Assembly (NCBI GenBank): GCA_023484085.1
Contig: JAMDAS010000008.1
Location: 35,946-83,028 of the forward strand
Length of the DNA stretch: 47,083 bases
DNA from: Candidatus Omnitrophota bacterium
Lineage (GTDB): Bacteria > Ratteibacteria > UBA8468 > B48-G9 > DTJG01
Direction of reading: 5' to 3'
Position numbers and translations under genes: made by a program. The notes under the pieces were generated by a model. The model was not told where the DNA came from and ran no database searches. It saw nothing but the letters and a program-made list of their open reading frames with translations. Positions 1-47,083 of the stretch are shown one piece after another; within the stretch, counting starts at the first letter, position 1; each line of letters opens with the position of its first letter.

Positions 1-5
1 CTGAA

Positions 6-1193
6 ATGAAAATGACACAAACAACACATGTTTTTATTGTTGATTCTGTTACATTCAAATATCATTTAGAATACCTTTTTGCCGGGACAGGGGCTAAAGA
101 TTATGCGATAGATTTTAACAATTCCCCGGATACTCTATTAACTATTCAAAGAGAGAAACTTTTGTTAGGAATGATTGCAGATTCCCAAAGAATCAGAAAA
201 AATGATTTTATTGTTTTCTATTTACAACAAAATTTCTCTAAAAAAGTTTGGGAAGGTAAGTTTTATGGAATTTTTCAGGCCACAGAAGATTTATCCTTTT
301 TAGACAATAATGACTCTGAGCAATTCTTAAAAGAAGAATTAGAAAAATCATTAACATTTAGAATATTGCTTAAACCTTTTGAGGTTTATGCAAAAGGTGT
401 TACTGAATGGGAAGCATTAGATGAAATAAAACATATTCAATCTCCGAATCAAATGCTTTGGAGTCTTATTTACAGAAAATTAAAAGGTAATCGTGGAAAT
501 ACTATGATTACTATATACGAAAGTGAAAGACTTTTTAAATTATTGAGAGATAAAAATAATCGGCAAACACTTCCAGGGAATAAATTTACTTTTAATATTC
601 AATCCCAGAAAATAGAACAGGTTAATCTTTTACATAATTACAAGGGACGAAAAGAAAAAATAAATATCCTACCAAGATTGATTGGAAAATATAGAGACAA
701 TAAGGCATTTGAAAACCATTTACAAACATATATTGTTCAAAATATCGGTAGGGGCATTAATGAAGGATTGGATAAAAGTTTACTCAATGATTCAATCCTT
801 GAATGGTTGGGAAATGAGGTTTCTTGTGGAGTAGGAATGCAAAGAATAGATATAATGCTTTCTTTAATTAAAGGGAATGTTAAGATTGTTATGCCTATTG
901 AATTAAAGATCAAGGAAGCAAGTATAGATAATATTATTCAGATTCAAAGATATGTTGACTGGTTAGAACAATATTATATACCTAATAGAATAAGCGATAT
1001 ACAACCAGTTTTAATTTCTAAAAAAACAGCAGATAAAGATTCAAAAAATTACGGAAGAATCATAGGAAGTTTTAAAAAATTTAACGGAACAAATAATCGG
1101 TGTATGCCTATAAAATATATTGAATTTGAATTAGAAAAAAACAATCTTAAATTTCAGAAAGAAAGTTTCCTGGAAATAAATTATATTGTATAA
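6..1193 (+). CDS. EVE/PUA-like N-terminal domain plus C-terminal PD-(D/E)xK (NucS/DUF91-like) nuclease; possible modification-dependent restriction protein
   Basis: 395 aa ORF; N-term 'IRKNDFIVFYLQQ..GKFYGIFQAT' EVE-like; C-term 'QRIDIMLSLIKGNVKIVMPIELKIKEAS..QIQRYVDWL' has D...ExK..Q nuclease pattern. Gene may extend past the window edge. Confidence 0.55.
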   Translation: MKMTQTTHVFIVDSVTFKYHLEYLFAGTGAKDYAIDFNNSPDTLLTIQREKLLLGMIADSQRIRKNDFIVFYLQQNFSKKVWEGKFYGIFQATEDLSFLDNNDSEQFLKEELEKSLTFRILLKPFEVYAKGVTEWEALDEIKHIQSPNQMLWSLIYRKLKGNRGNTMITIYESERLFKLLRDKNNRQTLPGNKFTFNIQSQKIEQVNLLHNYKGRKEKINILPRLIGKYRDNKAFENHLQTYIVQNIGRGINEGLDKSLLNDSILEWLGNEVSCGVGMQRIDIMLSLIKGNVKIVMPIELKIKEASIDNIIQIQRYVDWLEQYYIPNRISDIQPVLISKKTADKDSKNYGRIIGSFKKFNGTNNRCMPIKYIEFELEKNNLKFQKESFLEINYIV

Positions 1194-1211
1194 AGGGGAG
1201 GGGAAAGAATT

Positions 1212-2525
1212 ATGAAAAAAAATGTTGTAATCGGACAATCAGGCGGACCAACTGCCGTAATCAATAATAGCATCAGGGGGGTTATAGATGTTCTGAAAAA
1301 ATCAGAAAAGATTAATAAAATATATGGGGCGAAAATGGGTATACTCGGTGTTTTAAAAGAGGAACTGCTTGATATTTCAGTTCAGGATAGGAAACAGATA
1401 GCTCTATTATCAAACACCCCTTCAGCGGGTGTATTTGGCAGCTGCAGGTACAAAATAAAAAGCAATGAAGACATGGAAAGAATCCTTGAGGTTTTTGAAA
1501 AACAGAATGTAGGTTATTTCTTTTATTGCGGTGGAAATGATTCTATGGATACTGCTGACAAAATAAATAAATTGGCAAAGGAAAAATCTCTTGACCTTAT
1601 CTGTACAGGTATCGCAAAAACAATTGATAATGATGTGGGCGGACAATTACAGGAAGACGGAACATTTGCAATATGCGACCATGACCCGGGATATGGCAGT
1701 ACTGCAAGAAGCACAACTATAAATATTCTTGAGGCAAATGAGGAAATAAAAGCAAGCTGTTCTTTCAGTCCGGTTCTGGTTATTGGTGTTATGGGAAGAA
1801 AAATAGGTTTTATAGCTGCATCAGCCCGGCTTGCAGATCCTGGAAGAAACATGCCTCTTCTGATTATTCTTCCCGAAGCTTTTAACAAATATACTCCTGA
1901 AGAAAACCTTCAGTATATAACACAGAAAGTAAATGAAAAGATTCTTGAATGTGGAAAATGTATTGTTGTCATAAGTGAAGGGGTAAATCTCGGGGACCTT
2001 AATGTTCTGAAAGATTCTTTTGGACATGTGGAATTTGGCGGTTCCGGAACAGGGGTTGAACAAATTTTTGGAAATTATTTAAATGGTATGGATAGAAAAG
2101 ATGAAAACGGAAGGGCCCAAAGCAGGCTTGCAATTCGTGGATTTGCCCGCTGGGAAAGACCGGGAACAAAACAAAGAAGAGATTATTTTACAATTTCCGG
2201 CATTGATTTAAAGGAAGCATATAATGTCGGGAAAAATGCAGCAAACCTAGCACTAAATGGTGAAAGTGGCTTTATGTCAACAATTTTAAGAAAGCCTGGC
2301 AGGACATATAATGTAATTTATGATAAAATTCCCTTAACGGTTGTGGCAAACTCAGAAAGAAAGTTTCCTGAAGAATGGGTCACTTCCGATAGAATTGATG
2401 TTACAGATGATTTTGTAAAATGGGCAATGCCTTTAATTGGAGGGAATATTCCTGAATTTGCAGATTTCAGGGAATCTTATGCAAAAAAGGGTTGTGGGGA
2501 ATATACTCCCATAGAATTCAGGTAA
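1212..2525 (+). CDS. 6-phosphofructokinase, PPi-dependent type
   Basis: GGPTAVINNSIRG, YCGGNDSMDTA, KTIDNDV motifs; SD ggggagggg upstream. Confidence 0.88.
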   Translation: MKKNVVIGQSGGPTAVINNSIRGVIDVLKKSEKINKIYGAKMGILGVLKEELLDISVQDRKQIALLSNTPSAGVFGSCRYKIKSNEDMERILEVFEKQNVGYFFYCGGNDSMDTADKINKLAKEKSLDLICTGIAKTIDNDVGGQLQEDGTFAICDHDPGYGSTARSTTINILEANEEIKASCSFSPVLVIGVMGRKIGFIAASARLADPGRNMPLLIILPEAFNKYTPEENLQYITQKVNEKILECGKCIVVISEGVNLGDLNVLKDSFGHVEFGGSGTGVEQIFGNYLNGMDRKDENGRAQSRLAIRGFARWERPGTKQRRDYFTISGIDLKEAYNVGKNAANLALNGESGFMSTILRKPGRTYNVIYDKIPLTVVANSERKFPEEWVTSDRIDVTDDFVKWAMPLIGGNIPEFADFRESYAKKGCGEYTPIEFR

Positions 2526-2655
2526 AACGAAAAGAATAAGTTCTGGATTGCTCTTTCCTGCTTTATAAATACTTTCTTTCAAATAAAGCATTAAAGACAA
2601 CCCAAATTTATCATAATGTAAAAATTTTAGAAAATCACATAAAAGGGGGGGAGAA

Positions 2656-3699
2656 ATGGCTTTATTAACTCTTACGCAGCAACAAATAAAAGATGACCCG
2701 GAACAGCAAATCAGAAATTTTAAAAGAACAAAAGATTTTTTGGTGGCAATTGATACTGATGGGTGTGTAACCAACAATATGAACGGCAAACAAATGGTTA
2801 TTTTTCATCCGCATTATATGGGGTTTTATGACCTGTGGGAAATTGAATCGTATTTCAGGGAGATTGCAGAATATTATAACCTTTTTTCTATCCATAGGGG
2901 TTGTAACAGATTTCTTGCAGTTCAATATACTCTAAATTCATTATATGAAAGAGCAGATGTCCGGAAGATTGTCCGGGAAAAAAATATTCCGTTACCCGGC
3001 AAGGAAATGCTGGATGATTATATAGAATTCTGTGTTGAATATAATTGGGGACTGGGGAATCCATCCCTTGAAAAATTCATTGAACTGCATTCCTTAAACT
3101 TTGAATTATATAAACTTCTTGGCTGGAGTGAAGCAGTAAACAGAACGTTTCCATTTATCAATCCGAAAATCCCACCATTTTCAAATGTAAAAAATTCATT
3201 AACAGCTATGAATGAATATGCTGATGTTGTTGTTGTTTCCCAGACACCTTACAATGACCTGGTCAGCTATTGGGAAACCCAAAAATTATCCCAGTATATT
3301 TCAATTATTGTCAGTCAGGAGATGGGAACCAAGCTGCATCACATAGAGGTTATTAAAAATGTTTGTGATTATGACGATGAGAATATCCTGATGCTTGGAG
3401 ATGGAGATAGCGATTTAAAAGCGGTGCAAAAGAGCAATGGTCTTTTTTATCCTATACTCCCGGGTTTTGAGGAAGATTCATGGAATAAATTTTCTGAATA
3501 CTTTAAAATTTTTATTGAAGGCGGGTATAAAGGGGAGATACAAGAAAAACTGCTTACAAATTTTTCAAAGGTTTTTCTTAAAAAACCAAAATGGGAAGAG
3601 CCTGAATATGACCATATAACTGCTTATAAAGAAAAACAGGAAATAAGAAAATCCCTGTATGAAAAATTAAATCCAAATGGCCGCTTATTAATTCTTTAA
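2656..3699 (+). CDS. HAD-superfamily hydrolase
   Basis: 'AIDTDGCVTNN' motif I and 'MLGDGDSDLKAV' motif IV; SD ggggggaga. Confidence 0.7.
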   Translation: MALLTLTQQQIKDDPEQQIRNFKRTKDFLVAIDTDGCVTNNMNGKQMVIFHPHYMGFYDLWEIESYFREIAEYYNLFSIHRGCNRFLAVQYTLNSLYERADVRKIVREKNIPLPGKEMLDDYIEFCVEYNWGLGNPSLEKFIELHSLNFELYKLLGWSEAVNRTFPFINPKIPPFSNVKNSLTAMNEYADVVVVSQTPYNDLVSYWETQKLSQYISIIVSQEMGTKLHHIEVIKNVCDYDDENILMLGDGDSDLKAVQKSNGLFYPILPGFEEDSWNKFSEYFKIFIEGGYKGEIQEKLLTNFSKVFLKKPKWEEPEYDHITAYKEKQEIRKSLYEKLNPNGRLLIL

Positions 3700-3716
3700 G
3701 GTGGTATAGGGGTGAA

Positions 3717-4982
3717 ATGATTATTTATAAAAACAATAAAAAAGAGGAATCTTGTTTTTCAGAAGAGGAAATTTTTGATTTATGTGAAGACTCCTTGAAA
3801 AGAGCAGGACTTACAAATAAAAGGGTTTTATGTATTATTCCTGATACAACCCGGTCAGGGCCAACAGATTTTCTTTTTAAAACTGTGAGTAAAATACTCT
3901 CGGGATTTACTAAAAAAGCTGATTTCATAATTGCCCTGGGAACCCACCCCCGGATGGAAAAGGAAAAGATTTATGGATTTCTTTCCATAAATGAGGATGA
4001 AAAAAGAACGATATATAAAAATACGAATATTTTTCAGCACCAGTGGGATAATCCGGAACAATTAAAAAGTCTTGGTATTATCTCAAAAGATGAAATTTCA
4101 GAAATTTCAAATGGACTTTTATCAGAAGACATACCGGTTACAATAAACAAAAAAGTTTTTGATTATGATGAAATTTTAACATTGGGCCCGGTTTTTCCTC
4201 ACGAGGTTGTTGGTTTTTCAGGCGGGTATAAATATCTTTTTCCCGGGATTTCCGGACCGGAATTTCTCCACAGGTTTCACTGGCTTGGCGCGCTTATAAC
4301 AAATACAGGAATTAATGGATTTAAGGATACACCTGTCAGGCAGACCATTAATAAAGCAGTCAGTCTTATAAATATTCCTATAACCAATATGTGCTATGTT
4401 GTCCGGGATAAAAAAATTGCAGGATTTTACATTGGTGATAACTCTGCGTGGTCAGAGGCGGCTGACTTTTCTGCATGTATAAACATAAAATATGTGGAAA
4501 AACCTTTCCATACTGTTTTATCAATATCCCCCAAAATGTATGAAGAGCTATGGACAGCAGGAAAGTGCATGTATAAATTGGAACCGGTTGTAGAGAATAA
4601 TGGAACTCTTATTATTTATGCCCCGCACATTAAAGAGGTTTCTGTCATGCATGGTAAATATATAAAACAAATCGGCTACCATACACGGGATTATTTTTTA
4701 AAACAGATGGATAAATTCAAGGATATTCCGGGTGGAACATTAGCTCATTCAACACATGTAAAGGGGCTCGGAACGTTTGAAAATGGTATTGAAAAACCAA
4801 GGGTAAACGTCGTTCTTGCCACTGGTATTTCTGAAGAGGAATGCAGAAAAATAAATCTTGATTATATGGATTACAGGAAAATAAACATAGAGGATTATAA
4901 GAATAAAGAAGAGCAGGGGATACTTGTTGTTGAAAATGCAGGGGAAATTCTTTACAGACTGACAGGAAGTGGCAAAATATGA
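3717..4982 (+). CDS. LarA-like (DUF2088) nickel-pincer racemase/epimerase family
   Basis: 'IPDTTRSGP', 'ALGTHPRM', 'PHEVVGFSGGYKYLFPGISGPEFLHRFHW' carry the His/Lys pattern of LarA. Confidence 0.8.
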   Translation: MIIYKNNKKEESCFSEEEIFDLCEDSLKRAGLTNKRVLCIIPDTTRSGPTDFLFKTVSKILSGFTKKADFIIALGTHPRMEKEKIYGFLSINEDEKRTIYKNTNIFQHQWDNPEQLKSLGIISKDEISEISNGLLSEDIPVTINKKVFDYDEILTLGPVFPHEVVGFSGGYKYLFPGISGPEFLHRFHWLGALITNTGINGFKDTPVRQTINKAVSLINIPITNMCYVVRDKKIAGFYIGDNSAWSEAADFSACINIKYVEKPFHTVLSISPKMYEELWTAGKCMYKLEPVVENNGTLIIYAPHIKEVSVMHGKYIKQIGYHTRDYFLKQMDKFKDIPGGTLAHSTHVKGLGTFENGIEKPRVNVVLATGISEEECRKINLDYMDYRKINIEDYKNKEEQGILVVENAGEILYRLTGSGKI

Positions 4983-5266
4983 GAAAAGTAGAAAGAGAAA
5001 TAAAGGAAATAATTTTTCACCACATAGACCCTGAAAAATATAAAATTTTTATATTCGGGTCCAGGGTATCCGGAAAATCCGGGAAATATAGCGATTATGA
5101 TATAGGCATTCTTGGTAAACATTCGCTTTCTTTATCCACTATAGGATTTATTAAAGAAGAAATGGATGAATCAAACATCCCGTTTCAGGTGGATATTGTT
5201 GATTTCACAACAGTTTCCTCAAATTTTAAAAAGATAGCCTTATCCAAAATCAGAGAATTAAAATGA
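4979..5266 (+). CDS. MNT-domain nucleotidyltransferase (MntA-like antitoxin)
   Basis: 'IFGSRVSGKSGKYSDYDIGILG' = GSx10DxD; overlaps upstream stop by ATGA. Confidence 0.8.
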   Translation: MRKVEREIKEIIFHHIDPEKYKIFIFGSRVSGKSGKYSDYDIGILGKHSLSLSTIGFIKEEMDESNIPFQVDIVDFTTVSSNFKKIALSKIRELK

Positions 5267-5640
5267 CTAAACTTCAAAACCTTATAAAAGATTTGACAAA
5301 TGCTTCTGAAAGACTGCGGGAAGCTGCTCGTTTAAAATTCACACCTATTAACAGGGATGCAGTAATTCAGAGATTTGAATTTTGTTTTGAATTATCATGG
5401 AAGGTTTTACAGGAATATATTAAAGACCAGGGGCTTGATTGTAAAAGTCCACGTAATTGTTTAAGAATCGCTGCAGAATTAAATTTAATTACAAATCTGA
5501 AAAACTGGTTTGATTATTTAGAAGCAAGAAATTTAATAGCACATACCTATAATGAATCTTTATCTAACAGAATATATAAAAAAGCAGTTGATTTTTCTAT
5601 AGACGTAAAAGAATTATTAACTAACATAGAAGGCTCTTGA
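5263..5640 (+). CDS. HEPN/HI0074-family protein (HepT-like toxin)
   Basis: 'RNLIAHTY' = Rx4HxY; ATGA overlap with the MNT gene. Confidence 0.8.
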   Translation: MTKLQNLIKDLTNASERLREAARLKFTPINRDAVIQRFEFCFELSWKVLQEYIKDQGLDCKSPRNCLRIAAELNLITNLKNWFDYLEARNLIAHTYNESLSNRIYKKAVDFSIDVKELLTNIEGS

Positions 5641-5651
5641 CTGGAGGAAAA

Positions 5652-7562
5652 ATGATGGAAAGATTTGTTTATGAAAGACTGCCTGGGAATGAAATTGAAA
5701 AACTTAAAAATTTAAGGAAGGAATGCATCAGGGATATTCTTACAATGACAACAATCGCTGGTTCAGGACACCCAGGCGGTTCAATGTCTATTCTTGATAT
5801 ATTGCTTACTGTATTTTCTTACGCAGGAATTTCACCCGGGATAATAGATAACCCTGAAAGGGATAAAATCCTGATAAGTTGCGGACATCTTTCTCCCGGG
5901 ACGTATTCAGTTCTTGGAAGACTTGGATATTTTGATATTGAAAGTGTTATCCCGAATTTTAGAAAATATGGAAGTCCATTTGAAGGGCATGTTGAAAGAA
6001 ATCTTACAGGTATAGAATGGTCTTCCGGTAATTTAGGACAGGGGCTTTCTGCAGGATGCGGGTTTGCTCTTGCTGACAGGTTAAATAATCATGCTTCCTA
6101 TACATTTGTTTTAATGAGTGATGGGGAACAGACAAAAGGTCAGATTGGGGAAGCCAGGAGATTTGCAATTAAATATAAACTGAATAAAATCAAGGTTATT
6201 ATTGATTATAACAAACTTCAGATAAGCGGGAATATTTTTGACGTAATGCCGGATAACATCAAAGAAAATTATTTGGCTGACGGATGGGAGGTTATTGAGA
6301 CTGACGGGCATAACATAGACTCACTTTATACGTCCATCAAAAAATCCCTGTCAATAGAAAAACCTGTTTGTATATTGGCGAATACCATAATGGGTAAAGG
6401 GGTTTCGTTTATGGAAAACAAATATGGTTTTCATGGAAAAGCGCTAAAACCTGAAGAATTACAGAAAGCATTGGATGAGCTCGGCATGGAAAATAAAATG
6501 GATTATTACAGGGAACTTTCAAAAACGGAAAAGTTTATATTCCCTGAAAAAAAATTTCCTGTACCTCCGGTTCTGAAAACAGGAAAACCTCATCTATATG
6601 ATGCAGGGACAAAAATTGATAACAGGACAGGGTATGGAAATGCTCTCATGGATATAGGAAAGGAAAATAAATCAGACTCCGGGAATAATTTGATTGTTTT
6701 TGATTGTGACCTTGCCTCATCTGTAAAAACTGATTTATTCGCAAAGGAATTCCCTGGACAATTTTTCCAGGTGGGGGTGCAGGAACATAATGCTGCCACA
6801 ATAGCAGGGGCATCTTCTGTTAATGGAATGGTAAGTTTCTTTTCTGATTTTGGGGTTTTTGGTGTGGATGAAGTCTATAATCAGCAAAGACTTAATGATA
6901 TAAACAGGACAAACCTGAAATTAGTCTGCACACATGTAGGATTGGACGTCGGAGAGGATGGGAAAACGCACCAGTGTGTTGATTATCTTGGACTTTTTAG
7001 AAATCTATTCGGATTTAAAGTGATTATACCTGCAGACGCTAATCAGACAGACAGGGCAATAAGATACATAGTGGCACATCCTGGAAATTTCTTTGTAGGA
7101 ATGGGTCGTTCCATATCTCCTGTTATTCTGACAAAAGAAGGGAAACCCTATTTTGATGAAAATTATGAATTCCAGTATGGAAAATGGGAAATACTGAGAG
7201 AAGGAAAAGATGGATACATCTATACGACAGGAATAATGACTTACAGGGCTGTCCAGATATCCGGTGAGATTGAAAAAGAAAATATAAGCATTGGTGTTAT
7301 CAATTGTCCCGCCCCATTGCTTGTGGATGAAGATATTTTAAAGATTGGTATAAAAAGCGGACTGGTGATTTCTTATGAGGACCACATTGTTACTAGCGGA
7401 CTTGGTGCTACAATCTCACTATATCTTTCTGGAAAAGGAATAAGCGTAAAATTCAAAAAATTTGGAGTGTCAAAATATGGAAGTTCAGGAAAACCGGAGG
7501 AATTATATAAAGAACAGGGGATTGATGAAGAAAATGTAAAAGAATTTATAAGGAGAAAATAG
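5652..7562 (+). CDS. Transketolase (N- and C-terminal halves in one chain)
   Basis: 'GSGHPGGSMSILDILL', 'SDGEQTKGQ', 'QEHNAATIAGASS'. The track start at 5637 is TTG; the ATG at 5652 or 5655 lies behind SD ggagg. Confidence 0.9.
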   Translation: MMERFVYERLPGNEIEKLKNLRKECIRDILTMTTIAGSGHPGGSMSILDILLTVFSYAGISPGIIDNPERDKILISCGHLSPGTYSVLGRLGYFDIESVIPNFRKYGSPFEGHVERNLTGIEWSSGNLGQGLSAGCGFALADRLNNHASYTFVLMSDGEQTKGQIGEARRFAIKYKLNKIKVIIDYNKLQISGNIFDVMPDNIKENYLADGWEVIETDGHNIDSLYTSIKKSLSIEKPVCILANTIMGKGVSFMENKYGFHGKALKPEELQKALDELGMENKMDYYRELSKTEKFIFPEKKFPVPPVLKTGKPHLYDAGTKIDNRTGYGNALMDIGKENKSDSGNNLIVFDCDLASSVKTDLFAKEFPGQFFQVGVQEHNAATIAGASSVNGMVSFFSDFGVFGVDEVYNQQRLNDINRTNLKLVCTHVGLDVGEDGKTHQCVDYLGLFRNLFGFKVIIPADANQTDRAIRYIVAHPGNFFVGMGRSISPVILTKEGKPYFDENYEFQYGKWEILREGKDGYIYTTGIMTYRAVQISGEIEKENISIGVINCPAPLLVDEDILKIGIKSGLVISYEDHIVTSGLGATISLYLSGKGISVKFKKFGVSKYGSSGKPEELYKEQGIDEENVKEFIRRK

Positions 7563-7565
7563 ACA

Positions 7566-8405
7566 ATGTATATACTAAGTGGATTTGGAGATGAAATCTC
7601 CACGGAATTAAATGAACAGATAGACGTAATGAAAGGATTAGGTGTTGGCTATATTGAATTACGGGGCGTATGGGGGAAGAATGTCCTGGACCTCACAGAA
7701 GATGAAATAAAAAAAATTAAAAATATTCTTCTGAAAAATGGCATGAAAATTTCTGCAATCGGTTCCCCTATCGGAAAAATCAAAATTACGGATAATTTTT
7801 CACCTCATTTTGAAAAATTTCAGTATGCAGTTGAACTTGCCAAATTTTTTGGAACTGCTTATGTCAGGATTTTTTCTTATTATCCGCCTGAAAATGAAAA
7901 AATAGAAAAATACAGGGATGAAGTGATGGAAAGAATGGAAAAAAAGGTCCAATACGCTGAAAAGGAAAAAGTAATACTTTGCCATGAAAATGAATCTGCA
8001 ATATATGGAGAAAACCCGGAAAATTGTCTTGATATGCTGAAATCAATAAATTCACCAAATTTAAGGGCTGTTTTTGACCCTGCAAATTTTATTGTCCATG
8101 GAATCAAGCCTTACACCAGGGCATACCCGTTATTAAAAGAATGGATTGAATATTTTCATATTAAAGATGCTCTACCAATGGAAAAAACAGCCCACAAAAT
8201 AGTTTGTGTTCCAGCTGGAAAAGGCGAAGGACAGGTATCAGAAATTTTAAAGGATTTTTATAAAACGACAAAAAACAAAGATGTTTTTTTATCTCTTGAG
8301 CCACATCTGTCAACTGCAGGTCAATTCGGCGGATGGACAGGTTCTGACAAGTTTTCAACGTCTGTCCATGCCCTTAATAAGATTCTATCATCCTTTTCGT
8401 CATAA
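7566..8405 (+). CDS. Sugar phosphate isomerase/epimerase (xylose-isomerase-like TIM barrel)
   Basis: 'LRAVFDPANFIVHG', 'YFHIKDA', 'LSLEPHL' pattern. Confidence 0.8.
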   Translation: MYILSGFGDEISTELNEQIDVMKGLGVGYIELRGVWGKNVLDLTEDEIKKIKNILLKNGMKISAIGSPIGKIKITDNFSPHFEKFQYAVELAKFFGTAYVRIFSYYPPENEKIEKYRDEVMERMEKKVQYAEKEKVILCHENESAIYGENPENCLDMLKSINSPNLRAVFDPANFIVHGIKPYTRAYPLLKEWIEYFHIKDALPMEKTAHKIVCVPAGKGEGQVSEILKDFYKTTKNKDVFLSLEPHLSTAGQFGGWTGSDKFSTSVHALNKILSSFSS

Positions 8406-8406
8406 T

Positions 8407-8436
8407 TTGACAAAAAGGATAAGTTAACTATATAAT
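8407..8436 (+). promoter_or_regulatory. P1: conserved promoter element TTGACA-N18-TATAAT
   Basis: TTGACA 8407-8412, AGTTAACTATATAAT 8422-8436; same core as P2-P4. Confidence 0.8.
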
Positions 8437-8478
8437 GGTAAATACTCAGTCCTAACGAACTGAATATTTACCATTATA
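8431..8478. promoter_or_regulatory. Long inverted repeat overlapping the -10 box of P1; likely autoregulatory operator
   Basis: TATAATGGTAAATACTCAGT-cctaacga-ACTGAATATTTACCATTATA; 19/20 complementary, 8-nt spacer. Confidence 0.75.
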
Positions 8479-8488
8479 GAAAACATGC

Positions 8489-9616
8489 ATGCCCATGAAG
8501 ATAAAAGAAAAGGATGTATCTGAAAAGATATTAAGGGTCTTAAAAGAGAAGTTTAACCAGGAAATAGCATTACCAAAATATTATAGGCTGAAGAAAATCC
8601 TTAAAAGTCAAATTTTAGAACAAAATATGTCTACAGGGGATAAACTTCCTTCAGTTCCCATTCTCGTAAAAGAATTAAATATTGCTGGAATAACCGCAGA
8701 TAAAACCCTTAATGAATTAGAAAAAGAAGGGCTTGTAAACCGTATCCAGGGAAAAGGAACGTTTGTCAGTAAGCCAAGAAGTGAAATAACGTCTAAAAAC
8801 GTAGTAGGTTTGATTATGTCAACACGCGGTCACCTATGGGGGCTTTTATACCATCATATTATTGAAGGTTTAAGTAATCATCACTACTATTGTGTTGCTA
8901 ATAACATAGTAAGTCATGAATTAATGGACACAAAATATACTGATAAACTGAACAGGCTGATTTCTTCAGAACCTTTTGGTTTGGTGGTCTATGGACAGTC
9001 CAGTTTTCCATTTCATATGCTTGAAGGTTTTCCAAACAAACTTTTGTTTATTGTAGCATATGAGACTGATAAAGAATACCCTGCGGATTATATTCTTTCC
9101 GACTATTTTGCAGGAGGACAAATGGTGGCAGATTATTTTATTTCTTCAGGCTATAAAAAAATCATCTTTTATACTCACCCAATTCAACCTCAGATTACTG
9201 CAAGAATACATCTTGTTTCCGGACTAAAGGATTCTTTGAAAAAAAATAATTTATCAGAAAAAAATCTGATTGTTGTGGAAAAAAACTTTTCACAAAAAGA
9301 CGAAAAGAGGCTGGAAGAAATACTTCAGAAAGAGCGCAAACCGGTTGCGGTTTTTTGTCTGCTTGATGCGGAAGCTGTAGTTGTATATAAAATTGCCCGA
9401 AAATTAAACTTAAAAATACCTGAACAGGTTTCAGTTATTGGATATTATAATACACCCTGGTGCGAAGTTTTACACCCCAACCTGACGTCTGTATCTATAC
9501 GTGAAGACAAAATAGCACAGATTGTAGTTAAGAAAATAGTAGGAAAAGAAAACAAAAAAGAAAAAATTATTCTTAAACCGAAACTTATTATCAGGGATTC
9601 AGTAATAAGCCTGTGA
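8489..9616 (+). CDS. Transcriptional regulator with GntR-type wHTH and LacI/PBP-like ligand-binding domain (AraR-like architecture)
   Basis: 'STGDKLPSVPILVKELNIAGITADKTLNELEKEGLVNRIQGKGTFV' (GntR) then 'KNVVGLIMSTRGHL...ISVIGYYNTPWCEVLHPNLTSVSI' (LacI-like). Confidence 0.85.
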   Translation: MPMKIKEKDVSEKILRVLKEKFNQEIALPKYYRLKKILKSQILEQNMSTGDKLPSVPILVKELNIAGITADKTLNELEKEGLVNRIQGKGTFVSKPRSEITSKNVVGLIMSTRGHLWGLLYHHIIEGLSNHHYYCVANNIVSHELMDTKYTDKLNRLISSEPFGLVVYGQSSFPFHMLEGFPNKLLFIVAYETDKEYPADYILSDYFAGGQMVADYFISSGYKKIIFYTHPIQPQITARIHLVSGLKDSLKKNNLSEKNLIVVEKNFSQKDEKRLEEILQKERKPVAVFCLLDAEAVVVYKIARKLNLKIPEQVSVIGYYNTPWCEVLHPNLTSVSIREDKIAQIVVKKIVGKENKKEKIILKPKLIIRDSVISL

Positions 9617-9642
9617 GAAACCGTAATTCGTAATCAACAAAA

Positions 9643-10830
9643 ATGAATAAGACGTCTCAGTCCCCTGTTGAGATAGTTGCAATATATTTCCCAAGCTGGC
9701 ACGTAAATGACCATTACCGGGCATGGTATGGTGAAAACTTTTGTGAATGGGAACTCGTTAAAAGTGCACGGCCGATATATCCTGGTCATCACCAACCTAA
9801 AATTCCATCATGGGGTTATTTTGATGAAAGTAATCCTGAATGGTCCAGCCGTGAAATTGACCTTGCCGCTAATCATGGAATAAACGTCTTTCTTTTTGAC
9901 TGGTACTGGTATAATGGTGTCCGGATTATGGAAGAAGCACTTGAAAAAGGTTTTCTGTGCGCACCGAATAGAAAAAGAATGAAATTTACAATTATGTGGG
10001 CAAATCATAACTGGGGTTCATGGCCTGCCATAACAGGAATTCCAGGTATGGGAAAAAGTGGAATCTGGCTGCCAATCCATCATTCAGCGAAAGACTGTGA
10101 CCGTGTTATTGATTACTGCTGCGCTCATTATTTTTCAGAATCAAATTACTGGCTTGTTGATGGGAAACCCGTTTTTGCAATTTATGACATGGCAACGTTT
10201 TCTTTACAACTCGGGGGAAATATCCGTGTAAAGGAAACACTTGAACGAATGAATGAAAGGGCAGTAAAGAATGGTTTTCCTGGTGTTTATTTTATTGCAA
10301 ACGTTGGTTGCTGCGACGATAACGTTTATTGTTGTGGCTGGAACAGAGTTCATGATGCAGGGGAAATGGGTTTTAAATGTGTATTTGCTTATAACATCGT
10401 GCGGACACCTGAGTATGAAACTCTGCCGGAAGATTTACCAATTGTTCAATACGAAGACGTCATTCAGTCTCACCTGTATGCCTGGGGGCAGATTGAAAAA
10501 GACGGTCTCCCACATTATCCTGTGGTAACATCAGGTTGTGATGTGACTCCAAGATGGCACAGGGGAATTAAACTCCCTATGGATTTTCGCTCATGGTCTT
10601 ATGAACCAATCATCGTGAATAACACACCTGAAAAATTTGGTTATTTATGCAGTCTTGCTCTCCGGCAAACACAAAAAAACCCACCCGGGCACAGGGCTGT
10701 TTTCATCAATGCATGGAATGAATGGACGGAAGGAATGTATCTTTTACCGGAAAAACGCTATGGTACTGCATATCTTGAGTCTCTCAGAAATGCCATTATC
10801 AGTGAAACTGTGGGTAAGCGTAAAATTTGA
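9643..10830 (+). CDS. WbsX/GH99-like glycan-active protein
   Basis: 'AIYFPSWHVND', 'FLFDWYWYNG', 'NWGSWPAI', 'AVFINAWNEWTEG' motifs. Confidence 0.75.
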   Translation: MNKTSQSPVEIVAIYFPSWHVNDHYRAWYGENFCEWELVKSARPIYPGHHQPKIPSWGYFDESNPEWSSREIDLAANHGINVFLFDWYWYNGVRIMEEALEKGFLCAPNRKRMKFTIMWANHNWGSWPAITGIPGMGKSGIWLPIHHSAKDCDRVIDYCCAHYFSESNYWLVDGKPVFAIYDMATFSLQLGGNIRVKETLERMNERAVKNGFPGVYFIANVGCCDDNVYCCGWNRVHDAGEMGFKCVFAYNIVRTPEYETLPEDLPIVQYEDVIQSHLYAWGQIEKDGLPHYPVVTSGCDVTPRWHRGIKLPMDFRSWSYEPIIVNNTPEKFGYLCSLALRQTQKNPPGHRAVFINAWNEWTEGMYLLPEKRYGTAYLESLRNAIISETVGKRKI

Positions 10831-10856
10831 CAATATTTACAAGTTAACTATATAAT
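10827..10856 (+). promoter_or_regulatory. P2: conserved promoter element
   Basis: TTGACA 10827-10832, N18, TATAAT 10851-10856; followed by CTGAATA-aaaa-TATGCAG dyad at 10862-10879. Confidence 0.8.
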
Positions 10857-10949
10857 AATTCCTGAATAAAAATATGCAGTTTAATCTATATGGATTCCGT
10901 ATCAAACGTTTACTAAGAATGACAAAAAAAATTAACGTGGAGGATAACC

Positions 10950-11978
10950 ATGTTTGAAATTGAATTAAAAGGGACAAGTGAAAAAATCGGGGAACAAAGA
11001 GGGAATTTATTGAAACCCGTTATTACCATTTTTATGGAATATCTTATGAAGAACAGTAATTTTGGATTTTCTGAATGTATAGACTGGGCTTTAAACTGGA
11101 AAAACAAAATTTATGAAAGTTTTCCTGAATTAGCAAAAGAAATAAAGTCTTCAGCAAAAATCTCAGGAATAGAGGAAAATCTATTGTTTGCATATAATTT
11201 TAGAGCATGGAACGCTCTTTGTAAACATCCTTCCCACCCTGATTGTTATAACATTGGTTTTTCTGATAAAAATACGGGTCCTTTGCATGGGGGAATACTT
11301 GAAGACGGAATTTCTTATATTATTGAAAAAATAACCCCGCAGGATGGGTTTGAGCATATTTCTATTTCATTGCCTGGAACTGTGTGGTGTGTCAGGGGAA
11401 TGAATGAAAGGGGATTAACCTGCGGGCAGGTTTCTGCTTTTCCCGGGTTATATACAGGAGAAAGTGATTTTATTTTTGGAACGCAGGATTATGCCAGGAG
11501 TTATTTTATTTTACGGCATATTATGCAGTATTGTGAAAACGTGGAGGAGGCAATCAGGATTTTTAAGAAATTCTCAGGTATGGGAACCTTTATGTTTGCA
11601 GACAAAAATGATAAAATCGCAGTTGTGGAAAAAGCCGGGGAATTAACAGGGGTACGTTTCTGTGAAAATGATTATATTATCAGTGGCGGGCATTATCTAT
11701 GCAAAGACCTGCTGTTAAAACTTTCCGGAAAAAACATATATCACATACCGGCTGAAGGGCACATTAAAAGGCATTATGCAATTTTCAGACTGGTAAAAGA
11801 AAATGCCACCTCTTTGAAATTGATGAAAAAAATCCTGACATCATGTAAAGAAGAAGAAGGACAATTTTGCAATGACATCACACAATGTGCAACTATAGGA
11901 ATTCCAAAAAGCGGGCAGTTTTTAGTTGCAGGACATGTTCCATGCAGGAGTGAATTCAAATCCTTTGTTTTTAAGTGA
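10950..11978 (+). CDS. C45-family (acyl-CoA:6-APA acyltransferase-like) Ntn-hydrolase
   Basis: 'GEQRGNLL', candidate nucleophile 'DCYNIGFSDKNTGPLHGGILEDG', 'MNERGLTCG'. Confidence 0.7.
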   Translation: MFEIELKGTSEKIGEQRGNLLKPVITIFMEYLMKNSNFGFSECIDWALNWKNKIYESFPELAKEIKSSAKISGIEENLLFAYNFRAWNALCKHPSHPDCYNIGFSDKNTGPLHGGILEDGISYIIEKITPQDGFEHISISLPGTVWCVRGMNERGLTCGQVSAFPGLYTGESDFIFGTQDYARSYFILRHIMQYCENVEEAIRIFKKFSGMGTFMFADKNDKIAVVEKAGELTGVRFCENDYIISGGHYLCKDLLLKLSGKNIYHIPAEGHIKRHYAIFRLVKENATSLKLMKKILTSCKEEEGQFCNDITQCATIGIPKSGQFLVAGHVPCRSEFKSFVFK

Positions 11979-11990
11979 ACAGGAGGACAG

Positions 11991-12764
11991 ATGAAATTCG
12001 GATGCTGTGGCGGAATAAATGAAATAAAAGAGATAAAATATGCAGGTGCAGATTTTATAGAACTTCCTGTAGTAACCATTGCCAATATGGATACAGATCC
12101 CTTGAAATCCATGTTGAAGGACGTTTCTATATCACCATATTCTTTTAATATTTTTCTTCCAGGTGATTTAAAAATTACAGGACCAGCCGTAGACAAAGAA
12201 AAAGTGGAAATATATGTAAATAAGGCAATGGAAAAAGTAGGTCGTTTGGGAGGGAAAATAATTGTGTTTGGAAGCGGACGGGCAAGAACATTTCCTGAAA
12301 ATTATTCTCTTGAAAAAGGAAAACAGGATATAGTCAATTTTTTAAACATAGTATCTAAATATGCTCAAAAGTTCAATATTAAAATTGCTATTGAACCGCT
12401 GAATAAAAAAGAGTCTAATATATTAAATACTACATTAGAAGCGTTGGAAATCGCACGGATATTAAATAATCCTTATATTGGTGTTTTATTTGATAATTAT
12501 CATGCAGAAATAGAAAAAGAACCTCTTTCAAATCTTGAAAAAATTGGTGATAAACTTTATCATGTTCACTTATCAAACAAGGATAGAACGGCACCAGGTG
12601 AAAAAGATTATGATTTTAAAAAACTTTTTTCTGTTTTGAAGTATATAAACTATAAAGGCGGCATTTCCATTGAAAGTTCATTTAATGATAGACCCAAAGA
12701 GTTACCCCATAGTTTGGAATATTTAAAAAACATATGGAACACCCTACTCTTTACAGCAGGGTAG
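11991..12764 (+). CDS. Sugar phosphate isomerase/epimerase (TIM barrel)
   Basis: 'IAIEPLNKKESNILNTTLEAL', 'VLFDNYHAEIE', 'HVHLSNKDR'. Confidence 0.8.
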   Translation: MKFGCCGGINEIKEIKYAGADFIELPVVTIANMDTDPLKSMLKDVSISPYSFNIFLPGDLKITGPAVDKEKVEIYVNKAMEKVGRLGGKIIVFGSGRARTFPENYSLEKGKQDIVNFLNIVSKYAQKFNIKIAIEPLNKKESNILNTTLEALEIARILNNPYIGVLFDNYHAEIEKEPLSNLEKIGDKLYHVHLSNKDRTAPGEKDYDFKKLFSVLKYINYKGGISIESSFNDRPKELPHSLEYLKNIWNTLLFTAG

Positions 12765-12776
12765 ACTCTGGTAAAC

Positions 12777-14162
12777 ATGAAAAATTTAAAACTTGGTTTT
12801 GTTCCAATAGGAAAGTTTGTATTCAGCCATACAGATGCTTTAAAGTATAAAAAACTTATTGAAAACAAACTTCAGGAATGGGGAATACAGTACGTTTCAA
12901 TTGATAGTGTAATACCTGATGGAATGATACGGGAGCAGAAACATGTTGAAGCAACTGTTGAATTTTTGAAAGAAGAAAAAATAGATGGTTTATTCATACC
13001 TCATTGTAATTTTGGAACAGAAGGAGCAGCAGGTATGCTCGCAAAAAAACTTTCTGTGCCGGTTTTATTATGGGGACCAAAGGATGAAAAGCCCTTAAAG
13101 GACGGCACAAGGTTAAGAGATACCCTTTGCGGACTTTTCGCAACAAGCAAGGTTCTGCATAAGATTGGGGTTCCTTTTACATATATTGAAAATTGTAAAA
13201 TTGAAGATAATCTTTTAAAATCCGGAATAGAAAAATTTATAAGGGTTGTTTCAGTTGTAAAAAATTTTAAAAACATACGTATTGGACAGATTGGAGGCAG
13301 AATTGATTTTTTCTGGACGACGATAATCAATGAGAGTGAATTACTTGAAAGATTTGGAGTGGAAATATTTCCAATTGATATGATTGAATTCATTGATAAA
13401 ATTAAAAATAACACAAAAAAAAGAGAAAAAGAATATAAAGAAGAAATGAACCAGACCAAAAAGGAAATAAAATTTTCCGGTTTTGAAAATGAAGAATCAA
13501 TTTTAAATCTTTTCTCCATGAGAGACGTAATGCTTGATATTGCAAAAGAAGAAGGAATAACCGCATATGCAGTTCAATCTTTTATGAGTATCTGTAAACA
13601 ATTGGGTGGAATGGTTGAATTTGCAACAGCAATGGTTGGGGATAAGGGAATCCCTGTCGCCTGTGAAACAGACATTCATGGAGCAATAAGCTCTATTTTG
13701 CTTCAGTCTGCCTCCTTAAACAGGGAAATGGTTTTTGTTGCTGATTTGACTGTAAGACATCCTGAAAATGACAATGGCGTTTTATTGTGGCATTGTTCTT
13801 CTCCTCTTTCAATGAAAAACAAAACAGATAAAGGAAAAGTTTCCAATCATTGGATATTGCCCGGCATTCCATCAGGTTCCTGCCATTGGAAATTAAAAAG
13901 CGGTAATATTACTGTCTTAAGATTTGATGGGGATAATAAAGAGTATAGAATAATTTCAGGGGAGGGAAAAACAATTCCGGGCCCATATACTCAAAATGTC
14001 TATGTTTGGATAGAAGTTAAAAACTGGACTGAATGGGAAAGAAAATTTATTGAAGGGCCTTACATTCATCATGTTGCTTCCAACTACGGAAAATACTCAT
14101 CAATTATTGAAGAAAGTATAAAGTATTTACCTGGCAATATAAAATTTGAAAATTTAACTTAA
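12777..14162 (+). CDS. L-fucose/L-arabinose isomerase-family protein
   Basis: 'DGLFIPHCNFGTEGA', 'AVQSFMSICKQLGGM', 'PVACETDIHGAISS', 'WHCSSPLS' typical of the FucI/AraA-like fold. Confidence 0.7.
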   Translation: MKNLKLGFVPIGKFVFSHTDALKYKKLIENKLQEWGIQYVSIDSVIPDGMIREQKHVEATVEFLKEEKIDGLFIPHCNFGTEGAAGMLAKKLSVPVLLWGPKDEKPLKDGTRLRDTLCGLFATSKVLHKIGVPFTYIENCKIEDNLLKSGIEKFIRVVSVVKNFKNIRIGQIGGRIDFFWTTIINESELLERFGVEIFPIDMIEFIDKIKNNTKKREKEYKEEMNQTKKEIKFSGFENEESILNLFSMRDVMLDIAKEEGITAYAVQSFMSICKQLGGMVEFATAMVGDKGIPVACETDIHGAISSILLQSASLNREMVFVADLTVRHPENDNGVLLWHCSSPLSMKNKTDKGKVSNHWILPGIPSGSCHWKLKSGNITVLRFDGDNKEYRIISGEGKTIPGPYTQNVYVWIEVKNWTEWERKFIEGPYIHHVASNYGKYSSIIEESIKYLPGNIKFENLT

Positions 14163-14180
14163 TCGCCAAGAAGTCTCTGT

Positions 14181-14210
14181 TTGACAGGTTGAGGTAGTTT
14201 ACCTTAAAAA
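14181..14210 (+). promoter_or_regulatory. P5: decayed copy of the P1-P4 promoter element
   Basis: TTGACA 14181-14186, N18, TAAAAA; AGTT at the same offset (+15) as in P1-P4; internal AGGTA-gtt-TACCT dyad. Confidence 0.45.
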
Positions 14211-14222
14211 TGAATAAAATTT

Positions 14223-14257
14223 AACTTCTAATCAGGGATTCCGTAATAACACAGTGA
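14223..14257 (+). pseudogene. Relic of the 3' end of a regulator gene like 8489-9616
   Basis: 29/35 nt identical to regulator gene end 9582-9616 (aactt.t.atcagggattc.gtaataa....gtga), now frame-disrupted. Confidence 0.6.
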
Positions 14258-17200
14258 AAAAACACATTGTTCTGGCCGGTGCGCCGATATTCATTCCCAG
14301 GAAGTCCCATCATCTTATAATTTTGGCTGCAAGAGAGCTGGCGCGTTATCTTGAAATAATAACCGGTAAAAAAAGTCAGCTCGTCCACCAACTTCCAACC
14401 ACTGGAACAGCCTTGATTATAAACGATGGTACATCCAATATACCGGACGTTGATGACAAAACAAAATTCACTAACAGGGAAAGTTTTAGAATTTATACAG
14501 GTAAGAGAAAATCACTTGAGCATGTGGTGATTTCTACAGGACAACCCAAAAGCTGTCTCTGGGGATGTTATTCATTATTAGAGAAATTAGGAGTGGGATT
14601 CTATTTAGGTGGAGATACATTCCCTGACAAACGGACTGATGCAATATTACCATCTGATTTTGACGTGACAAGTTTCCCTGCTTTCCCGGTTCGCGGAAAT
14701 CTGCTACATGACAATACTTTGGTTGGAATTACCACGTGGGGACTATCCGATTGGAAGTCATACCTCAATCAACTTGTCAGGATGCGTTGCAACACGCTTA
14801 TGCTCATTTCCTATAACAATGACTATGAACCATGGGATGGAAGCATACCCGATGAACCACCACCTAAACCGATTATGTCCACCCTGACAAAGCCATGGGG
14901 AGCAGGGGCAGCGCTTCCTACTTCACAATTTTCCTTTGGAACAGGTGATTTCTTTGAAGAAAAAATTTTCTCCAGTCCTGCTGGTGAAACATTGAAAGAC
15001 CCGCTCCTTCAGCGCCAAGAAACCATCCGGGTGTTTACAGAGGCTATTGATTATGCACGGTTCTGCGGAGTAGACGTTGCTGCCGGACTGATTACTCCTG
15101 TGGGAGACGTGAATAATCCGACTGACCCAACCATTCCTGCAGTACAAGAACGTTTTAAAACACGCCTGCGACGGTATGTTTCCCACTTTCCAAAGCTTAC
15201 CTATTTTGTCCTGTGCGACCACGAATCAGCAGGCTGTTCCGGTACTGCTTTGCCAACATCCGTAGAAGCGCGTAACTTGTACGATAGAGAATACAATATA
15301 TTTGCTTATCTCGGCAATCCGCGCCGGATATGGGAAGCAATCAGGTTTAAACAGTTTGCCCTGATGACGTATAAGGTATTGCAGGAGGTTGCTCCCCGGA
15401 TGCGACTGATTTTGACCAGTTGGGGCGGGGACAGGTGGATGCGTTTTGCGGATTACTGTCTTGGTTACGATAAAACTCTGCCGGATGAGGTGATTTTTTC
15501 CTGTTTTGAATACGATGCTTCTTTATCAACCACAGTCAGTGACGTATGGGGAAAACTCCCACAAAACCGTGAACGCTGGGCTATTCCATGGGTTGAAGTG
15601 GATGGGTCTGACCTCTGGTCTCCACAGCCAAACGTGGAATCTCTTCGTCATTTGTGTCCTGATGCCCTTAGGAAAGGGTGCCAGGGACTTTTAACCATGC
15701 AATGGCGAACCCGTGACATGGAAGAGGAAACAACCTATGCGGCTCGTTTTGCATGGGATACTTCTTTAACGGCTGAAAAGTTCTATCATCAGTTTGCTTC
15801 GGATGCATTCGGACCAGAACATGCGGATATGATGGCTAAACGTTTATTGCAATTACAACGTCTTGGTGAACGCTGGACAGGCGTACATGGAACCCCTGAA
15901 ATCGGAGAAATGGTTTTCACCGGTTACCAGCCGCACATACCTTTTGAATTCAATAGTACCGTACCTGACTATCTTCTTACTTTTGCTAAACATGCCGTTG
16001 AAGCACTGTCAAAACCATTCATAGCTAAGGGACGGATACCTGCAGGTACGGATGTCGCTTTTTTTCAGCAACAATTCAACCATGACAACAAAAAAAAGAC
16101 ATTGTTAAACGTTAACTGGATTGGAGTTCCGGAATTTAAAGAAATATGCGAACGTTTACAGCGACTTCATAGAGAGAACAACACGGAACGTTTACGGGCT
16201 GAGATAAAAACAATGATTGAGCTTGCCTTTGAGGCTCGCTCTAAACTTATTCTGCAGGGAATGACACCGGAACAGTTTTCTGCGGTGGATATGTTTTGGC
16301 TTATAGCGCATCATCTGTCCCGCAATGCAGGTATGTCAGACCACATGCAAACGTTACAATATATCAGAGCGGATTTACAAAATGTTGGCAATTCATTGGT
16401 ATCTGCAGGGCGTCTGAGAAGTATGGAACGTATGAATTATCTTGCTGCAACCATTGATTTTGCTACACACTATGACGGGACTGCAGTATTATTAGCATTT
16501 GGTGAAACGGTTCCATCCGCTTTACAGAAATGTGAACGTTACCGGCACTTAAGTGATAATACGTCTGCTGAAAAAACGGCTGCCAGAGCATACGAACGGC
16601 TTATCTCAGCAGGAATGCAGGATGCCGTCATTGCTCTTACCCGTAAACTCACGACACGCTGTGCATTTGGCGTTCTTGCAACAGTTAACATCAAACCTGT
16701 AGCAGCATACTGGAAGTTCATTGAACGTCTTGAATCATTTATGCCTGCATGCCCGCCGCGTGAAATTGAATTTTCTATGGATGAAAAAACCTTTCTTCTC
16801 AGCTGGAGAACGGTATCAAAGGGTTCTTCCCTCAACACACCAGTCTCTTTCCACGTATATAGAACCGACGTTATTTCCGGAACACACAAACGTCTCACGC
16901 CTAAACCAATACATCAGCCTGTTTTTATTGATAAACCCTGTATTGACGGACATTATCTTTATACTGTTACTGCCATTGCGGGAAATGGATGGGAAAGTCC
17001 GCACTCGCACCCTGTGGACGTCTATTTCTGTCCGCCAATGATTGTTGCTCCCAAACCGGTTTCCATTCTTGAAGCAAACAGCTCTGTGCGTATCCGCGCG
17101 ACTGTAGTAACTCATCAACAGATAAAAAACGTCCGGCTACATTACAAAACCTCTGACAGATGGCATTATGTAAATATGATACGGAGATTTCGTAATTCGT

Positions 17201-17340
17201 ATGAATCGTTTATCCCTGGTAAATTTGTTAAACCGGGTTCCTTGTTTTTCTTTGTATCAGCCACAGACATATCTCAACAAACAACTTATTGGCCGGAAAC
17301 TGCACTACTTGGGCAGACATGGTCTGCAACTGTGCTGTAA
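14254..17340 (+). CDS. Alpha-glucuronidase-like (GH67/GH115 or DUF4838-type) glycoside hydrolase with C-terminal FN3-like region
   Basis: N-term 'AARELARYLEIITGKK..', 'CLWGCYSLLEKLGVGFYLGGDTFP', 'FPAFPVRGNLL'; GTG start. Confidence 0.65.
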   Translation: MKKHIVLAGAPIFIPRKSHHLIILAARELARYLEIITGKKSQLVHQLPTTGTALIINDGTSNIPDVDDKTKFTNRESFRIYTGKRKSLEHVVISTGQPKSCLWGCYSLLEKLGVGFYLGGDTFPDKRTDAILPSDFDVTSFPAFPVRGNLLHDNTLVGITTWGLSDWKSYLNQLVRMRCNTLMLISYNNDYEPWDGSIPDEPPPKPIMSTLTKPWGAGAALPTSQFSFGTGDFFEEKIFSSPAGETLKDPLLQRQETIRVFTEAIDYARFCGVDVAAGLITPVGDVNNPTDPTIPAVQERFKTRLRRYVSHFPKLTYFVLCDHESAGCSGTALPTSVEARNLYDREYNIFAYLGNPRRIWEAIRFKQFALMTYKVLQEVAPRMRLILTSWGGDRWMRFADYCLGYDKTLPDEVIFSCFEYDASLSTTVSDVWGKLPQNRERWAIPWVEVDGSDLWSPQPNVESLRHLCPDALRKGCQGLLTMQWRTRDMEEETTYAARFAWDTSLTAEKFYHQFASDAFGPEHADMMAKRLLQLQRLGERWTGVHGTPEIGEMVFTGYQPHIPFEFNSTVPDYLLTFAKHAVEALSKPFIAKGRIPAGTDVAFFQQQFNHDNKKKTLLNVNWIGVPEFKEICERLQRLHRENNTERLRAEIKTMIELAFEARSKLILQGMTPEQFSAVDMFWLIAHHLSRNAGMSDHMQTLQYIRADLQNVGNSLVSAGRLRSMERMNYLAATIDFATHYDGTAVLLAFGETVPSALQKCERYRHLSDNTSAEKTAARAYERLISAGMQDAVIALTRKLTTRCAFGVLATVNIKPVAAYWKFIERLESFMPACPPREIEFSMDEKTFLLSWRTVSKGSSLNTPVSFHVYRTDVISGTHKRLTPKPIHQPVFIDKPCIDGHYLYTVTAIAGNGWESPHSHPVDVYFCPPMIVAPKPVSILEANSSVRIRATVVTHQQIKNVRLHYKTSDRWHYVNMIRRFRNSYESFIPGKFVKPGSLFFFVSATDISQQTTYWPETALLGQTWSATVL

Positions 17341-17402
17341 AGAATTTTTCACTGACTTAAGGAAATAAAAGACCTGCTGAAATTTATTATGAAAATAAAA
17401 AT

Positions 17403-17432
17403 TTGACAAAATTTATAAGTTAACTATATAAT
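17403..17432 (+). promoter_or_regulatory. P3: conserved promoter element
   Basis: TTGACAAAATTTATAAGTTAACTATATAAT. Confidence 0.85.
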
Positions 17433-17435
17433 TAT

Positions 17436-17451
17436 TCGTAAATATTTACGA
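17436..17451. promoter_or_regulatory. Perfect 16-bp palindrome just downstream of P3; candidate operator
   Basis: TCGTAAATATTTACGA. Confidence 0.75.
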
Positions 17452-17477
17452 TAACCACACTATATACGGAGGATAAA

Positions 17478-20400
17478 ATGAAAACCCGTGTTATTATGTT
17501 CGTTATCTGCATCATCGCTGCGGCTGTTTTCTGCCGCTCAGCGGCAGCGCTGGATTCCGGAGACCTGCTGTTTTATGTTTCCTTCAAACACGGCCTGAAA
17601 GCCGAATTCGCACGGGGTTCCGCTACGCCAGCAAAAATGCCGTCTGACGTATCCAGACGCATCGTGAAAGGTGTGATAAAAAAAGGCTGGCTCTTCGGCG
17701 GAAAAAACAGCGGAATTGACTATTACAGCGGAAATAAAGGCGGAAGGGCATGTAAAGAAATGTATGGCCAGAAAGCCAACATCTTCGGTGATTCCGGAAC
17801 CGTGGCGTTCTGGCTCAAACCGCTTCCCAACACCAATAACATGGAAGAGCATTTCTTTGAGATGTGGCCCATTCACGTTGTCCGGGATGCCTACGGTGGT
17901 TATCAGTACAACTATAACAAAAAAAGTGGCTATCTATATGATGGTTCCGTAGAACCTAACCACTGGATTTTTTTAGCTCTGACCTGGCGCAAGGGTGAGG
18001 CGCGCGCCTATTTCAACGGTCGTCTTTCAGGTATTTCCACAGGAACAGGTGTTCTTTCTATTACGCCGGAAAAGTTTGAAATCGCCTTGCAGGGGTTAAC
18101 CTGGATGCCTTTTCAGACAAAAAAATTTGAGGATGACGTGGTAATAAGTGAGTTCCAGATATTCCGCCGGCCCCTGACAGGTGAAGAAATACGCAGTCTT
18201 TTTGAGCGGGGCCACGTGACAACCAGTCAGCAACTCGGTAACATGCCAAACGCCTTTGTTAACAAGCCTCAACGGGCTTTTGTGCCAGCGGTTGTTGCTG
18301 CACCACTGTTGCCGGCACAGGATTCGTCTACCAGTGGTTTTCCTAATCTGACAGACATGCCGGCTCAGGGCTGCTTTATAGAACGACGGGTTGGTGTGCT
18401 GGACAAAGACCCCACACTGGTAAGATTCGCCTGCGATACCAAAAATCTCTACATTTCATTTGTCTGTCCTGTTGATAAGTCCATCCAAAAATACCCTGTC
18501 TGGTACCCGACCGGTGAGTTTCTTGCCGGGGTACTGACACGGGATGGCAACGTCGCATCCGATGACAACATTGAGTTTATGTTTCACTCCAAAGACGGCC
18601 ATATTTACCAATATCTGCTTAATGCCAAAGGCGTTCTTTACGACAGTAAAGATGGCAACAAGTCATGGAACTCGGCAGGCAGGTTTTACGCACGTTCAGA
18701 CTTCAATGCATGGACCGGCGAATGCACGATACCTCTATCTGAACTGGGGGCGGTTCCCGGAGACATAATTGATTTCAACGTCCTGCGTTCATGGAAACTA
18801 TTCTCGTCATCGCAAAATGCCCTGTGCACGGACCCGCAGAGCCATCCTGACTGGGGGAAACTGCTTTTGGGCTCGCCCGCGTGCGCGTCCATAGAATCGG
18901 CAGGCAAACCACAAAACGGCAACATTGACCTGCATGGTTCCATTTCGGGTCCGGCTGGGGAATATACGGTTTCAGTTCTCGGCAAGGGCTATGGCCATAA
19001 GTTCAATCTGGAACAGAAGGTCAAAATATGGTCTGCTCCGATTAATTTCAAACTTATGCGCAAACTGGAAAAACCAGGCGACATGGCATTAGCCGTGGAA
19101 ATCAAAAATCCTGCCGGCAGCGTTTTGCTTGCGCGAACTATTCCGTTTGTTTTCGTGCCTTCGGTGACAGTTAACCTGGCGGACTACCCAGGATGGGGCA
19201 AACTTGACGTAACGGTTACGCCCATGTCAAGGACCGGGGTAAGTGCTGAGGTCTCGCTCATCAAGAATGGTTCAACTGCCGCAATCCAAAAAATATCCGA
19301 GTTCAAAAACCCTGCCGTTACCATTCGGTTCAACACAAAAAACTTATCCATTGGTCAATATACCGTTGTTGTCAGGCTGTTTAAAGATGGACGGCAGATT
19401 GATGAGTACAGCCGGCCATACAAGAAAGAACCTTTGCCGGCATGGTATCACAACACCATCGGCATCACTGCTGCTGTGCCCAAACCATGGATCAACATGC
19501 AAACGTCCGGCAGCCATATATTCTGCCTGCTGAAAGAGACGTCGTTCAACCATACTCTTTTTCCGTCTTCGATTGTTTCCAATGGCCAACCGCTTCTGGC
19601 AGGACCGGTGCGGCTTTTGGTGAAAACCGCGGCTGGCAAACGGGTGATAACCGCGGCTTCTTCATTCCGGATAATAGGCAGAACCCGGCGCAGCGTCTCA
19701 TGGATAAGTACAGGCCAAGATGGCAATCTTTCCGTGCGCGTCAATGGCCGGGTGTCGTTTGACGGATTTACATGGATGAAAATAACGTTTGCAGGGGAGA
19801 CCGTAGAACATCTGACCATAGAAATTCCCCTTAACCGCAAGACATCGGAGATGACCTCCATAGATGGACCTGCTCTGGTCACGAACCGGCAGTGGAAAAC
19901 CGTTTATGCGGGCTATTGGTTCGGCAATGAAAAAGCCGGATTTGAGTACTGGTGGCAGGACCAGCGTGGATGGGTAACAAACGGTGAGCAGGTCACCATC
20001 ACGGCTTCACCAAAAGAAGTGACAATTGATTTGCCTGTGATTCAGAAAACGACAAATTTGCAGAAATCGCGCACAATCACGTTCGGTTGGACGTCCACAC
20101 CCTACAAACCAATAAGAAAAGACTGGCGGACAATAATGTTGTACCGGGGAGTCAATTACTATGCAGGTGACTGGACTTTTGCCATGCCCAATTATCCCAA
20201 ACCCACGTTGCCGCCGGAGCAATATAAACAAATGGCTGAAGACATGAAGAAACCATATTTTCCCATTCAACTGTGGTATGCATTCGGCCCATACATGTGG
20301 GTGGGTTCACCGGAATACGCAAAGTGGTGGCGCGAATGGCAGTTTACTCCTTCGCAGCTGACGCCGCCGGACCCGAACAGCAAGGATTGGGGACCTGCGA

Positions 20401-21581
20401 GCGCTGCTTCCTCGGCAAGCGACCTTTTCATCTGGATGCTGAACAGATTTGTCAAGAAATATCCGTTGAGGGGTCTCTACTTTGATTGCACGGCCATGCC
20501 GTTAGACGCAAACGAAGCCCACGGCTGCGGGTACATTGACAAACACGGAGTACGCCAACCTACCGGCACGCTTCTGGCAACCCGGCGTCATTATGAACGA
20601 ATTTATAACGTTATCAAAACCGCCCATCCCAAATACGGCTGGATAAGAGACGATTATGGCATGGGTGGTCCTATAGACCCCTTCTTTGATGAAATATGGA
20701 TGGGGGAAGGTCTTATCAGCGCAATAGGCAGTTTTCCGGAGAAGAATTACTATCACGTGGTAAACATCCCCAAGGCGCGCTACTGGTTCAACAAAGAAAG
20801 AACGGGGTACTTTACCGCCTGGCTGACGGAACTGGCTTGTTTGGCAGGCACTGACAGAGAAAAACGGGCAGAATGGTACGGTAAGATGATTGTACCGCCT
20901 AAAAATGGCAAACACGGTGTCTGGATACTGCCCCGCTGGAAAGACTACGAACACGTAGCAGGACTGGGTATCATTCATGATGCATGGATTATCGGCGGTA
21001 ATGACCTGGAACTACCATGGATGTGGCTGAATGAAATTTACCGCATGATGGAATGGGACAATTCAGTGCGGTTCCTCGGTTACTGGGAAAACGGCAATGT
21101 ACTGAAAATGAAGGGTGGTATCCCGGAAAAGATTGTCTGTTCACTGTACTGGCGCCCCACAGGCCTGCCCAAACCCAAGGTGCCGGTAATACCACAGAAT
21201 ATCAGGGCAGTGGATTTTGAAAATTTCTCAGTCACCGGTGCAACGAAAAAATATCTGCTGGACGCCGGGACCAGTCCCAATGGCTGGATAATGCTGGCGC
21301 CCATGAACAATACGGACCATGACGTTACAGTGACGATTTCCCTGAACACCCGCAAACTCGGGTTTAAGGGAATGGAAAACGGCCGGTTGGTTGACGTGTT
21401 CCGCTCTTTCGGATTTACATGGTACGGAGCACCTGGCTGGTACGCCAACAACGGGGACCCGGAACCACCTGTAATCACGGTACCGGGAAAACCCGTATCA
21501 TTCCCATTGGTCAACGGAACAGTGACGGTCACGATACCAAAACGCAGTTTTCGGGCAATGCTGCTTGAACCAGCGGAATAG
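17478..21581 (+). CDS. Secreted multidomain glycosidase-like protein: signal peptide, LamG-like, CBM9-like, DUF6067-type catalytic region
   Basis: Signal 'MKTRVIMFVICIIAAAVFCRSAAA'; 'GTVAFWLKPL..WIFLALTWRKGEARAYFNGRLSG' (LamG); 'TLVRFACDTKNLYISFVC' (CBM9-like); 'LRGLYFDCTAMP' in C-terminal barrel. Confidence 0.75.
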   Translation: MKTRVIMFVICIIAAAVFCRSAAALDSGDLLFYVSFKHGLKAEFARGSATPAKMPSDVSRRIVKGVIKKGWLFGGKNSGIDYYSGNKGGRACKEMYGQKANIFGDSGTVAFWLKPLPNTNNMEEHFFEMWPIHVVRDAYGGYQYNYNKKSGYLYDGSVEPNHWIFLALTWRKGEARAYFNGRLSGISTGTGVLSITPEKFEIALQGLTWMPFQTKKFEDDVVISEFQIFRRPLTGEEIRSLFERGHVTTSQQLGNMPNAFVNKPQRAFVPAVVAAPLLPAQDSSTSGFPNLTDMPAQGCFIERRVGVLDKDPTLVRFACDTKNLYISFVCPVDKSIQKYPVWYPTGEFLAGVLTRDGNVASDDNIEFMFHSKDGHIYQYLLNAKGVLYDSKDGNKSWNSAGRFYARSDFNAWTGECTIPLSELGAVPGDIIDFNVLRSWKLFSSSQNALCTDPQSHPDWGKLLLGSPACASIESAGKPQNGNIDLHGSISGPAGEYTVSVLGKGYGHKFNLEQKVKIWSAPINFKLMRKLEKPGDMALAVEIKNPAGSVLLARTIPFVFVPSVTVNLADYPGWGKLDVTVTPMSRTGVSAEVSLIKNGSTAAIQKISEFKNPAVTIRFNTKNLSIGQYTVVVRLFKDGRQIDEYSRPYKKEPLPAWYHNTIGITAAVPKPWINMQTSGSHIFCLLKETSFNHTLFPSSIVSNGQPLLAGPVRLLVKTAAGKRVITAASSFRIIGRTRRSVSWISTGQDGNLSVRVNGRVSFDGFTWMKITFAGETVEHLTIEIPLNRKTSEMTSIDGPALVTNRQWKTVYAGYWFGNEKAGFEYWWQDQRGWVTNGEQVTITASPKEVTIDLPVIQKTTNLQKSRTITFGWTSTPYKPIRKDWRTIMLYRGVNYYAGDWTFAMPNYPKPTLPPEQYKQMAEDMKKPYFPIQLWYAFGPYMWVGSPEYAKWWREWQFTPSQLTPPDPNSKDWGPASAASSASDLFIWMLNRFVKKYPLRGLYFDCTAMPLDANEAHGCGYIDKHGVRQPTGTLLATRRHYERIYNVIKTAHPKYGWIRDDYGMGGPIDPFFDEIWMGEGLISAIGSFPEKNYYHVVNIPKARYWFNKERTGYFTAWLTELACLAGTDREKRAEWYGKMIVPPKNGKHGVWILPRWKDYEHVAGLGIIHDAWIIGGNDLELPWMWLNEIYRMMEWDNSVRFLGYWENGNVLKMKGGIPEKIVCSLYWRPTGLPKPKVPVIPQNIRAVDFENFSVTGATKKYLLDAGTSPNGWIMLAPMNNTDHDVTVTISLNTRKLGFKGMENGRLVDVFRSFGFTWYGAPGWYANNGDPEPPVITVPGKPVSFPLVNGTVTVTIPKRSFRAMLLEPAE

Positions 21582-21586
21582 AGAAT

Positions 21587-23494
21587 ATGATAAAAGATAC
21601 TTATGGCCATACAGGAAAAATTATCAGGGTAAACCTGTCTTCAGGAACGTGGAGAACAGAAGAACGGGATGCCATTTTCTGGCGCCGATACATAGGTGGC
21701 GGTCTTCTGGCAACGGCTCTTCTTATTGAAAAATGTTCTCCCGGGATTGACCCGTTAAGCCCTGATAATCTGCTGATTTTCACTTCCAGCGTAATTGCCG
21801 GTCAATCTGCTCCAGGTCTTGCCCGTTTTACCACTGCAGCCAAAAGTCCGCTAACCGGCGGAATAGGTGAAACACGCACTGAAGGTCCATGGGGGGTAGC
21901 ATTAAAATCATCAGGAGCAAACACTATTGTTTTTGAAGGCCGTTCCCGGGAGCCAGCCATAGTGCTGATTGATAATGGACATATCTCGTTTCATGATGCA
22001 AAAAAACTATGGGGTAAAACCGTTGGAGAAACAGTAGACGCAATGGAAGAAAAATTTGGAAAGGACGTCCATGTTGCAGCAATCGGTCCTGCAGGTGAAA
22101 AACAGGTGCGGTTTGCCTCTATCGTTACGGACAGAACTTTCCAGGCAGCACGCATGGGTATGGGTGCGGTAATGGGGTCAAAAAATCTAAAAGCAGTGGT
22201 ATTAAAAGGAGGCACCCTCCCCCAGATTGCCGATAAGGCTGGTGCGGAAAAACTTAAATCGTTTTTTGAATCCCGCATTATCAAAAATGATTTGAGCCGC
22301 TGGCAATATGAACCACCGGGTTTTTCATGCTGGCTCTATCTGCATGGATTAGATGCAGCGTTGTGCGTCCGTAACTACTCTGCTTCCACCATTACTGAAA
22401 CTGAACGTTTCAAAAAAGAAGAGTTTCTCCGCAGGTATAATGGATATATTTCATGTCCGGGTTGCCCAAATCGCTGTATTAAAATTCTACATCCGCTTAA
22501 CTCACAAGGACTTGACATCCGGGCAAGCGGCATTCATCAGGAGGTTAGCGGAACCATGGGTCCAAACCTCGGCATTGTGGACCTGGATTGGATTTTATCG
22601 GCAAATAATTTTTGTAATCAGCAGGGCATGGACCCTGTATCTCTCGGATTCACACTTTCTTTTGCCATGGAATTATTTGAAAAAGGCTTGCTTGGCTCAC
22701 CGGATAGCATACCCGTAAAGTTCGGAGACAAAGAAGGGGTGAGTCAACTTATGGAGAATATTGTGTGCAGACGTGGATTAGGAAACATCCTGGCAGAAGG
22801 AACACGCCGAGCCTCTAAACAATTTGGACAGGATTGCGAACGTTATGCCATGCACGTAAAGGGACTGGAAATGGTCTGTTTTGAACCGCGCAGCCAGACA
22901 AATTTAGCTCTCGGATACGCGATTGCCCCTATTGGTCCTAGATACGATATCTGTGAACATGATTGGGATTTTGATACGAAAGTCGGATGGGAACATTCTC
23001 TAAATCTTTCCCGCACATTAGGCATTCTCACCCGTATACCGATGAACTACATAGGACCTGAAAAGGTGCGGAACTTTAAATCACTTTTAACCTTATGGTC
23101 AGCTGCAGACAGCCTGGACCTATGCATATTTGCCATTGCACCAACCCGGATACTGTCTTTGCATGAGATTACAACGTTGGTAGGCATGATTACCGGATGG
23201 GAATTCAGCTCCTACGAAATGATGAAAATAGGAGAACGCAGACTCCATTTGATGCGCTGGTATAACGTTAGAGAAGGACTGGAAATAGACAATGACATAC
23301 TCCCTGAACGTTTTTATACGGAACCAGTCGCAGACGGGCCAAGAAAAGGTGACATAATCAATAAATCTCAATTTACAATGGCAAGAAAGATGTTTTACGA
23401 GATGATGGGCTGGGATAAATATGGAATCCCTGCACAAGCATCAATCTATGATGCAGGTCTGGAGCAGTTGCTTGACAGTCAGCACGTAAAATAA
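21587..23494 (+). CDS. Aldehyde:ferredoxin oxidoreductase (tungsten AOR family)
   Basis: 'GHTGKIIRVNLSSG', 'FTTAAKSPLTGGIGETRTEGPWG', 'CPGCPNRC', 'DSLDLCIFA'. Confidence 0.93.
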   Translation: MIKDTYGHTGKIIRVNLSSGTWRTEERDAIFWRRYIGGGLLATALLIEKCSPGIDPLSPDNLLIFTSSVIAGQSAPGLARFTTAAKSPLTGGIGETRTEGPWGVALKSSGANTIVFEGRSREPAIVLIDNGHISFHDAKKLWGKTVGETVDAMEEKFGKDVHVAAIGPAGEKQVRFASIVTDRTFQAARMGMGAVMGSKNLKAVVLKGGTLPQIADKAGAEKLKSFFESRIIKNDLSRWQYEPPGFSCWLYLHGLDAALCVRNYSASTITETERFKKEEFLRRYNGYISCPGCPNRCIKILHPLNSQGLDIRASGIHQEVSGTMGPNLGIVDLDWILSANNFCNQQGMDPVSLGFTLSFAMELFEKGLLGSPDSIPVKFGDKEGVSQLMENIVCRRGLGNILAEGTRRASKQFGQDCERYAMHVKGLEMVCFEPRSQTNLALGYAIAPIGPRYDICEHDWDFDTKVGWEHSLNLSRTLGILTRIPMNYIGPEKVRNFKSLLTLWSAADSLDLCIFAIAPTRILSLHEITTLVGMITGWEFSSYEMMKIGERRLHLMRWYNVREGLEIDNDILPERFYTEPVADGPRKGDIINKSQFTMARKMFYEMMGWDKYGIPAQASIYDAGLEQLLDSQHVK

Positions 23495-23535
23495 CAGGAA
23501 GAAACAGTGAAAGTTTTAAGTAAAAGACAAGAATT

Positions 23536-23565
23536 TTGACAAACTTTATAAGTTAACTATATAAT
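23536..23565 (+). promoter_or_regulatory. P4: conserved promoter element
   Basis: TTGACAAACTTTATAAGTTAACTATATAAT; one mismatch from P3. Confidence 0.85.
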
Positions 23566-23568
23566 TAT

Positions 23569-23598
23569 GTAAATAGTCAAACTCATTTACAACGTAAA
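23569..23598. promoter_or_regulatory. Overlapping dyads downstream of P4
   Basis: GTAAAT-N10-ATTTAC (23569-23590) and TTTAC-aac-GTAAA (23586-23598). Confidence 0.6.
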
Positions 23599-23632
23599 CT
23601 ATGGCAGTGATGCCAAAAAGGAGGAACAAAAA

Positions 23633-24442
23633 ATGCGAAATGTAATGTGCGGAGTGAAACGAAGCATCCGCCAATCCTTATGGTGGACAGGAGTGAAACG
23701 AAGCATCCGCCAATCCTTATGGTGGACAGAAGAAAGAAAAATCGGTTTTACACTTATAGAGCTCCTGGTGGTAATTGCCATCATCGCTATCCTTGCAGCG
23801 ATGTTGCTACCGGCGTTGGCAAAAGCAAAAGAGAAAGCAGAAGAATCGGTCTCCATGAACAACCTGCACCAAATCGGTCTGGCGATAATGCTGTATACAC
23901 AGGATAATAATAGTTTTTTGCCCCCCGGGACCGCCTTTGTTGGGGGGAATTGGCAGAGATGGTTTTCTTATCTGGCAAGTTATGGTATTGATGCGACCAA
24001 AGGAGTCAATGGAATTCTGTATTCTCCTGTTGCCGGGACACAACTTTCAAACTACTATGGATTTACTGATATAAGTTATCTGTGGAACGGAAAAACCGGG
24101 GTCTTTGGGATGTATGGTCCGCAATCATTGAACGTTATAGAAAAACCCTCACAAGATATTATTGTTAGTGATGGGCAATGGGTATACGACCCTGCTTCTC
24201 CTGAATTTAATGGGAACTTATATTATTATCGTGTGTCATATTGTGGCCGCTGTTTCGTGGGGAGTCCAGACACCACCTTCTGGTTGCCGGGAATAGATAA
24301 TGGAGGCAGTCTTTACCTCTTTTTGGACGGGTCTGTCGGGTGGTACAGCGCAGCCCAGTATAGTGGAAGTCTGCAATACGAAGGGGACCCTTTTTATGAT
24401 GGATATATTGGTAACGTAACTTGGAATAATCCAGGATTTTAA
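23633..24442 (+). CDS. Type II/IV pseudopilin-like protein with H-X9-DG/DUF1559-like C-terminus
   Basis: '[33 protein letters not shown]'; C-term '[12 protein letters not shown]'; SD aaaggagg. Confidence 0.9.
23651..23728 (+). repeat. Exact tandem duplication of a 39-bp unit in the pseudopilin leader
   Basis: ggagtgaaacgaagcatccgccaatccttatggtggaca at 23651-23689 and 23690-23728; in frame (13 codons). Confidence 0.97.
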
Positions 24443-24485
24443 TAATAGACATGTCTTAAAAACATAGTATCCGGGGAAAATAGCT

Positions 24486-25391
24486 ATGAAAATGATATTA
24501 TTGTGTCTTTTGATTATAATTTTATCTATAACTTCATTTGCTTTTACCGCACAGGCTAATAGTTCCAAAGTAATATTTGCTTGTTTCATAACAAAGCCTC
24601 CTGTGATAGGAGTATCTCTTAAAAATCAGTGTTGGCGTGAAGCAAATATCGGCGATAATTTTCTGCAATATGTCAATCAGGATAAATCTGTATCATCAGA
24701 TATGCAGACACGGTTTTCCGTCTTATACGACCAGAAAAACATTTACATCATGATATACTGTAAAGGCAAAATGGAACACGGCATTAAGAAAACCCCGGCA
24801 GGACAGTGGCCTAATGGCGATGTTATTGAGATATTTTTAGACCCAGGATTGACCCGTTCTAAATATTACCAATTTGCCGCTAATCCTCAGGGAGGAAGTT
24901 ACGCAGGTTTTGGCCCCATCCCGAAAAACTATGACTGGCAGACTTTCAGCTGTGAAGAAAAAGATGGCTGGATGATGGAAGTGCGTATTCCGTGGTCGTC
25001 CTTATCCTCATTGCTGCCGAAAGATGGCGAGATTTGGGGGATAAATATCTGCAGGGATTATGGTGGAGTACCATTTAGTACTTGGATGGGTGTAGGACTG
25101 TATTTTGCCCAGCCGGGGGATTTCGGTTTTCTGGTTTTCGGTAATCAGGAGCAATGGTGGCGAAAAGAATTTCCGTTGTACTGCCGAGATGCGGAAATGA
25201 AGATAGAAAGGTTTTTAAAGAGAACCAATGATATTTCAATACTACACAGGTTTGAAGCAATTCGTATATCGTACATCAGGTTAATGAACCGGCCCCATCC
25301 CGACTTTTCGGAAGCAGAAACAATTCTCACTCACTACCAGGATATAATACAGGAAATTAAATGGATATCGGCTATGAACCAAAAGCCGTGA
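24486..25391 (+). CDS. Secreted CBM9-like (DOMON-like) carbohydrate-binding protein
   Basis: Signal peptide; 'TRFSVLYDQKNIYIMIYCKG', 'GDVIEIFLDPG', 'WMMEVRIPWSSL'. Confidence 0.75.
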   Translation: MKMILLCLLIIILSITSFAFTAQANSSKVIFACFITKPPVIGVSLKNQCWREANIGDNFLQYVNQDKSVSSDMQTRFSVLYDQKNIYIMIYCKGKMEHGIKKTPAGQWPNGDVIEIFLDPGLTRSKYYQFAANPQGGSYAGFGPIPKNYDWQTFSCEEKDGWMMEVRIPWSSLSSLLPKDGEIWGINICRDYGGVPFSTWMGVGLYFAQPGDFGFLVFGNQEQWWRKEFPLYCRDAEMKIERFLKRTNDISILHRFEAIRISYIRLMNRPHPDFSEAETILTHYQDIIQEIKWISAMNQKP

Positions 25392-25448
25392 TTTTCTTGA
25401 TTAATAGATGAATTTAATCATTAACATAGTATACGAAAAGGAGCACTA

Positions 25449-28400
25449 ATGAAAAAATATAGATTAAAGAGGATGTGGATTGTTATAGTATTGACAATCG
25501 TATTTATTCTACCATCTCTGCTTTTTTCCGAAGCCATTGGGAACGGTGCTCCGTATGGTAGCCCTAACCAGCCGTATGATAGAATGCCAGGTACACTGGT
25601 GACTCCGCACATTTCCTGGGCAAATCCATATTACGACGGGAAGATGAAGATATTGGTGATTTCACCGACTTGGGCTTCGCGGGAAACAGTAGAACTTGCA
25701 GAAAGACTCTCAATGGACTATAAGTGGCTGATGACCTACAGTCATAATCACTTCGGCGAAGAGCATCAAGGAAGTAATCTTTATGACGCAGTTGACCAGT
25801 CTGTCCTGGACCGCTTGGTGAAAGAGAGACTTGGCCCGGATGAAAAATACGATCTGATTATTATCGGTAAAGTCTGGGATACTTTTCCTGACCAGGTCAA
25901 GGAGTCTATCCTGAAGAAAGTCCGCGCGGGAACAGGTCTCCTTTTGATTACGTCAACAGCAACAATTGAGAAATGGACGTACCCGGGTTTCAAAATGGAT
26001 AGTGAAAATCCCAAAGATTTTCTCACAGGGATGCCCATACAGATGCTCCCTTTTGCATCACGCCCTGAGCAAGGTCAATGCGGACCTCTGGTTGTGAGGA
26101 CCGGTCATCTGGGAAATGGCCGAGTAGCGGAAATTGACTACAATGACGGCGGTGTGATGCAGGATGGCTATCCAGTATCTTCCTTGCCGTTATATATTGC
26201 CCTCACTCCTTATGTTGAATATGATCCGTTGTTCTATGATTACTATTACTCTATTATCGCCCGGGTTGCCTTATGGGTGGGTAACAGAGAACCTGAAGTG
26301 AAAATTATTGATGTGGTGGGTCAGAATACAAAAATTGATCGCGCAAACCTGCCTGCGTCTCCGATTAAATTCGTGTTGACCCGGACATTGCCGGGGAAAG
26401 GCTGGTATAAACTTATTTATGACATACGTGACCGGGAAAACCGTATAGAAACCAAAGGAAGCCAAAATATCGCCATTGAAAAGACCGTCACGTTTTCCCT
26501 GTCCTTGCCATATCTTAAAAGAGGCCTGCACGTGGCAGACCTATGGGTCATGAAAAACAAAAAAATTGTCACCTGGGCATCGGTTTTCTTTCATGTGGTT
26601 ACCGGAGACCATCTTGTCGGATTCGTGTTGAACAAATCGTACGTGAAGGAAGGAAATCCCGTAACAGGTAAAGTAATATTGAAAAATCCTCTGGCAAAAG
26701 GCGTTTCTCTGGAGATAGAAGTAAATGACAGTTACAATAGACTGGTGGCGAAACAGACAGACAATAAACCGGAGTTCTCCTTTACTATCAAGAATCCTCT
26801 GTCAAAGATTTACAATATTACTGCCCGACTCGTTGACACTAATGGAGTGATTGAAGAAAAAACCACGCATTTTTCAATTATTCCGATTTCCAGAAAAATA
26901 AAAAATTTTCATTTTATTATGTGGGCTGCACCGTTCTTCTACATCAACAGAATCATACTTGAGCAAAGCGCGGCCTATGGAGTAAACGCAGTATATGCTA
27001 TGTCTCTTTGGGGGACTGATGCTGTTTACGAAAAAAGCGCCCGGTTTCTGTCCCGTATGAATCTTCCGGCGGAGCCGTACATGTATGGAATATGGCAGAG
27101 CCAGAAACAGGGGCCGAACGGCCCGGTTGAAGTGCCGGACATTTCTGATATGGAGTTTATCAAAGAAATGAAGAAAGAAGTATCTACTAAAGCCGCTGCT
27201 TATGTTCCGTACAGTACACTGGCTTATTCAGTCGCTGAAGAATGCTCATTGGCGCAGGATGGCATCTGCCTTTCTCCTACGTGTCAGGCCGATTTCATAG
27301 ATTACCTCCAGAAAAAATATTTGAGTCTGGATATGCTTAACATGGAGTGGGGGACAACGTTTCAAACATGGAAGGATGTAAAACCGATTACTTTTATTGA
27401 TGCGTACAAACAAAATCGGTATTCGCAGTGGATGGACTATCGCCTGTTCATGAGTGACCTGTGGGACCGCACCTATGAAAATATCATTAAAACCATCAAG
27501 AAAGTAGACCCACAGGCGCGGGTGAGTCTTGATGTCCTCAACTTTTCTTATGGCTATTCTTTTGACTGGGGTCGCATCCTTCCGCAAATTGGCGGATTCA
27601 GTCTGGGAGGAAATTCTTATCTCATGGAAGGTATGGTGCGTTCGTTTGTTGGAGCCAAGAGCGTTTCCGGATCATGGATAGGTCTTTATCCAGGCACAGA
27701 CGATGAAGAAACCATGAAATATACACCCTGGCATAACCTATTCAGTGGTTTGAACGATGTCATGTGGTGGGCCGCTTTCAATGATAAAGGATTAGGCGGG
27801 ACGTCAGCTTTCACGCCTGATGTTTCCGAACCTCTGCTTTGTTTTCGGCAAGCCAGCAGGGAAGCTAAAGAAATTGAGCGGGGAATTGGTACTCTGCTCA
27901 TCAATTCCAAAAGGCATGAAGATCCCATTGCCATTCTTTATTCTCAGCCGTCCTTTTTCGCTAGTTATTTCAGTAGCCAGGAAACCACATATGAGGAATC
28001 ACTCAATGATTTCATCACTGCTCTTGATGATGCAGGTTTCAGTGGTTTCCACATAATCACCGGCGAGGATATTGTACGGGGTAATCTTAATAAGTATAAG
28101 GTTTTGATTCTACCCGATAGCCAGGCACTCTCTAAAGAGGAAATTATCGGCATCAAGAAGTTTGTTGCCAAGGGTGACTTACTGTTTGCAGATTTCTCTC
28201 CCGGTATTATGGACCAACATGGAAAGGAACTTAAGCAGAGCAGGTTACAAAAAGTGTTTGGCTCATTCACCCCACTTAATATCAATCAATATGGTAAAGG
28301 CAGGGCGGTTTATCTAGGAAACAGTCTGAGTGGATATTCTTTCCAAAGGAAAGGTTTGGAAGCAGATGGTCGGTTGGGATTTGTGCGAATGATTAAAGAA

Positions 28401-28985
28401 TATTCAGGTATCGTTCCGCAAGTGCAGGTGTTTGATAAGGACGGTATTCCGGCCACAGGTATAGAAATATCAACTTTTGAAAATGGGAAAGCATTATACC
28501 TGGGATTGCTGCGGGGACTGCGTGTCAAATCTGTGGGTACCGACACGATAACAGTAAAATTACCGGGTTCTTACTGGGTTTATAACATGCGTGACAATAC
28601 GTTCGTTGGTTACACCGATACCGTAGTGACAACGGTGCCGACGGGAAAAGCCCGGCTTTTTGCCTGCCTGCCGGAAAAAGTGAGTAACGTGCAAATTTTC
28701 TTGAACAAAAAGACATATCTGCAGGGAGAAGATGTATTTTACCGGGTGATATTGCCTGCGGAACTTGATGGTAGTGGTCTGGGAGTCAGAGTTGAAGTCT
28801 TCGGCCCGAATGGGAAAAACATACCTTATTATACAGGTAGATTCGTTACCGCGAACGCCGGTTTCAATAAAATCGTACCGCTGTCCCTGAATGAGAAGCC
28901 AGGCATTTACAGGATAACAGCAACAGAATTGGCAAGCGGTTTAACTGCTACAGCAAATTTTGCTGTAGAAAAAACAGGGAGGTAA
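25449..28985 (+). CDS. Secreted GH42-like beta-galactosidase-family protein with GATase1-like domains
   Basis: 'CLSPTCQADFIDYLQKKYLSLDMLNMEWGTTFQTW' GH42-type motif; 'YKVLILPDSQALSKEEIIGIKKFVAKGDLLFADF' trimerisation-like domain; signal peptide. Confidence 0.75.
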   Translation: MKKYRLKRMWIVIVLTIVFILPSLLFSEAIGNGAPYGSPNQPYDRMPGTLVTPHISWANPYYDGKMKILVISPTWASRETVELAERLSMDYKWLMTYSHNHFGEEHQGSNLYDAVDQSVLDRLVKERLGPDEKYDLIIIGKVWDTFPDQVKESILKKVRAGTGLLLITSTATIEKWTYPGFKMDSENPKDFLTGMPIQMLPFASRPEQGQCGPLVVRTGHLGNGRVAEIDYNDGGVMQDGYPVSSLPLYIALTPYVEYDPLFYDYYYSIIARVALWVGNREPEVKIIDVVGQNTKIDRANLPASPIKFVLTRTLPGKGWYKLIYDIRDRENRIETKGSQNIAIEKTVTFSLSLPYLKRGLHVADLWVMKNKKIVTWASVFFHVVTGDHLVGFVLNKSYVKEGNPVTGKVILKNPLAKGVSLEIEVNDSYNRLVAKQTDNKPEFSFTIKNPLSKIYNITARLVDTNGVIEEKTTHFSIIPISRKIKNFHFIMWAAPFFYINRIILEQSAAYGVNAVYAMSLWGTDAVYEKSARFLSRMNLPAEPYMYGIWQSQKQGPNGPVEVPDISDMEFIKEMKKEVSTKAAAYVPYSTLAYSVAEECSLAQDGICLSPTCQADFIDYLQKKYLSLDMLNMEWGTTFQTWKDVKPITFIDAYKQNRYSQWMDYRLFMSDLWDRTYENIIKTIKKVDPQARVSLDVLNFSYGYSFDWGRILPQIGGFSLGGNSYLMEGMVRSFVGAKSVSGSWIGLYPGTDDEETMKYTPWHNLFSGLNDVMWWAAFNDKGLGGTSAFTPDVSEPLLCFRQASREAKEIERGIGTLLINSKRHEDPIAILYSQPSFFASYFSSQETTYEESLNDFITALDDAGFSGFHIITGEDIVRGNLNKYKVLILPDSQALSKEEIIGIKKFVAKGDLLFADFSPGIMDQHGKELKQSRLQKVFGSFTPLNINQYGKGRAVYLGNSLSGYSFQRKGLEADGRLGFVRMIKEYSGIVPQVQVFDKDGIPATGIEISTFENGKALYLGLLRGLRVKSVGTDTITVKLPGSYWVYNMRDNTFVGYTDTVVTTVPTGKARLFACLPEKVSNVQIFLNKKTYLQGEDVFYRVILPAELDGSGLGVRVEVFGPNGKNIPYYTGRFVTANAGFNKIVPLSLNEKPGIYRITATELASGLTATANFAVEKTGR

Positions 28986-28988
28986 ACT

Positions 28989-29615
28989 ATGTTATACAAA
29001 ACGTTCTTAGTATCGGCGCTGGCCGCTGTATTTGTGACGGGTGTATTTGCAGCTAAACAGATAAAGGTGGAAAAGAAAAACCTCATTGATAACCCGGGGT
29101 TTGAAAAGGTGGATGAGATAGTAATCGGTACCAACGATTATCTGCAGAGAACAAGAAAACAAGGATGCAATCTGGCGGATGGACCAATTGCTGTTCTTCC
29201 CAGTGAATGGGTCCTTCAGGGAAGCAGTGGAAAGATACGGGTGGTGGAAGGCAAACCGGGGAAAAATATCTATTCCGGAAAGCACGCACTTTTTATGAGT
29301 ACCAGCAAAGACACGCAAATGGATATTTATTCAGGTAGCTTTGTAGCCGGTCCAACATATATTATCAGTGTTTATGCTCGCGGCAAGGGTGCCATATACC
29401 TGCGAACTTATGAATACAAAAACACCACCGGTGGAGCATGTGTAGGTGCTCCCATGCAAACATTTAAGATATCCGATAACTGGACTAAATACGAATGGAT
29501 ATATAACAGACAAAACCCCGATGCAAAGTTTTTCAATGTTGTAGTTGGAGTAATGCCCGGGTCTAATGCATATTTAGACGATGTTGAGTTGCTGAAGAAA
29601 AATAATCTCAAATAA
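28989..29615 (+). CDS. Secreted CBM4/9-like carbohydrate-binding protein
   Basis: Signal peptide; 'NLIDNPGFEKVDE..', 'YIISVYARGKG', 'AYLDDVELLK'. Confidence 0.65.
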   Translation: MLYKTFLVSALAAVFVTGVFAAKQIKVEKKNLIDNPGFEKVDEIVIGTNDYLQRTRKQGCNLADGPIAVLPSEWVLQGSSGKIRVVEGKPGKNIYSGKHALFMSTSKDTQMDIYSGSFVAGPTYIISVYARGKGAIYLRTYEYKNTTGGACVGAPMQTFKISDNWTKYEWIYNRQNPDAKFFNVVVGVMPGSNAYLDDVELLKKNNLK

Positions 29616-29697
29616 TAGGAGAGTATAACAAACGGTTTCTTGTCTGTTTCAAAAGGATGAAAAGCAGTGTAATTGTTATGGAAAAAGAATAACTATC

Positions 29698-30843
29698 CTA
29701 TTTTTTATGCTGGGGGTCGGTTTCTCTTGTTTCTTTTACATTTTCTTTTTGTTTTGATGAAGCCTGAAGTTGGGAAAGCAGTTTATCATAAGATTTTCTA
29801 TTTAAAGGCAGCTCTATTTTTTTATTTTTCATCCCGGAATAAATTACAGAATTAATAAATTCTATAGCTTTTATTCCATCTTCTCCCGGACTTATAAGGG
29901 GTTCATTAAACAAAATTGCTCTGCAAAAATTTTGAATTATCACCTTATGTCCGGAGGGTAAATCAATAAGTTCTATTTTTTCTTTATTTATGTCTAACTT
30001 ATCCCACATTTTATCAGAAGCAAACATAAATTCAGTCAAACCTCTTGAAAATGAATAAAATTTTATCTCATTTGGGGTGTTTATCTCTAATTTACCTTTT
30101 TCCCCGACTATTTCAATGTGAAATCCTTCAGGAAATTCATTTGTCGTAGCATAGTAATATCCCCATGCTCCATTCTCATATTCAAGAAGCGCGGATGCTT
30201 CATCTTCAACCTCTATTTTATGAAATCTTGTCCGTACTTTTCCTTCAATCTTTTTGGGCATTCCTCCAAGAAGAATAAAAAGGTCTATGGTATGAGGAGA
30301 TTGGTTTATAAGAATGCCGCCACCTTCACCTGCCCATGTAGCCCGCCAGCTTCCACTATTATAATATGCCTGTGTCCTATACCATGAGTCTACGCATAAA
30401 GTTCTGTGTATGTCACCCAATTTCCCGCTTTTTGCAATATCTATCGCTGCCCGTATAAATGGTTCTGTTCTTCTTTGGTATACTATTGAAAAAGTTTTCC
30501 CGGTTTTTTTTGCTGTCGATACCATTTTATCCGCCTGGCTGACACTTACAGATATTGGTTTTTCTGTAAGAACATGAAGTCCGTTTTCCATTGCAAAAAC
30601 TGCTACCTCAGGATGAAAGTAATGAGGCGTAGCAATAATAATTGCATCTACAAGCCCGCTTCTTATAAGTTCTTTATAATCTGAAAAAAATTGAACAGCA
30701 AAATCTTTTCCTGCTTTTTCAGCAGCGGTTTTATTTGCATCACTGACTGCTGTCAGTTGCGCTTCAGGAATCTCTTTTACCATATTACAATGTGCTATAC
30801 CCATTCCACCAACACCGATAACACCTATTTTTACTTTTTCCAT
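29698..30843 (-). CDS. Gfo/Idh/MocA-family oxidoreductase
   Basis: 'KIGVIGVGGMGIAHCNM', 'VLTEKPISVSVSQADKM', 'YNSGSWRATWAGEGGGILINQSPHTID'. Confidence 0.9.
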   Translation of the reverse strand: MEKVKIGVIGVGGMGIAHCNMVKEIPEAQLTAVSDANKTAAEKAGKDFAVQFFSDYKELIRSGLVDAIIIATPHYFHPEVAVFAMENGLHVLTEKPISVSVSQADKMVSTAKKTGKTFSIVYQRRTEPFIRAAIDIAKSGKLGDIHRTLCVDSWYRTQAYYNSGSWRATWAGEGGGILINQSPHTIDLFILLGGMPKKIEGKVRTRFHKIEVEDEASALLEYENGAWGYYYATTNEFPEGFHIEIVGEKGKLEINTPNEIKFYSFSRGLTEFMFASDKMWDKLDINKEKIELIDLPSGHKVIIQNFCRAILFNEPLISPGEDGIKAIEFINSVIYSGMKNKKIELPLNRKSYDKLLSQLQASSKQKENVKETRETDPQHKK

Positions 30844-30915
30844 TTTTTATTTTTCTCCGTAAATATCTTAGTGAACCCCATCTGTGTACTACGCATAAAC
30901 AAAAAGAAGTTCACT

Positions 30916-30933
30916 TTTAATTTAGAAATTAAA
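30916..30933. promoter_or_regulatory. Perfect 8-2-8 inverted repeat upstream of the Gfo/Idh gene
   Basis: TTTAATTT-ag-AAATTAAA, downstream of a minus-strand TTGACA-N18-TAAAGT. Confidence 0.45.
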
Positions 30934-31214
30934 TTATTACTAAAACTTTAGCATATATTTTTACAAATTGTCAAAATTAAATGTAGTTTAAAAGACAGAA
31001 TGTCACCGCATACATAAATCGAAACCATATTTTCACTTGTCCGTAAACGGCTGCCAAAAAAGAAAATCTGAAAACACCCAGCGATGTTTTTCCTGATATG
31101 AAAAAAATTTCCATTTCCGTTCTTTCCGCAGAAGACCCACCAATTAAAGAATTTTTCTTTTTTTTAGTTTAATGATAATATTATTAAAAATAAAGTATTC
31201 ACCAATAAATAATT

Positions 31215-32057
31215 ATGCAACATATAATTACTGTACAACAAAACACGGAAAAAGTTTATAGTATACAATCTCAAAAACCGTATTTTGAAAACGATAAAAT
31301 TTTAATCTTCAATGAAGATATTTTAAAAATAACTGCTATCCCAGAAAATTCCATTGATTTAATTGTTACCTCACCACCTTACAATGTTGATATTCATTAC
31401 AATTCTCATGCAGATAATTTAACTTACGATGACTATTTGGAATTTACCCAAAAATGGATTAAAAAATGTTTTGTTTTAACAAAAAACGAAGGACGTTTTC
31501 TGTTAAATATACCTCTTGATAAAAATAAAGGTGGTCAAAAATCAGTTGGGGCTGATATTACACAAATTGCAAAAGATATTGGTTGGAAATATCACTCAAC
31601 AATTATTTGGAATGAGGGGAATATTTCTCGCCGCACTGCTTGGGGTTCATATATGTCTGCTTCGGCTCCTTATGTTATTGCTCCCGTGGAATTGATTTTA
31701 GTATTATATAAAGATAGTTGGAAAAAAACAGGTGGCAGCAGAAAAAACGATATTACAAAACAGGAATTTATGGATTGGACAAATGGAATTTGGACCTTTA
31801 CCGGTCAAAGCAAAAATGGAGCGGGTGGACATCCTGCAGCATTTCCAGTTGAATTACCAAAACGATGTATAAAATTATTTAGTTTTATTGATGATACAGT
31901 TTTAGACCCGTTTTTGGGAAGCGGATCAACACTTATTGCTTCATGTTTATATAATAGAAAGGGGATTGGTGTGGATATTGATAAAGATTATTGCAATATT
32001 GCAATAAGACGACTACAACAAGAAGCAAAAATGAATCAACCGGGTTTATTCAAATAA
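31215..32057 (+). CDS. Type II DNA methyltransferase (N6-A/N4-C, beta-class motif order)
   Basis: 'TSPPYNVDI' before 'VLDPFLGSGSTLIAS'. Confidence 0.9.
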   Translation: MQHIITVQQNTEKVYSIQSQKPYFENDKILIFNEDILKITAIPENSIDLIVTSPPYNVDIHYNSHADNLTYDDYLEFTQKWIKKCFVLTKNEGRFLLNIPLDKNKGGQKSVGADITQIAKDIGWKYHSTIIWNEGNISRRTAWGSYMSASAPYVIAPVELILVLYKDSWKKTGGSRKNDITKQEFMDWTNGIWTFTGQSKNGAGGHPAAFPVELPKRCIKLFSFIDDTVLDPFLGSGSTLIASCLYNRKGIGVDIDKDYCNIAIRRLQQEAKMNQPGLFK

Positions 32058-32061
32058 CATT

Positions 32062-32658
32062 ATGAAAAAAAAGAAGAATAATAATTTAGTTCAAACAGAT
32101 TTGCTGATTGAGTTTTTTAAGAAAAATCCAAACAGAGATATAAAGCATCCCGAAGCTGTTGATTGGATTGTAGCAACTTATAAAAGAAGAACAGGAAAAG
32201 TTTTTCGTGATCCCGATAGAGCAATTCGTCAATTATCCCAAAGCGGCTTTTTGATAAAAATTGCCAAGGGAATTTATAAATATGATCCCGATAAAGCATA
32301 TAAAAGAGAATTGGAAGATTTTACTGCCGCGCAAAAAGAAGCAATTCTAAAAAGGGATGGTTATAGATGCGTGATTTGTGGTAGAGGCGAAAAAGACGGT
32401 GTTGAATTACATGTTGATCACATAAAACCAAAAGATTTTGGCGGTGAAGCAACAATTGAAAATGGTCAAACTTTATGCTCCCAACATAATTTTATAAAAA
32501 AGAATCTTAAACAAACTGAAACGGGCAAAAAAATGTTTATTCGTCTTTATGAATTAGCAAAGAGTGAAAATAACGAGGAATTAAAAAAGTTTTGCTCAGA
32601 TGTTTTAGAAACTTACGAAAAACATAACATTAACAGTCATATTGTTTGGGAAAAATAA
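32062..32658 (+). CDS. HNH endonuclease, probable cognate restriction enzyme
   Basis: 'GYRCVICGRG...ELHVDHIKPKDFGGEATIENGQTLCSQHNFIK'; starts 4 nt after the MTase stop. Confidence 0.85.
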   Translation: MKKKKNNNLVQTDLLIEFFKKNPNRDIKHPEAVDWIVATYKRRTGKVFRDPDRAIRQLSQSGFLIKIAKGIYKYDPDKAYKRELEDFTAAQKEAILKRDGYRCVICGRGEKDGVELHVDHIKPKDFGGEATIENGQTLCSQHNFIKKNLKQTETGKKMFIRLYELAKSENNEELKKFCSDVLETYEKHNINSHIVWEK

Positions 32659-32682
32659 TTTCCTCTTTTTTAATAAAATCAA

Positions 32683-33798
32683 TTAAATATGGTCTAATGG
32701 CCAGACGAAGATTTCAAGAGGTAATACGTTTTTCAGTATTTTAAAAGAAGGTCCGCCAGTTGAAAACCAGTCAGGTGAAGAAAAAAGCAGTCTCACCATT
32801 TCCTGTTCAGTCAGGTATACATGGTTTTCTCCTTTACCTTCCTCAATCTGAATTTTTCCATTTGAATTTTTTACTATAACAGATTCTCCTTCCTTAATAG
32901 AAAATGTAATTTCCTGCTGGTTATCAAGTCTGTCTTTAAATTTTTCTCTATAAGTTTGAAGAATATCTTTAAGACTGATGATTTTTATCATACCTGCTGA
33001 AATTTTATTATGCCACCATGACGTAATCTGTAAAATTTCAGCAGGTATAAGAGAATATGATGGAAAGTGCATGAGAAATTTTCCCGTTCCGAATCTTTTG
33101 TTTAAATATTTAAGTATTCCCAAAATTATACATGGACTGCCTCCATATTCCGCCACAAATTCTCCTTGTATTGATATATATCCAAACCCATCTTTTTTTA
33201 GGGCATAATATGTTGAAAATCCCTGTCTTGTTAAAATCCCGGCAAATTCCTCTTTACTTCTTTCCTTTCTAATAGAGTGTTTATTATAGCTTTCAATAAT
33301 TTTTTTAAGAATTTCTTTTTCACCTGAATATCTTTTGGCATGGGCAGGCTCTATCTTCAGTTTTTCAAAACCGCGTGCAGAAATACAAATTTCAACGACG
33401 CTATCCCCTGCGTTTTCATAGCCAAAATTTTTGTATCTGTGTCTGTCCCCCCATAAAATAGAGACCGGGTATTTTTCTCTTTTCATCTGTTCTATTACTG
33501 CATTCATTAAAGTACTCATATAACCTTTCCCTCTATGTTCATATAAAGTAGAAACCCCTCCAATACCTCCCACCTTTATTTTCACGCCGTTAATCAGTAA
33601 TTTCAGGGGAAAGAGTCTTACGAGAGAAGCAATTCTGCCGTCCTCTTTTATTATGAAAGTGTTTTCATATTGAATGGTATCTTTTGTCCATACATGCGGG
33701 TAATTGTTCGGGAAAAAATTATATGAGTGTCCATATGCCTCCTCAAGAAATCTTTGAATCTCATCATACCCGGTTTTTTTTGCTCTTAATGTCTTCAT
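32683..33798 (-). CDS. GNAT-family N-acetyltransferase (Eis-like)
   Basis: 'IKVGGIGGVSTLYEHRGKGYMSTLMNAVIEQMK'. Confidence 0.75.
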   Translation of the reverse strand: MKTLRAKKTGYDEIQRFLEEAYGHSYNFFPNNYPHVWTKDTIQYENTFIIKEDGRIASLVRLFPLKLLINGVKIKVGGIGGVSTLYEHRGKGYMSTLMNAVIEQMKREKYPVSILWGDRHRYKNFGYENAGDSVVEICISARGFEKLKIEPAHAKRYSGEKEILKKIIESYNKHSIRKERSKEEFAGILTRQGFSTYYALKKDGFGYISIQGEFVAEYGGSPCIILGILKYLNKRFGTGKFLMHFPSYSLIPAEILQITSWWHNKISAGMIKIISLKDILQTYREKFKDRLDNQQEITFSIKEGESVIVKNSNGKIQIEEGKGENHVYLTEQEMVRLLFSSPDWFSTGGPSFKILKNVLPLEIFVWPLDHI

Positions 33799-33852
33799 TT
33801 TGTGTATTTTAGCACAAGCTAAGATATATGTTCAAAAATTCAGGCAGGATGT

Positions 33853-33904
33853 ATCCTTGACAGAAGGATGAATATATTATAAATTATCCTTATTTAAAGG
33901 ATAA
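33853..33904 (+). promoter_or_regulatory. Promoter with two related dyads upstream of the ADH-rib block
   Basis: ATCCTT-gacag-AAGGAT (33853-33869, overlapping TTGACA) and TTATCCTT-attta-AAGGATAA (33884-33904). Confidence 0.65.
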
Positions 33905-34082
33905 ACATAATAAATAAAAATTTATTAAAAAACATACTTACATCTAACAAGGAATTTATTTTACAACGTACCGGGAAAAAAGTCATAAAAAGAGAAGAAA
34001 TTGTTTTTGAACTTTATCCCAATTTTGTAAATAAAAATAACACAATATTTTTATATAAAATCCAATCAACAAGGGGTATAAA

Positions 34083-35132
34083 ATGAAAGCGGCTATATTT
34101 TATGGAATTGAAAACATTAAAACTGAAGAGAAAGAAAAACCAAAATGCGGGGAAAAAGAGGTTCTTGTAAAAGTTGCCTTCTGCGCTATCTGCGGGACAG
34201 ACGTCCGGATATTTTTTTCCGGGCATAAAAAGGTTATACCTCCTGCTGTTATCGGGCATGAAATAACAGGGGAAGTCAGTGAAATAGGAAAAGGATTAAG
34301 TGATATAGACCTGAAAATCGGGGATAAGATTGTCCTTGTTACATCTATTGGATGTGGTAAGTGCCCATTATGTAAAAAGGGATTTTACAACCTGTGCCCT
34401 GATACAAAAGCAATAGGTTATTTTTATTCCGGGGGATATGCTGAATATGTCACAATACCCGAACCTGCTGTTCAACAAAAAGCATGGGTCAAACTTCCTT
34501 CTAACGTGTCTCTTCTTGAAGGTGCGCTTATAGAACCTTTATCCTGTGTAATAAATGGTCAGAATTATCTTGACATAGAAAAGGGGGATACAGTCGTCAT
34601 CTATGGCGGAGGCCCCATTGGATTAATGCATGCCGTTATTGCCCGGGCAAAAGAAGCAGAAAATATTATTATTATTGACCCTAATTTTCAAAGACTTGAA
34701 TCATTTGCAAAAAAATTTGAAGGACTGATTCTTCTTGACCCTAAAAAAGAAAACATTAAAGAAAAGATAAAATCCATTACTTCAGGTTTTGGAGCAGAAG
34801 TGGTTATTACTGCTGCCCCTGCCAAAGAAGCCCAAATGGAAGCATTGGAAATAATTGCGCAAAAAGGAAGAATAAGTTTTTTCGGTGGTTTGCCAAAGGA
34901 TAATTCCAATATCACAATTGATTCCAACAAAATTCACTACAATGAAATTTCTGTTTTTGGTTCATTTGCCTCCAACAGGGTTTCTTTTGTCCAGTCTGCA
35001 GAACTTATAAGCCAGCGAAAGATTGCCCCTGAAAAATTTATTACTGAGGTTATCCCTTTGGAAGATATTGAAAAAGGAATAAGAAAAGTCCGGGCAGGAG
35101 AAGCTCTGAAAATTGTAGTAAAAATATCATAA
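34083..35132 (+). CDS. Zinc-dependent medium-chain dehydrogenase (sorbitol/threonine DH-like)
   Basis: 'CAICGTDVRIF', 'GHEITGEV', 'GCGKCPLCKKGFYNLC', 'VVIYGGGPIGLMH'. Confidence 0.88.
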   Translation: MKAAIFYGIENIKTEEKEKPKCGEKEVLVKVAFCAICGTDVRIFFSGHKKVIPPAVIGHEITGEVSEIGKGLSDIDLKIGDKIVLVTSIGCGKCPLCKKGFYNLCPDTKAIGYFYSGGYAEYVTIPEPAVQQKAWVKLPSNVSLLEGALIEPLSCVINGQNYLDIEKGDTVVIYGGGPIGLMHAVIARAKEAENIIIIDPNFQRLESFAKKFEGLILLDPKKENIKEKIKSITSGFGAEVVITAAPAKEAQMEALEIIAQKGRISFFGGLPKDNSNITIDSNKIHYNEISVFGSFASNRVSFVQSAELISQRKIAPEKFITEVIPLEDIEKGIRKVRAGEALKIVVKIS

Positions 35133-35135
35133 AAT

Positions 35136-36257
35136 ATGAAAGAAAACGTCCATGTCCATTATCTAAAAAGAACACTCCTTCTGGCAAAAAAGGGGTTGGG
35201 ACTTGTAAGCCCTAATCCTATGGTGGGGGCTTTAATTGTTCGGGGCAATAAAGTTGTTGGCTCCGGTTTTCATGAGTTTTTTGGCGGACCGCATGCAGAA
35301 GTAAATGCGATAAACATGGCAGGAGAGAAAGCAAAAGGTGCAAGACTATATATAAATCTTGAACCATGCTGCCATTGGGGAAAAACCCCTCCCTGTACTG
35401 ATGTGATAATCCGCTCAGGGATTAATGAAGTTGTTGCATGTATGGAGGACCCGAATCCACTCGTATCAGGAAAAGGATTTGGGATTCTTAAAAAAAATGG
35501 AATTAAGGTGCAGCAGGGGTTTTTATTGGAAGAGGCACATAGATTAAATGAAAGTTATCTTGTTCATGTAAAAAAGAAAAGATCTTTTATAACTTTAAAA
35601 TGGGCAATGACGTTAGATGGGAAAATTGCAGACATGTATGGTTTTTCAAGTTGGATAACAAATGAAAATGCAAGACTATATGCCAAAAATTTAAGATTTG
35701 AATATGATGGAATACTTGTGGGAATAAACACCATTGAAAGAGACAATCCGTTTTTGGATTATATTAGTCCTCAATTCCAGGTAAAAAAGGAGATTATTAA
35801 AAGAAAAACGTGGACAAAAATAATTTTGGACGGCAGTTTAAAAACAAAACCGGATGCAAATATATTTAAAAATGAAATGAGTAAGATTATTATTTTTACT
35901 TCAAACAACAATAATGCTGAACAAAAAAAATATTCGCCCAATACAGAGGTTGTTGCCGTACATTTAGAAAATGGAAAATTAAAAATAGAAGAAGTCATAA
36001 ATGAGGTTTATCAAAGAAACATTGGTAAAATTCTTGTTGAGGGTGGAACAAAAATATTAACGTCATTCTGGGAAAAAAATTTCAGGGATAATATGTATAT
36101 ATTTATAGGGAATAAAATAATAGGGGGGAATGCAACGTTTCCACCTATAGATGGAGAGGTGGTAAAATCCCTTACAGAAGAGCAGGATATTGAAATTGAA
36201 GAGGTAAAAGAAATAAATGGAAACGTTTTGTTGTTATGCCGGGCAAAAAACAATTAA
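35136..36257 (+). CDS. ribD: Bifunctional riboflavin deaminase/reductase
   Basis: 'SPNPMVGALIV', 'GGPHAEVNAI', 'EPCCHWGKTPPC'. Confidence 0.93.
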   Translation: MKENVHVHYLKRTLLLAKKGLGLVSPNPMVGALIVRGNKVVGSGFHEFFGGPHAEVNAINMAGEKAKGARLYINLEPCCHWGKTPPCTDVIIRSGINEVVACMEDPNPLVSGKGFGILKKNGIKVQQGFLLEEAHRLNESYLVHVKKKRSFITLKWAMTLDGKIADMYGFSSWITNENARLYAKNLRFEYDGILVGINTIERDNPFLDYISPQFQVKKEIIKRKTWTKIILDGSLKTKPDANIFKNEMSKIIIFTSNNNNAEQKKYSPNTEVVAVHLENGKLKIEEVINEVYQRNIGKILVEGGTKILTSFWEKNFRDNMYIFIGNKIIGGNATFPPIDGEVVKSLTEEQDIEIEEVKEINGNVLLLCRAKNN

Positions 36258-36259
36258 AT

Positions 36260-36880
36260 ATGTTTACGGGAATAATTGAGGAAGTTGGCAGGATTACGGG
36301 AAGAAAGTATTCAGGCGGGAATATGGTTGTATCTATTCTCGGGGAAAAAATTTTTGAAGACATAAAAACAGGGGATAGCATAAGTGTAAACGGAGTCTGC
36401 CTGACGGTTGAAAAGCTCGTAAATAAAACTTTTACTGCAACGGTTTCTCCTGAAACCCTGTCAAGAACAAATTTAGGCGGGCGTACCTCTGATTCTGTAA
36501 ATCTTGAAAGGGCGCTGAAATACGGGGATAGGGTAGGGGGGCATTTTTTATCCGGGCATGTTGATTTTCAGACAAAAATTCTGACTCTGGATTTTAATGG
36601 GAAAACAGGTACAATAAAAATTTTTATACCGGCAGGTTATAGAAAATATCTATTTCCAAAATCTTCAATAGGAATAGATGGAATCTCACTGACAGTTGCA
36701 GAAATAAAAGCAGATTATATTATAATATGGATAATTCCGCATACTTTGGACAGGACAAATATTTTTACTAAAAAAGCAGGTGATACAGTAAACGTGGAAA
36801 TAGACATGACTGTAAAAGCCATTGCTAAAACCAAACTTGAACATGAAAACAGAAAAATATCAAAATCCGCGTATCTCTGA
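36260..36880 (+). CDS. ribE: Riboflavin synthase alpha subunit
   Basis: 'MFTGIIEEVG', 'SVNGVCLTV', 'GGHFLSGHVD'; start trimmed from 36236 to the canonical MFTGI. Confidence 0.93.
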   Translation: MFTGIIEEVGRITGRKYSGGNMVVSILGEKIFEDIKTGDSISVNGVCLTVEKLVNKTFTATVSPETLSRTNLGGRTSDSVNLERALKYGDRVGGHFLSGHVDFQTKILTLDFNGKTGTIKIFIPAGYRKYLFPKSSIGIDGISLTVAEIKADYIIIWIIPHTLDRTNIFTKKAGDTVNVEIDMTVKAIAKTKLEHENRKISKSAYL

Positions 36881-38093
36881 AAATAGTTTTTCTTTCATTG
36901 AAGAAGCTATTGAAGAATTCAAAAAAGGAAATTTTATTATTATCGTTGATGATGAAAAACGGGAAAATGAAGGTGACCTTGTTTTACCAGCGGAGGCAGT
37001 AACATCCCAAAAAATAAATTTTATGTCAAAATTTGCAAGGGGTCTTATCTGTGTTGCGTTAACCCATGAAAGAATTGAAGAATTGGAACTTGAACCTATG
37101 GTTGATGAAAATACGGCTCTTCATAAAACTGATTTTACAGTTTCAGTTGATGCAAAAAATGGGACAACGACAGGTATTTCCGCCTATGACAGGGCTAAAA
37201 CAATAAAGTCACTGATTGGGACCAAAACAAAGCCTGAAGACATTGCAAAACCCGGTCATGTATTTCCGATTGCTGCAAAACCAGGCGGCGTCCTGGTGCG
37301 GGCAGGCCACACAGAAGCCTCGGTTGACATGGCAAGGCTTTCAGGCTTATATCCTGCAGGCGTTATCTGTGAAATTATGTCAGGGAATGGTAAAATGGCA
37401 AAACTGCCTGAACTAATCAGGCTATCAAAAAAACATGGAATAAAAATCATTACCATAGCAGACCTGATTCAGTACAGGAGAAAAAGCGAAAAATTAATTG
37501 AAAGGGTCCTGGACGTAAATTTACCAACGGATATTGGAGAATTCAGGATTTTTCTTTACAGGGATATAATAGAAAACAGTTATAATATTGCTCTTACAAA
37601 AGGACAATTTCCTTTGGAAAAAAATGATTTATCCGTACTTGTTAGAATGCACTCCCAGTGTCTGACAGGGGATATATTCCATTCACTTAAATGTGATTGC
37701 GGTGAACAATTGCATAAGTCCCTTTCAATTATTTCAAAAGAGGGCGGGATTCTTGTATATCTTCCGCAGGAGGGAAGAGGAATAGGTATTGTTGATAAAC
37801 TTAGAGCTTACCAGCTTCAGGAGAAAGAAAATCTTGATACGGTTGAAGCAAACATCCGTCTCGGGTATCCTGATGATTTGAGAGATTATGGTATAGGAGC
37901 GCAAATTCTTTTGGACCTCGGGGTAAAAAAGCTCAAACTTCTTACGAACAATCCACGTAAAATCATCGGGCTGGAAGGATATGGGCTTGAAATCGTTAAA
38001 AGAGTTCCAATTGAAATGGAACCTAATCCGTATTCAAAAAAATATTTAAGCACAAAAAAGAAAAAAATGAAACACTTACTGAAAAAAGTATAG
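36843..38093 (+). CDS. ribBA: DHBP synthase/GTP cyclohydrolase II
   Basis: 'VDDEKRENEGDL', 'HSQCLTGDIFHSLKCDCGEQL', 'QEGRGIGI'; ATG at 36843 preferred over the TTG track start. Confidence 0.93.
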   Translation: MKTEKYQNPRISENSFSFIEEAIEEFKKGNFIIIVDDEKRENEGDLVLPAEAVTSQKINFMSKFARGLICVALTHERIEELELEPMVDENTALHKTDFTVSVDAKNGTTTGISAYDRAKTIKSLIGTKTKPEDIAKPGHVFPIAAKPGGVLVRAGHTEASVDMARLSGLYPAGVICEIMSGNGKMAKLPELIRLSKKHGIKIITIADLIQYRRKSEKLIERVLDVNLPTDIGEFRIFLYRDIIENSYNIALTKGQFPLEKNDLSVLVRMHSQCLTGDIFHSLKCDCGEQLHKSLSIISKEGGILVYLPQEGRGIGIVDKLRAYQLQEKENLDTVEANIRLGYPDDLRDYGIGAQILLDLGVKKLKLLTNNPRKIIGLEGYGLEIVKRVPIEMEPNPYSKKYLSTKKKKMKHLLKKV

Positions 38094-38112
38094 GAAAAAT
38101 TAGGGGGGAAAA

Positions 38113-38577
38113 ATGAATATATATGAAGGGAATCTTTTGGCAGAAGGTAAAAAAATAGGGATTGTAATAAGCAGGTTTCATGAATTGCTCACGAAAAATC
38201 TTTTAGATGGTGCGGTTGACTGTATAAAAAGACATGGCGGAAAAGAAAATGATATTGATGTGGCATGGGTCCCGGGTACGATGGAAATACCATTTGCAGC
38301 CCAAAAAATGGTATCATTGAAAAAATATGATGGGCTGATATGTCTTTCCATAATCATAAGGGGAGCGACCCCGCATGCTGAATATATCGCGGGACAGATT
38401 AACAGGTTTCTCGGGCATATAAATGTTGAAGCACGTATTCCGGTGACAGGCGGGATTATTATAGCCGAAAACATTGAACAGGCAACAGAAAGATCAGGGA
38501 CAAAAATGGGAAACAAGGGATGGCAGGCCGCCTTATCCCTGATTGAAATGATTAATCTTAACGGCGTCCTTAAATGA
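38113..38577 (+). CDS. ribH: 6,7-dimethyl-8-ribityllumazine synthase
   Basis: 'VVPGTMEIPFAAQ'-type motif 'WVPGTMEIPFAAQKM', 'GATPHAEYIA'. Confidence 0.93.
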   Translation: MNIYEGNLLAEGKKIGIVISRFHELLTKNLLDGAVDCIKRHGGKENDIDVAWVPGTMEIPFAAQKMVSLKKYDGLICLSIIIRGATPHAEYIAGQINRFLGHINVEARIPVTGGIIIAENIEQATERSGTKMGNKGWQAALSLIEMINLNGVLK

Positions 38578-39008
38578 CACTCCGAAGAAAAGCCAGGGAA
38601 GATGCCTTAAAAATTTTGTACCAGATGGAAATCTCCTGTAATTTCAAATTACCCGTAGACTGGGAATCCTTTGACATGGACTTTTCAAATAATAAAAACC
38701 CGGAAGCAAAAGATTTCACCATTAAAATCGTAAATGGAATCCTGCAGAACTTTGATTTTATTGACCGGTTAATCTCAAAGTCCAGTTTAAAATGGAAATT
38801 AGACAGGATGCCTTTAATAGACAGGAATATACTCCGTGTTGCTTCTTATGAACTCTGGTTTTTGCCTGAAATACCCGTTGCTGTATCAATAAATGAAGCA
38901 ATTGAAATAAGCAAAAAATATGCTTCTGAAAATTCCCCCAAATTTATTAATGGTGTGCTTAATCATGTAAAGGAAGAATTGGAAAAACATGAAAAAAAAC
39001 CTGCTTAA
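38574..39008 (+). CDS. nusB: Transcription antitermination factor NusB
   Basis: 'RRKAREDALKILYQME', 'ISINEAIEISKKYASENSPKFINGVLN'. Confidence 0.92.
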   Translation: MTLRRKAREDALKILYQMEISCNFKLPVDWESFDMDFSNNKNPEAKDFTIKIVNGILQNFDFIDRLISKSSLKWKLDRMPLIDRNILRVASYELWFLPEIPVAVSINEAIEISKKYASENSPKFINGVLNHVKEELEKHEKKPA

Positions 39009-39936
39009 TATTTTTATAAAAATTTTTATCAGTGGACTTTTTCTTTTTATTGTTTTCAGGGAAATAAACATACATTTACTTCTTAATGTTTTAAAGCATT
39101 CCTCAAAGCCTATTATTGTTTTTATGTTTTTGTTAAACGTTCTGCTCACCTTTTTACTTGCCTCAAGATGGCATGCCATTCTTAAGGTTTTTGACAAAAA
39201 ATCCGGGTATCCTTACGTATGGAAACTGACTATGCTCGGGCTTTTTTTTAATTTATTCCTTCCTACTGGAAGCGGAGGTGACATCGCAAGAATCTATTAT
39301 CTTGTTAAAAAAAAGGAGGAAAAATTAAAACTTGGCATCTCTGTTTTTTTTGACAGATTTATAGGCTCCTGTTCTGTTATAACAATGGGCGTTATTGCTG
39401 CTGTTTTTTTCAGGAAACACATACCTGCACAGGCCGTATCCGCCATTATTATAATTTTTATCATACTCCTTCTTGGATGGCTGATTATTATCTGGAACGA
39501 GCTTGCCAAAATTCTCGGGAGATACATCCCGTTCAAAATCAGGGATAAAATAATAACCTTTTATTATTATTTAAGAAATTATGGAATGAAATGGAAAAAC
39601 GTCCTTTGGGCAATCCTTATAAGCTTCCTGGTCCAGGGGCTCTCAATAGTCATGCAGTATTTTATCGTGAAAGCCATTGTTCCTCATTCTGTCTTTATGC
39701 ACATTTCAATGAATCTTTTTTTCATTTTTGTCCCGCTTATCTGGACGTTACAAATAATTCCTTCTATAGGAGGATTGGGGGTAAGAGAATTTTCATACTT
39801 TTTCTTTTTTACTCCATACATCGGGAAAGAACATGCAATAGCATTGGATGTGATTGTATTTTTTCTGACAATTACCCAGAGCCTTTTAGGCGGAATAGTT
39901 TTTTTAATTCATAAGGAACGGTCTGGCAGGAAATAA
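38989..39936 (+). CDS. Lysylphosphatidylglycerol synthase-type TM (UPF0104/AglD-like) membrane protein
   Basis: Multi-TM; 'NLFLPTGSGGDIARIYYL', 'IPSIGGLGVREFSYF'. Confidence 0.8.
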   Translation: MKKNLLNIFIKIFISGLFLFIVFREINIHLLLNVLKHSSKPIIVFMFLLNVLLTFLLASRWHAILKVFDKKSGYPYVWKLTMLGLFFNLFLPTGSGGDIARIYYLVKKKEEKLKLGISVFFDRFIGSCSVITMGVIAAVFFRKHIPAQAVSAIIIIFIILLLGWLIIIWNELAKILGRYIPFKIRDKIITFYYYLRNYGMKWKNVLWAILISFLVQGLSIVMQYFIVKAIVPHSVFMHISMNLFFIFVPLIWTLQIIPSIGGLGVREFSYFFFFTPYIGKEHAIALDVIVFFLTITQSLLGGIVFLIHKERSGRK

Positions 39937-40866
39937 TACTGGTTTCTTTTAATATTTTTTGGACTTCCGGGACAGGAGGCATTTTTGTGCCTTCTTCTTT
40001 TACTTTTGCTGTTCCGCATGCAACAGCAAACTGCAGGGATTTTTCAAAATCAGTGCCTGATGAAATTTTATGTAAAAATCCTGAAAGGAATACGTCACCG
40101 CAACCCACTGAACTTTTTTCCATTGTCCCTGGAGGTTTTGACCAGAAAACACCTGTTTTTGAAAAACCAACAGCTCCTTTTTCCCCCAATGTTACAAGAA
40201 CGTATTGTATCCCTGAATTAATAAGATTTTTTCCTGTTTTAAAAAATTGTGAAAAATCCCTGAGTCTTGTTTTTGTAAGCCGTTCAAGTTCATAAAGGTT
40301 TGGTTTTATAAGGTCAGGGGATGATTTTCCGCCTTTGTTTAAAAATTCCTCATCAGCATCAAGAGCAATTTTTATGTATGGATTTCTTGTTTTTATTTTT
40401 TTTATTATTTCTGCATAAAAATCAGATTTTATTTTTGGAGGTAGGCTGCCTGAAAAAATAATCCATCCGTTTTTTTCACGTATGCTTAAAAAATATTTTT
40501 CTATTAAAGCCTGAATGTTAGGTGGGACTGAAGGACCTTTTTCATTTATCCTGAGAACCCTGCCGTCGGGAAAAAAAAATTGAATATCTCTCTGGTTTCC
40601 TCCCTGACAGAAAAAATCTTAATGTTTTTTAATCCTGTTTTCTTTATCAGGGATATAAGAATTTTACCGTTTACACCACCAAAAATTCCTATAGGTATTA
40701 CTTTTTCACCAAGAATATAAAGAAATTTTGCAACGTTAATTCCTTTTCCGCCAGGGTCAATTCTTTTTGATTCTATCCTGTTAATGTCATCAAATACAAG
40801 TTTTGGCAAAGAAAAACTTATATCAATACTTGGATTTAAAGCAACCGAATAAAAGATTTTTTTCAT
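39872..40866 (-). pseudogene. PfkB-family sugar kinase split by a frameshift
   Basis: N-term 40866-40546 'PGGKGINVAKFLYILG'; continues in another frame as 'PDGRVLRINEKG...VTLGEKGAVGF...SSVGCGDVFLSGF'; break at A9 40571-40579. Confidence 0.8.
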
Positions 40867-41030
40867 CTGGATCTCTGGGGTCTGTATTTCCTTTCTTTTC
40901 TTCTTCTTCTTAATTGGCTTGGCTTTTCATAAAATTCTCTTTTTTTTAGTTCCTTGACAATTCCTTCCCTTTCTACTTCCCTTTTAAAGAGTTTAAAAAT
41001 CTTTTCAAAATGTTCTCTATTTTTATCCAC
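40863..41030 (-). CDS. rpsU: 30S ribosomal protein S21 (absent from the supplied ORF track, under 60 aa)
   Basis: Translation [58 protein letters not shown] start is tentative. Confidence 0.85.
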
Positions 41031-41092
41031 ATTAAAAAATACTGATTCACCCCCTATATATTGTGCCTGTAATTAAGGATTTACTCCCATGC

Positions 41093-41278
41093 CTAATAAA
41101 CGTCTATTCTGTAAATTATTGCCCCGCAATGTTTACAGGCGGTTTCATCAGGAAAATAACCTTCCACCATGAAACATTTTCTGCAACGTATGTTTACCTT
41201 TTCAACATGTTCATCCATGTGTTTATCTGGATTTTTTCCATCAGCCTGTATTTTTTCTTCCTGTCTGAGTTTTTTCAT
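41093..41278 (-). CDS. Small zinc-ribbon protein
   Basis: 61 aa with CRKC...CKHC. Confidence 0.6.
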   Translation of the reverse strand: MKKLRQEEKIQADGKNPDKHMDEHVEKVNIRCRKCFMVEGYFPDETACKHCGAIIYRIDVY

Positions 41279-41279
41279 A

Positions 41280-42101
41280 TTAATTTATCCTAATAATAAT
41301 CTTTTCTATAAATTTTGTCAATAAAGGTTCAACGTTCATTGCTACTTTAATGATTTCCTCAAATGAAGCAGGTTTCAATGCATCAGGAAGACACATATCA
41401 GTAATCACAGACACTCCAAAAACTTTTAGACCTGCATGGTTGGCAGCAATAACTTCAGGAATTGTTGACATTGTGACCATATCAGACCCGATGGACCTTA
41501 AAAATCTGTATTCTGCTTTTGTTTCAAGATTAGGGCCTAAAAGTCCTGCAAGAACTCCTTTCCTGACAGGGATTTTTTCCTCCAGGGCTATTTTTTCAGC
41601 CATTTCTATTAATTCCCGTGAATACGGTTCTGACATGTCAGGAAATCGGACACCGATTCTTTCATCATTTTCCCCTACAAGCGGATTTACCCCCTGGAAA
41701 TTTATATGGTCACTGATAATTACGACGTCCCCCTGTTTAAAAAGCGGATTCAGCCCTCCCGCGGCATTTGATTCTATAAAAATTTCTGCACCTAAAAATT
41801 TTAACGTCCGTATGGGAAGAGCTATTTGATTTGCAGAATAGCCCTCGTATAAATGAAATCTTCCCTGAAAAGCAATTACGTTTTTTCCTCCAATCCCCCC
41901 AAAATTAAGATTTCCTGCGTGGCCATCTACCGTGGAAACAGGAAAATAGGGTATATCCTTATATGGAATGGTTTCTTTTACTTTTATTTTATTCACAAGC
42001 CCGCCTAATCCTGAGCCGAGCATTATCCCGATTTCCACCTTGTTTTTGATAATCTTTTTTATAAAACCGGCCGCTTCATTGATTTTTTCAAAATCATTCA
42101 T
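41280..42101 (-). CDS. Purine nucleoside phosphorylase
   Basis: 'IMLGSGLGGLV', 'FQGRFHLYEGY', 'SNAAGGLNP', 'MVTMSTIPEVIAANHAGL'. Confidence 0.92.
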   Translation of the reverse strand: MNDFEKINEAAGFIKKIIKNKVEIGIMLGSGLGGLVNKIKVKETIPYKDIPYFPVSTVDGHAGNLNFGGIGGKNVIAFQGRFHLYEGYSANQIALPIRTLKFLGAEIFIESNAAGGLNPLFKQGDVVIISDHINFQGVNPLVGENDERIGVRFPDMSEPYSRELIEMAEKIALEEKIPVRKGVLAGLLGPNLETKAEYRFLRSIGSDMVTMSTIPEVIAANHAGLKVFGVSVITDMCLPDALKPASFEEIIKVAMNVEPLLTKFIEKIIIRIN

Positions 42102-42112
42102 ATTTTATCCTT

Positions 42113-42493
42113 TCATCTTTTTACCATTTCCCTTATGCGGGTAAGAAGAGTAGTTTCATCCTGTACGTTTTTCAGGTTAAATCTTGCACTCTGAAAAGCA
42201 TCCACGAACGTTCTTAGAACGGTATTTTTCGTAATTCTTTCTTTTCTGTATTCATGGTCTCTGTTTTTATTTACTTCCCTCACTATTTTATCAAGGAAGG
42301 TTAACTGGTCCTCCCTGAAAAGAACAGTGAGCCTGACGTCAAAAGTTTTAAACTTGGGGGTACCGGATTCCATTTTTTTTATTATGTTTTTTTTATCTGT
42401 TTCTTCAGGCAGTTCATTTCCCTTTTTTTCTGCTTCCGGAACTGTGGGCGTTATCCAGCTTAACGGGTCGCTGCCTAATCCTGTTCTTTTCAT
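42113..42493 (-). CDS. Ribbon-helix-helix-like small DNA-binding protein paired with ParA
   Basis: 'FDVRLTVLFREDQLTFLDKIVREVNKNR..ERITKNTVLRTFVDAF'; strong SD. Confidence 0.55.
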   Translation of the reverse strand: MKRTGLGSDPLSWITPTVPEAEKKGNELPEETDKKNIIKKMESGTPKFKTFDVRLTVLFREDQLTFLDKIVREVNKNRDHEYRKERITKNTVLRTFVDAFQSARFNLKNVQDETTLLTRIREMVKR

Positions 42494-43253
42494 GGTCTCC
42501 TCCTTTTATGATTTCTTTTGCGAGCTCTCTATAATCTATTGCCCCGTGAGAATTGGGGGCAAAAGTAATAATAGTCTGTCCAAAACTTGGGGCTTCAGCT
42601 AACCGGACGTTTTCCCTGATTTTTGTATTAAAAACCTTATCTTTAAAATGTCCTTTTACTTTTTGCATGACTTCCCTGCATATGTTTTTTCTCTGGTCAT
42701 ACATCGTAATAATCACGCCGGATACTTCAATCTCGGGATTTATTCTTTCCCTGATTATTTTAATTGTCTGGATAAGTTTTGTCAGTCCTTCAAGTGCAAA
42801 AAACTCCGCCTGTATGGGAATAAATATTTCTTTTACCGCTGTCAGCGCATTAAGCGTAAGAATTCCCAGGGAAGGAGGACAATCTATCAGGACGTAATCA
42901 AATGAGTTTTTATGTTTTTTTAAAGCATCCCTTAATATAATCTCCCTGCCAATGGTATTAACAAGCTCAATCTCTGCACTTGCAAGTTCAATCCTTGATG
43001 AAAGAAGAAAAAGATTTTTCATCTTTGTCGGAACCATTGATTCTTCAATGGACGTTTCATTAACCAAAACGTCATAAACGGATTTTTTTAAATCTGAAGG
43101 ATTAAAACCAAGATGAATTGTCGTGTGCGCCTGGGGGTCCAGGTCAATAAGCAGAACCTTTTTCCCAAATAAAGAAAGATAGGCTCCAATATTTACTACC
43201 GTAGTCGTCTTTCCCGAGCCTCCCTTCTGGTTAATAATGGCAATTTTTTTCAT
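42414..43253 (-). CDS. parA: ParA/Soj-family ATPase
   Basis: 'NQKGGSGKTTTVVNIGAYL', 'DLDPQAHTT', 'DCPPSLG'. Confidence 0.92.
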   Translation of the reverse strand: MKKIAIINQKGGSGKTTTVVNIGAYLSLFGKKVLLIDLDPQAHTTIHLGFNPSDLKKSVYDVLVNETSIEESMVPTKMKNLFLLSSRIELASAEIELVNTIGREIILRDALKKHKNSFDYVLIDCPPSLGILTLNALTAVKEIFIPIQAEFFALEGLTKLIQTIKIIRERINPEIEVSGVIITMYDQRKNICREVMQKVKGHFKDKVFNTKIRENVRLAEAPSFGQTIITFAPNSHGAIDYRELAKEIIKGGDHEKNRIRQRPVKLDNAHSSGSRKKGK

Positions 43254-43285
43254 TATCGCTCCTTACGAAGTTATGAACTTGGAAA

Positions 43286-43314
43286 AGTATAAACAAAAAA
43301 TCACTTTATGTCAA
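43286..43314 (-). promoter_or_regulatory. Sigma70-type promoter for the parA operon
   Basis: Minus strand TTGACA-N17-TATACT. Confidence 0.7.
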
Positions 43315-43533
43315 ATCAGCCGTTTTTTCAAAACTGAAAATTGACAGACAAAAATAAAATCGCTTAATATATCTGAAATTCCGACATAAGTAGAAAGATA
43401 TTTTATGAATAAGTTAGGCTTTATTTTTCCATGATAAGTTTGGATTGTTTTTGAATCTTTATTTGAAAGAGAGCAGTTATAAAGAAGAGAAGAGCAATCC
43501 AGAACTTATTCTTACTTTAATATAATAGGCATT

Positions 43534-45099
43534 ATGAAAAGGTCTTTAAACTTATTACAGTTAACATTTGCATCAATAAGTGGAATTATTGGCTCAGGCT
43601 GGCTTCTCGGGATATCCTTGAGTGCAAAATATGCGGGTCCCGCATCCATATTTTCATGGATTATAAGCGGGTTTGCCATCATGCTTATAGCACTTGTTTA
43701 CAGCGAAATCGGCAGTATGCTTCCTGCTGCCGGCGCAGTTGCACGATATCCCAAATATACACATGGGGCATTTTTGGGATTTATAACAAGCTGGATACTT
43801 ATCATAGCCGGTGCTGCCGTAAGCTGTATTGAAGCAGAGGCATCAGTTCAATATCTTAATTCTTACGTCCCCAATCTTTTTGTTCATCATTCTCTTACGC
43901 CGGAGGGACTGATTTTTACTTTTTTTATTCTTCTTTTTTTCTTTATCCTGAACCTGTTTGGAGCAAAAATATTTACAAAAACCAATGTTTTTCTCACATA
44001 TTTTAAAATTTTCGTTCCTCTAATTACTGCAGCCGTGCTTATTTATGTTTCCATACAAAACGGGGGGTTCAAAAATATTACGACCTACAATTTTATACCT
44101 TATGGCTACAGCGGTATCATGAAAAGCATGTCTCTGGGTGGAATTATATTCTCATATTTGGGTTTCAGACAGGCTATAGAACTTTCAGGTGAGGCTGAAA
44201 ATCCGGGAAGAAACATACCGCTGGCAACAATATTATCCGTCGTTATCGGGATTGTCGTATATGCGTTTCTGTCATTAAGTTTTATAGCATCCGTTCCATT
44301 TATAAAAAATAATAACTGGAACATTGGATATTCCTCATCTCCATTCATAAGTCTGTTCAAATTTTATGGTCTGCCGGGTTTTGCCTTATTGATTATCATC
44401 GGGGCAATAATATCCCCATTTGCAACAGGACTTGTTTATTTGGGAACTACCTCAAGGGTCACTTTTGCCATGTCCAAAATGAAATTTTTACCCCAAAAAT
44501 TTCATTTGAATTTAAACAGATATGGGATACCTTATCTGTCGCTTATTTTCACTTTTTTTCTTTCAATGCTATATTTACTGCCGTTTCCCAGCTGGCAATC
44601 ATTAGTCGGGATAATCACGTCAGCAATAGTGTTTACTTATATACTGGGGCCCGTTGCTCTTATTGTCTTTAGAAAATCAGACCCTGATAAAAAAAGACCT
44701 TTTTATCTTCCATTTGCAAACATTATTTCCTTAATCTCTTTTATCATCGGTACACTGATAATCTACTGGTCAAATTTTAGTGTTTTATGGAAACTTGGAA
44801 TAGGAATATCAGCAGGAATTATAATTTTTATTTTTACAAACTTTTATAAAATCAAAAAACATTTCAGAAAGACTGTTATGCCAGGGCTCTGGTTTGTATT
44901 TTACGTAATTATTATTCTGACCATCTCATTTTTTGGCAGTAAAGACTTTGGAGGTAATAACGCGATTAAATTCCCGTATGACCTGGTTGTTGTCATTTTA
45001 GCAGCCGTATTGTTTTTCTACATAGCTGTCAATACGCCAATAAAAAAAGAGGAAATGAAAATGATAATAGAGGAGGAATTTATTGGCGAGGAATTCTAA
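43534..45099 (+). CDS. APC-family amino acid permease
   Basis: 'FASISGIIGSGWLLGISLSAKYAGPASIFSWIISG', multi-TM. Confidence 0.9.
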   Translation: MKRSLNLLQLTFASISGIIGSGWLLGISLSAKYAGPASIFSWIISGFAIMLIALVYSEIGSMLPAAGAVARYPKYTHGAFLGFITSWILIIAGAAVSCIEAEASVQYLNSYVPNLFVHHSLTPEGLIFTFFILLFFFILNLFGAKIFTKTNVFLTYFKIFVPLITAAVLIYVSIQNGGFKNITTYNFIPYGYSGIMKSMSLGGIIFSYLGFRQAIELSGEAENPGRNIPLATILSVVIGIVVYAFLSLSFIASVPFIKNNNWNIGYSSSPFISLFKFYGLPGFALLIIIGAIISPFATGLVYLGTTSRVTFAMSKMKFLPQKFHLNLNRYGIPYLSLIFTFFLSMLYLLPFPSWQSLVGIITSAIVFTYILGPVALIVFRKSDPDKKRPFYLPFANIISLISFIIGTLIIYWSNFSVLWKLGIGISAGIIIFIFTNFYKIKKHFRKTVMPGLWFVFYVIIILTISFFGSKDFGGNNAIKFPYDLVVVILAAVLFFYIAVNTPIKKEEMKMIIEEEFIGEEF

Positions 45100-45113
45100 A
45101 TCTATGTTAAAAT

Positions 45114-46199
45114 CTATGAATTTAATGCAGTTTCAAACATTGTCAGTATGTTTTCCGGTGGAGTTCCTGCCTGGATTGCATGCGATGGACCAAGAATATA
45201 GCCGCCGTTTTTCCCAAGGATAGATATAAGTTTGATTACCTCATCTCTTACGTCTTCAGGTTTCTTGAATGGCAGAGTACTTTGCACGCTGACTCCTCCT
45301 TCAAAACAAAGTCTGTCCCCAAAACGTTCTTTGAGTATACTTGGGTCCATTCCTTTTGCATCAAACTGCAGAGCCTGTAAAACGTCTATTCCCATTTCAA
45401 GCAAGCCTTCAACTGCATCCATTACTGCTCCATCAGAGTGATATATGACCTTTGAACCAAAATTATGGATTACCCTGTTCATTTTTATATGATATGGTTT
45501 GATAAACTGCTCCCACATTTTGATTGACATCAGCAATCCATTCTGTCCGCCAACGTCATCCGCCGTAAAAACAAGGTCCACCTTTCCTTTTGCCACTGAA
45601 AGCATTTTGGTAAAATGAGCAATATAAAAATCAGTGACTTTTGAGAAGATAAAGTGTACCATTTCAGGATTATAGACCATATCCATAAATATTCGTTCAA
45701 ATCCACGCATGTACCATGACGTTTCAAAAATATTGCCATTGGAAAACATCAGACAATATTCTTTTTTTGCCTGGATTTTTGCTATTTTTTCAGGAATTAC
45801 TGAATAATCAAACCAGTCAGTGGTAGGCCATTTATGCTTCATAATATCATCAATGTTATCAGCTTTTGCAAGAGGATAGTAGCTGATTTCATCATAGGAG
45901 CCGGCACCATAACTTGCAGATTTTCGTATGACCCCCCAGATATCTTCCCCCTGATGCAGAGATGGCCCTACGTAATCAGGGCCCACACCCATGATGTCAA
46001 TAAAAGAATCAAGATACCTGTCTGCGTTTATTCCTTTGTGGAGTTTTACGTAATCATCAAATGCCTGCAGGGCAGGAGGATTTATCCCTGAACATACCAT
46101 AGCAATGGGAACTCTGTCAGTTTCCTTGTGTTCAAGAGCAAGACGGACACGTTCCCTGCTTGTAAGTTGTTCTTTTTTTTCAGTAATTACGTTATTCAT
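45114..46199 (-). CDS. Uroporphyrinogen decarboxylase-family (UroD/MtaA-like) protein
   Basis: 'LTSRERVRLALEHKETDRVPI', 'KVIYHSDGAVMDAVEGLLEMGIDVLQALQ'. Confidence 0.85.
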   Translation of the reverse strand: MNNVITEKKEQLTSRERVRLALEHKETDRVPIAMVCSGINPPALQAFDDYVKLHKGINADRYLDSFIDIMGVGPDYVGPSLHQGEDIWGVIRKSASYGAGSYDEISYYPLAKADNIDDIMKHKWPTTDWFDYSVIPEKIAKIQAKKEYCLMFSNGNIFETSWYMRGFERIFMDMVYNPEMVHFIFSKVTDFYIAHFTKMLSVAKGKVDLVFTADDVGGQNGLLMSIKMWEQFIKPYHIKMNRVIHNFGSKVIYHSDGAVMDAVEGLLEMGIDVLQALQFDAKGMDPSILKERFGDRLCFEGGVSVQSTLPFKKPEDVRDEVIKLISILGKNGGYILGPSHAIQAGTPPENILTMFETALNS

Positions 46200-46225
46200 A
46201 ATTTGTCTACTTTATAATATCCTAT

Positions 46226-46837
46226 TTATGTTTTTATTATATTATAAAGTTTTTTTATATCCAACCATATTTCCGGTTTTTCCAAAATTTCGGAAAATTG
46301 CTTGAGCCAATATTCAATTCTTTTTTTATCAATCTTAGGATTGGTTTTTAAAATACAACGAATGTCTTCTAAATCAATAGGTCTATGAGCAACAGATTTC
46401 ATTATTATTAAATCTTCCGGCGTAGGTAAAGGGATATTAAAATTTGCTATTTTTATAATTTTTGCTCGCTTTATTGTTTCTTCTTCAAAAGGAAGTATTC
46501 CGAAAGAAATATCTATATCTATTTTTGTATATTGATGTCTTATTAATAAAACTCTATTTTTTTCTGCAAATTCTAAAACATTTTTGATCCTGGGTTGGAA
46601 ATTAAAACTTTTTCCAATTGTTAGAAATTTTTTCCAATCTGTTTCGTCAATAAAAACAAGAGCATCTATATCCTGCGTAGTTCTTGGACTTCCCAAAAAA
46701 GAAACAGCCATGCCACCAATTATAATTCCAGGAAAGTTGCTTTTTTTAAACCATGCCAATAAATTTTTTAATGTCAGGTGTAGGGGTTGAGAAATGATAT
46801 TTTTTTTCAACTGCCTTTCTCCCTTAGATTTTTCCAT
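46226..46837 (-). CDS. AbiEii/DUF6036-like nucleotidyltransferase
   Basis: 'IIIGGMAVSFLGSPRTTQDIDALV', 'TPEDLIIMKSVAHRPIDLEDI'. Confidence 0.75.
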   Translation of the reverse strand: MEKSKGERQLKKNIISQPLHLTLKNLLAWFKKSNFPGIIIGGMAVSFLGSPRTTQDIDALVFIDETDWKKFLTIGKSFNFQPRIKNVLEFAEKNRVLLIRHQYTKIDIDISFGILPFEEETIKRAKIIKIANFNIPLPTPEDLIIMKSVAHRPIDLEDIRCILKTNPKIDKKRIEYWLKQFSEILEKPEIWLDIKKLYNIIKT

Positions 46838-47022
46838 GCGCGACGAATATTATTTTGTTCTTTCATGTTTTTTTTAAAATTCAAGGAATTGGCAAATTCC
46901 ATTAAAGCAGAAGTTTGAATAAAACGAGTATTAACAGAGGTATTTCTTAACTCCAAATTTTTCATCTTATCAATTCTCTCCCAACGATTTTCAAGATATT
47001 CTCTGACATTATATTTTTTCAT
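46807..47022 (-). CDS. Small protein upstream of and overlapping the nucleotidyltransferase gene; possible partner
   Basis: 71 aa; 31-nt overlap with the downstream gene. Confidence 0.4.
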   Translation of the reverse strand: MKKYNVREYLENRWERIDKMKNLELRNTSVNTRFIQTSALMEFANSLNFKKNMKEQNNIRRAWKNLREKGS

Positions 47023-47083
47023 ATTAGTTCTTCAAAATCCAAGTATAGTAAAGCATAGCATAAAATTAAATTCTGAGCATGGT

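Follow-up and report, generated by a model that had tools for sequence, protein, structure and literature searches.

A palindrome in the promoter of a GntR-LacI type regulator of an Omnitrophota bacterium most likely contains the end of an IS66-type miniature element

The regulator gene and its promoter

The window, which is the whole stretch of 47,083 nucleotides analysed here, carries on its forward strand a GntR-LacI type regulator gene (8489-9616). The gene encodes 375 amino acids with a winged helix-turn-helix and a periplasmic-binding-type sensor. The domains GntR (PF00392) and Peripla_BP_3 (PF13377) both scored above their cut-offs, in agreement with the class assigned in the original prediction. 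No NCBIfam equivalog matched the regulator at its cut-off. A scan of the named genomes for relatives of the regulator returned one close protein, from an Omnitrophota MAG, and the remainder were distant. In the genome of the same genus (G001), no orthologue closer than 48% was found. The strong promoter expected upstream was also present on the forward strand (TTGACA-N18-TATAAT, 8407-8436). TTGACA lies at 8407-8412 and TATAAT at 8431-8436, separated by 18 nt, and all 12 of 12 positions match the sigma-70-type consensus. Further along the window, the gene at 12777-14162 distantly resembles sulfoquinovose isomerase (NF048012, E 1e-35, far below the cut-off) and lies in the same cluster as L-ribulose-5-phosphate-epimerase-like genes.

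An inverted repeat that begins at the -10 hexamer

An inverted repeat occupies positions 8431-8478. Its arms, TATAATGGTAAATACTCAGT (8431-8450) and ACTGAATATTTACCATTATA (8459-8478), are 20 nt long and complementary at 19 of 20 positions (95%, one mismatch), with an 8-nt spacer (8451-8458). The left arm and TATAAT both begin at 8431, so the geometry was the same as that first described from the letters of the DNA. No other inverted repeat in the 47 kb window combines arms of 20 nt, at least 19/20 complementarity and a spacer of 3-20 nt, and 60 first-order Markov simulations of the window yielded none. The repeat is far beyond chance. Folded as single-stranded DNA, 8431-8478 gave -13.5 kcal/mol (z -8.5). 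Promoter sequence makes up the outer 7 bp of each arm (TATAATG/CATTATA), and the inner 13 bp (GTAAATACTCAGT/ACTGAATATTTAC) are part of a dispersed element.

The core of the palindrome in a dispersed miniature element

Genome-wide counts were made by pattern searches in the bacterium's own genome (G000; 906 kb, 63% complete) and in two relatives, G001 and a member of the same family (G003). The core GTAAATACTCAGTCCTRACGAACTGAA occurs at two further places in the own genome, where it is the end of a dispersed miniature transposon. These copies, which carry CAGTCCTRACGAACTG, lie at C12:37588 and C14:53667. Window positions 8438-8464 match their left end: the 27-nt stretch GTAAATACTCAGTCCTGACGAACTGAA is present in the C12 copy, and in the C14 copy with few changes. 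After this stretch, both copies continue into AGGCACAAAG...CTTTGTGCCT, and the right arm of the window is absent there. In the C14 region 53200-54200, the copy lies between a short RiPP-precursor-like ORF and PqqD-like and radical SAM-like genes.

With the C12 copy as the query, many related repeats were found in G001 and G003. Pairs of the form GTAAATA-N0-30-TATTTAC numbered 24 in G003, 4 in G001 and 3 in the own genome, and the reversed-pattern control in G003 gave 2 pairs. The counts in G001 and the own genome were not above the control number, so that in these two genomes the case depends on the sequence of the copies. Many of the G003 copies lie a few dozen bases from contig ends, where multi-copy repeats tend to fall. 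Copies with GTAAATA-N-TATTTAC ends are thus multiple, dispersed and free of coding capacity, as is expected of MITEs. Complete copies in the sister genomes have GTAAATAYTCASTGAA at one end and its inverse at the other. Three complete copies are flanked by target duplications (GTTTTAAA, 8/8; TATTATAT, 8/8; the third, 7/8), and the other listed copies have none. The window copy likewise has no direct target duplication and is a relic, minimally the end-to-end sequence GTAAATACTCAGTCCTAACGAACTGAATATTTAC at 8438-8471 (+). A second end-to-end relic in the own genome, GTAAATACTCAGTGAATATTTAC at C3:28666, is 23 bp long. The 21-mer core had no match in GTDB genome contigs. Two viral contigs with the core were rejected because their surroundings were unlike the element, and matches of CAGTCCTRACGAACTG in relatives beyond the own genome were set aside for their unrelated surroundings.

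Relation to IS66-type elements

The terminal repeats and target duplications of the complete copies pointed to IS66-type elements. In G001, contig C5 carries an IS66 transposase gene (NF033517, E 7e-77; PF03050) within a 2487-bp element. The ends of this element, GTAAATCCTCAGTCAACCCCGT and GTAAATATTCACTGAACCCCGT, are bordered by the duplication ATAGAAAC (8/8) and match both the dispersed family and the window core, as the terminal repeats of an IS66-derived MITE should. No IS66 transposase was found in the own genome, which is 63% complete. Because the core occurs in dispersed copies and an IS66 element has matching ends, the palindrome most likely contains the end or ends of an IS66-type miniature element, judged by sequence comparison. 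In kind, the case is ordinary: a mobile-element end is fused with a promoter.

Among known elements, the IS66 family (ISBst12 group) offers the closest likeness. ISDge4 has the ends GTGACTACTCAGCA and GTAACTGCTCAGCA and an 8-bp repeat (PMC12898284); the GTAA-type ends and the 8-bp target duplication are shared, and the ISDge4 ends resemble GTAAATACTCAGTGAA. Unlike such elements, the window copy has no coding capacity and no direct repeat and consists of 34 bp plus copied flanks. REP and REPIN sequences are also short, palindromic, dispersed intergenic repeats, some of them in inverted pairs, but the window family has target duplications and GTAAAT ends and lacks the GTAG tag. As no RAYT (Y1_Tnp) transposase was found in G000 or G001 and the tag is missing, identity with REP/REPIN was rejected.

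Origin of the right arm

The element part of the palindrome is GTAAATACTCAGT...ACTGAA. Past ACTGAA, the C12 and C14 copies continue into GGCACAAAG, whereas the window continues into TATTTACCATTATA, the exact inverse of TATAATGGTAAATA. The sole arm mismatch (C/A) falls to the element side of the junction, and the C12 copy has it as well. Beyond the junction, 14 of 14 positions pair, and 7 of these 14 outer bases are host promoter sequence, whose pairing by chance has a probability of about 1e-4. One template switch would explain the junction seen against C12 and C14, the position of the mismatch, the pairing of the host flank and the lack of a direct duplication. In the proposed series of events, an IS66-type miniature element with the terminal repeat GTAAATAYTCASTGAA would have inserted at -10/+1 of the sigma-70-type promoter of the regulator. 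The small hairpin at the end of the element (TCAGT...ACTGA) would then have been the site of a template switch that copied the left terminal repeat and the host -10 sequence back in inverted form. The result would be the perfect outer 14 bp (TATAATGGTAAATA/TATTTACCATTATA), with the remainder of the element replaced. Template-switch (quasipalindrome) mutation is a described mechanism (PMC8794818), and the window arm resembles its products, in which a short stem already present is lengthened by a reverse-complement copy. We believe that the mobile-element end was probably extended into the -10 box in this way, a reading drawn from one locus that has no ancestral sequence beside it. The locus plausibly illustrates how a mobile-element end can grow a longer hairpin by template switching into a host promoter.

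A plain deletion that joined the left end of the element to its right end would also leave an end-to-end relic, with neither template switching nor function. This account differs from the best explanation solely in the origin of the right arm. The relic at C3:28666 is a precedent, and TGAATATTTAC is the normal right end of the element. But the deletion leaves the seven extra complementary host-flank bases, with their low chance probability, unexplained, and also the lack of a direct target duplication. We considered it somewhat unlikely.

A candidate operator in the -35/-10 spacer

The own genome contains exactly five occurrences of the string TTGACA-N10-AAGTTAACTATATAAT (expected number, about 2e-6), and no other genome among the 97 searched contains it. 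The first occurrence is the regulator promoter itself. The second promoter (10827-10856, +) is upstream of an AAT/C45-like gene (10950-11978) and has an orthologous promoter on contig C18 of G001. The third (17403-17432, +) precedes a secreted GH123-like gene of 1367 amino acids, the fourth (23536-23565, +) precedes a prepilin-like gene, and the fifth, on contig C13, precedes a second prepilin-like gene. The block is 90% identical among the five promoters, and the 40 nt upstream of it are unrelated (28% identity). Within the -35/-10 spacer of all five, AAGTTAACTA is invariant (8421-8430, + strand, at the regulator). None of the other four promoters repeats the 20-bp arms, whereas AAGTTAACTA is present in all of them.

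Another helix-turn-helix is shared by paralogous regulators in G001 and on contig C3 of the own genome, and these regulators have TTGACATATYAATATAT at their own promoters. The same element is found in G001 at the promoters of one secreted-protein gene and two prepilin-like genes, and the spacer elements of the paralogues are about 9 nt closer to the -35 than AAGTTAACTA. Two regulator types with two spacer motifs are what one would expect if each regulator recognised the spacers of its own and its target promoters. AAGTTAACTA is a better operator candidate than the hairpin. The regulator would bind it between -35 and -10 and block RNA polymerase, and repression would be lifted once the C-terminal domain is occupied by an effector, probably a sugar. 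The predicted targets are the regulator's own gene and the neighbouring sugar-metabolism and secreted-protein genes. The original prediction had assigned autorepression to the repeat. Autoregulation is likely, because the regulator promoter shares TTGACA-N10-AAGTTAACTATATAAT with four other promoters, and it would act through the spacer rather than the hairpin. We put at roughly 0.6 the probability that the palindrome is an IS66-type MITE end with a template-switched arm and that the regulator acts through the predicted spacer site AAGTTAACTA.

A comparable architecture is known from AraR of Bacillus subtilis, which also joins a GntR DNA-binding domain to a LacI/GalR-type sensor. The promoter set of AraR includes its own, as araR carries a box (PMC4218819), and the candidate set of the window regulator likewise includes the regulator's own promoter. 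The AraR boxes are compact 16-bp sites with the consensus At(T/A)tGTaCGTAcaa(A/T)T (PMC4218819), whereas the candidate operator of the window regulator is AAGTTAACTA, within the -35/-10 spacer. A concrete regulon is proposed in an uncultured lineage, where GntR-LacI paralogues appear to be read out via short -35/-10 spacer motifs.

Recent promoter duplication, rather than selection for an operator, could in part account for the identical blocks. Separately, a short tandem duplication was noted at the N-terminus of the prepilin-like gene (23633-23760). A prepilin-like gene at G001:C38:3104 apparently has a captured promoter, since it is preceded by a fused segment of a paralogous regulator gene that comprises promoter, leader and the first ~15 codons. 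Two promoters of paralogous regulators (G001:C44 and G001:C17) have ACTCAACTCGTACAAAAATTTGAC in front of them, and the end of an integrase-like coding sequence just upstream on C17 suggests an insertion sequence ending at the -35.

Half-sites behind the -10 box and the hairpin as a possible operator

Pairs of GTAAAT and ATTTAC begin 1-5 nt after the -10 at the regulator, GH123-like and prepilin-like promoters, with spacers of 22, 0 and 10 nt. At the third promoter, the palindrome CGTAAATATTTACG (17437-17450) lies 4 nt past the -10 and is possibly a collapsed element relic or a half-site pair. At the fourth, the inverted repeat GTAAATAGTCAAACTCATTTAC (23569-23590) lies 3 nt past the -10 and is possibly a decayed relic. 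Exact GTAAAT-N0-30-ATTTAC pairs occur only at these three places in 124 kb of the own genome. GTAAAC takes this position at the C13 promoter, and no half-site follows the -10 of the AAT promoter, so that a GTAAAT-type start recurs in four of the five promoters. Decay of copies of one old insertion, spread by promoter duplication, would explain the pairs; functional half-sites would explain them equally.

If the inverted repeat or its half-sites were the operator, a dimer or tetramer on both arms would repress the regulator gene. The repeat overlaps the -10 and the start site, the spacers of the three pairs, unique in 124 kb, approximate helical steps, and GTAAAT...ATTTAC fits the broad GT...AC consensus of GntR regulators (PMC4494728). 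Against this, the core is common to mobile-element copies at unrelated genes, with ends that match the IS66 element. The distance between the arms ranges from 0 to 22 nt, the pair is missing from two of the five promoters, it is the spacer block that is invariant across the set, and the known GntR-LacI member AraR uses compact boxes. The hairpin is therefore unlikely to be the operator as originally proposed, and with the half-sites included we still judged the chance to be small. A promoter palindrome is not automatically an operator.

A related arrangement was seen in the sister species. On contig C18 of G001, two orthologues of window genes are adjacent, that of the WbsX-like gene at 9643 and that of the TIM-barrel gene at 11991. 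Their intergenic region contains TTGACAAACTTTATAAGTTAATTGTTAACTATATGAT, followed directly by a complete 116-bp element, GTAAATACTCAGTC..., so that a member of the family sits immediately after the -10 of a set promoter at another gene. IS66-type terminal repeats might have been recruited repeatedly just after the -10 within one regulon and might tune its promoters, as half-sites of flexible spacing or as supercoil-sensitive cruciforms. This idea, based on three of the five promoters and the full element at the orthologous promoter, is speculative, and we gave it little credence.

The element as a possible RNA structure

A 5'-terminal stem-loop could instead stabilise or attenuate the regulator mRNA, and a start at 8440 would keep a 10-bp stem (-6.0 kcal/mol, z -2.5). 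MITEs are often transcribed and affect the stability of neighbouring mRNAs (PMC3733652). This role is improbable, as the canonical start (8442-8444) keeps a 5-bp stem only and loses most of the left arm, no terminator-like site was predicted, no Rfam family matched at a credible score, and the pairs at 17437 and 23569 give no RNA hairpin of their own. Attenuation by a hairpin that acts only in RNA, named in the original prediction as one case that would overturn it, is likewise weak, with the left arm mostly outside the expected transcript. The Rfam hits were sub-threshold chance matches, and a hammerhead-like core (CUGACGA) was rejected because the window copy reads CTAACGA. Sites of the GGAGG type precede the neighbouring genes, but positions 8472-8488, before the regulator's ATG (8489), contain no Shine-Dalgarno-like sequence; the regulator's site may have been displaced by the element.
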